A stretch of DNA of 33,861 nt from Candidatus Tectomicrobia bacterium RIFCSPLOWO2_12_FULL_69_37 (GTDB lineage: Bacteria; UBA8248), in the NCBI GenBank assembly GCA_001790955.1, contig MGDP01000011.1, positions 553 to 34,413 on the forward strand, given 5' to 3'. Below, one piece after another: positions 1 to 33,861 of the stretch. The notes beneath the pieces were generated by a model. It ran no database searches. It saw only the letters and a program-made list of their open reading frames with translations, and was not told where the DNA came from. The position numbers and the translations under genes were made by a program. Numbering within the stretch: position 1 is the stretch's first letter; every line of letters starts with the position of its first letter.

Positions 1-69
1 TCAACAGATAAATGCAGATCAGCCGAGAAGGAAGATGCCCGAAAACCTGTCCCAAGGGAGGAATATCCG

Positions 70-822
70 TTGACCGGCTCAGTGCTGGCTCTTTTTGTGG
101 CGGTCACCGTCGTGGGCGGCCTGTTCAAAGGCGCGACCGGGTTCGCGCTGCCCCTCCTGACCGTCCCCGTCCTTTCCCTCTTCCTCGGCCCCCGGGATGC
201 GGTGGTGACGATGTCCATCCCCATCCTCCTCGCCAACCTCGCCGACGTGAAGTGGGGATGGCGAGAGTGGCGGAACCTGCGCCAGGTCACGGCCTACATG
301 GTGGCCGGGGTGGCGGCCGTTCCCATCGGGGTGTACTTCCTGCACCGGGGCGACCCGGACGTGATCCGCCTCCTGATCGGCCTCGTGGTGTACTTCTTCC
401 TCCTCGTGCGCCGTTTCGGGCGGCCGATGCAGTCGCTCCGGCCCGCCGCGCGTCATGGGGCCGGGGCATGCCTGGGAGTTTTGGCGGGGTTCCTGACGGG
501 AGTATCCAGCCTCCCCGGCCCCGTGAACCTCGCCTACCTTTCTTCGATGTTCGGCAAAGAAACCTTCATCTTCGTCCTCAACGTGTTCAACTCTCTCGGC
601 TCGACGAGCCAGGTATCCACCTTCGCCCTGGGGGGCACCTACCCCCCCCCGGTCCTCGCCCAGACGGCTGCCGCCGTCGTCCCCGTACTCGCAGGGTATT
701 GGGCCGGGCTCTCCATCCGGGACCGCCTGCAGCAAAAAACGTTCACCCAAATCGTGAGCATTGTCTTGTTCTGCGTCGCGACCAGTTTGGTGGGCCAATC
801 GATATACAAATTCCTCGCCTAA
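70..822 (+). CDS. TauE/SafE-family sulfite/anion exporter permease
   Basis: The 250-residue protein is almost wholly hydrophobic, with about seven or eight membrane segments, the usual length and layout for TauE/SafE permeases. The N-terminal repeat starts with GLFKGATGFALPLL and the second half carries a matching GFLTGVSSLPGP segment; this pair of Gly-rich re-entrant motifs is characteristic of the family. Known members move sulfite, sulfoacetate or other small organic anions out of the cytoplasm; the substrate here cannot be read from sequence. The start is TTG, chosen because a GGGAGGA ribosome-binding site lies about 8 nt upstream and the membrane domain begins at once. It is followed after 112 bp by a same-strand gene string that includes a sulfatase, so a role in exporting a sulfur anion or an organic acid made by those enzymes is possible but inferred only from neighbourhood. 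Confidence 0.85.
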   Translation: MTGSVLALFVAVTVVGGLFKGATGFALPLLTVPVLSLFLGPRDAVVTMSIPILLANLADVKWGWREWRNLRQVTAYMVAGVAAVPIGVYFLHRGDPDVIRLLIGLVVYFFLLVRRFGRPMQSLRPAARHGAGACLGVLAGFLTGVSSLPGPVNLAYLSSMFGKETFIFVLNVFNSLGSTSQVSTFALGGTYPPPVLAQTAAAVVPVLAGYWAGLSIRDRLQQKTFTQIVSIVLFCVATSLVGQSIYKFLA

Positions 823-860
823 GCCCGCACCAGCGAAGCCGCACACCCCCCCGGATCGCC

Positions 861-890
861 TTGACTTGGCCGGATGGCCGGGGGAAAGAT
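861..890 (+). promoter_or_regulatory. Candidate sigma70-type promoter
   Basis: The 112-bp gap before the HMG-CoA-synthase-like gene holds TTGACT at 861-866 and AAAGAT at 885-890, spaced 18 bp. The -35 is a 5/6 match and the -10 only 3/6, so this is weak. It is the only promoter-like element seen between the permease and the next gene. Confidence 0.25.
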
Positions 891-934
891 GGGTCGGATT
901 TCGGGCCTGCCTATCTCAAATCGGAGACATCACC

Positions 935-2335
935 ATGGCCGGCATCGTCAGCGTGGGAGCGTATGTGCCCTTTTACCGTCTGGGAGGGGACACGGTCCGC
1001 GCGGTGTGGGGCTCGGGGGACCCCAAGGCCTCCCGCCCCGTCGCGGCCTTCGACGAGGACGCCATCACCCTGGGGGTGGAGGCCCTCCTGAACGCGGTAG
1101 GCTGGGAGGGCGCCCGGGCCGACGCCCTCTTCTTTGCCTCGACGAGCTTCCCCTACGCCGAGAAGTCGAATGCGGCCGTCCTGGCCGCCGCGGCGGACTT
1201 GCCCGGGACCCTCTACGCCGCCGACCTCACAGGCTCCCTGCGGGCGGGCACCTCGGCCCTCCTCGCCGCCCTCGACGCCGTGAAGGCAGGCTCGGCCCGG
1301 AGGGCCGCCGTGGTGGCCGCCGAGGTGAGGCCCGCGCGCCCCGGGGGCCCGGACGAGCTCAGCTTCTGCGACGGGGCCGCCGCCCTCGTCGTGGGCCAGG
1401 GGGAGGAGGTCGCCGCCGAGGTCGAGGCCGTCCATTCCTGGACCGAGGACTTCATCGACCGCTGGCGCATCCCCGGGGAGGGGGAGGTGCTGGCCGGGGA
1501 CGCCAAGTTCATCCAGGACTACGGCTACGTCCGCCAGACCGCGGCGACGGTAGAGGGCCTCCTCAAGAAGACCGGAGCCACCCGGGAGGACATCGCCCGG
1601 GTCCTCGTCTACGCCCCCGAGGGGCGCACCCACGCCGCCATCTGCCAGAAGCTGGGCTTCCCGCCGGCGGCCTACCCCGAGCGGCCGCTCGTCTCCCGCC
1701 TGGGGGACGCGGGCGCGGCCTCCCCCCTCCTCGCCCTGGCGGAGGCCCTCCAGGCCGCCGAGCCGGGCGAGCACATCCTGGTCGCGGGCCACGGGAGCGG
1801 CGGGGACGCCCTGCTCCTGCGGGCGACGGACAAGGTGCACAACCTGCGCGCCGCGCGGGGGGTGGCCTGGTCGCTCGGGCGGGCGCGGGCGATCTCCCAC
1901 TACGGCAAGTGGCTGCGCTTCCGGGGGATGGGGCCCGAGGAGGAAATTCGCCCCTTCAGCTCCCCGAGCATCCTCTGGAAGGAGAGCCGGGCGAACATGC
2001 GCCTGCGGGCGGGCCGGTGCCAGCAGTGCGGCGAAATCCAGTTCCCCCGCCAGCGGGTGTGCAACGGCTGCGGGACCAAGGACCGCTGGGAGGAGAGAAA
2101 GCTCGCCCGCCGGGGCAAGGTCTACACCTTCACCCACGACTATCTCCCCCCCTCCCCCGAGGGCTACGTCACCATGGCCACGGCGGACCTGGAGGGAGGG
2201 GGCCGCTTCTACGCCCAGATGGCCGACGCGGACAAGGCGGCGGTCAAGGTGGGGATGGAGGTGGAGCTCACCTTCCGGCTTCTCCACCGGGGGGATGGGT
2301 ACTACAATTACTTCTGGAAGCTCCGGCCGGCCTGA
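935..2335 (+). CDS. HMG-CoA-synthase-like/thiolase-fold protein fused to DUF35 (Zn-ribbon OB-fold) domain
   Basis: The 466-residue protein joins an N-terminal HMG-CoA synthase/KAS III-like fold (about 1-350) to a C-terminal DUF35 domain: a rubredoxin-like zinc ribbon with Cys362, Cys365, Cys376 and Cys379, then an OB-fold to the end. By eye against archaeal HMG-CoA synthases, the catalytic-Cys motif (ACKAGT) is SLRAGT here, putting Leu102 at the Cys position. The catalytic His in the family's HQPN segment is also missing (YAPEG). It is therefore probably not a true HMG-CoA synthase. DUF35 proteins bind acyl-CoA and bridge thiolase-type partners, as in the archaeal thiolase/DUF35/HMGS complex and steroid-degrading ChsH2/Ltp2, and a thiolase follows directly. 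The ATG has GGAG 8 nt upstream; longer in-frame starts would run back into the permease gene. The reaction is unknown. Confidence 0.85.
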   Translation: MAGIVSVGAYVPFYRLGGDTVRAVWGSGDPKASRPVAAFDEDAITLGVEALLNAVGWEGARADALFFASTSFPYAEKSNAAVLAAAADLPGTLYAADLTGSLRAGTSALLAALDAVKAGSARRAAVVAAEVRPARPGGPDELSFCDGAAALVVGQGEEVAAEVEAVHSWTEDFIDRWRIPGEGEVLAGDAKFIQDYGYVRQTAATVEGLLKKTGATREDIARVLVYAPEGRTHAAICQKLGFPPAAYPERPLVSRLGDAGAASPLLALAEALQAAEPGEHILVAGHGSGGDALLLRATDKVHNLRAARGVAWSLGRARAISHYGKWLRFRGMGPEEEIRPFSSPSILWKESRANMRLRAGRCQQCGEIQFPRQRVCNGCGTKDRWEERKLARRGKVYTFTHDYLPPSPEGYVTMATADLEGGGRFYAQMADADKAAVKVGMEVELTFRLLHRGDGYYNYFWKLRPA

Positions 2336-2353
2336 TAGCGGGTCGCTGGTTTT

Positions 2354-2381
2354 GTAGGGGCGACCGGCCGGTCGCCCCTAC
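2354..2381. repeat. Perfect 28-bp palindrome in intergenic gap
   Basis: Positions 2354-2381 form a perfect inverted repeat with no spacer; the half-site is GTAGGGGCGACCGG. It lies in the 81-bp gap between the HMGS-like gene and the thiolase gene. As RNA it could fold to a hairpin, but no T-run follows, so it is not a standard terminator. Similar GTAGGGGCGACC palindromes are, from memory, common dispersed intergenic repeats in several uncultured bacterial lineages. No second copy was seen in this window. Confidence 0.85.
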
Positions 2382-2416
2382 GCAGGCTCTTCCACAGGGG
2401 GCCAAAGGGGAACATC

Positions 2417-3613
2417 ATGACCAAGAACATCTCGGGCAAGGTGGCCATCATCGGGGCCGGCATCACCAAATTCGGCGAGCTCTTCGAGCAGAGCTACAAC
2501 GACCTCGTGGTGGAGGCCGCCTTCGACGCCTACCAGGACGCGGGAGTGACCGGGGACGACATCGAGGCGGCCTGGCTGGGGACCTTCCTCCCCCTGGGCT
2601 GGGGCTTCGACGGCACGGGGGGTCCCTCCCTGGCCGAGGCCCTGAACCTCTACCCCAAGCCCGTCTCCCGGGTGGCGAACTACTGCACCACGGGGATGGA
2701 AGCCGTGCGGATGGCTGCCATGGCGGTGGCATCCGGCCTCTACGACGTGGTGCTGGCCGTCGGGGCCGAGAAGATGCGCGAGGTGCCCCCGCGCGGGAGC
2801 CTCGTGGCCCAGCACGTGGAGAAGCTCCACCCCCTCTACGCGAAGGGCCGCACCGCGCCCGGCAGCTTCGCCGTCCTGGCCACGCGCTACTTCCACGAGT
2901 ACGGAGCCTCGAAGGACGATCTCGCCGAGGTGGCCGTCAAGAACCACTACCACGGCTCCCTGAACCCCAAGGCTCACTTCCGCAAGGAGATCACCAAGGA
3001 GCAGGTGCTGAAGGCCCCGATGGTGACCGAGCCGCTGGGCCTCTTCGACTGCTGCCCCACGACGGACGGCGCGGCGGCCGTCGTCCTCTGCCGGGCGGAC
3101 CTGGCCGAGAAGCGCTTCGGGAAGAAGGACTACGTCCTCATCGAGGGGATGGGCCTCTCCTGCGCGAACGGCTACCTCACCACCGCCTTCAACCCGCGCT
3201 TCGACTTCCTGGGCTTCGAGGCCACCCGCGAGGCCGCCCGCCAAGCCTATGAGCAGGCGGGCGTCACCAACCCGCGCGAGCAGCTCGACCTGGCCGAAGT
3301 CCACGACTGCTTCACCATCACCGAGCTGCTGAACTACGAGGACCTCGGCTTCTGCGGCCGGGGCGAGGCGCCCGCCTTCGTGAGGGGGGGGTCGAGCCGC
3401 CTGGGCGGGGAGCTGCCGGTCAACACCTCGGGCGGCCTCAAGAGCTGCGGCCATCCCATCGGGGCGACCGGGGCCCGGGTGGTGGCCCACGTCACGAACC
3501 AGCTCCTCGGCCGCTGCGGCAAGCACCAAGTGAAGGGCGCCAAGCGGGCGCTCGGCCACACCCTGGGCGGGCCGGGCGCGGTGTCGAGCGTCTTCGTCCT
3601 GGCCAAGAACTAG
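2417..3613 (+). CDS. Thiolase-family protein (SCP-x/lipid-transfer type acetyl-CoA acetyltransferase)
   Basis: The 398-residue protein has the full thiolase length. Cys90 in the motif NYCTTGMEA is the expected acyl-accepting nucleophile, His296 lies in the HDCFT motif typical of SCP-2/SCP-x-type thiolases, and His346 lies in CGHPIGATGAR, the active-site loop near the C-terminus. Thiolases make or split the C-C bond of 3-ketoacyl-CoA in the cytoplasm. SCP-x-type relatives often act on branched or steroid side-chain acyl-CoAs and often work with DUF35 proteins, and the preceding gene ends in a DUF35 domain. A physical complex of the two products is therefore a reasonable inference. The ATG is preceded by a weak GGGGAA site. 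The substrate is not known. Confidence 0.9.
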   Translation: MTKNISGKVAIIGAGITKFGELFEQSYNDLVVEAAFDAYQDAGVTGDDIEAAWLGTFLPLGWGFDGTGGPSLAEALNLYPKPVSRVANYCTTGMEAVRMAAMAVASGLYDVVLAVGAEKMREVPPRGSLVAQHVEKLHPLYAKGRTAPGSFAVLATRYFHEYGASKDDLAEVAVKNHYHGSLNPKAHFRKEITKEQVLKAPMVTEPLGLFDCCPTTDGAAAVVLCRADLAEKRFGKKDYVLIEGMGLSCANGYLTTAFNPRFDFLGFEATREAARQAYEQAGVTNPREQLDLAEVHDCFTITELLNYEDLGFCGRGEAPAFVRGGSSRLGGELPVNTSGGLKSCGHPIGATGARVVAHVTNQLLGRCGKHQVKGAKRALGHTLGGPGAVSSVFVLAKN

Positions 3614-3635
3614 CCAGCGGTCCGGCGGGAGCGGG

Positions 3636-5105
3636 ATGGTGCGGCCCACCAACCTCGTCTTTATCATGACGGACGAGCACAGCCCGAAGACCCTGGGCTG
3701 CGCGGGCCATCCCATCGTCAGGACACCGAACCTGGACGCGCTGGCCGCGGGGGGCGCGCGCTTCCCGAACGCCTACACCAACTGCCCCATCTGCGTCCCC
3801 TCGCGATCGAGCTTCTCGACCGGGCGCTGGATCCACCAGATCGGCAACTGGGACAACGCCCACCCCTACGACGGCCGGGTGCCCGGCTGGGGCCACCGCC
3901 TCCAGGCGGCGGGGCGGAGGGTCACCGCCGTGGGGAAGCTCCACTTCCGCAACGCCCTCGACCCGACCGGCTTCGACGAGCAGATCCAGCCCATGCACGT
4001 GGTGGACGGGGTGGGGGACCTCCTGGGCTCCATCCGGGACGAGCTCCCCTACCGCCACGCGAGCAAGAAGTACGCCGAGCAGGTCGGGCCCGGGGAGTCC
4101 AGCTACAACCGCTACGACCGCGACATCGCCCGGCTGGCCCGCGAGTGGCTGGAGAGGCGCGCGGGGGAGGGATCGGGCGAGCCCTGGATGCTCTACGTCT
4201 CCTTCGTCTGCCCCCACTTCCCCCTCATCGCCCCGCCTGAGTTCTGCCGGATGTACCCGACGCAGGAGATGCCCCTGCCCAAGCTCCACCGGATGGAGGA
4301 CGCCCAGCGCCACCCCTGGATCCGGGCGCTGCGGGGCTCCTACGCCTACGACGACTTCTTCGCGGACGACGGCCGGCGCCGGCTCGCCGTCGCCTCCTAC
4401 TACGCCCTGGTCTCCTTCGTGGACGACAACGTGGGGCGGGTGCTGCGGGCCTTGGAGGAGACGGGCCTCGACCGGACCACCCGGGTCATCTACGCGAGCG
4501 ACCACGGGGAGAGCCTGGGGGCGCGCGGGGTGTGGGGGAAGTCGAACCTCTACGAGGAGTCGGCGGCCATCCCTCTCATCGTGGCGGGTCCAGACGTCCC
4601 GGCGGGCAAGGTGTGCCGCACCCCCGTCTCCCTGGTGGACGGCTACCCAGCCATCCTGGAGTGCCTGGGAGTTCCCGCCGAACCGGAGGACTCCGCCCTG
4701 CCCGGGCGCTCCCTCTTCCAAACCCTCTCCCGCCCCGACGAGCCGGGGCGCTGGGTCTTCGGCGAGTACCACGCCGGGGGTGCCAAGACGGGCGCCTACA
4801 TGCTGCGGCGGGGGCGCTTCAAGTACATCCACTACGTGGGCTTCCCGCCCGAGCTCTTCGACCTCGAGGCCGACCCGGAGGAGCTCCGCGACCTGGCCCC
4901 GGGCCCCGCCCATCAGGACGCACTCAGGGAGTTCGAGGCCCTGCTCCGGAGCATCGTGGACCCGGAGGAGACCGACCGCCGGGCCAAGCGCGATCAGGCG
5001 GCGCTGGTCGAGCGCCACGGCGGGCGGGAAGCCATCATCAACCGGGGCACCTACACGTGGAGCCCCGCCCCCGGCGAGAAGGCCGAGCGGACCACCTCCC
5101 ACTAG
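3636..5105 (+). CDS. Sulfatase (formylglycine-dependent, alkaline-phosphatase superfamily)
   Basis: The 489-residue protein carries the type I sulfatase signature CVPSRSSFSTGR. Cys53 would be converted to formylglycine, the catalytic nucleophile. Metal-site residues are visible as Asp13 in FIMTDEH and Asp289-His290 in SDHGES. The general layout resembles choline-sulfatase and arylsulfatase relatives that hydrolyse sulfate esters. No signal peptide precedes the catalytic domain, so it is probably cytoplasmic. A formylglycine-generating enzyme would be needed and is not in the window. The ATG is 22 bp after the thiolase stop with a GGGAG-like site. Placement between an acyl-CoA pair and a DJ-1 protein suggests a sulfated organic substrate, which is inference. 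Phosphonate or phosphate monoester hydrolysis by a related enzyme cannot be excluded. Confidence 0.9.
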   Translation: MVRPTNLVFIMTDEHSPKTLGCAGHPIVRTPNLDALAAGGARFPNAYTNCPICVPSRSSFSTGRWIHQIGNWDNAHPYDGRVPGWGHRLQAAGRRVTAVGKLHFRNALDPTGFDEQIQPMHVVDGVGDLLGSIRDELPYRHASKKYAEQVGPGESSYNRYDRDIARLAREWLERRAGEGSGEPWMLYVSFVCPHFPLIAPPEFCRMYPTQEMPLPKLHRMEDAQRHPWIRALRGSYAYDDFFADDGRRRLAVASYYALVSFVDDNVGRVLRALEETGLDRTTRVIYASDHGESLGARGVWGKSNLYEESAAIPLIVAGPDVPAGKVCRTPVSLVDGYPAILECLGVPAEPEDSALPGRSLFQTLSRPDEPGRWVFGEYHAGGAKTGAYMLRRGRFKYIHYVGFPPELFDLEADPEELRDLAPGPAHQDALREFEALLRSIVDPEETDRRAKRDQAALVERHGGREAIINRGTYTWSPAPGEKAERTTSH

Positions 5106-5131
5106 GCGCGCACGGCAGCAAGGAGACTCTC

Positions 5132-5725
5132 ATGAAGATGGCGTTCATCCTCTACGACGACCTGACCGTGCTCGATTTCGTCGGCTTCTACGACGCCGTC
5201 ACCCGCCTCAAGGCCATGGGCTTCCTGCCCGGCCTGGAGTGGACCGTCTGCGCCCGCACCCCGCAGGTGCGGGACGGCGCGGGGCTGCGCCTCCAGGCGG
5301 ACGCGGTACCCTCCTCCCTTGAGGGGTTCGACCTCATCTTCCTCCCCGGCGGGATGGGCAGCCGCGGCCTCCGCAAGGATCAGGATTTCGTCGGCTGGCT
5401 CCGCACGGCCCGGCCCTGCCCCCTCAAGGTCTCGGTCTGCACGGGCTCCCTCCTCCTCGGGGCCGCGGGCTTCCTGGAGGGCAAGACCGCGACCACCCAC
5501 CCCAGCGCCTACGACCTCCTTGCCGAATACACGCCCAAGACCACCCGCGAGCGGCTGGTGGACGAGGGGGACGTCATCACGGGAGGCGGGGTCTCCACCT
5601 CGATCGACCTCGGGCTCTACCTCTGCGAGCGTCTCGCGGGCGCCCAGGCGCGGGACCAGATCGCGCGCCAGATGGACTACCCCTACCGCGCCAAGCCGCC
5701 GCTCAGGCCGGGAAGGGCCGTTTGA
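5132..5725 (+). CDS. DJ-1/PfpI family protein (isonitrile hydratase-like)
   Basis: The 197-residue protein is a single DJ-1/PfpI (class I glutamine amidotransferase-like) domain. Cys103-Thr104 in SVCTGSLLLGAAG is the nucleophile-elbow motif, and Asp15 in LTVLDFVG plus the TATTHP segment match the pattern in isonitrile hydratase (InhA) and related enzymes. The family also includes glyoxalase III, protein deglycases and regulator domains, so the activity stays open; there is no AraC-type DNA-binding domain here. The ATG at 5132 was chosen because AAGGAGA lies just upstream and the Rossmann-like fold starts immediately. The gene lies 26 bp after the sulfatase gene and is the last of the plus-strand string before a hairpin terminator. 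Confidence 0.88.
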   Translation: MKMAFILYDDLTVLDFVGFYDAVTRLKAMGFLPGLEWTVCARTPQVRDGAGLRLQADAVPSSLEGFDLIFLPGGMGSRGLRKDQDFVGWLRTARPCPLKVSVCTGSLLLGAAGFLEGKTATTHPSAYDLLAEYTPKTTRERLVDEGDVITGGGVSTSIDLGLYLCERLAGAQARDQIARQMDYPYRAKPPLRPGRAV

Positions 5726-5766
5726 CCCTCATCCCGCCGGCCGGTTGACGCCCCCTCCCCCGAGTC

Positions 5767-5796
5767 AAATTTCCGGCGCCCGGAAATTTTTTCCGG
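5767..5796 (+). terminator. Intrinsic terminator with overlapping alternative hairpin
   Basis: AAATTTCCGG (5767-5776) pairs perfectly with CCGGAAATTT (5780-5789) across a CGC loop and runs into a T stretch (5787-5792), the form of an intrinsic terminator about 40 nt after the DJ-1 stop. The right arm can instead pair with TTTCCGG (5790-5796) across a TTT loop, so two hairpins compete for the same strand. Confidence 0.55.
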
Positions 5797-5933
5797 ACAT
5801 ATTGGCAATTTGCCCGTTTTCTTCTAGCCAAAACCGCTCATGCCCCAGGGATCTTCCAGGCACACGGATTGCAACCGCCTTTCCTGCTGGCCGCTTCGCG
5901 CTTTCGCGGCGGGGCCGGCAACGGGAGAATGGC

Positions 5934-6422
5934 ATGGACTGCGAAGTCCCCGCCGCATGGGTGAACCTGATCGATGAGGAGAGCGGCCTCTACAACCGCC
6001 TCCACCTCGTCCACTTCCTGACCGAGGCGTTCGCCCGCGCGCGGCGCTACGGCGGCCCGCTCTCGTGCGTGCTCTTCCGGGTTTCCTGGTGGAGGGGGCT
6101 CGAAGAGATCGGCGCGCCGCCGGCGGAGGCCGTCAGCGCCCTCGGCCGGTTCCTCCTGCTCGGGGTGCGGGAGGGGGACATCCTCGGCCGCTGGTCGGAT
6201 CGGGAGTTCCTGCTGGTCGCGCCGAGCACGGGCCGGGAAGACGCCGGGCGGTGCCGGAAGAAGATCCTGGACCGGCTGGCGGGGGAGCCGCTGAAGCTCG
6301 AGGGCGGACTCAGCGTCTCCATCCGCGCCGGGGAGGCCGGCCTGCCCGAGGACGGGGAGCGCCTCCGGTACCCCGAGGACCTCCCCCTCCTGGCCCACGA
6401 GCGGCTGGCCGCCCCGCGCTAA
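5934..6422 (+). CDS. Small degenerate GGDEF-domain protein
   Basis: This 162-residue protein is one GGDEF-type domain and little else. It opens with DEESGLYNRLHLVHFL, which matches the D-x-x-T-G-L-x-N-R start of GGDEF domains, and continues with the expected alternating helices and strands. At the signature loop the sequence is RWSDREF (86-92), so the two glycines and the metal-binding Asp of GGDEF are replaced by Ser, Asp and Arg. Diguanylate cyclase activity is therefore unlikely; a regulatory or binding role is possible. The region after residue 130 is also shortened. There is no receiver, PAS or membrane segment. It follows the terminator at 5767-5796 and a 208-bp gap. A weak TTGGCA-N17-TAGCCA pair at 5802-5830 could be its promoter. 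It converges on the next gene with only 9 bp between. Confidence 0.7.
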   Translation: MDCEVPAAWVNLIDEESGLYNRLHLVHFLTEAFARARRYGGPLSCVLFRVSWWRGLEEIGAPPAEAVSALGRFLLLGVREGDILGRWSDREFLLVAPSTGREDAGRCRKKILDRLAGEPLKLEGGLSVSIRAGEAGLPEDGERLRYPEDLPLLAHERLAAPR

Positions 6423-6431
6423 GCGTCCCGC

Positions 6432-6839
6432 CTAGGATCGCTTCGAGCGGAGGTAGGCCCGCCAGCCCCCGAAGCGGGTGATGTCCTCGGCGCCCTCGAG
6501 GCCGTAGGGTTCGCAGACGAAGCCCTTCACCTCCGCACCATCCTCGAGCCGCAGGGTGCCGATGGCGAGAGGGGGCTTCACCCCCTCCAGGAACGCTCCG
6601 AAACCGGCGAGGGGCACTTCCCACACCTCGACCTCGACCGCGGCGCCCTCGCCCTCCCCCACCCGCAGCAGCCCCGGCTTGAAGGGCGGCCCGCCCGGCA
6701 GGGCGAAGAGATGGTAGCAGGGCGCCGTCCGGCAGGCGCGCAGCAGGCGGGCTCCCAGGCGGGTGAGTTCCCCGTTCAGGGGCTGGCCGCTCAGATGGGC
6801 CCCCGCCACAGCCAAGGACAGGACGCCGGGAGCACTCAT
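6432..6839 (-). CDS. Stand-alone allophanate hydrolase C-terminal (AtzF-C/GGCT-like) domain protein
   Basis: The 135-residue product matches, from end to end, the C-terminal domain of allophanate hydrolase (AtzF/DUR1 type). The visible landmarks are GAHLSGQPLN near the start, TAPCYHLFALPGGPP, the EVEVWEVP strand, LEDGAEVKGFVCEPY and DITRFGGWRAYL at the end. In allophanate hydrolase this gamma-glutamylcyclotransferase-like domain follows an amidase domain and processes the N-carboxycarbamate product. Here there is no amidase domain and no urea-related gene nearby. The ATG overlaps the stop of ubiE/menG by 4 bp (ATGA), so the two are translationally coupled, and it is the last gene of the long minus-strand operon. 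The function is unknown; a gamma-glutamylcyclotransferase-like reaction on another amide is possible. Confidence 0.75.
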   Translation of the reverse strand: MSAPGVLSLAVAGAHLSGQPLNGELTRLGARLLRACRTAPCYHLFALPGGPPFKPGLLRVGEGEGAAVEVEVWEVPLAGFGAFLEGVKPPLAIGTLRLEDGAEVKGFVCEPYGLEGAEDITRFGGWRAYLRSKRS

Positions 6840-7567
6840 CCTGGGCTCTCCTGGCGCACACCCGTATGAAGCTGGACGATCCCGCCGGTGAGCGGCAGCA
6901 CCGCCACGTTCCCGAAGCCCGCTCCCCGCATCATCTCCGAAAGGGCCTCGGCGGGGGGGAACTCCCCCACCGTCTCGGGCAGGTAACGGTAAGCCGTGGG
7001 GTGGCCCGAGACGAGCCTCCCGACCGCCGGGAGCAGGAATCGGAAGTAGAGCTGGAAGGCCATCCCGAAGAGCCCCGCCGGGTTCCCGAACTCCAGGACG
7101 ACCAGCCGCCCGCCAGGGCGCAGCACCCGCGCCATCTCGGCGAGCCCAGCCGCCCGGTCCTCCAGGTTGCGGAGGCCGAAGACGATGATGACGCCGTCGA
7201 AGACGCCCGGGGGGAAGGGAAGGGCCAGGGCGTCGGCTTGAACAAGACCGATGCCCGCCCGCCGCTGGGCAATCTTCTCCTTCGCCCGGGCGAGCATGGG
7301 GAAGGCGAAATCCACCCCCGTCACCTTGACCCCGGCGCGCGGGCCGAGCTGACGGCGGATTGCAAGAGCGACATCCGCGGTGCCCGTGGCGAGGTCGAGG
7401 AGGCGGCCTTCCGCCCTGCCCCGCAACGCATCGAGCAGGAGGCGCGCCCCCGCCCGCCGCCAGCCCCGGTCGATCCCCAGGCTCAGAAGGCGGTTCAGGA
7501 GGTCGTAGGTCGGGGCGATCTCCCCGAACATCGCCTGAACCGCCCTGCGCTCGATCCGCACGGCCAC
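6836..7567 (-). CDS. ubiE: Demethylmenaquinone/ubiquinone C-methyltransferase (UbiE/MenG)
   Basis: The 243-residue protein is a class I SAM-dependent methyltransferase of the UbiE/COQ5/MenG family. It begins with the family-typical FGEIAPTYDLLNRLLSLGIDRGWRR. The SAM-binding motif is LLDLATGTADVA, the acidic ribose-binding end of strand 2 is TGVDFA, and LPFPPGVFDGV and FGLRNLEDR follow as in E. coli UbiE. It methylates the quinone ring in the last step of menaquinone or ubiquinone synthesis. Its neighbours look like late futalosine-pathway enzymes, which favours menaquinone. The GTG start lies 1 nt after the mqnP stop; a second GTG two codons later is an alternative. The stop overlaps the next start. 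Confidence 0.92.
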   Translation of the reverse strand: MAVRIERRAVQAMFGEIAPTYDLLNRLLSLGIDRGWRRAGARLLLDALRGRAEGRLLDLATGTADVALAIRRQLGPRAGVKVTGVDFAFPMLARAKEKIAQRRAGIGLVQADALALPFPPGVFDGVIIVFGLRNLEDRAAGLAEMARVLRPGGRLVVLEFGNPAGLFGMAFQLYFRFLLPAVGRLVSGHPTAYRYLPETVGEFPPAEALSEMMRGAGFGNVAVLPLTGGIVQLHTGVRQESPG

Positions 7568-7568
7568 G

Positions 7569-8447
7569 TCAGCCCACCGGGATGAAGACGTCCAGGATGG
7601 CCCCCGCCGAGACGACGACGGACACCCAAGCGTTCAGGTTGAAGAAGGAGAGGTTCACGCGGCGGAGGTCCCCCGGGCGGACGATCCAGTGCTCCCAGAA
7701 GAGAAACCCCGCCGCCCCTGCCAGCCCCAGCCAGTAGAGGGTCTTGAGGCCGAGCATCCAGCCCGCCGCGATGAAGCAGGCGACGGTGCCGATGTGGGCC
7801 AGCGCCGAGAGGGCGAGGGCGGGCCCTACCCCCATGCGCTTGGGCAGGGAGTGGAGGCCCTCCTCCTTGTCGAACCCCACGTCCAGGCAGGCGTAGATGA
7901 TGTCGAAGCCCCCCACCCAGAGCGTCACCCCGGCGAAAAGGAGAACCGGCGCCCATCCCAGGTCGCCGCGGACGGCCACCCAGGCCCCCGCCGGGGCGCA
8001 GCCCAGGATCGCACCCAGGAACAGGTGGGTCCAGGAGGTGAAGCGCTTGGAGTAGCTGTAGAAGACCGTCGCCCCGGCTACCACAAAGGAGAGGTAGAAA
8101 GCCAGCGGGTTCAGCATCCAGGCCGAGAGGAGGAGGAGCCCCAGGAAAGCCGCCATCAGGAACCACACCTGCCCCGAGCGCAGGAGGCCCTGGAACTCGG
8201 CGCGGTCCTGGGTCCTCGGATTCTTGGGGTCGAGGTCCCGGTCGGCGAAGCGGTTGAGGGTCATGGCGAAGTTCCGGGCGCCGACCGCCGCCATCACCAT
8301 CCAGAAGAGGGCGCGCGCGGGCGGCACCCCCCCCGCCGCCAACACTCCGCCCATCAGGACAAAGGGCAGGCCGAAGATGGTGTGCTCGAACTTCACCATC
8401 CGGAAAAACAGGCCAGGGCCGCCCGGCAGCGCCCGCTCACCCGCCAA
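7569..8447 (-). CDS. mqnP: UbiA-like polyprenyltransferase, MqnP type (menaquinone biosynthesis)
   Basis: The roughly 292-residue integral membrane protein has about eight or nine helices and both Asp-rich UbiA motifs: NRFADRDLD and DIIYACLDVGFD, which bind the Mg-diphosphate of the prenyl donor. The start FRMVKFEHTIFGLPF, the NPRT segment and the late WIVRPGDLRRVN segment resemble MqnP-type prenyltransferases, which prenylate 1,4-dihydroxy-6-naphthoate in the futalosine menaquinone route, rather than E. coli UbiA. This assignment is by remembered motifs. The TTG start overlaps the ubiD-like stop by 11 bp; an internal ATG 16 codons later (near 8399) is a weaker alternative. It sits between the decarboxylase and methyltransferase genes of the same pathway. 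Confidence 0.88.
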   Translation of the reverse strand: MAGERALPGGPGLFFRMVKFEHTIFGLPFVLMGGVLAAGGVPPARALFWMVMAAVGARNFAMTLNRFADRDLDPKNPRTQDRAEFQGLLRSGQVWFLMAAFLGLLLLSAWMLNPLAFYLSFVVAGATVFYSYSKRFTSWTHLFLGAILGCAPAGAWVAVRGDLGWAPVLLFAGVTLWVGGFDIIYACLDVGFDKEEGLHSLPKRMGVGPALALSALAHIGTVACFIAAGWMLGLKTLYWLGLAGAAGFLFWEHWIVRPGDLRRVNLSFFNLNAWVSVVVSAGAILDVFIPVG

Positions 8448-9900
8448 GGCCGTACTCCCTCCAGCGCCGGGTGACCTGCGCGCGCATCTCCTCGCTCATC
8501 ACGATCTCGCCCGGCCACTCGCGCGCAAAGCCCTCTGTCGCCCACTTACGGGTGCCGTCCACCCCCACCTTGCTGCCCACGTGGGGGAGGAAGGAAGCGT
8601 GCTCGAGCGCGTCCACCGGGCCGTCCACGAAGACGAGATCCCGCCGGGGGTCGATGCTCCCCAGGACCTTCCATGCCACCTCGCTCACGTTGCGGACGTC
8701 CACATCCTCGTCCACGATGACGATCACCTTGGCGAGGGCCATCTGCCCCATCCCCCAGAGCGCGTACATCACCTTGCGCGCCTGATAGGGGAAGGACTTG
8801 CGGATGGAGACGATCACCATGTTGTGGAACACCCCCTCCGCGGGCATGTGCACGTCCACGATCTCGGGGATCTGCATCCGCATGAGGGGGAGGAAGATGC
8901 GCCCTGTGGCGCTTCCCAGCCAGTAGTCCTCCATCGGGGGCCTGCCCACGATGGTGGTGGGGTAGATAGGGCTCCGCCGACGGGTAATGGCTGTGACGTG
9001 GAAGACGGGGTAGTCGTCCGCGAGGGAGTACCACCCGGTGTGGTCCCCGAAGGGCCCCTCGCGCCGCAACTCCCCCGGCTCAAGATAGCCCTCGACCACG
9101 ATGTCCGAGTCGGCGGGAACCTCGACGTCCACCGTCTTGCACTTTACGAGCTCCACGCTCCGCCGACGCAGGAACCCCGCCAGGTTCATCTCGTCGAGCC
9201 CGGGAGGGAGGGGGGCACTCGCCGCGTAGACCAGCACGGGGTCGCCCCCCAGGGCGACCGCCATCTCCATCCGGCGTCCCAGCTTGGTGCTGTCGAGGAA
9301 GTTCTGGGCCCCGTCGTGGTGGAGGTGCATGTGCATCCCGGCGGTCCTCTCGTCGAAGAGCTGGACGCGGTAGAGGCCCACGTTGCGGCGGCCGGTGCGC
9401 GGGTTGCGGGAGTAAATGTGGCCGAAGGTGATGTAGCGGCCCCCGTCCTCGGGCCAGCACTTGAGGGCGGGGATGGAGAAGAGGTCGGGCCGCGCGGTTT
9501 CGATGGTTTCCTGGCAGGGCGCGGAGCCCACCGTCTTGGGCGAAAAGGAGGCCATGCGCGCCAGCTTGGGCAGCATCTTCACCTTCTCGATCAGCCCCTC
9601 GGGAGGTTTGATCTCGAGGAGCTCGGCGATCTCCTCGGCCACCGCGTCCAGGCTCTCGACCCCGAGGACCAGGTTCATCCGCTTCTCGGAGGCATAGGCG
9701 TTGATGAGGACGGGAATATCGTACGCTTTCCCGTCCGGCCCCACTGGGCGCTCGAAAAGGAGGGCCGGACCGCCGCCCTTCACGCTGCGGTCGGCGATTT
9801 CGGTGATCTCGAGCTCGACCGAGACGGGGACCTTCACGCGGTGGAGCTCGCCCGCGCGCTCCAGGGCCTGGACGAATTCGCTGAGGGAGGAGTAGGCCAT
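8437..9900 (-). CDS. ubiD: UbiD-family prenylated-FMN decarboxylase (probable MqnL, menaquinone synthesis)
   Basis: The 487-residue protein is full length for UbiD. Family landmarks are CWPEDGGRYIT around 148-158, NPRTGRRNVGLYR with Arg171 in the active-site region, TAGMHMHLHHDG, and EGPFGDHTGWYS with Glu281, which corresponds to the conserved acid next to the prenylated flavin. These enzymes decarboxylate aromatic acids using prFMN. In the futalosine route the enzyme removes the carboxyl from the prenylated naphthoate, which suits its position directly before a MqnP-type prenyltransferase and UbiE/MenG. The UbiX/MqnM flavin prenyltransferase it needs is not in the window. The ATG is 21 bp after gatC. 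Confidence 0.92.
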   Translation of the reverse strand: MAYSSLSEFVQALERAGELHRVKVPVSVELEITEIADRSVKGGGPALLFERPVGPDGKAYDIPVLINAYASEKRMNLVLGVESLDAVAEEIAELLEIKPPEGLIEKVKMLPKLARMASFSPKTVGSAPCQETIETARPDLFSIPALKCWPEDGGRYITFGHIYSRNPRTGRRNVGLYRVQLFDERTAGMHMHLHHDGAQNFLDSTKLGRRMEMAVALGGDPVLVYAASAPLPPGLDEMNLAGFLRRRSVELVKCKTVDVEVPADSDIVVEGYLEPGELRREGPFGDHTGWYSLADDYPVFHVTAITRRRSPIYPTTIVGRPPMEDYWLGSATGRIFLPLMRMQIPEIVDVHMPAEGVFHNMVIVSIRKSFPYQARKVMYALWGMGQMALAKVIVIVDEDVDVRNVSEVAWKVLGSIDPRRDLVFVDGPVDALEHASFLPHVGSKVGVDGTRKWATEGFAREWPGEIVMSEEMRAQVTRRWREYGLGG

Positions 9901-9921
9901 CGGGGAGGAAAGGCCGGACCG

Positions 9922-10206
9922 CTATTCGATGACCTTGGGGACGCGGAAGTGGCCCTTGAAGAAACTCGGCGCCATCCCCTCCATGTTCCCGATGGGAGAG
10001 TCGGTCACCTCGTCCTTACGGAAGACATTGGTGATCTCCAGGGCGTGGGAGGTCGGGGGCACGTCCCGCGTATCGAGCTCGTTCAGCTTGGAGATGTAGT
10101 CCAGGATGCCGCCCAGCTGGGCGGTGAACTTCTCCACCTCGGCCTCGGAAAGCTCCAGCCGTGCGAGGCGCGAGACATGAAGGACATCCTGCCGTGAAAT
10201 CGCCAT
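9922..10206 (-). CDS. gatC: Aspartyl/glutamyl-tRNA amidotransferase subunit C
   Basis: The 94-residue protein matches GatC throughout: the N-terminal helical part ISRQDVLHVSRLARLELSEAEVEKF, then GGILDYISKLNELDT, and the C-terminal arm with RKDEV and VPKVIE. GatC wraps around GatA and GatB and stabilises the complex that converts Glu-tRNA(Gln) or Asp-tRNA(Asn) to Gln- or Asn-tRNA. gatA and gatB are not adjacent, so subunit C is encoded apart from its partners. The internal ATG at 10206 was preferred over a longer ORF because AAGGAGG, a near-perfect ribosome-binding site, lies about 9 nt upstream and the family starts here. It follows pcrA by 25 bp. Confidence 0.93.
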   Translation of the reverse strand: MAISRQDVLHVSRLARLELSEAEVEKFTAQLGGILDYISKLNELDTRDVPPTSHALEITNVFRKDEVTDSPIGNMEGMAPSFFKGHFRVPKVIE

Positions 10207-10231
10207 GAAAAGGGCCTCCTTGCAGCGCCCC

Positions 10232-12534
<2,303 letters not shown>

Positions 12535-12538
<4 letters not shown>

Positions 12539-13329
12539 CGGGGGCGGGGGGTCACCTCCACCCGCGAGGCCTCGGAGCGGATGAGGTGGGCCGGGGGATA
12601 GATGCCCTTGGGTACGTTGGCGTTCGGGGTGACCCAGCAGCCGGGCCCGAGGAGGGTGCCGGGCGAGGTGACGGCGTTGCAGCCGACCTCGGCGTCGTCC
12701 CCCACCACGGCCCCGAACTTGCGAAGGCCAGTGTCAAGGGACTGGCCTTCCACGCGGATGCGGATGCTGCGCGGCTTGCCCTTCCCGCGCTTCTCCTCCT
12801 CGGTGCGGAGCTGGAGGTTGGCGAGCTTGGCCCCGGCGCCGAGGTTGGCGCCGGCCCCGAGCAGGCTGTCCCCCACGTAGGCGAAGTGGCCCGCATCGGC
12901 GTGGTTGAGGAAGAGGCTGTTCTTCACCTCGGTGGCGTGGCCCACGATGGCGTCCGGGCCGATGAGGCAGCTTCCTCTCAGATACGCCCCGTGCCGCAGC
13001 TCCGCTCCCGCGCAGAGGACGGAGGGGCCTTTCACCACAACCCCCGGCTCGATGCGGACGCCCACCTCGATCCGCACTCCGGCGCGGGCGACCCGGAAGC
13101 GGCGCTTCGCAAGGAAGAGCCCCTCGCTAGCGATGAGGCCGTCCTCCACCCGGAGACCTCTCAGATCACTCTCCGTCCCCTCGGGCAGGCCCGGCTCCTC
13201 CACCAGACATTGGGTGAAGGCCTCCAGGTCGCGGACCGCTTCCCACACATGGGCGAGGCCGTCGAAGAGCTCCCGGTGGGGGAACTCCGCCAGCCGGAGA
13301 AAATACGCTGTCGCTGCGGTCACGGACAT
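12535..13329 (-). CDS. Left-handed beta-helix acyltransferase, GlmU acetyltransferase-like (stand-alone)
   Basis: The 264-residue protein has an alpha-helical N-terminus (about 1-55) and then a left-handed parallel beta-helix of imperfect hexapeptide repeats. Residues 133-156 align without gaps to the acetyltransferase core of GlmU and archaeal ST0452. VKNS is followed by AGHFAYVGDS, so His148 occupies the catalytic-base position of glucosamine-1-phosphate N-acetyltransferase. KFGAVVGDDAEVG also matches that domain. There is no nucleotidyltransferase domain. With GlmS and a phosphohexomutase encoded directly upstream, acetylation of GlcN-1-P is the best inferred role; another sugar-phosphate acceptor is possible. 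The ATG at 13329 has GGAG about 9 nt upstream; a GTG six codons earlier is the alternative. Both ends overlap neighbouring genes. Confidence 0.8.
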
Positions 13330-15260
13330 TTTCCCGTCTCCAGCCACCAGCGGCCCAGGTTCGTGAGGGCGAGGCCTTCTTCCGTCTCCTGGATCAGACC
13401 GCCGCGGATCGCTTCCTTCCGGATCCGCTCGGGCCGGACGGCGGCCCCGAAGCGGCCCTCGGCTCCATGCGCCAGCTCGGCGTCGAGCGCGGAAGCGTCC
13501 CGGGGCGCCTCCCCCAGGCTCCTCAGCAGGGCACCTTCCGCCCGGGCATGGGGATCGTCCGCGTCTTTCATCCGAGCCAGGAGCTCCCGCAGGGCGGCCT
13601 GGCCCACCGCCCGCAGGATCTCGTCCCAGTCGGCGGGGCCCCGGAGGGAGATCCCGACCCGCCTCTCCGTCCCCGAGTTCCGCACTCCGATGGTGGCCAG
13701 GGGGCGCCCCCGCGCGTCCTCCATTATCACGTACAGGACGGCGGGATCATCCTGCAAGGGGCTCCAGCGGGGGACGGCGCCGCGCGGGAAACCCTTCTCT
13801 ATCTGCTCCCAGACGGAGCGGGAGACGGCCTCCCAGGCTTCTTCGCCCGGGGCGAAACGGGCGCGGTCCACGTGGTAGGCGTAGAGGGATTTCTTGTAGC
13901 CGCGCGGGAAGGGCTCGGCCAGGACGCCGTAAGCCCCCTTCGCTCCTTTCTCCTCCCCCAGCCAGCGGACGGCGGCGCAGGTGTTGAGGAAGCTCTTGAG
14001 ACCGTCCCCCACCGCGAGGCGGACGACCCGCCCCTCCGCGTCCGCAAGGAGGCCCGGCACCACCGTGTGACCAGACTCCTCGCCGCCGAGGGCGAACTGG
14101 TCTCCCCACCGCTCGGCGGCGCGGAGAATCCACTTGTCCCCCACCGGGGCGAAGACCACCTCCAGCCCGGTTTCCGCGAGGGCGGCGGCGGCGCCCGTAT
14201 CGCTCTCGATGGTGAGCACCGCCTTCCCCTCCTCCGGCAGTTCGCCCTGGGCCGCCAGAAAGCGCGCCTGGAGGACGAGGGCTTCGTCCCCCCCGAGGAC
14301 CCGCACGGCGTCCGCGAAGGGGTCGTAGATGAGGGCGTAGGCGCGATCCCCGTCCGCGTCGAAGACACCCGCGGCAGCGAAGCCCTTGCCGGAGCGGAGA
14401 GCGTCCCTCCGCGCCCGCCCTGTCTCGAAGAGGGCCTCCACGCTCGCGTGGGCGCGGATGAGGCCGTCGTCCTTCCCGGAGACCTCCCGCCGCCCCTCGA
14501 TGGCGATGACGCCGCCTCCTTCGTTCACGGGCCCCTCGCCCAGCCGGTTCACCTCCCGCAGCTCTTCGGGGCCGGCCGGGGCGGCGGCCTCGGCGGCGAG
14601 CCCGCTCCAGGCCCCCCGCGCCGGATCGAGCACCAGCGACCAGCCCGCCAGCTCCCCCTCCCGCAGCCAGCGGTTGGGCAGCTGATGCATGTAGTGGACA
14701 TAGATCGCCCGCGCCTCGGCCCCGGCGTCGATGCACTGGCCCCGCTCCGGGGCGTCCCGGACCTCCTCCCAAGAGACGCCCCACACGCGGGCGCTCACCT
14801 CACCGTCCTCCCCGGGCAGGGGCTTCCGCGCGCCGGGGGAGCAGAGGATCTTGATGCCATTCTGGTCGGCCGGGTTGTGGGAAGCCGTGAGCAGGAGCGC
14901 CCCCGCGGCCCCCGCGGCCTGCAAGTAGACGGCAGCGGCAGGCGTGGGGAGAACCCCCGCTGCCAGCGCGCTCGCCCCGGCCCGGAGAGCGCCCCGGAGG
15001 AGGGCGCCCGCGAACCGGCCCTCCACGTCGCGGGGGTCCCAGGCGAGGAGCACCGCTCCAGGTGAGAGGAGCTCCTCCCCCGCCCGCTCAAGAAGCCAGC
15101 CCGAGGCGGCGAAAGCGTAGTGCTCGGCGAAGGCCTCGGTGAAGAGGCCCCGCTCCGCATAGGCCCGCCGAGCGTCCGCCATTCCCTGGAGAAGAGGGTG
15201 ATCGGGGCTTGCGGCCAAGCCCCGGACGCCGTCCGTCCCCTGAAGCCTCGGACCCTCCAT
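13320..15260 (-). CDS. Alpha-D-phosphohexomutase (candidate phosphoglucosamine mutase) with C-terminal extension
   Basis: The 646-residue protein has the four-domain phosphohexomutase layout. The catalytic phosphoserine loop is TASHNP (Ser127), the Mg site is DADGDR (Asp301, 303, 305), the sugar-binding loop is GGEESGHT (392-399), and the phosphate-binding loop is RNSGTERRV (527-535). Such enzymes interconvert 6-phospho- and 1-phospho-hexoses. Lying between glmS and a GlmU-like acetyltransferase gene, it is the obvious candidate to turn GlcN-6-P into GlcN-1-P, although phosphoglucomutase or phosphomannomutase activity is not excluded. It is about 200 residues longer than usual GlmM. Around 90 extra residues follow the phosphate loop and end in a segment (EGLALTNLGRWWLE) that resembles a winged-helix wing. 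The ATG is 12 bp after the glmS stop. Confidence 0.88.
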   Translation of the reverse strand: MEGPRLQGTDGVRGLAASPDHPLLQGMADARRAYAERGLFTEAFAEHYAFAASGWLLERAGEELLSPGAVLLAWDPRDVEGRFAGALLRGALRAGASALAAGVLPTPAAAVYLQAAGAAGALLLTASHNPADQNGIKILCSPGARKPLPGEDGEVSARVWGVSWEEVRDAPERGQCIDAGAEARAIYVHYMHQLPNRWLREGELAGWSLVLDPARGAWSGLAAEAAAPAGPEELREVNRLGEGPVNEGGGVIAIEGRREVSGKDDGLIRAHASVEALFETGRARRDALRSGKGFAAAGVFDADGDRAYALIYDPFADAVRVLGGDEALVLQARFLAAQGELPEEGKAVLTIESDTGAAAALAETGLEVVFAPVGDKWILRAAERWGDQFALGGEESGHTVVPGLLADAEGRVVRLAVGDGLKSFLNTCAAVRWLGEEKGAKGAYGVLAEPFPRGYKKSLYAYHVDRARFAPGEEAWEAVSRSVWEQIEKGFPRGAVPRWSPLQDDPAVLYVIMEDARGRPLATIGVRNSGTERRVGISLRGPADWDEILRAVGQAALRELLARMKDADDPHARAEGALLRSLGEAPRDASALDAELAHGAEGRFGAAVRPERIRKEAIRGGLIQETEEGLALTNLGRWWLETGKCP

Positions 15261-15272
15261 CCGGCCCGCCGC

Positions 15273-17096
15273 CTAGGCCACGGTCACGGACTTGGCCAGG
15301 GCCCGGGGGCGATCCACGTCCCGCTTGAGAGCCACGGCGAGGAAGTAAGCGAAGAGCTGCCCGGCCACCAGGTGGAGGAAAGGCGCGAGCAAGGAGGAGA
15401 CGCGGGGGAGCACGATCTCCTCGCTGAAGAGGCCCTGGGACGCCTCGTCCCCCTCGAACCGGAAGCCGAGGACGAAGCCGCCCCGCGCGCGCACTTCCTC
15501 GGCGCTGCTCCGGGTGAGGGCGTGGAGCTCCTTCTCCTCGGGCGCGGGCATGAGGACGATGGTGTACATGTTCTCGTCGATCAAGGAGATGGTGCCGTGC
15601 TTGAGGAAGCCCGCGCTCATGCCCTCGGCGTGGAGGTAGGTCACCTCCTTCATCTTGAGGGCGCATTCCAGAGCGGCGGGGTAATAGATGCCCCGGCCGA
15701 GGTAGAGCCAGTTCTTCATCCGCTGGTGCTGCCGGGCCGCCGTGTGGAGGAAGCCGGAGCGCTCGTTCAGCGTCTCGGCGATCCGGTCTCCCAGCGAGGC
15801 CACCTCGTCGCGCAGGAGGAGTACCTCGGCTTCCTCCAGGCTCCCGCTCAGCCGCCCCAGCTCAAGCGAGCTGAGGAGGAGCAGGACGGCCTGGCTCATG
15901 GCGGCCTTGGTGCTGATAACGCAGATCTCCGGCCCCGAACCTTGGAGGATGGGCAGATCCACCGCCCGGACGAGGCTCGATCCCATGACGTTGACGATGG
16001 CGGCCGTCTTCGCACCCTGGCGCTTGGCGTGGCGCACGGCGGTCAGGGTGTCGTAGGTCTCCCCCGACTGGCTGATGGCCACGAGGCAGTCCTCCGGTCC
16101 CATGTCGGCCAAGTGTGGCAGCTCGTCCGTGCTGACGGCGGGGAGGTAGCGCCCGCTGAAGCGGCTGAAGAAGTACTGGCCCATCGCGGCCATGTAGTAG
16201 GTGGTGCCCACCCCGCCGAGAAACGCGAGGCGGGAACCGTGGATCATGCGGGCCACCCCGGCCAAGTCGGACCGGGGAATCCGAAGGGCGGCCTGGACGG
16301 TGGCCGGCTGGTCGTAGATTTCCTTGAGCATGTAGTGGGGATAGCCCCCCCGCCGGGCCATTTCGACATCCCACTCGATCTCGGTCACCTCCTTCGGGAC
16401 GGGCTCCTCCGTCCGGAGGTTCTTGACGGCGTAGCTCTGGCGGGTGACGACAGCGTACTCGCCGTCCTCCAGGATGACGGCCTGCCGGGTATACTCGATG
16501 AAGGCATTGAAGTCCGAACCCACGTAGTTGGCGTCGTCCCCCAGGCCGATGATGAGGGGGCTTTCGCGCTTGCAGCAGAAGATGACGCCCGGTGCGTCCA
16601 CCGAGATAACCGCGAGGGCGAAGGTCCCCTCCAACTCGCGCAGCGCCGCCACGAAGGCCCTCTCGAATTCCCCGGCGCCCTGCTTCAGGTGATGGGCGAT
16701 GAGGTGGGCGATCACTTCGGTGTCGGTCTCCGAGCGGAAGACGGCTCCCGCCTTCCCGAGGCGCTCCCGGATGTCGCGGTAGTTGGAGATGATCCCGTTG
16801 TGGACCACCGCAACGCGCCCGTTGTTGTCGGAATGGGGATGGGCGTTCTCCCGTGTCACTCCGCCGTGGGTGGCCCAGCGGGTGTGGGCGATGCCCACGA
16901 GCCCCTTCATGTCAGTCAGCCTCTCGTTCTGGTTGACCGATTCGACGGTGCCGATGTTCTTGCGGATGTCGAGGGTCCCGTTGCGCTGGACGGCCATGCC
17001 GCAGGAGTCGTAGCCCCGGTACTCGAGGGCCGCGATGCCGCGGAAGAGGCGCTGGGCGATGTTGGTGGAACCTGCCACGCCTGCGATGCCGCACAT
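15273..17096 (-). CDS. glmS: Glutamine-fructose-6-phosphate aminotransferase (isomerizing)
   Basis: The 607-residue GlmS has the standard length. The start was set at the ATG giving Met-Cys-Gly-Ile-Ala-Gly, because the N-terminal Cys must be freed as the glutaminase nucleophile. The longer in-frame start five codons upstream would bury it. EYRGYDSCG and the THTRWATHG-type segment (HTRWATHGGVT) mark the Ntn glutaminase domain. Two SIS sugar-isomerase domains follow, with SQSGETYDT in the first, and the C-terminal LAKSVTVA is the conserved tail. It makes GlcN-6-P from fructose-6-P and glutamine, the first committed step to UDP-GlcNAc. The ATG is 1 nt after the upstream stop, with GGAGA as ribosome-binding site. 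No glmS ribozyme could exist in that 1-nt gap. Confidence 0.97.
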   Translation of the reverse strand: MCGIAGVAGSTNIAQRLFRGIAALEYRGYDSCGMAVQRNGTLDIRKNIGTVESVNQNERLTDMKGLVGIAHTRWATHGGVTRENAHPHSDNNGRVAVVHNGIISNYRDIRERLGKAGAVFRSETDTEVIAHLIAHHLKQGAGEFERAFVAALRELEGTFALAVISVDAPGVIFCCKRESPLIIGLGDDANYVGSDFNAFIEYTRQAVILEDGEYAVVTRQSYAVKNLRTEEPVPKEVTEIEWDVEMARRGGYPHYMLKEIYDQPATVQAALRIPRSDLAGVARMIHGSRLAFLGGVGTTYYMAAMGQYFFSRFSGRYLPAVSTDELPHLADMGPEDCLVAISQSGETYDTLTAVRHAKRQGAKTAAIVNVMGSSLVRAVDLPILQGSGPEICVISTKAAMSQAVLLLLSSLELGRLSGSLEEAEVLLLRDEVASLGDRIAETLNERSGFLHTAARQHQRMKNWLYLGRGIYYPAALECALKMKEVTYLHAEGMSAGFLKHGTISLIDENMYTIVLMPAPEEKELHALTRSSAEEVRARGGFVLGFRFEGDEASQGLFSEEIVLPRVSSLLAPFLHLVAGQLFAYFLAVALKRDVDRPRALAKSVTVA

Positions 17097-17097
17097 C

Positions 17098-18303
17098 TCA
17101 GGATTCTCCACGCGGATAGGTATAGTGGTTCGGAATCACTTCGTGCGGGGCGATCAATGTGCCGGAGGCGAGGGTGTTCGAAGCACCGATGCGGGCGCCA
17201 TCCCCCACGAAGGAGCCGAGCTTCGTCATGCCCGAATCAACATGACCGCCGTTCATCCGGACCCGGACGGTGGGGCCGTCCATGCTCTGGTTGAGGGTCA
17301 TCGCCCCCGAACCCACCCGCACGCCCTCCCCGATCACGCTGTCTCCGATGAAGGAAAGACGCCCCACATGCACCCCGTCGAGGAGGACGCAGTTCTTGAG
17401 CTCGACACCGAAGCCGATCATGGCGTTCGCCCCGATGGCCGTGTAGGGGCGGACGAGAACCCCGTTCCCGAGGAAGGAGCCCTGGCCGATAAAGCAGGGG
17501 CCGAAGATGGAAGCCCCGGACTCGATCACGACGTCCCCCTCGATGCGCACAGGGCCGCGGAATTGGACGGCTCCCCGCAGTTGGACGCTGCCGTCCACCA
17601 CCGCCTCGCGCCAGGTCTCCATCACCATGCGGTTCCCCCGGAGCAGATCCCAGGGATGCTTGGGGTCAAGCCAGGGCTCCTCCCAAATGGCCGACCGCAG
17701 GCCGTCAGTGGCGCTCAGCTCATTGAGGGAGACGTCCATCTCTCTCGTCTCAAGGAGCTCGAACAGCCGATAAGGCATCACAAACACCCCGGCCAGGACG
17801 TAGTTCCCCATCGCCCGCTCGGTGGGCTTCTCCACCAAGCGGGTGATCCGCATGTCCGCGCCCAAATAGACAGTACCGAAGTCCTGCGCCTGCGGAGTGT
17901 GGCAGATAGCCGCCACGGGCTGGTTGAAGGAGCCGAAGGTCTGGGAGACGTGCCGGTAGATGTTGCCCGGAGTGAGGACGTCGGCGTAAACCAGGAGGAA
18001 GGTCTCGCCTGGATGGAAATGCCCCCGTGCGAGGCGGATTGCGTCCCGGATGCCGGCCGGCTCCTTCTGGTGGACATACTGGATGGTCATGCCGTAGGAG
18101 GCGCCCTGGCCGAAGTGCTGGATGATCCGCTGGCTGCAGTGCCCCACCACCATAACCACGTCGCTCACCCCCGCCGCCCGAAGTTTTGGGAGCGCGGACT
18201 CCAGAAGCATCCCCCCCGCCACAGGCAGCATGGCCTTGGGACGGGTTTCGGTGAAGGGGTAGAGGCCGGCGCCCCGGCCAGCCGCGAGGATCAACGCTCT
18301 CAA
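17098..18303 (-). CDS. GlmU/ST0452-like fused nucleotidyltransferase-beta-helix protein with lost signature residues
   Basis: The 401-residue protein has a sugar-1-phosphate nucleotidyltransferase domain (about 1-230) and a left-handed beta-helix (about 240-395), the layout of archaeal bifunctional ST0452 and bacterial GlmU. The start MRALILAAGRGAG matches the G-x-G-T-R-L/M motif except that the essential Arg is Gly13. RPKAMLPV, YAD (Asp108) and EKP (158-160) remain. In the helix, VELKNCV...VGRLSFIGDS aligns without gaps to GlmU/ST0452, but Arg315 sits where the catalytic acetyltransferase His should be. Both classical activities may be impaired, so another substrate, or a structural or regulatory role, is possible. 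The TTG start is required by the domain start and has AGAAGG upstream. It heads the operon containing glmS. Confidence 0.85.
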   Translation of the reverse strand: MRALILAAGRGAGLYPFTETRPKAMLPVAGGMLLESALPKLRAAGVSDVVMVVGHCSQRIIQHFGQGASYGMTIQYVHQKEPAGIRDAIRLARGHFHPGETFLLVYADVLTPGNIYRHVSQTFGSFNQPVAAICHTPQAQDFGTVYLGADMRITRLVEKPTERAMGNYVLAGVFVMPYRLFELLETREMDVSLNELSATDGLRSAIWEEPWLDPKHPWDLLRGNRMVMETWREAVVDGSVQLRGAVQFRGPVRIEGDVVIESGASIFGPCFIGQGSFLGNGVLVRPYTAIGANAMIGFGVELKNCVLLDGVHVGRLSFIGDSVIGEGVRVGSGAMTLNQSMDGPTVRVRMNGGHVDSGMTKLGSFVGDGARIGASNTLASGTLIAPHEVIPNHYTYPRGES

Positions 18304-18369
18304 AGCGGAACCTTCTCTGCGTCGGGCAGAAGAAACCGAACAATTACCGAAAACGGAACAGCCAGCCGG

Positions 18370-18378
18370 ATTATAGCA
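18370..18378 (-). promoter_or_regulatory. Extended -10 promoter for the glm/pcrA/menaquinone operon
   Basis: On the minus strand, TGC-TATAAT is read from 18378 to 18370: a perfect -10 hexamer with the TGn extension. No recognisable -35 is present 16-18 bp upstream, where the DNA is a C tract. Transcription would start near 18363, giving a leader of about 60 nt before the TTG at 18303. It lies in the only sizeable gap (96 bp) on this strand between 6432 and 21884. Confidence 0.55.
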
Positions 18379-18399
18379 GACAGGCGGGGGTCGGGGGGG

Positions 18400-19161
18400 C
18401 TAGTCCATGCGGGCCTCCCAGAGAGCCTGGGCCTGTGCCAATTCCTGGGGGGTATTCACACCGAGGGCCTCTCCCGGGTCGGGAGCCGGATGGGTCGCGA
18501 CGGGCAGGCCCTCCGCCAAGGCGAGGGTGAGGACATCGGGCAGGTAGTACTCTCCCTGCTTGTTCTCGGCCCGCAGGCGGGGCAGGGCCGAGGCGAGGAA
18601 AGGAAGGTCGAAGGCGTAGGTGCCGGTGTTGATCTCCCGTACCCGGCGCTCGGGCTCCGTCGCGTCGGCGTCCTCGACTAACCGGACCAGAGGCCCCTCC
18701 CCTCCCCCCGCCCGCAGCACCCGCCCATAGCCGGCCGGATTCTCCACCAAAGCCGTGAGGACGGCCGCCGCGGCGCCCGCCTTCCGCCGGCGCTCCAGGA
18801 GGTCCCGCAGGGTATCCGCCCGGATTAAGGGGACATCCCCGCACAAGATGAGCACCTCGCCCCGCTTCTGCCCCAGCGCGGCCAGGCCCACGCCGACGGC
18901 GTGGCCAGTCCCCAACCGCTCGGCCTGGATCGCAAAGCGTATATCCGAATCCTCCGGACCGAAGGTGGCCTGGACGGCGTTGGCCTGGTGGCCCACGACG
19001 ATCACGATGGGAGAGGCACCGACCGCCCGGGCTGTTTCAGCCACATGGCGCACCATGGGGACCCCGCCGATGGGGTGAAGCACTTTGGGCAGGGGTGAGC
19101 CCATCCGTTTGCCCTGGCCGGCGGCCAGGATGACTGCCGCGAGCGCGCGGCCGGCGCCCAT
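18400..19161 (-). CDS. Stand-alone GlmU-type UDP-GlcNAc pyrophosphorylase (uridylyltransferase) domain
   Basis: The 253-residue protein equals the N-terminal domain of GlmU only. ILAAGQGKRMGSPLPKVLHP carries the pyrophosphorylase signature with Arg19 and Lys26 in place. ERLGTGHAV, LCGDVPLI (metal Asp), NPAGYGRV, EINTGTYAF, EYYLPDV and GVNTPQELAQA are all GlmU-typical and intact. It should join UTP and GlcNAc-1-P to UDP-GlcNAc. The beta-helix acetyltransferase domain that follows in ordinary GlmU is absent: the reading frame stops 10 residues after the nucleotidyltransferase core. The ATG is 4 bp after the upstream regulator gene, so the two are likely co-transcribed. A stand-alone acetyltransferase is encoded at 12535-13329, and the two could together replace GlmU. 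Confidence 0.88.
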   Translation of the reverse strand: MGAGRALAAVILAAGQGKRMGSPLPKVLHPIGGVPMVRHVAETARAVGASPIVIVVGHQANAVQATFGPEDSDIRFAIQAERLGTGHAVGVGLAALGQKRGEVLILCGDVPLIRADTLRDLLERRRKAGAAAAVLTALVENPAGYGRVLRAGGGEGPLVRLVEDADATEPERRVREINTGTYAFDLPFLASALPRLRAENKQGEYYLPDVLTLALAEGLPVATHPAPDPGEALGVNTPQELAQAQALWEARMD

Positions 19162-19165
19162 GCCG

Positions 19166-20533
19166 TCACTTCCGGCGGGGGCCCCGGCGGCCGGCCGGGG
19201 AGGCGAGGTTCAGTTCCTGGAGCTTGCGGTGGAGGGTGTTGCGGTTCATGCCGAGCAGCTGGGCTGCCTTGAGTTGATTGCCTCCGCTCTCGCGCAGGAT
19301 GAGCTCGAACAATGGCTTCTCCACACTGCGGATGGTGTGGGCGTAGAAGTCGCTGGAGCTCCCCTTGCCCAGGGCGCTGACGACCGCCGCCAAGCGCTCG
19401 CGGAAGAACTCCTCCATCTCCCCCCGGCGCCGCGAGGGAGGAGATGGCGCGAAGTCGTCCACGGAGATAGTCGCTCCCCCGGAAAGAAGGAGGGCACGGC
19501 AGAGGATCATCTCCAGCTCCGACTCATTCCCCCACCAGGGCCGCTCCACCAGGGCTTCCACCGCCCCCGGGGTGAGGGTGCGAGGTTCGAGGCCGAAGCG
19601 CTCGGCGAAGTCGCGCAGGACGGCCCCCGCCAGCTCCGGCAGATCCTTGCGGCGCTCGCGCAGGGTGGGGATCCGCACCGCCAGGCAGCGCCGCTCGTCG
19701 CACAACGCCGGGAGAAGGGAATCCTGGATCAGGCGTTCGGGGTCGATGGTTTCGCACAGGATGAGGCGGAAGTCGGGGCAAGGCGTTTCTTCTAGAACCG
19801 CAGCGGCCAAGCGGGCCTGAAACTCCCGCGGGAGAACCTGCGCCTCTTCGATGAGGAGGGAACCTCCCAGCTCGAGGATCTCCCCCTCCTCTCCCTTCCC
19901 CTTCTCCAGTCGGGCCAGCGCCTTCTCGAAGGCGGGCTGGCGGGCCTGCCTGTGGATGAGCGGATGGCGCTGGCCCGGATGGCGCGCGTGGAGGGCCCGC
20001 GCCACCGCGCCGAAGTCGGCCCCCTTCTCCCCGCGCAGCAGGACGCCCCGGTGCTGGGGGCCGGCCTCGCGGATGGAGCGCCGCAGCCGCTCGGAGGGGG
20101 CGCTGCTCCCAATGAGGATCTCCGACCCCGCCTGCTGGCGCACTTCAGAGCGCAGCCAGCGCACCTCGCGGCGCAGCAGGCCCTCCTCGGCCATCGCGCG
20201 GGCGAAGCCGAATACCTCCTCCGGGTGCACCTCGTCCACGAACACCGAGCGAGCGCCTGCCTTGAGGCCATGGGGGGCCAGGCCCTTGTCGTCCGCCCGC
20301 AGGACCATCCCCACCGTCTTGCCCTGCTCCTCGAAGCGTGGAATGAGAGAGATCTCCCCCCGCGACGCCGGAGCCAGCAGCACTAGACCGCAGCTCTCCA
20401 GGAGCGCCCACGCCCGCTCGGGACCCGGGGCCGTCTCGACCTGGAACCCTCGATCCTCGAGGCCCTCCAGCATGAGCCTCCGCCCCGGCGAGAGAGCGCC
20501 CACGAAGAGCAAGCGGTTTGAGCCGATCGCCAT
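19166..20533 (-). CDS. Degenerate NtrC-like (sigma54 activator-like) regulator with Fis-type HTH
   Basis: The 455-residue protein keeps the NtrC three-part plan but has lost key residues. The receiver-like region (7-120) has VGALS instead of the acidic pair and LVLLAPASRG where the phosphorylated Asp should be. In the AAA+ region, Walker A is GEKGADFG (168-175) instead of GExGTGKE, no GAFTGA loop can be found, and Walker B is GGSLLIEE (223-230). The IPTLRERRKDLPELA segment with the arginine finger region is recognisable. The Fis-like helix-turn-helix at 416-442 (GGNQLKAAQLLGMNRNTLHRKL) is intact. It probably binds DNA but is unlikely to hydrolyse ATP or activate sigma54 in the usual way. It lies between an acyl-CoA ligase gene (13 bp) and glmU-N (4 bp); its targets are unknown. 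Confidence 0.82.
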   Translation of the reverse strand: MAIGSNRLLFVGALSPGRRLMLEGLEDRGFQVETAPGPERAWALLESCGLVLLAPASRGEISLIPRFEEQGKTVGMVLRADDKGLAPHGLKAGARSVFVDEVHPEEVFGFARAMAEEGLLRREVRWLRSEVRQQAGSEILIGSSAPSERLRRSIREAGPQHRGVLLRGEKGADFGAVARALHARHPGQRHPLIHRQARQPAFEKALARLEKGKGEEGEILELGGSLLIEEAQVLPREFQARLAAAVLEETPCPDFRLILCETIDPERLIQDSLLPALCDERRCLAVRIPTLRERRKDLPELAGAVLRDFAERFGLEPRTLTPGAVEALVERPWWGNESELEMILCRALLLSGGATISVDDFAPSPPSRRRGEMEEFFRERLAAVVSALGKGSSSDFYAHTIRSVEKPLFELILRESGGNQLKAAQLLGMNRNTLHRKLQELNLASPAGRRGPRRK

Positions 20534-20546
20534 CGCAATTCCCCGG

Positions 20547-21884
20547 CTAGTTATTCGGGGCGCCGCGCAGGTCCACGAAGCGCTTGGCCTTGAACGTCGT
20601 CCGCTCGAAGGAACCCTGAGGGAGGATCTTCACTTCGGGGGTAACAAGCAAGGCGTCCCGGAGCCGCGCGCGCAGCTGCTCCAGCAGTTGCGCTGAGGGC
20701 GCGCCCGACGCCGCCTCAGCCACCACCACGCAAAGGTCCCGGCCGGTGGCGAGGTCGGGATGGAGCTCGACCCGGAATTCGTTGCTGAGGTCGGGGAAGC
20801 TCCGAACCACTTCCTCGACTTGGACGGGGTAGAACTTCGCCCCCTTGTAGATGACGAGGTCGTCGTGGCGGCCCAGGATGCCGCCCGGGGAGCGCAGGTG
20901 GGTCCGCCCGCAGGGGCTGGGGCGGCTGTCCACCAAGGCGAAGTCGTTGGTCCAGTACCGGAGCATGGGGGTGGCCTCACGGGTCAGGTGGGTGATGACC
21001 AGGATGCCGATCTTCCCCTCGGGGACTGGCCGGCGGGTCTCGGGATCCAGGACCTCGATGATGTGATGATCCTCGGCCCAGATAAGGCCCGACTTGGCGG
21101 CCGACTCGCTGGCGAAGGTGGGCCCGATCTCCCCCAGTCCAAAGTAGTCGTAGGCGTCAATTCCCAGCGCCGACTCGAGCCGGGCCCGGGTGGCCGGGTT
21201 CTGCGCCCCGGCCTCCCCGCCGAAGGAGCCGATCCGGAGCGGCAGGTCGTCCGGTCCCAGCCCCGCCTCGCGGAGTTTCTCTCCAATGTAGAGGCCGTAG
21301 CTGGGGGTGCTGAGGAGGACGGTCGAGCCGATGGTCTTCATGTAGAAGATCTGCCGGTCCGTCATGGCGGCTCCGATGGGGATGACGAAGCAGCCGATCT
21401 TCTGGGTGGCGTAGTGGACACTCATCCCGGCCACCCATAGGCCATAGCTGAAGGCATTCTGGACGATGTCGGCGGGCCGGACGCCGAAGCTCCACATGGT
21501 GCGGGCGGTGAAGTCCGCGATGTGCTCAATGTCCCGCCAGCTCCAGATGGTGCTGACGGGCATCCCGGTCGTCCCGGTCGAGGGATGGAGCTCCCCCCAG
21601 GCCCCGGGCGGGGCCATGGCGTAGCGGCCGAAGGGCGGGTGCGCTTCCTGCTCGGCGCGCAACTCCTGCTTGGTGACGGGGGGGATGCGGCGGAGGTCAT
21701 CGAGGGTGCGGATGCCGTCCGGCCCCACCCCGGCGGCGTCCAGCCGCTCCCGGTAGAACGCGGAGCCCTCGTGACAGCGGCGCACCTGCCACTTCAGGCG
21801 CTCGAGCTGGAGGGCCGCGAGCTCGTCCCGGCCCATGCGCTCGACCCGTTCATCCCAGAAATCCCCTTTCGGGCGAAGATCCAT
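20547..21884 (-). CDS. PaaK-type phenylacetate-CoA ligase family AMP-forming enzyme
   Basis: The 445-residue protein is of the short PaaK-type adenylate-forming class. It has the phosphate loop STGTTGMP (102-109) for AMP formation, GEAGAQ, YDYFGLGEIGP (245-255) matching the aryl-substrate/adenine motif, GRHDDLVIYKGAKFYP (338-353) hinge region, and Lys432 near the C-terminus as candidate catalytic lysine. It should activate a carboxylic acid, classically phenylacetate, as its CoA thioester. No other phenylacetate-degradation gene is nearby, so the true acid is uncertain. The ATG at 21884 starts at MDLRPKGDFWDERVE, typical for the family; an ATG 25 codons upstream would add a basic, unrelated leader. 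It lies 13 bp before the regulator gene. Confidence 0.88.
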   Translation of the reverse strand: MDLRPKGDFWDERVERMGRDELAALQLERLKWQVRRCHEGSAFYRERLDAAGVGPDGIRTLDDLRRIPPVTKQELRAEQEAHPPFGRYAMAPPGAWGELHPSTGTTGMPVSTIWSWRDIEHIADFTARTMWSFGVRPADIVQNAFSYGLWVAGMSVHYATQKIGCFVIPIGAAMTDRQIFYMKTIGSTVLLSTPSYGLYIGEKLREAGLGPDDLPLRIGSFGGEAGAQNPATRARLESALGIDAYDYFGLGEIGPTFASESAAKSGLIWAEDHHIIEVLDPETRRPVPEGKIGILVITHLTREATPMLRYWTNDFALVDSRPSPCGRTHLRSPGGILGRHDDLVIYKGAKFYPVQVEEVVRSFPDLSNEFRVELHPDLATGRDLCVVVAEAASGAPSAQLLEQLRARLRDALLVTPEVKILPQGSFERTTFKAKRFVDLRGAPNN

Positions 21885-22035
21885 GATCCGCCTGCCGTCA
21901 ATCGAAAGCGGCCAGAACCCCGCGCAAGGCAAAGGGGCAAGCCGCCTCCGGAAACGCAATAGAGCGCCCCGCCGCTCGCCCGGGCCGCCTTCTGCATACT
22001 CAACCTAGGAATGGCGCGCCTCACGCGCGCAGGGT

Positions 22036-22060
22036 GGTTTCGGATCGCGCTGTCGAAACC
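22036..22060. promoter_or_regulatory. Operator-like inverted repeat upstream of the PaaK-type ligase gene
   Basis: GGTTTCG (22036-22042) and CGAAACC (22054-22060) form a perfect 7-bp inverted repeat with an 11-bp spacer, the size of a dimeric-regulator site. It lies in the 284-bp gap between the exonuclease gene and the ligase gene. No convincing promoter hexamers were seen in this gap, so its role is uncertain. Confidence 0.35.
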
Positions 22061-22072
22061 AAGAGGAAGCGG

Positions 22073-22091
22073 AAAAAACGCTAGCATAGCG
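22073..22091 (-). terminator. Short intrinsic terminator after the exonuclease fusion gene
   Basis: On the minus strand, CGCTA-TGC-TAGCG is followed directly by TTTTTT. The stem is only 5 bp, but its position about 80 nt after the stop of the DEDDh/GIY-YIG gene and the T-run fit an intrinsic terminator. Confidence 0.5.
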
Positions 22092-22168
22092 GCAGGGCCA
22101 GCGCAAGAACTGAATTCGTGCGCGCGGAATGCCGCGAAAAGGAATCGGACGTCTACGCCCGCAGGAAG

Positions 22169-24037
22169 TCAGACCGAGATGACGGTACCCGCGGCGCGGG
22201 GCTCCTGCATGTTCTTCAGGATGACGCGCAGGATCTGCTCTTCCGTGCAGCCGGCGGTGAGTTCGACGACGAAGCCGTCCATTAGCTCGCGCCGCAGCCA
22301 AGCGGCGATGATGGCCGCCTCCTCGATCCCCTCCTTGGCCAGAGGAGAAGACTCGGCCTCTCCGGTGCAATAGATCTCCCGCACCCGCGCCCCGAGTTCC
22401 CTGACGGGCGGGCGGGCGCGCTCGAACTCCATCTCACCGGCGAGCATCCCGCGGTGGACGAAATAGCTCACCCGGCGCTGGCGATTCTCGCCCGGCTCCA
22501 CGATGATCAGGTTCCGCTGCTCAACCGAGGGACCCGCGAGGCCATGGCTTTGGATCAGGTGGCGCAAGCGCCCGAACTGGCGCCGCAGCCGAGCGGCTGC
22601 GGGCCCCTTGCCATTCCACGCCTGATCGAGAACGCCAAGGAGACTCTGCTCTTCCTCTCCGGTGAGACGCCCCTCCAGCATCGCCTGAAGTCCTTGAATC
22701 AGTTGGCCATACAGACGAGGGGAAATCTCCGGGGACGGTGGCAGATCGTCGAGTGACTCGTCGCCCTCTTTGGCGCGCGCCAGCCGCCTCAGCGGAAAAA
22801 CGGAGTGGATGGCCCCGACCAGATCCTGCAAGTGCGCCTGCTTGCGGAAGGGACCGTAGTAGACCCCCCCGTCGGCCTGGAGGCGGTTCACCGGGTAGAC
22901 ACGGGGGAAGCGGCTCCCCAGCCCGATCTTCAAGAACCCCGCCCCGGCTCCAGGGGAGGAGCCGTTCATCAGGTGGGAGTCCCGGGCGAGGCGGGCGGCG
23001 CGGAGGCTCATGCCGAGTTCACTTTCTAGGGTCTGCGCCTCGACCTTCCTCACCCCTCTGAGTCGCTGGGCGAAGCGGGCGGCGGAGCGGTTGCGGGGGA
23101 AGAACAAATCCCGCACGGCGCGCTGAATGTCCGGCGCCCGGCCGGCGTACACCGTGCGGTTCCTTTCATCGAGCAGGCGGAATACTCCCCGCTCGGCGGG
23201 GAGCGCCTCCAATTCGGCCGGATTGATAGAGACTCCCTCCGCCAGGGCGGGCGCTTCCCTTTGCAGGACCTCCTGGCGGGCAAGCGTATCCTCCAGGGTC
23301 TCCACCCCGAGGAGATGAAGCATCCGGAGCTGGCGAAGGAGGATCTCCGCCGTCACCCGGGCGTCCCCGAGGGCCCGGTGGCGCTCCTCCGCCCCGCCCG
23401 GCAAGCCCAGGTAGGCCGCCAGCTCGCCCAGGTTGTAGCGCTCCGCCTGGGGGAGGAGCTGCTGTGCGAGCTTGAAGGTGCAAAGAACGGCGGGGTCGAA
23501 CTCCCTCCCCAGAAACTCCTCCGCGTAGTAGCGGACGAAGTGGAGGTCGAAGTTCGCGCAATGGGCCACGAACACGCAGCCTGACACGAAATCCAGGAAA
23601 CCCGGCATGACCTCCATCAGGTTCGGACAATCGGCCACCATGGCGTCCGATATCCCTGTGAGGCGCACCACGCTCCAGGGGATCTCCCGGCCCGGATTCA
23701 CCAGAGCGCTGAACTCCCCGGCCAGCTTCCCGTTCCGCACTTTGACCGCTGCCAGCTCGGTGATCCGATGCTGGGGGGGGCGGCCGCCGGTGGTCTCGAT
23801 GTCCACCACGGCGAAGGTGACCTGCGGGAGGAAGCGGCCGGAGAGGAGAGCCTCGGGGATTTTCCAGCATCCCTCCTCGTCGCAACTGGCGAGAGGGCTG
23901 GCCTCGAGGAGGGGCTCGATGATGGTCCGGGAGTGCCGTTCGCTCAGGCCATCGGTCTTGAGAAGGAGGTGGGCGAGGGCCGAATACGAAAGAGGCTTCC
24001 CTGTCTCGTCCTGCAGCCGATGCATGCGGTGTGCCAT
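22169..24037 (-). CDS. DEDDh 3'-5' exonuclease (DnaQ-like) fused to GIY-YIG (UvrC/Cho-like) region
   Basis: The 622-residue protein has a short N-terminal helical domain (1-70), a DnaQ-like exonuclease (about 73-240), and a UvrC/Cho-like half. All DEDDh residues are in place: Asp79 and Glu81 in VDIETTGG, Asp164 in HCANFDLHFV, His220 and Asp225 in HRALGDA. A GIY-YIG-like segment starts at GVFRLLD (284-290) with VYAGR (296-300). By eye, its catalytic Arg is Ala307 or shifted, and the usual LE-x-NLIK glutamate is replaced (SLRAARLARD). The nuclease half may thus be impaired. The remaining C-terminal part (about 360-620) follows the pattern of mycobacterial and other DnaQ-UvrC-like fusions. A DNA-repair role is likely. 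The ATG has GAGGGGAAA upstream. It is monocistronic, with its own promoter and terminator. Confidence 0.85.
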   Translation of the reverse strand: MAHRMHRLQDETGKPLSYSALAHLLLKTDGLSERHSRTIIEPLLEASPLASCDEEGCWKIPEALLSGRFLPQVTFAVVDIETTGGRPPQHRITELAAVKVRNGKLAGEFSALVNPGREIPWSVVRLTGISDAMVADCPNLMEVMPGFLDFVSGCVFVAHCANFDLHFVRYYAEEFLGREFDPAVLCTFKLAQQLLPQAERYNLGELAAYLGLPGGAEERHRALGDARVTAEILLRQLRMLHLLGVETLEDTLARQEVLQREAPALAEGVSINPAELEALPAERGVFRLLDERNRTVYAGRAPDIQRAVRDLFFPRNRSAARFAQRLRGVRKVEAQTLESELGMSLRAARLARDSHLMNGSSPGAGAGFLKIGLGSRFPRVYPVNRLQADGGVYYGPFRKQAHLQDLVGAIHSVFPLRRLARAKEGDESLDDLPPSPEISPRLYGQLIQGLQAMLEGRLTGEEEQSLLGVLDQAWNGKGPAAARLRRQFGRLRHLIQSHGLAGPSVEQRNLIIVEPGENRQRRVSYFVHRGMLAGEMEFERARPPVRELGARVREIYCTGEAESSPLAKEGIEEAAIIAAWLRRELMDGFVVELTAGCTEEQILRVILKNMQEPRAAGTVISV

Positions 24038-24097
24038 AAGTGCGCGTTTCCCCTCGCCGGCCGCAGGGCCGAGGCGTCATGGGGACAGGGCGGCGAA

Positions 24098-24126
24098 ATC
24101 CTAGCAAAATCCAGGGAAAGTTTCAA
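24098..24126 (-). promoter_or_regulatory. Promoter for the exonuclease/GIY-YIG gene
   Basis: On the minus strand TTGAAA (24126-24121) and TAGGAT (24103-24098) are separated by 17 bp, with a TGC extension just upstream of the -10. The -35 is a 5/6 match and the -10 4/6. The leader to the ATG at 24037 would be about 54 nt. Confidence 0.55.
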
Positions 24127-24162
24127 AGCCCGGTGCGCCGCTGGGCCGGCCAGCCGGCTCAT

Positions 24163-24190
24163 TTTCCATCATCCGGCCTTCTGGTATAAC
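24163..24190 (+). promoter_or_regulatory. Promoter for the tatA-tatC-pyrF-acyP operon
   Basis: TTTCCA (24163-24168) and TATAAC (24185-24190) are spaced 16 bp on the plus strand. The -10 is a 5/6 match and the -35 4/6. The leader to the TTG at 24229 would be about 32 nt. It diverges from the minus-strand promoter about 40 bp away. Confidence 0.45.
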
Positions 24191-24228
24191 CACTTCCTGG
24201 CCTGGGCTGTTGCGCGAAGGAGCCTCCC

Positions 24229-24603
24229 TTGTTCGGAAACATCGGATTTCCGGAAATGATCGTCATTTTCGTGGTGGCCCTTCTCGTCATCGGCCCCCAG
24301 CGCCTGCCCGAGGTGGCCCGGAGCCTGGGCCGCACCCTCCGGGAGCTCAAGCGGGCCACTTCCGACCTCCAGAACAGCTTCGACCTGGAGGAGGAGTTCG
24401 AAACCGTGCCCAAGGCTGGCCCATCCGCCGAGGAGACCAAACTCGGGGGAGCAGAGGCTGGAGGCCCCGAAACCCCAAGCGAACCCGGGAAAGAGACCCA
24501 GGCCGCTGAGACGGACCAGGCCCCCAAGGCGGACGGCGCGGACGGCGGAGCCGCTCCGGCGGTGACGGACCCCCCCCCCGACGGAGGGAGCCGGCCAACG
24601 TGA
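24229..24603 (+). CDS. tatA: Sec-independent translocase TatA/TatB family subunit
   Basis: The 124-residue protein has the TatA/B signature. A single N-terminal membrane helix (about 6-21) is followed by the IGPQRLPEVARSLGRTLRELKRA hinge and amphipathic helix, in which the invariant Gly-Pro and Leu-Pro are present. A Pro/Gly/Glu-rich disordered tail of about 70 residues follows. Together with TatC it exports folded proteins through the inner membrane. The Phe-Gly and Pro-Glu positions at the N-terminus do not separate TatA from TatB clearly, and no second TatA/B copy is nearby, so it may serve both roles. The TTG start is supported by AAGGAG 6 nt upstream. It overlaps tatC by 4 bp (GTGA). Confidence 0.9.
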   Translation: MFGNIGFPEMIVIFVVALLVIGPQRLPEVARSLGRTLRELKRATSDLQNSFDLEEEFETVPKAGPSAEETKLGGAEAGGPETPSEPGKETQAAETDQAPKADGADGGAAPAVTDPPPDGGSRPT

Positions 24604-25361
24604 GCCAAGACCAGAGCATGCCGCTCACGGGGCACCTCACGGAGCTCCGGAGCCGGATCATCGTCATCTTGTCCGCCATCGGGATCCTTTTCCTGCTCAC
24701 CTACTACTTCTCTCCGCAATTGCTGGCGATCATCCAGCGGCCCATCGGCAAGCGCAAGCTCATCTTCCTTTCGCCGACGGAGGCCTTCTTCGCCCACTTG
24801 AAAGTGTCCTTCTACGTGGCCTTCTTCTTGAGCCTGCCGGTGATCTTCCATCAGATCTGGCGGTTCTGCTCCCCGGGCCTCCTGGACACGGAGAAGCGCT
24901 ACGTCGTGCCCTTCGTCGTCAGCTCCACCGTCTGCTTCGCCCTCGGGGCCCTGTTCTGCTACTACATCGTCCTCCCCTTCGGGCTGGATTTCCTTCTGAG
25001 CTTCGGCTCCGCCACCCTGGAGCCTCAGATCTCGATCGGCTACTACATCTCCTTCGTGTTCCAGTTGATGCTGGCCTTCGGCCTTGTCTTCGAGGTGCCC
25101 ATCCTGGTGGTGCTGCTCGTCCAGATCGGCGCGCTTTCCACTAAAACCCTCACCTCGAACAGGGGCTACGTCGTCATCGGCGCCTTCGTCATGGGCGCAG
25201 TTCTGACCCCGACGCCCGACATGTTCAACCAGATTCTCCTCGCGGGACCCTTGCTCGTCCTCTTCGAGATCAGCGTCGTCATCGGGCGGTTCATCGAGCG
25301 CCGCAAGGCGCGCCGCTCGGCCGAGGCGGCGGCCAAGAGCGGCGAGGGATCCGCCGGATGA
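24600..25361 (+). CDS. tatC: Sec-independent protein translocase TatC
   Basis: The 253-residue membrane protein has six predicted helices and TatC hallmarks: MPLTGHLTELRSRI at the cytoplasmic N-terminus, SPTEAFFAHLKVSFYVAF, FCSPGLLDTEKRY, and the conserved membrane-buried Glu in FGLVFEVPIL. TatC binds the twin-arginine signal peptide and forms the receptor complex with TatB. The C-terminal tail is basic. The GTG start overlaps the tatA/B stop, and the stop overlaps the pyrF ATG, so all three are translationally coupled. Confidence 0.96.
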   Translation: MSQDQSMPLTGHLTELRSRIIVILSAIGILFLLTYYFSPQLLAIIQRPIGKRKLIFLSPTEAFFAHLKVSFYVAFFLSLPVIFHQIWRFCSPGLLDTEKRYVVPFVVSSTVCFALGALFCYYIVLPFGLDFLLSFGSATLEPQISIGYYISFVFQLMLAFGLVFEVPILVVLLVQIGALSTKTLTSNRGYVVIGAFVMGAVLTPTPDMFNQILLAGPLLVLFEISVVIGRFIERRKARRSAEAAAKSGEGSAG

Positions 25362-26095
25362 CCCCCCCCGACCCGCGCGGGCCGCTCGCTCCGGCCGAGC
25401 GGATCATCTGCGCCCTGGACCTCCCGGCGCTCGCCGAAGCCCTGCGGCTCGTGGAGGCCCTCGGGAGCAGCGTGCGCTGGTTCAAGATCGGGATGGAGCT
25501 CTTCACCCGGGAGGGGCCGCGCGCGGTGGAGGAAATCCGGCGGCGCGGCGCGGGCGTCTTCCTCGACCTCAAGTACCACGACATCCCTGCCACGGCCGAA
25601 CGGGCCGTCGCCTCGGCCGGTGCCCTGGGCGTCTCCCTGCTGACGGTGCACGCCTTGGGCGGCGCGGCCATGCTCGAGGCTTGCGCCCGGGGCCGGGACG
25701 GCTGTCTCGCCCCCCCGGCTGTCCTCGCCGTCACCGTCCTCACCAGCCTCGACCAGGCGGCCCTCGCCGCCGTAGGAGTCACCCGAACCCTCGAGGATCA
25801 AGTGCTGGCCTCGGCCGAGCTGGCCCGGCGGGCCGGGCTGGACGGGGTGGTGGCCTCCCCGCGCGAGGTGGCCGCCCTCCGTGGGCGCCTAGGCAAGGAA
25901 GCGCTCATCGTCACCCCGGGGGTACGGCTCGGCGGCGGGAGCCAGGACGACCACGCCCGCGCCGAGACGCCCCAGCGCGCCATCGCGGACGGCGCCGACC
26001 TCCTCGTCGTGGGCCGCCCCATCCGGGACGCCGCCGACCCCGCCGCCGCGGCGCGCGCCTTCGCGGAGGCCGCGGCGCAGGGCCTCCGGGCGTGA
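25358..26095 (+). CDS. pyrF: Orotidine-5'-phosphate decarboxylase
   Basis: The 245-residue TIM-barrel protein has the OMP decarboxylase catalytic motif DLKYHD (Asp70, Lys72, Asp75). Barrel strand 1 is ICALDL, strand 2 is FKIGMELF, and the late phosphate-binding GVRLGGGSQDDHAR and VVGRPIRDA segments match group I PyrF. It converts OMP to UMP, the last step of de novo pyrimidine synthesis. The start ATG overlaps the tatC stop by 4 bp. UMP feeds UTP, which the GlmU uridylyltransferase elsewhere in the window uses, but there is no sign of a direct link. Confidence 0.96.
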   Translation: MTPPDPRGPLAPAERIICALDLPALAEALRLVEALGSSVRWFKIGMELFTREGPRAVEEIRRRGAGVFLDLKYHDIPATAERAVASAGALGVSLLTVHALGGAAMLEACARGRDGCLAPPAVLAVTVLTSLDQAALAAVGVTRTLEDQVLASAELARRAGLDGVVASPREVAALRGRLGKEALIVTPGVRLGGGSQDDHARAETPQRAIADGADLLVVGRPIRDAADPAAAARAFAEAAAQGLRA

Positions 26096-26102
26096 GGCCC
26101 CC

Positions 26103-26378
26103 GTGGCGGGCGAGCGCGTCCACCTCCTGATCCGGGGCCGCGTCCAGGGGGTCTGGTACCGCGCGAGCGCCCGCGCGGAGGCCGAGGCCCTCGGCCTCGC
26201 CGGGTGGGTGCGCAACCGCCCGGACGGCGCGGTCGAGCTCGTGGCAGAAGGCCCCTCTGAGGTCCTCGAAAAGCTCATCGCCTGGTGCTGGGAGGGCCCG
26301 CCCCTGGCCCGGGTGGACGATGTTCAAGTCGAGCGAGGCCCAGCCTCGGGGGAGCTCCGGGGGTTCGGGGTGAAATAG
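26103..26378 (+). CDS. acyP: Acylphosphatase
   Basis: The 91-residue protein is a complete acylphosphatase. The substrate-binding loop GRVQGVWYR places Arg20 at the catalytic position, and Asn38 in GWVRNRPDG is the second catalytic residue. It hydrolyses carboxyl-phosphate bonds in small acyl phosphates in the cytosol. The GTG start lies 7 bp after the pyrF stop and is the last gene of the tat operon. No clear terminator was found in the 65 bp before the convergent ccdA-like gene; GC-rich palindromic bits there lack a T-run. Confidence 0.95.
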   Translation: MAGERVHLLIRGRVQGVWYRASARAEAEALGLAGWVRNRPDGAVELVAEGPSEVLEKLIAWCWEGPPLARVDDVQVERGPASGELRGFGVK

Positions 26379-26443
26379 GCGCGCCCCTTTCCTTCCGTGC
26401 GCCGGCGCGGCAATCCCTATCCGGACCTTTCCCTGAAAGCCGG

Positions 26444-27340
26444 CTAGAGGCCCGTGTAGCCCGTCCAGAGGATGAGGTAGGAGGAGAGCACGCTCAGGTA
26501 GTTCGAGATGAGCAGCACGCCCACGATGAGAAGCATGGCGCTGCTTCCGAGCTCGACGGCCCGGAAGTAGGCGCGGAAGCTTTGGTAGTACCGGAGAAAA
26601 TAGCCGACCCCCAGGCCGCTCAGCAGGAACGGGACGCCCAGGCCCAGGGAGTAGGCGGAGAGGAGGAGGACGCCCCTCCCCGCCGTCTGCTGGGTCCCTG
26701 CGAAGAGAAGGATGCTGCCCAGGATGGGCCCCACGCATGGGGTCCAGCCCGCGGCGAAGGTGACCCCGACGAGAAAGCTCCCCGCCCAGCCCGCCGGCTT
26801 GCTCTTGAGGTGGACCCGCCTCTCCCGGGAAAGCGCCGGGAAGAAGACGGCCGCCGCCGCATAGAGAGCCGCCGCCGCCGCCACCCCACCCAGGGTGGGT
26901 GCCCCGGCCCGGATGCCCGCCAAGCCAGCCAGAAGAAGCAGGCTCGCCGCTCCAGCCACAAGCCAATCCGCCCGGCGGGAGAGGCCCGCCTGGAGCCGGA
27001 AGCCCAGAGCCCTGTCCCCGACGTAGAGGCCGAACATGGTGATGAGAATCCCCCCTCCGAGCCGGATGCCGTTCTGGTACTCAAACAGCAGTTTCCCCAC
27101 ATAGGAGAAGCTCGCGCCCAGGGCGATGAACACGGCCGAGAAGCCCGCGATGAAAAAGAGCGAATTCATCAGGACGAGCGAGCGGACGCCGGGCGCCATC
27201 TCGCGGGCCTGTATTTCCTCGTAAGTCAATCCCGTCAAGTAGGAGAGATAGCTCGGGAAGAGGGGGAGCACGCACGGGGAGGCGAAGCTCAGCACCCCCG
27301 CGCCGAAGGCGATCCAGAGGGACACGCTTTCCGACATCAC
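26444..27340 (-). CDS. CcdA/DsbD-type transmembrane thiol-disulfide transporter with extra hydrophobic insert
   Basis: The 298-residue membrane protein has the two-half CcdA design. The first redox Cys is in FASPCVLPLFPSY (Cys23) and the second in FAAGWTPCVGPILGS (Cys202). Such proteins carry electrons from cytoplasmic thioredoxin to periplasmic thiol proteins, for example in cytochrome c maturation. About 45 residues (roughly 124-170) rich in Leu and Ala lie between the halves and look like one extra membrane hairpin, making the protein about 50-60 residues longer than a typical CcdA. The start is GTG at 27340 or the adjacent ATG at 27337; AAGGAG is 8 nt from the GTG. It follows the secreted cupredoxin-like gene by 25 bp, so their products may work together outside the membrane. 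Confidence 0.88.
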   Translation of the reverse strand: MMSESVSLWIAFGAGVLSFASPCVLPLFPSYLSYLTGLTYEEIQAREMAPGVRSLVLMNSLFFIAGFSAVFIALGASFSYVGKLLFEYQNGIRLGGGILITMFGLYVGDRALGFRLQAGLSRRADWLVAGAASLLLLAGLAGIRAGAPTLGGVAAAAALYAAAAVFFPALSRERRVHLKSKPAGWAGSFLVGVTFAAGWTPCVGPILGSILLFAGTQQTAGRGVLLLSAYSLGLGVPFLLSGLGVGYFLRYYQSFRAYFRAVELGSSAMLLIVGVLLISNYLSVLSSYLILWTGYTGL

Positions 27341-27365
27341 GCTCCCGTCTCCTTCAGGCGGACGC

Positions 27366-27863
27366 TCACTCGACCACCACCCGCGCGAAGGCGTTCCGAT
27401 CCGCGAGAGACAAGCCGGTGGCGAAGTAGTTGAAGGTCCCCGCCCGGGTGAAGGCCGTGCTAGCCGTGGCGCCCGGGCCGAATGCCGCGCTCACGTAGGT
27501 GCCGTCCGGCGCGAGGAAAAAGAGCGTGGGCGACTGGGTGGCGCGCAGGAGGGACTCCCCTTCGTTGAAGACCACCGAGGAGTAGCCCGGCGTCGCGTTG
27601 AACCATACGACGGTGCTCCCTCTCGCGATCCGGACCTCGCGGGGGGAGATCCCCTCGCGGTCGATCCGCACCACGTGGAACTTCCCGAAGCCGGGCAGCC
27701 TGGCGTCGGCGGGCTGCGTTTCCAGAGCGGGCCGTCTCGGCGCCGCCGGAGGCCGCAGGGCGGGCGCTCCTGATCGCTCGGCGGCAAAGGCGCCCTCCGC
27801 TGACGCGAAAGCCAGCACCCCTGCCAGAAGGAACAACGTCAGCGGCCGAAAATTCCCCCACAT
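27366..27863 (-). CDS. Secreted cupredoxin-fold protein lacking copper ligands
   Basis: The 165-residue protein starts with a clear Sec signal peptide (hydrophobic LTLFLLAGVLAFAS, likely cut after AFA near residue 27). A Pro/Ala-rich linker follows, then a cupredoxin-like beta domain from about residue 60. The strand REVRIARGSTVVWFNATPG resembles the plastocyanin-type VxxGxTVxWxNxD segment, and TFNYFATG resembles the late ligand loop. However, the usual Cys and His copper ligands are absent and the domain contains no Cys. It is therefore probably not a blue-copper carrier. Its function is unknown. It lies 20 bp after purA and 25 bp before the CcdA-like gene, which hints at a shared periplasmic role. 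Confidence 0.7.
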   Translation of the reverse strand: MWGNFRPLTLFLLAGVLAFASAEGAFAAERSGAPALRPPAAPRRPALETQPADARLPGFGKFHVVRIDREGISPREVRIARGSTVVWFNATPGYSSVVFNEGESLLRATQSPTLFFLAPDGTYVSAAFGPGATASTAFTRAGTFNYFATGLSLADRNAFARVVVE

Positions 27864-27883
27864 CCCCTTGCACCTCTAAAAAG

Positions 27884-29206
27884 CTAAGACTCCCTCCCCG
27901 GCAAGGCGACGAACGGGTCCCTCACCTGGATGGTGTCCTCCCGGCCCGGCCCCGTGGAGACGAGCCAGATATTCTTCCCCGTGAGGCGCTCGAGAGCGGC
28001 GAGATAGTCCCGGGCGCGCGGGGGGAGCGCATCCCACGACCGGGCGCCGGCGGTCGAGGTCAACCATCCCGGGAACTCCTCGTAGACCGGCTCACACCTC
28101 TCCAGGGTGCTCGTCTCGGCCGGGAAGGCGGCGAGGCGCCTGCCCTCCAGCTCGTAGCCCACGCAGACCCGGATGGCCTTCAGGCCGTCCAGGATGTCGA
28201 GCTTGGTGACCACCAGCCCGTCCAGGCCGGTCACCTGGATGCAATGCCTGGCGGCGACGGCGTCGAACCAGCCGCAGCGGCGGGGCCGGCCGGTGGTGGC
28301 ACCGTACTCCCCGCCCGCCGAGCGCAGGCGTTCCCCTTCCTCTCCGTGGATCTCGGTGGGAAAGGGCCCTTGCCCCACCCGCGTACAGTAGGCCTTCATC
28401 ACCCCGACGACGGCGCTCAGCTTGCCGTAGGGAAGGCCCAGCCCGCTGAGCGCGCCACCCACCCCCGTGTTGCTCGATGTGACGTAGGGGTAGGTGCCCA
28501 TGTCCAGGTCGAGGAGGACGCCCTGGGCGCCCTCGAGGAGGATGCGCTTGCCGGACTCGACCGCGCCCTGGATCTCGGCATCGGTGTTGCACACGTGAGG
28601 AGCCAGGATCTCCCGCACCTTCCTGCACATCTCCAGGTTGTACCCCTCGTCAAGAGCCCGGCTCTCCTCCTCGGAGAGCCCGATGCCGCCCAGGATGCGC
28701 CGCTTGAGAGCCAGGCTCACCCGGATGCGCTCGGTGAGGATCTTCTCGTCGAGCAGGTCCGAGACACGCACGCCAAGGCGGGCCGCCTTGTCGGAGTAGG
28801 CGGGGCCGATGCCCCGGCCGGTCGTGCCGATGCGGTTGACTCCGAGGAGGTCCTCCATATGGGCATCCAGCACCTTGTGGTAGGGCATGATGAGGTGGGT
28901 GCGCTTGCCCACGATCAGGTTCTCGCCCACCTCGACGCCGTGCGCCCGCAGGTACTGGATCTCCTCGACGAGGGCGAGCGGGTCCACAACGACGCCCGCG
29001 CCGATGATGCAGCGGACGTTCGGATGCAGGATGCCGGTCGGCACCAGGTGGAGAACGTACTGCTTGCCGTTCAAGACGACGGTGTGGCCCGCGTTCGCGC
29101 CGCCCTGGTAGCGGGCCACGACGTCCGCCCGCTCGGCAAGCCAGTCGATGACCTTGCCCTTGCCCTCGTCGCCCCACTGGCCGCCAAGCACCGCCAGCAC
29201 GCTCAT
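27884..29206 (-). CDS. purA: Adenylosuccinate synthetase
   Basis: The 440-residue protein shows all PurA motifs: GGQWGDEGKGK with Asp13 and the phosphate loop, GANAGHTVV with His41, GTTGRGIGPAYSDK for IMP binding, EGAQGVLLDLDMGTYPYVTSS, and GATTGRPRRCGWFD near the Asp-binding loop. It joins IMP and aspartate using GTP on the way to AMP. The ATG follows the hisZ stop by 1 nt. A hisZ-purA pair is a recurrent arrangement in bacteria. The length is about ten residues longer than average. Confidence 0.97.
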   Translation of the reverse strand: MSVLAVLGGQWGDEGKGKVIDWLAERADVVARYQGGANAGHTVVLNGKQYVLHLVPTGILHPNVRCIIGAGVVVDPLALVEEIQYLRAHGVEVGENLIVGKRTHLIMPYHKVLDAHMEDLLGVNRIGTTGRGIGPAYSDKAARLGVRVSDLLDEKILTERIRVSLALKRRILGGIGLSEEESRALDEGYNLEMCRKVREILAPHVCNTDAEIQGAVESGKRILLEGAQGVLLDLDMGTYPYVTSSNTGVGGALSGLGLPYGKLSAVVGVMKAYCTRVGQGPFPTEIHGEEGERLRSAGGEYGATTGRPRRCGWFDAVAARHCIQVTGLDGLVVTKLDILDGLKAIRVCVGYELEGRRLAAFPAETSTLERCEPVYEEFPGWLTSTAGARSWDALPPRARDYLAALERLTGKNIWLVSTGPGREDTIQVRDPFVALPGRES

Positions 29207-29207
29207 G

Positions 29208-30476
29208 TCACGGACGCCCCTTTCGGTTCCGCTCCCCGACCCGGGCGGCTAGCTCGGCCGCCTTGCAGCGGCCCAGCTCCCGTCCCGCGGGATCCAGCAG
29301 CCGCACGCGCCCGCTCCGGGACTCCTGCGCATCCACCACCAGGCAGCGCCACACCCCGGCGCGCCGCGCGTAGTCGAGCGAGGCGTCGAGGCCGCGGCGG
29401 ATGATGTCGCGGGCCACTTGCCATCCCCGGGCCCGGAGGTCGCGGGCCAGGGTGACGCCGATGCGTTTCTCCTTCGTGAAATCGATCACCAGGAAGTCGG
29501 CCCCCTCGGCGGCGGCGCCGTCCTCCGGCGCGATCCGAAGGAGCTGATCCAGGTCGAGGGCGAAGCCGGTGCCGTGGCCGTCGGTCCCATACAGGCCGAG
29601 GAGACGGTCGTAGCGCCCCCCGCCGCAGACCGGGTAACCCGACCCCTCGACGAAACCCTCGAAGATGACCCCGGTATAATAATCGAAATCCCGGAAATCG
29701 CTCAGGTCCAGGAGCACCCGGTCGGCCAGGCCATAGAAGTCCAGCAGCCGGAGCACGCGCGCGAGCTCGCGGAGGGCGCGCCTGGAGGAGGCGTTCCGCA
29801 CCCGCTTCGCGGCCCGATCGAGCACCTCTTTCCCCCCGAAGAGGGAGGGAAGCTCGAGGAGCTGGCGGGCGTCCTCCTTCTTCCCCGGGAGGCCGCGCAG
29901 CAGCGCGTCGAGGCCGGAGGCGTCCCGCCGAGCGATGCCGTCAAGCACCTCGCCGCGCCGCGCTCCCTCCAGCCCCAGGGCGTCCAGCAGGCCGCGGAGG
30001 AAAGCGGTGTGGCTGAGGGACATCCGGAACTTCTCCACCCCGGCCGTCCGCAAGCACTCCACGGCGATGGCGATCATCTCGGCGTCGGCCTCGAGCGACA
30101 TCAGTCCGATGAGCTCGACCCCCGCCTGCCAGAACTCCCGCTGGAGAAGCCCCGCCACGTGCGCGTGGCGGAAGACGTTCGTCAAGTAGCACAGCCGCAG
30201 CGGACGGGGCTGATCGGCCAGCAGGGTGCCCGCCACCCGGGCGATCTGGGGCGTCATGTCCGCCCGGAGCGCCAGCATCTCACCCGACTCGCGATCCACC
30301 TGGCGGAAGGTCTGGGCGTCGCGAGCCTCGCCCGCGGGGCTCGGGACGTAGAACTCGAAGACGGGGGTCACAATCTCGCGGAAACCCCACCGCCGGAAGA
30401 CCGCGAGGAGGCGCTCCTCCAGGAGGTGCTTGCGCCGGGCCTGCTCGGGGAGGAACACCTTCGACCCGGCCGGCAT
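29208..30476 (-). CDS. hisZ: ATP phosphoribosyltransferase regulatory subunit HisZ
   Basis: The 422-residue protein is a histidyl-tRNA-synthetase paralogue of HisZ type. LRADMTPQIAR and CYLTNVFRH stand where real HisRS has LRPEGT and other tRNA-linked residues, DFDYYTGVIFEGF is the shared histidine-site strand, and the C-terminal anticodon-binding domain is replaced by a shorter HisZ-like tail. HisZ activates the short HisG in histidine synthesis; hisG is not in the window. The ATG at 30476 gives MPAGSKVFLPEQARR, close to the family start, but its ribosome-binding site is weak (TGAGGG). An ATG at 30560 overlapping serA by 26 nt is the alternative. True HisRS function is unlikely. Confidence 0.85.
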   Translation of the reverse strand: MPAGSKVFLPEQARRKHLLEERLLAVFRRWGFREIVTPVFEFYVPSPAGEARDAQTFRQVDRESGEMLALRADMTPQIARVAGTLLADQPRPLRLCYLTNVFRHAHVAGLLQREFWQAGVELIGLMSLEADAEMIAIAVECLRTAGVEKFRMSLSHTAFLRGLLDALGLEGARRGEVLDGIARRDASGLDALLRGLPGKKEDARQLLELPSLFGGKEVLDRAAKRVRNASSRRALRELARVLRLLDFYGLADRVLLDLSDFRDFDYYTGVIFEGFVEGSGYPVCGGGRYDRLLGLYGTDGHGTGFALDLDQLLRIAPEDGAAAEGADFLVIDFTKEKRIGVTLARDLRARGWQVARDIIRRGLDASLDYARRAGVWRCLVVDAQESRSGRVRLLDPAGRELGRCKAAELAARVGERNRKGRP

Positions 30477-30534
30477 GGCCCTCAGAGCGAGGTTGCGGCT
30501 CGCCCCACGGAGGTTCTCTCCGGATCCCGCCTTC

Positions 30535-32130
30535 CTAGAGGCGGACGAGCTTCGCGTCATAGATATTCGGGATGGAGCGGATCTTCTCCATCACCTCGTC
30601 TGGAATGGGGTCGTCGAGAGCGAGCACGGCGACCGCACGGGCGCTCCGCTTCGTGCGGCCGAGCTGCATGCCGGCGATGTTGATCTTGTGGCTGCCGAGG
30701 AGAGTGCCGATGGCGCCGATCATTCCGGGCCGGTCCTCGTTGGTGAAGACTAGCTTGTAGCCCTCGGGGGTCACGTCTACGCCGAAATGATCAATCTGCA
30801 CGATGCGGGGCTCTTCCTCCCCGACGATCGTGCCCGCCACCGAGCGCTCCCCTTCGCTGGTCGCCGCCTTCAGCTCGATGAGGTTGGTGTACTTCTCCGT
30901 CTCGCTCCGGGTGGAAGCCACCACCTCGATGCCCCGCTCCTTGGCGAGCAGGGGGCCGTTTACGAGATTGACGCGCGCCCCGCTCAGGAACTTCCCGAGA
31001 AACCCCTTGAGCGCCGATGCCGAAAGGGGGCCGATGGGCACATCCTGCCGGCCGCCGTAGATGACCTCGAGCCGCTTGACGCCCCCTTCCACCAGCTGGG
31101 CGAGGAAATGCCCGAGCCGATCGGCCAGCTGGAGGTAGGGCCCGATCTGCTCCAGCACGTCCGGCCCCAGCGCCGGGAGGTTGACGGCGTGGCGCACCAC
31201 CCCCTTGGTGAGGAAGGCCACCACTTGATCCGCGGCGCTGATGGCCACGTTCTCCTGCGCCTCGGCCGTCGAGGCGCCCAGGTGGGGGGTACAGACGACG
31301 TTCTCGCGCCCGACCAGGGGATGATCCGCCTGCGGGGGCTCCGTGGAATAGACGTCCATGGCCGCTCCGGCCACTTTGCCGGTATCGAGCGCCGCGGCCA
31401 GGGCGGCCTCATCCACGAGCCCGCCCCGCGCGCAGTTGATGATCCGCACGCCCTTTTTCATCTTCGCGATCGCCTCCGCGCCGATGAGGCTCTCGGTCTC
31501 GGAAGTCTTGGGGACATGGAGGGTGATGTAGTCCGACTGGGCGAGGACCTCGTCGAAGGAAACCAGCTTCACCCCCCGCTTGGCGGCGGCGTCGGCCGAG
31601 ATGTAGGGGTCGTAGGCGATCAGGTTCATCCCGATCCCCCGCGCGAGCTGGGCCACGGTCGAGCCGATGCGGCCCAGCCCCACCACCCCCAGCGTCTTCG
31701 CGTGGAGCTCGCTCCCCACGAAGCGGTTGCGCTCCCACTTGCCCGACTTCACGGAGGAAACGGCGGCCGGGACCTTCCGCGCCAGGGCGAACAAGAGGGC
31801 CATCGTGTGCTCGGCCGTCGTGATGACGTTCCCGTCCGGCGCGTTGACGACGAGGATTCCCCGCCGGCTGGCCCCGTCGAGGTCCACGTTGTCCACTCCG
31901 ATGCCCGCCCGAGCCACCACTTTCAGCCGCTCGCCCGCCCCCAGGACGGCGTCGTCCACCTGGGTGGCGCTGCGGACGAGGAGGGCGTCCATCTCGGGGA
32001 CGGCGCGGAGGAGCTCTTCGCGGGGAATCCCAGGCCGGTTGATGACCTCGAAATCCTTCTCGGCGCGGAGGATCTCCTCCGCCCGCGGGGAAAGCTGATC
32101 GGCGATAAGCACCCTGTAGGTCGCGTTCAT
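30535..32130 (-). CDS. serA: D-3-phosphoglycerate dehydrogenase (long form with ASB and ACT domains)
   Basis: The 531-residue protein has the NAD-binding motif GLGRIGSTVA, catalytic Arg235 in NCARGGLVDE, Glu264 in YSTEPP and His283 in CTPHLGAST, the standard D-2-hydroxyacid dehydrogenase triad. After about residue 320 come the allosteric substrate-binding (ASB) domain (GGRQDVPIGPLSASALKGFL) and a C-terminal ACT domain (VFTNEDRPGMIGAIGTLLGSHKINIAGMQLGR), giving the long type I SerA subject to serine feedback. It oxidises 3-phosphoglycerate to 3-phosphohydroxypyruvate. The ATG at 32130 overlaps the aminotransferase stop by 4 bp, so the pathway partners are translationally coupled. A longer upstream ORF extension lies inside the aminotransferase gene and was rejected. 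Confidence 0.97.
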   Translation of the reverse strand: MNATYRVLIADQLSPRAEEILRAEKDFEVINRPGIPREELLRAVPEMDALLVRSATQVDDAVLGAGERLKVVARAGIGVDNVDLDGASRRGILVVNAPDGNVITTAEHTMALLFALARKVPAAVSSVKSGKWERNRFVGSELHAKTLGVVGLGRIGSTVAQLARGIGMNLIAYDPYISADAAAKRGVKLVSFDEVLAQSDYITLHVPKTSETESLIGAEAIAKMKKGVRIINCARGGLVDEAALAAALDTGKVAGAAMDVYSTEPPQADHPLVGRENVVCTPHLGASTAEAQENVAISAADQVVAFLTKGVVRHAVNLPALGPDVLEQIGPYLQLADRLGHFLAQLVEGGVKRLEVIYGGRQDVPIGPLSASALKGFLGKFLSGARVNLVNGPLLAKERGIEVVASTRSETEKYTNLIELKAATSEGERSVAGTIVGEEEPRIVQIDHFGVDVTPEGYKLVFTNEDRPGMIGAIGTLLGSHKINIAGMQLGRTKRSARAVAVLALDDPIPDEVMEKIRSIPNIYDAKLVRL

Positions 32131-33266
32131 CCCAGCAACATCTTCTGGGCGGCGGCCACCCCTGCTCCGCGCTCCACGCGGCGGCCCAGGTCCGTCAGGA
32201 CGTTCTCCAGGGCGCCCACCGCCGTGAGCACGTCCGATTCGTCCACGTAGCCGAGGTGGCCGATGCGGAAGATCTTGCCCGCAAGCTCGCCCTGCCCCCC
32301 CGCGATGGTGACGCCGTAGGCGTCCTGCATCCGATCGGGGATGGCCTTGCCGTTCACCCCCTCGGGCACCCGCACGGCGGTGACGCTCTCGCTCCGCAGA
32401 TCCTGGGGGAAAATATCGAGCCCCAGGGCCCCGGCCGCCGCCTGGGCGCCCGCGGCGAGCCTGGCGTGGCGCTTGAAGATGGCGTCGAGCCCCTCTTCCC
32501 GCATCATCCCGAGGGCCACCTTGAGGCCCACGATGAGGGAGATGGCGGGGGTCCATGCCGTCGTGTTCTTGGCCTGGACCTTACGCTCGATGCGCAGGTC
32601 GAAATAGTAGCGCGGGCTGCGCGATTTGGCCGCAGCGGCCCAAGCCCTCTCGCTCAGCCAGATGGTGGCGAGACCGGGCGGGAGCATGAGCGCCTTCTGG
32701 CTCCCGCCCACCACCGCATCTATCCCCCACTCGGCGGGGCGGAGGTCGTAGACTCCGAGGGCGGTGATGGCGTCCACGACGAGGAGGGTGCCGGGCGCCT
32801 TCCTCTTGAGGAGCCCGCCCAGGGCCCGGACATCGTGCTTGGCGCCGGTCGAGGTTTCGCTCGCCTGGACGAAGACGGCCTTGTGGCGCGCGGGGTCGAG
32901 GCGGCTCTCCAGCTCATCCAGCCGCAGCGAATAGCCGGGCTCGACCCGCAGGACGTCCGCCGCCATGCCGTAGGCCTTGCAGATCTCGGTCCACCTCTCC
33001 CCGAACTTGCCGCCTTCCACCACCAAGGCACCGTCCCCCGGCGAGAGGAGGTTGGCCACGGCGGCCTCCATCCCCCCGGTGCCTGAAGCGGCGAGGATTA
33101 TGACGTCCCCCTTGTCCTGGTGGAGCCACGAGAGGCCCGCCCGCACCTCGGCGAAGAGGGCCTCGAAATCCTTCGTCCGGTGGTGCACGAGGGGGCGCGC
33201 CATGGCCTCGAGGACCTGGGGCGGGACGGGGGTGGGACCGGGTGCGAGCAGATGATATTTGCGCAT
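32127..33266 (-). CDS. Class V aminotransferase (serine/phosphoserine or alanine-glyoxylate type)
   Basis: The 379-residue PLP enzyme carries Lys191 in VVGGSQKALMLPPGLA as the Schiff-base lysine and Asp165 in LLVVDAITALG for the pyridine nitrogen. APGPTPVPPQVL at the start and HHRTKDF are typical of the serine-pyruvate/alanine-glyoxylate aminotransferase branch (also named soluble hydrogenase 42-kDa subunit). Coupling to serA makes it a likely stand-in for phosphoserine aminotransferase, as seen in several lineages lacking standard SerC; that role is inference. The ATG has an AGGAAAAGG ribosome-binding site. It is the first gene of the minus-strand operon running to the CcdA-like gene. Confidence 0.92.
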   Translation of the reverse strand: MRKYHLLAPGPTPVPPQVLEAMARPLVHHRTKDFEALFAEVRAGLSWLHQDKGDVIILAASGTGGMEAAVANLLSPGDGALVVEGGKFGERWTEICKAYGMAADVLRVEPGYSLRLDELESRLDPARHKAVFVQASETSTGAKHDVRALGGLLKRKAPGTLLVVDAITALGVYDLRPAEWGIDAVVGGSQKALMLPPGLATIWLSERAWAAAAKSRSPRYYFDLRIERKVQAKNTTAWTPAISLIVGLKVALGMMREEGLDAIFKRHARLAAGAQAAAGALGLDIFPQDLRSESVTAVRVPEGVNGKAIPDRMQDAYGVTIAGGQGELAGKIFRIGHLGYVDESDVLTAVGALENVLTDLGRRVERGAGVAAAQKMLLG

Positions 33267-33294
33267 GATTGCCTTTTCCTTTCGAGCACTTCAC

Positions 33295-33375
33295 GCCCCG
33301 GCGGGGCCCCTACCCCGAACCCAGGCGCAACGCGAACCCGGAGAGGCGCCCGGACCAGTGGATTCCACCCGGTCC
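33295..33375 (-). other. 5' leader hairpins of the aminotransferase-serA operon
   Basis: The 380-bp gap 33267-33646 has no convincing gene. Within it, GCCCC-GGC-GGGGC (33295-33307) and a longer imperfect hairpin (GGACC 33352-33356 with GGTCC 33371-33375, enclosing GTGGA-T-TCCAC) lie between the predicted transcription start and the ATG. Neither is followed by a T-run, so they are not intrinsic terminators. No known riboswitch was recognised. Confidence 0.35.
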
Positions 33376-33517
33376 ACGAGTCCTGTCCGGGACGAGCAAG
33401 GGGCGAATTTCAGGAGATGGCGTGGGATTTCACCCGTCTTTCCACACTGCCGGCGGAGCCCGGCGGGGCGGGTACGCCGAGGCGCGCGGCCGGGGCCCTC
33501 GGGCCCTGGGCCATCCT

Positions 33518-33549
33518 CGGCGGGAAGGGTAAAACCCGGCGGGAAGGGT
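33518..33549. repeat. Tandem 13-bp direct repeat over the promoter
   Basis: CGGCGGGAAGGGT occurs at 33518-33530 and again at 33537-33549, a 19-bp period. One copy fills most of the promoter spacer up to the -35 edge, and the other overlaps the -10 and start region. This geometry fits an operator, but no protein is known. Confidence 0.6.
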
Positions 33550-33554
33550 GTCAA
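33526..33554 (-). promoter_or_regulatory. Candidate promoter of the aminotransferase-serA-hisZ-purA operon
   Basis: On the minus strand a perfect TTGACA (33554-33549) is followed after 17 bp by TACCCT (33531-33526), a 3/6 match to the -10. It lies just downstream of the outer-membrane gene terminator and would give a leader of about 250 nt before the ATG at 33266. Confidence 0.5.
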
Positions 33555-33592
33555 CATCGCGGACCCGGGACTCCAGAAGCCCCCTCCCGGGC

Positions 33593-33625
33593 AAAAAAAG
33601 CCCGGGGGGCCGGAGCCCCCCGGGC
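33593..33625 (-). terminator. Strong intrinsic terminator of the outer-membrane protein gene
   Basis: On the minus strand a perfect 11-bp stem GCCCGGGGGGC (with its complement at 33600-33610 and 33615-33625), a 4-nt loop and seven T residues (33599-33593) follow the stop codon at 33647 by about 22 nt. Confidence 0.92.
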
Positions 33626-33646
33626 CGTGCTGCGTGCGGGTTCCGC

Positions 33647-33861
33647 CTACCAGGTGTGGATGAGCTCGTAGTAGACGGCCCAGGCGTCGTCCTTCGCCTT
33701 GCCCGAGCCCTGGACCACGCCGTAGTCGCCGGCCGCCAGGTAGGAGCCGACCATGTTCAGCCTCAACTGGCTGTAGATGCTCCAGCGGAAGCCGGCCTCG
33801 ATCGCCGTGCCGAAGTTCTTGGAGTTGTCGTAGGTGGTGGCCGCCGCCGAGGGGCCGTCGA
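33647..33861 (-). CDS. Outer-membrane beta-barrel protein, C-terminal fragment (cut by window edge)
   Basis: Seventy C-terminal residues are visible before the TAG stop; the gene continues beyond the right edge. The fragment alternates polar and aromatic residues in short amphipathic strands (GTAIEAGFRWSIYSQ, LRLNMVGSYLAAGDYG, AWAVYYELIHTW) separated by Gly/Lys/Asp turns. It ends in Trp, in line with the terminal aromatic residue recognised by the BAM machinery. This indicates an outer-membrane porin-like or alginate-export-like barrel. The exact family and substrate cannot be judged from this part. A strong terminator follows. Confidence 0.7.
   Translation of the reverse strand, partial: DGPSAAATTYDNSKNFGTAIEAGFRWSIYSQLRLNMVGSYLAAGDYGVVQGSGKAKDDAWAVYYELIHTW

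Follow-up and report, generated by a model that had tools for sequence, protein, structure and literature searches.

How might a bacterium make UDP-GlcNAc when the two halves of GlmU are encoded by separate genes? UDP-GlcNAc is an essential cell-wall sugar, and GlmU is viewed as an antibacterial target present in nearly all bacteria. The question is raised by a 33,861-nucleotide stretch of contig MGDP01000011.1 (here, the window) from the Candidatus Tectomicrobia bacterium RIFCSPLOWO2_12_FULL_69_37 MAG (GCA_001790955.1; 3.3 Mb, 228 contigs, 91.6% complete), which carries a GlmU-type uridylyltransferase, a GlmU-type acetyltransferase and a third, fused GlmU-like protein in one locus. Judged from the sequences, we consider it about 85% probable that this locus represents a functional split UDP-GlcNAc pathway, in which two single-function enzymes take the place of the bifunctional GlmU.

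The genes of interest are all encoded on the minus strand, and are transcribed in the order R, U, F, S, M, A, P. R (19166 to 20533), an NtrC-like protein with a Fis-type HTH and a degenerate AAA core, is kept immediately upstream of U (18400 to 19161), a stand-alone GlmU-type N-acetylglucosamine-1-phosphate uridylyltransferase of 253 aa. This is followed by F (17098 to 18303; 401 aa, TTG start), the fused archaeal-type GlmU-like protein; S (15273 to 17096), the glutamine--fructose-6-phosphate transaminase GlmS; M (13320 to 15260), a GlmM-like phosphohexomutase of 646 aa with a C-terminal extension; and A (12535 to 13329), a stand-alone archaeal-type GlmU acetyltransferase of 264 aa folded as a left-handed beta-helix (LbH). 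The kept downstream neighbour P (10232 to 12538), a PcrA/UvrD helicase, probably lies outside the UDP-GlcNAc pathway. The presence of glmS and a phosphohexomutase in one locus with the GlmU-type parts, as described in the initial annotation, was thus recovered gene by gene, and the profile matches of the encoded proteins to their families point to strong homologies rather than chance. The same annotation had the set split over two transcription units, for which the window offers no support. Apart from a 96-nt gap between U and F, the genes overlap or nearly touch, forming one close co-directional cluster, and a promoter and terminator scan of the window gave no signal above shuffled sequence (terminator-like sites occurred at the shuffled level). 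An Rfam scan of the window, including the U-F gap, yielded no RNA control element at the gathering threshold, and a tRNA scan of the window yielded none.

The best NCBIfam match of U is PRK14355 (E=3e-80), and U aligns to positions 2-239 of the 452 in the GlmU model TIGR01173, i.e., to the uridylyltransferase half only. Its signature residues Arg19 and Lys26 are present (GxGxRM...PK intact), the LbH domain is absent, and profile matches place it closer to GlmU proper than to RmlA or GalU. These results bear out the earlier reading of U as a stand-alone uridylyltransferase, and identify it by homology as the N-terminal half of a bacterial GlmU. Stand-alone GlmU N-halves are already recognised as KEGG category K11528, which we take to be the stand-alone UDP-GlcNAc pyrophosphorylase, and to which U would belong, having the Arg, the PK Lys and no LbH domain of such proteins. 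The category covers U-like proteins, and is silent on A, F and the operon. K11528 has been named beside K04042 (PMC5814848). The uridylyltransferase half also occurs alone in several other bacterial families, and the initial premise that nearly all bacteria use a single bifunctional GlmU is accordingly too strong for this region of the tree. Grouping of stand-alone U proteins as a single clade was neither favoured nor disfavoured by an AU test (p 0.16), the tree being without resolution in that region.

The acetyltransferase half is of a different type. A matches the archaeal-type model TIGR03992 at positions 248-393 only (E=2e-37), and fits this type far better than the bacterial one. Its catalytic His148, counted from the ATG at 13329 (the protein has a short helical extension at the N-terminus), is intact and is kept in every A protein aligned, which substantiates the description of A as a stand-alone GlmU-type beta-helix. 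Arg, Lys, Tyr and Asn positions in A line up with residues of the GlmU active site, and together with the LbH fold and the His these supporting residues are those of a GlmU/ST0452-type acetyltransferase. The AlphaFold model of A is a confidently predicted beta-helix (pLDDT 94.1), for which the closest solved fold is ST0452 from Sulfolobus tokodaii. By these comparisons, A corresponds to the C-terminal half of a GlmU of archaeal type.

For the remaining steps, S scored 603 bits against the GlmS model TIGR01135 (cut-off 418), and its N-terminal catalytic Cys follows Met in MCGIAG, which marks the probable start at 17096, versus 17111 for the listed open reading frame. No full-length GlmS other than S was found in the window's genome or in most of the 13 other genomes searched; among these 14, a second full copy was found in G063, G067 and G093, and an extra partial match in G005. 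M scored 105.5 bits against the GlmM model TIGR01455, far below the 447.55 cut-off, and none of the 14 genomes carries a GlmM over that threshold. Nonetheless, M of the window has the motifs GTDGVRG, TASHNP, DADGDR, GGEESGH and RNSGTE, and the aligned M proteins share the phosphohexomutase loops TASHN, DADGDR, G(G/S)EE(S/T)GH and RNSGTE (catalytic, metal, sugar and phosphate, respectively). Most of the 14 genomes carry a second, more ordinary phosphohexomutase elsewhere, making the mutase step the least certain of the pathway.

A normal full-length glmU elsewhere would contradict a split pathway. We defined canonical GlmU as having both domains on one chain and a TIGR01173 score of >366.85 bits, and found none in the window's own genome (best match 245.7 bits, covering positions 2-240 only), none in the 18 genomes searched from its GTDB phylum (the window's included), and none in 34 genomes reached through named loci, which include the complete Nitrospinaceae chromosome CP070799 (one of the 34, L095/G069, is the same record as phylum genome G005). 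Most genomes searched are draft MAGs. Of the 14 control genomes in the same searches, 9 had a GlmU over the cut-off. Separate U and A genes recur among the relatives surveyed: each was found in 16/18 phylum genomes, the two genomes without them being 67% and 79% complete, and the 34 genomes included 28 with A and 25 with a strong U. F does occur without U, in CSSED10-310 genomes and a Tectomicrobia MAG, and in some genomes it occurs without A. The R-U-F-S-M-A-P order is kept in most of the window's family where contigs are long enough (P was not detected after A in L049/L095). In Nitrospina-like genomes, R, U, F and S are found together, with M and A together elsewhere in those examined; in CP070799, for example, U, F and S are adjacent and M lies beside A at another position. 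A search with F returned mostly Nitrospinota (including Nitrospina), as well as Tectomicrobia, Schekmanbacteria, CSSED10-310, Asgard archaea and some MAGs labelled Nitrospirae or Deltaproteobacteria. As far as these homologs indicate, the split is lineage-wide and not peculiar to the window's genome.

The fused protein F matches TIGR03992 over its full length, with a score (282.8 bits) narrowly below the cut-off (292.1). As first described, it is degenerate at both signature residues: in the window, GxGxR has become GRGAGL, replacing the nucleotidyltransferase (NTase) Arg with Gly while the Lys of TRPKAM remains, and Arg315 stands in place of the acetyltransferase's catalytic His. This position, which was not part of the search patterns used, is Arg in 26/26 sequences of alignment A3, among them those of Asgard archaea, and Gly in F of the MAGs L124 and L129; His occurs in no aligned F. 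In F proteins of Nitrospinota the NTase Arg is missing as well, as is the Lys in many cases. Such a pattern across genomes marks the degeneracy of F as a conserved family trait and not recent decay. Copies from Asgard archaea and two from CSSED10-310 (L143 and L147) keep GxGxRL and the following PK or VK Lys, and U is absent from the L143 and L147 genomes, where F reads GTRL...PK. These CSSED10-310 genomes are apparent intermediates, fitting an F that was a nucleotidyltransferase and was retired once U became available. The correlation between the residue state of F and the presence of U is imperfect, given a Tectomicrobia genome in which U is absent although its F has lost the NTase Arg.

A and F are distinct families at the sequence level: in a quick tree of the beta-helix, the 36 A rows fell on one side of a well-supported branch and the 28 F rows on the other. 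The AlphaFold model of F, likewise confident (pLDDT 92.7), again has ST0452 as its closest solved fold; further structural matches were the pyrophosphorylase complexes GMPPA/GMPPB and VTC1-KJC2. Although the triphosphate-side Arg is lost, the metal Asp and the EKP and WxD...PW motifs of the NTase fold are still in place in F, suggesting that it may still be able to bind a sugar nucleotide. Moreover, glmS directly follows the F gene in 63/67 bacterial loci with room for it, a tighter linkage than that of F with U, M or A, which suggests control of GlmS by F. By analogy with GMPPA, F is probably a non-catalytic regulator.

Several alternatives to a split pathway were considered. The cluster could make another nucleotide sugar, such as an amino sugar for LPS or capsule, with UDP-GlcNAc supplied by enzymes encoded elsewhere. 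Several sugar phosphates serve as substrates of ST0452, the nearest relative of A and F with a solved structure, and some genomes (L137, L100, L150 and L157) encode two GlmS proteins, a more canonical one alongside S. However, no other GlmU was found in any genome searched, one of them complete, and U is nearest GlmU proper; activity on other sugars alone is unlikely because the window's genome, like most others searched, has no full-length GlmS besides S, and we regard this explanation as improbable. Similarly improbable is that F is a working bifunctional enzyme with unusual residues, to which U and A are accessories. Its full length and presence throughout the set would fit such a role, as would the two CSSED10-310 genomes that have GTRL...PK in F and no U, but every aligned bacterial and Asgard F lacks the catalytic His, and the NTase residues missing from Nitrospinota F are retained in U, as is the His in A. 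An assembly or frameshift artefact, conceivable for a genome in 228 contigs, has a negligible probability: the separate genes recur in dozens of independent genomes, the halves differ in both type (U bacterial, A archaeal) and position, and the complete chromosome CP070799, which has no full-length glmU, rules out a draft-genome origin of the split.

A further proposal is compatible with the split pathway and specifies the role of F, namely that this dead enzyme serves GlmS, and not U or A, as a regulatory subunit that senses UDP-GlcNAc. It is a possibility that we put forward tentatively, at somewhat less than even odds. The position of S directly after F and the retention of the sugar-nucleotide motifs without the triphosphate-side Arg speak for it, although gene adjacency is no proof of contact, and F could just as well act on U or A, or assemble with A into mixed trimers. 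Precedents exist for both the protein type and the control point. GMPPA is a non-catalytic paralogue that regulates GMPPB (PMC11228364); like F, which matches its fold (PDB 7d72, 7d74), it combines an NTase domain and a beta-helix without catalysis. In contrast to F, GMPPA is eukaryotic and acts on another sugar nucleotide, and its ligand binding and partner contact have been demonstrated, whereas those of F are predicted. In Bacillus, GlmR has been proposed to activate GlmS and to be counteracted by UDP-GlcNAc (PMC6171935), and thus offers a functional precedent for GlmS control, while F is instead built from a pyrophosphorylase.

Under the preferred reading of a split pathway, we infer the following steps. 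S would convert fructose-6-phosphate to glucosamine-6-phosphate, and M would convert this to glucosamine-1-phosphate, which A would acetylate to GlcNAc-1-phosphate; U would then transfer UMP from UTP onto GlcNAc-1-phosphate to give UDP-GlcNAc. F would most likely act as a partner protein without catalysis, binding either the product or a pathway intermediate and modulating S, A or U. Both half-reactions of the bifunctional GlmU (TIGR01173) would be retained, with U fitting the N-terminal half and the signature residues intact, but here they are on two chains, and the acetyltransferase is of archaeal type. ST0452 is an archaeal dual sugar-1-phosphate nucleotidylyltransferase/acetyltransferase with both activities on one chain. 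While it is the nearest solved fold to A and F (TIGR03992; PDB 2ggo, 5z09, 5z0a), A differs from it in lacking the NTase domain, and F in lacking the catalytic residues. The eukaryotic GNA1/AGM1/UAP route likewise has acetylation and uridylylation on separate proteins, but acetylation precedes the mutase step, and the acetyltransferase has another fold. Stand-alone U is already known as a category, while neither a description of the whole arrangement, nor one of a split GlmU in Nitrospinota or of a GlmU so divided, was found in the open-licence literature.

Nitrospinota, which include major marine nitrite oxidisers, appear from these gene sets to make UDP-GlcNAc with the halves of GlmU on separate proteins, in marine and groundwater members. 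A whole group would accordingly be without GlmU, using a mixed bacterial- and archaeal-type set in its place, and automated annotation may therefore call UDP-GlcNAc synthesis incomplete in these organisms. Through the conserved, disabled relative F, feedback control of GlmS also becomes open to direct testing. The fuller scenario, that U and A replaced GlmU in Nitrospinota and neighbours while the pseudoenzyme F came to sense UDP-GlcNAc and control GlmS or U/A, is plausible, if not yet the likelier outcome. If F does sense UDP-GlcNAc, it would represent a bacterial counterpart of GMPPA/GMPPB for the first committed branch of cell-wall synthesis.

The fused archaeal-type GlmU-like protein that lacks catalytic residues (F; 17098-18303 in the window) has counterparts in Asgard archaea (L151, L153-L156, L158-L161), in which the nucleotidyltransferase signature is intact where the N-terminus is present and the acetyltransferase His is replaced by Arg. 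Hence, the Arg-type beta-helix extends beyond Nitrospinota. Two GlmS genes flank F in some relatives (L137, L100, L150, L157), with an extra copy upstream and the cluster type (S) downstream. For the Tectomicrobia locus L137 (GlmS genes at 5085-7193 and 11219-13030), the upstream copy is clearly the more canonical of the two.

The slot between S and the stand-alone acetyltransferase (A), held in the window's family by the GlmM-like phosphohexomutase (M), is filled in L137 (13103-14776) by two other genes, one apparently for a DNA methyltransferase and the other seemingly of restriction-endonuclease-like type. M itself (window 13320-15260; also L079 and L095) extends ~200 aa beyond ordinary GlmM (profile length 442), and its conserved C-terminal tail (RIRKEAIRGGLIQ...LTxLGRW) resembles by eye a small winged-helix domain.

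GlmU is apparently divided in a different way in another lineage, where a bacterial-type GlmU acetyltransferase half stands alone immediately before glmS (L081 in G054, ~7384-10023). Other bacterial families (G023, G024, G026, G042, G044, G060) have GlmU as the uridylyltransferase half only (L066, L067, L068, L069, L071, L078); F, S or A of the cluster type were not found within ~8 kb of these genes (shorter on one side of L069).

Just upstream of the stand-alone uridylyltransferase (U), the window encodes R (19166-20533), a protein with an NtrC-like layout and an AAA core that, judged by eye, is degenerate. In Nitrospina-type loci (L103, L105, L122), only a ~90-aa match to its Fis-like HTH end is left, located immediately 5' of U with a small overlap. 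R might serve the cluster as its dedicated regulator.
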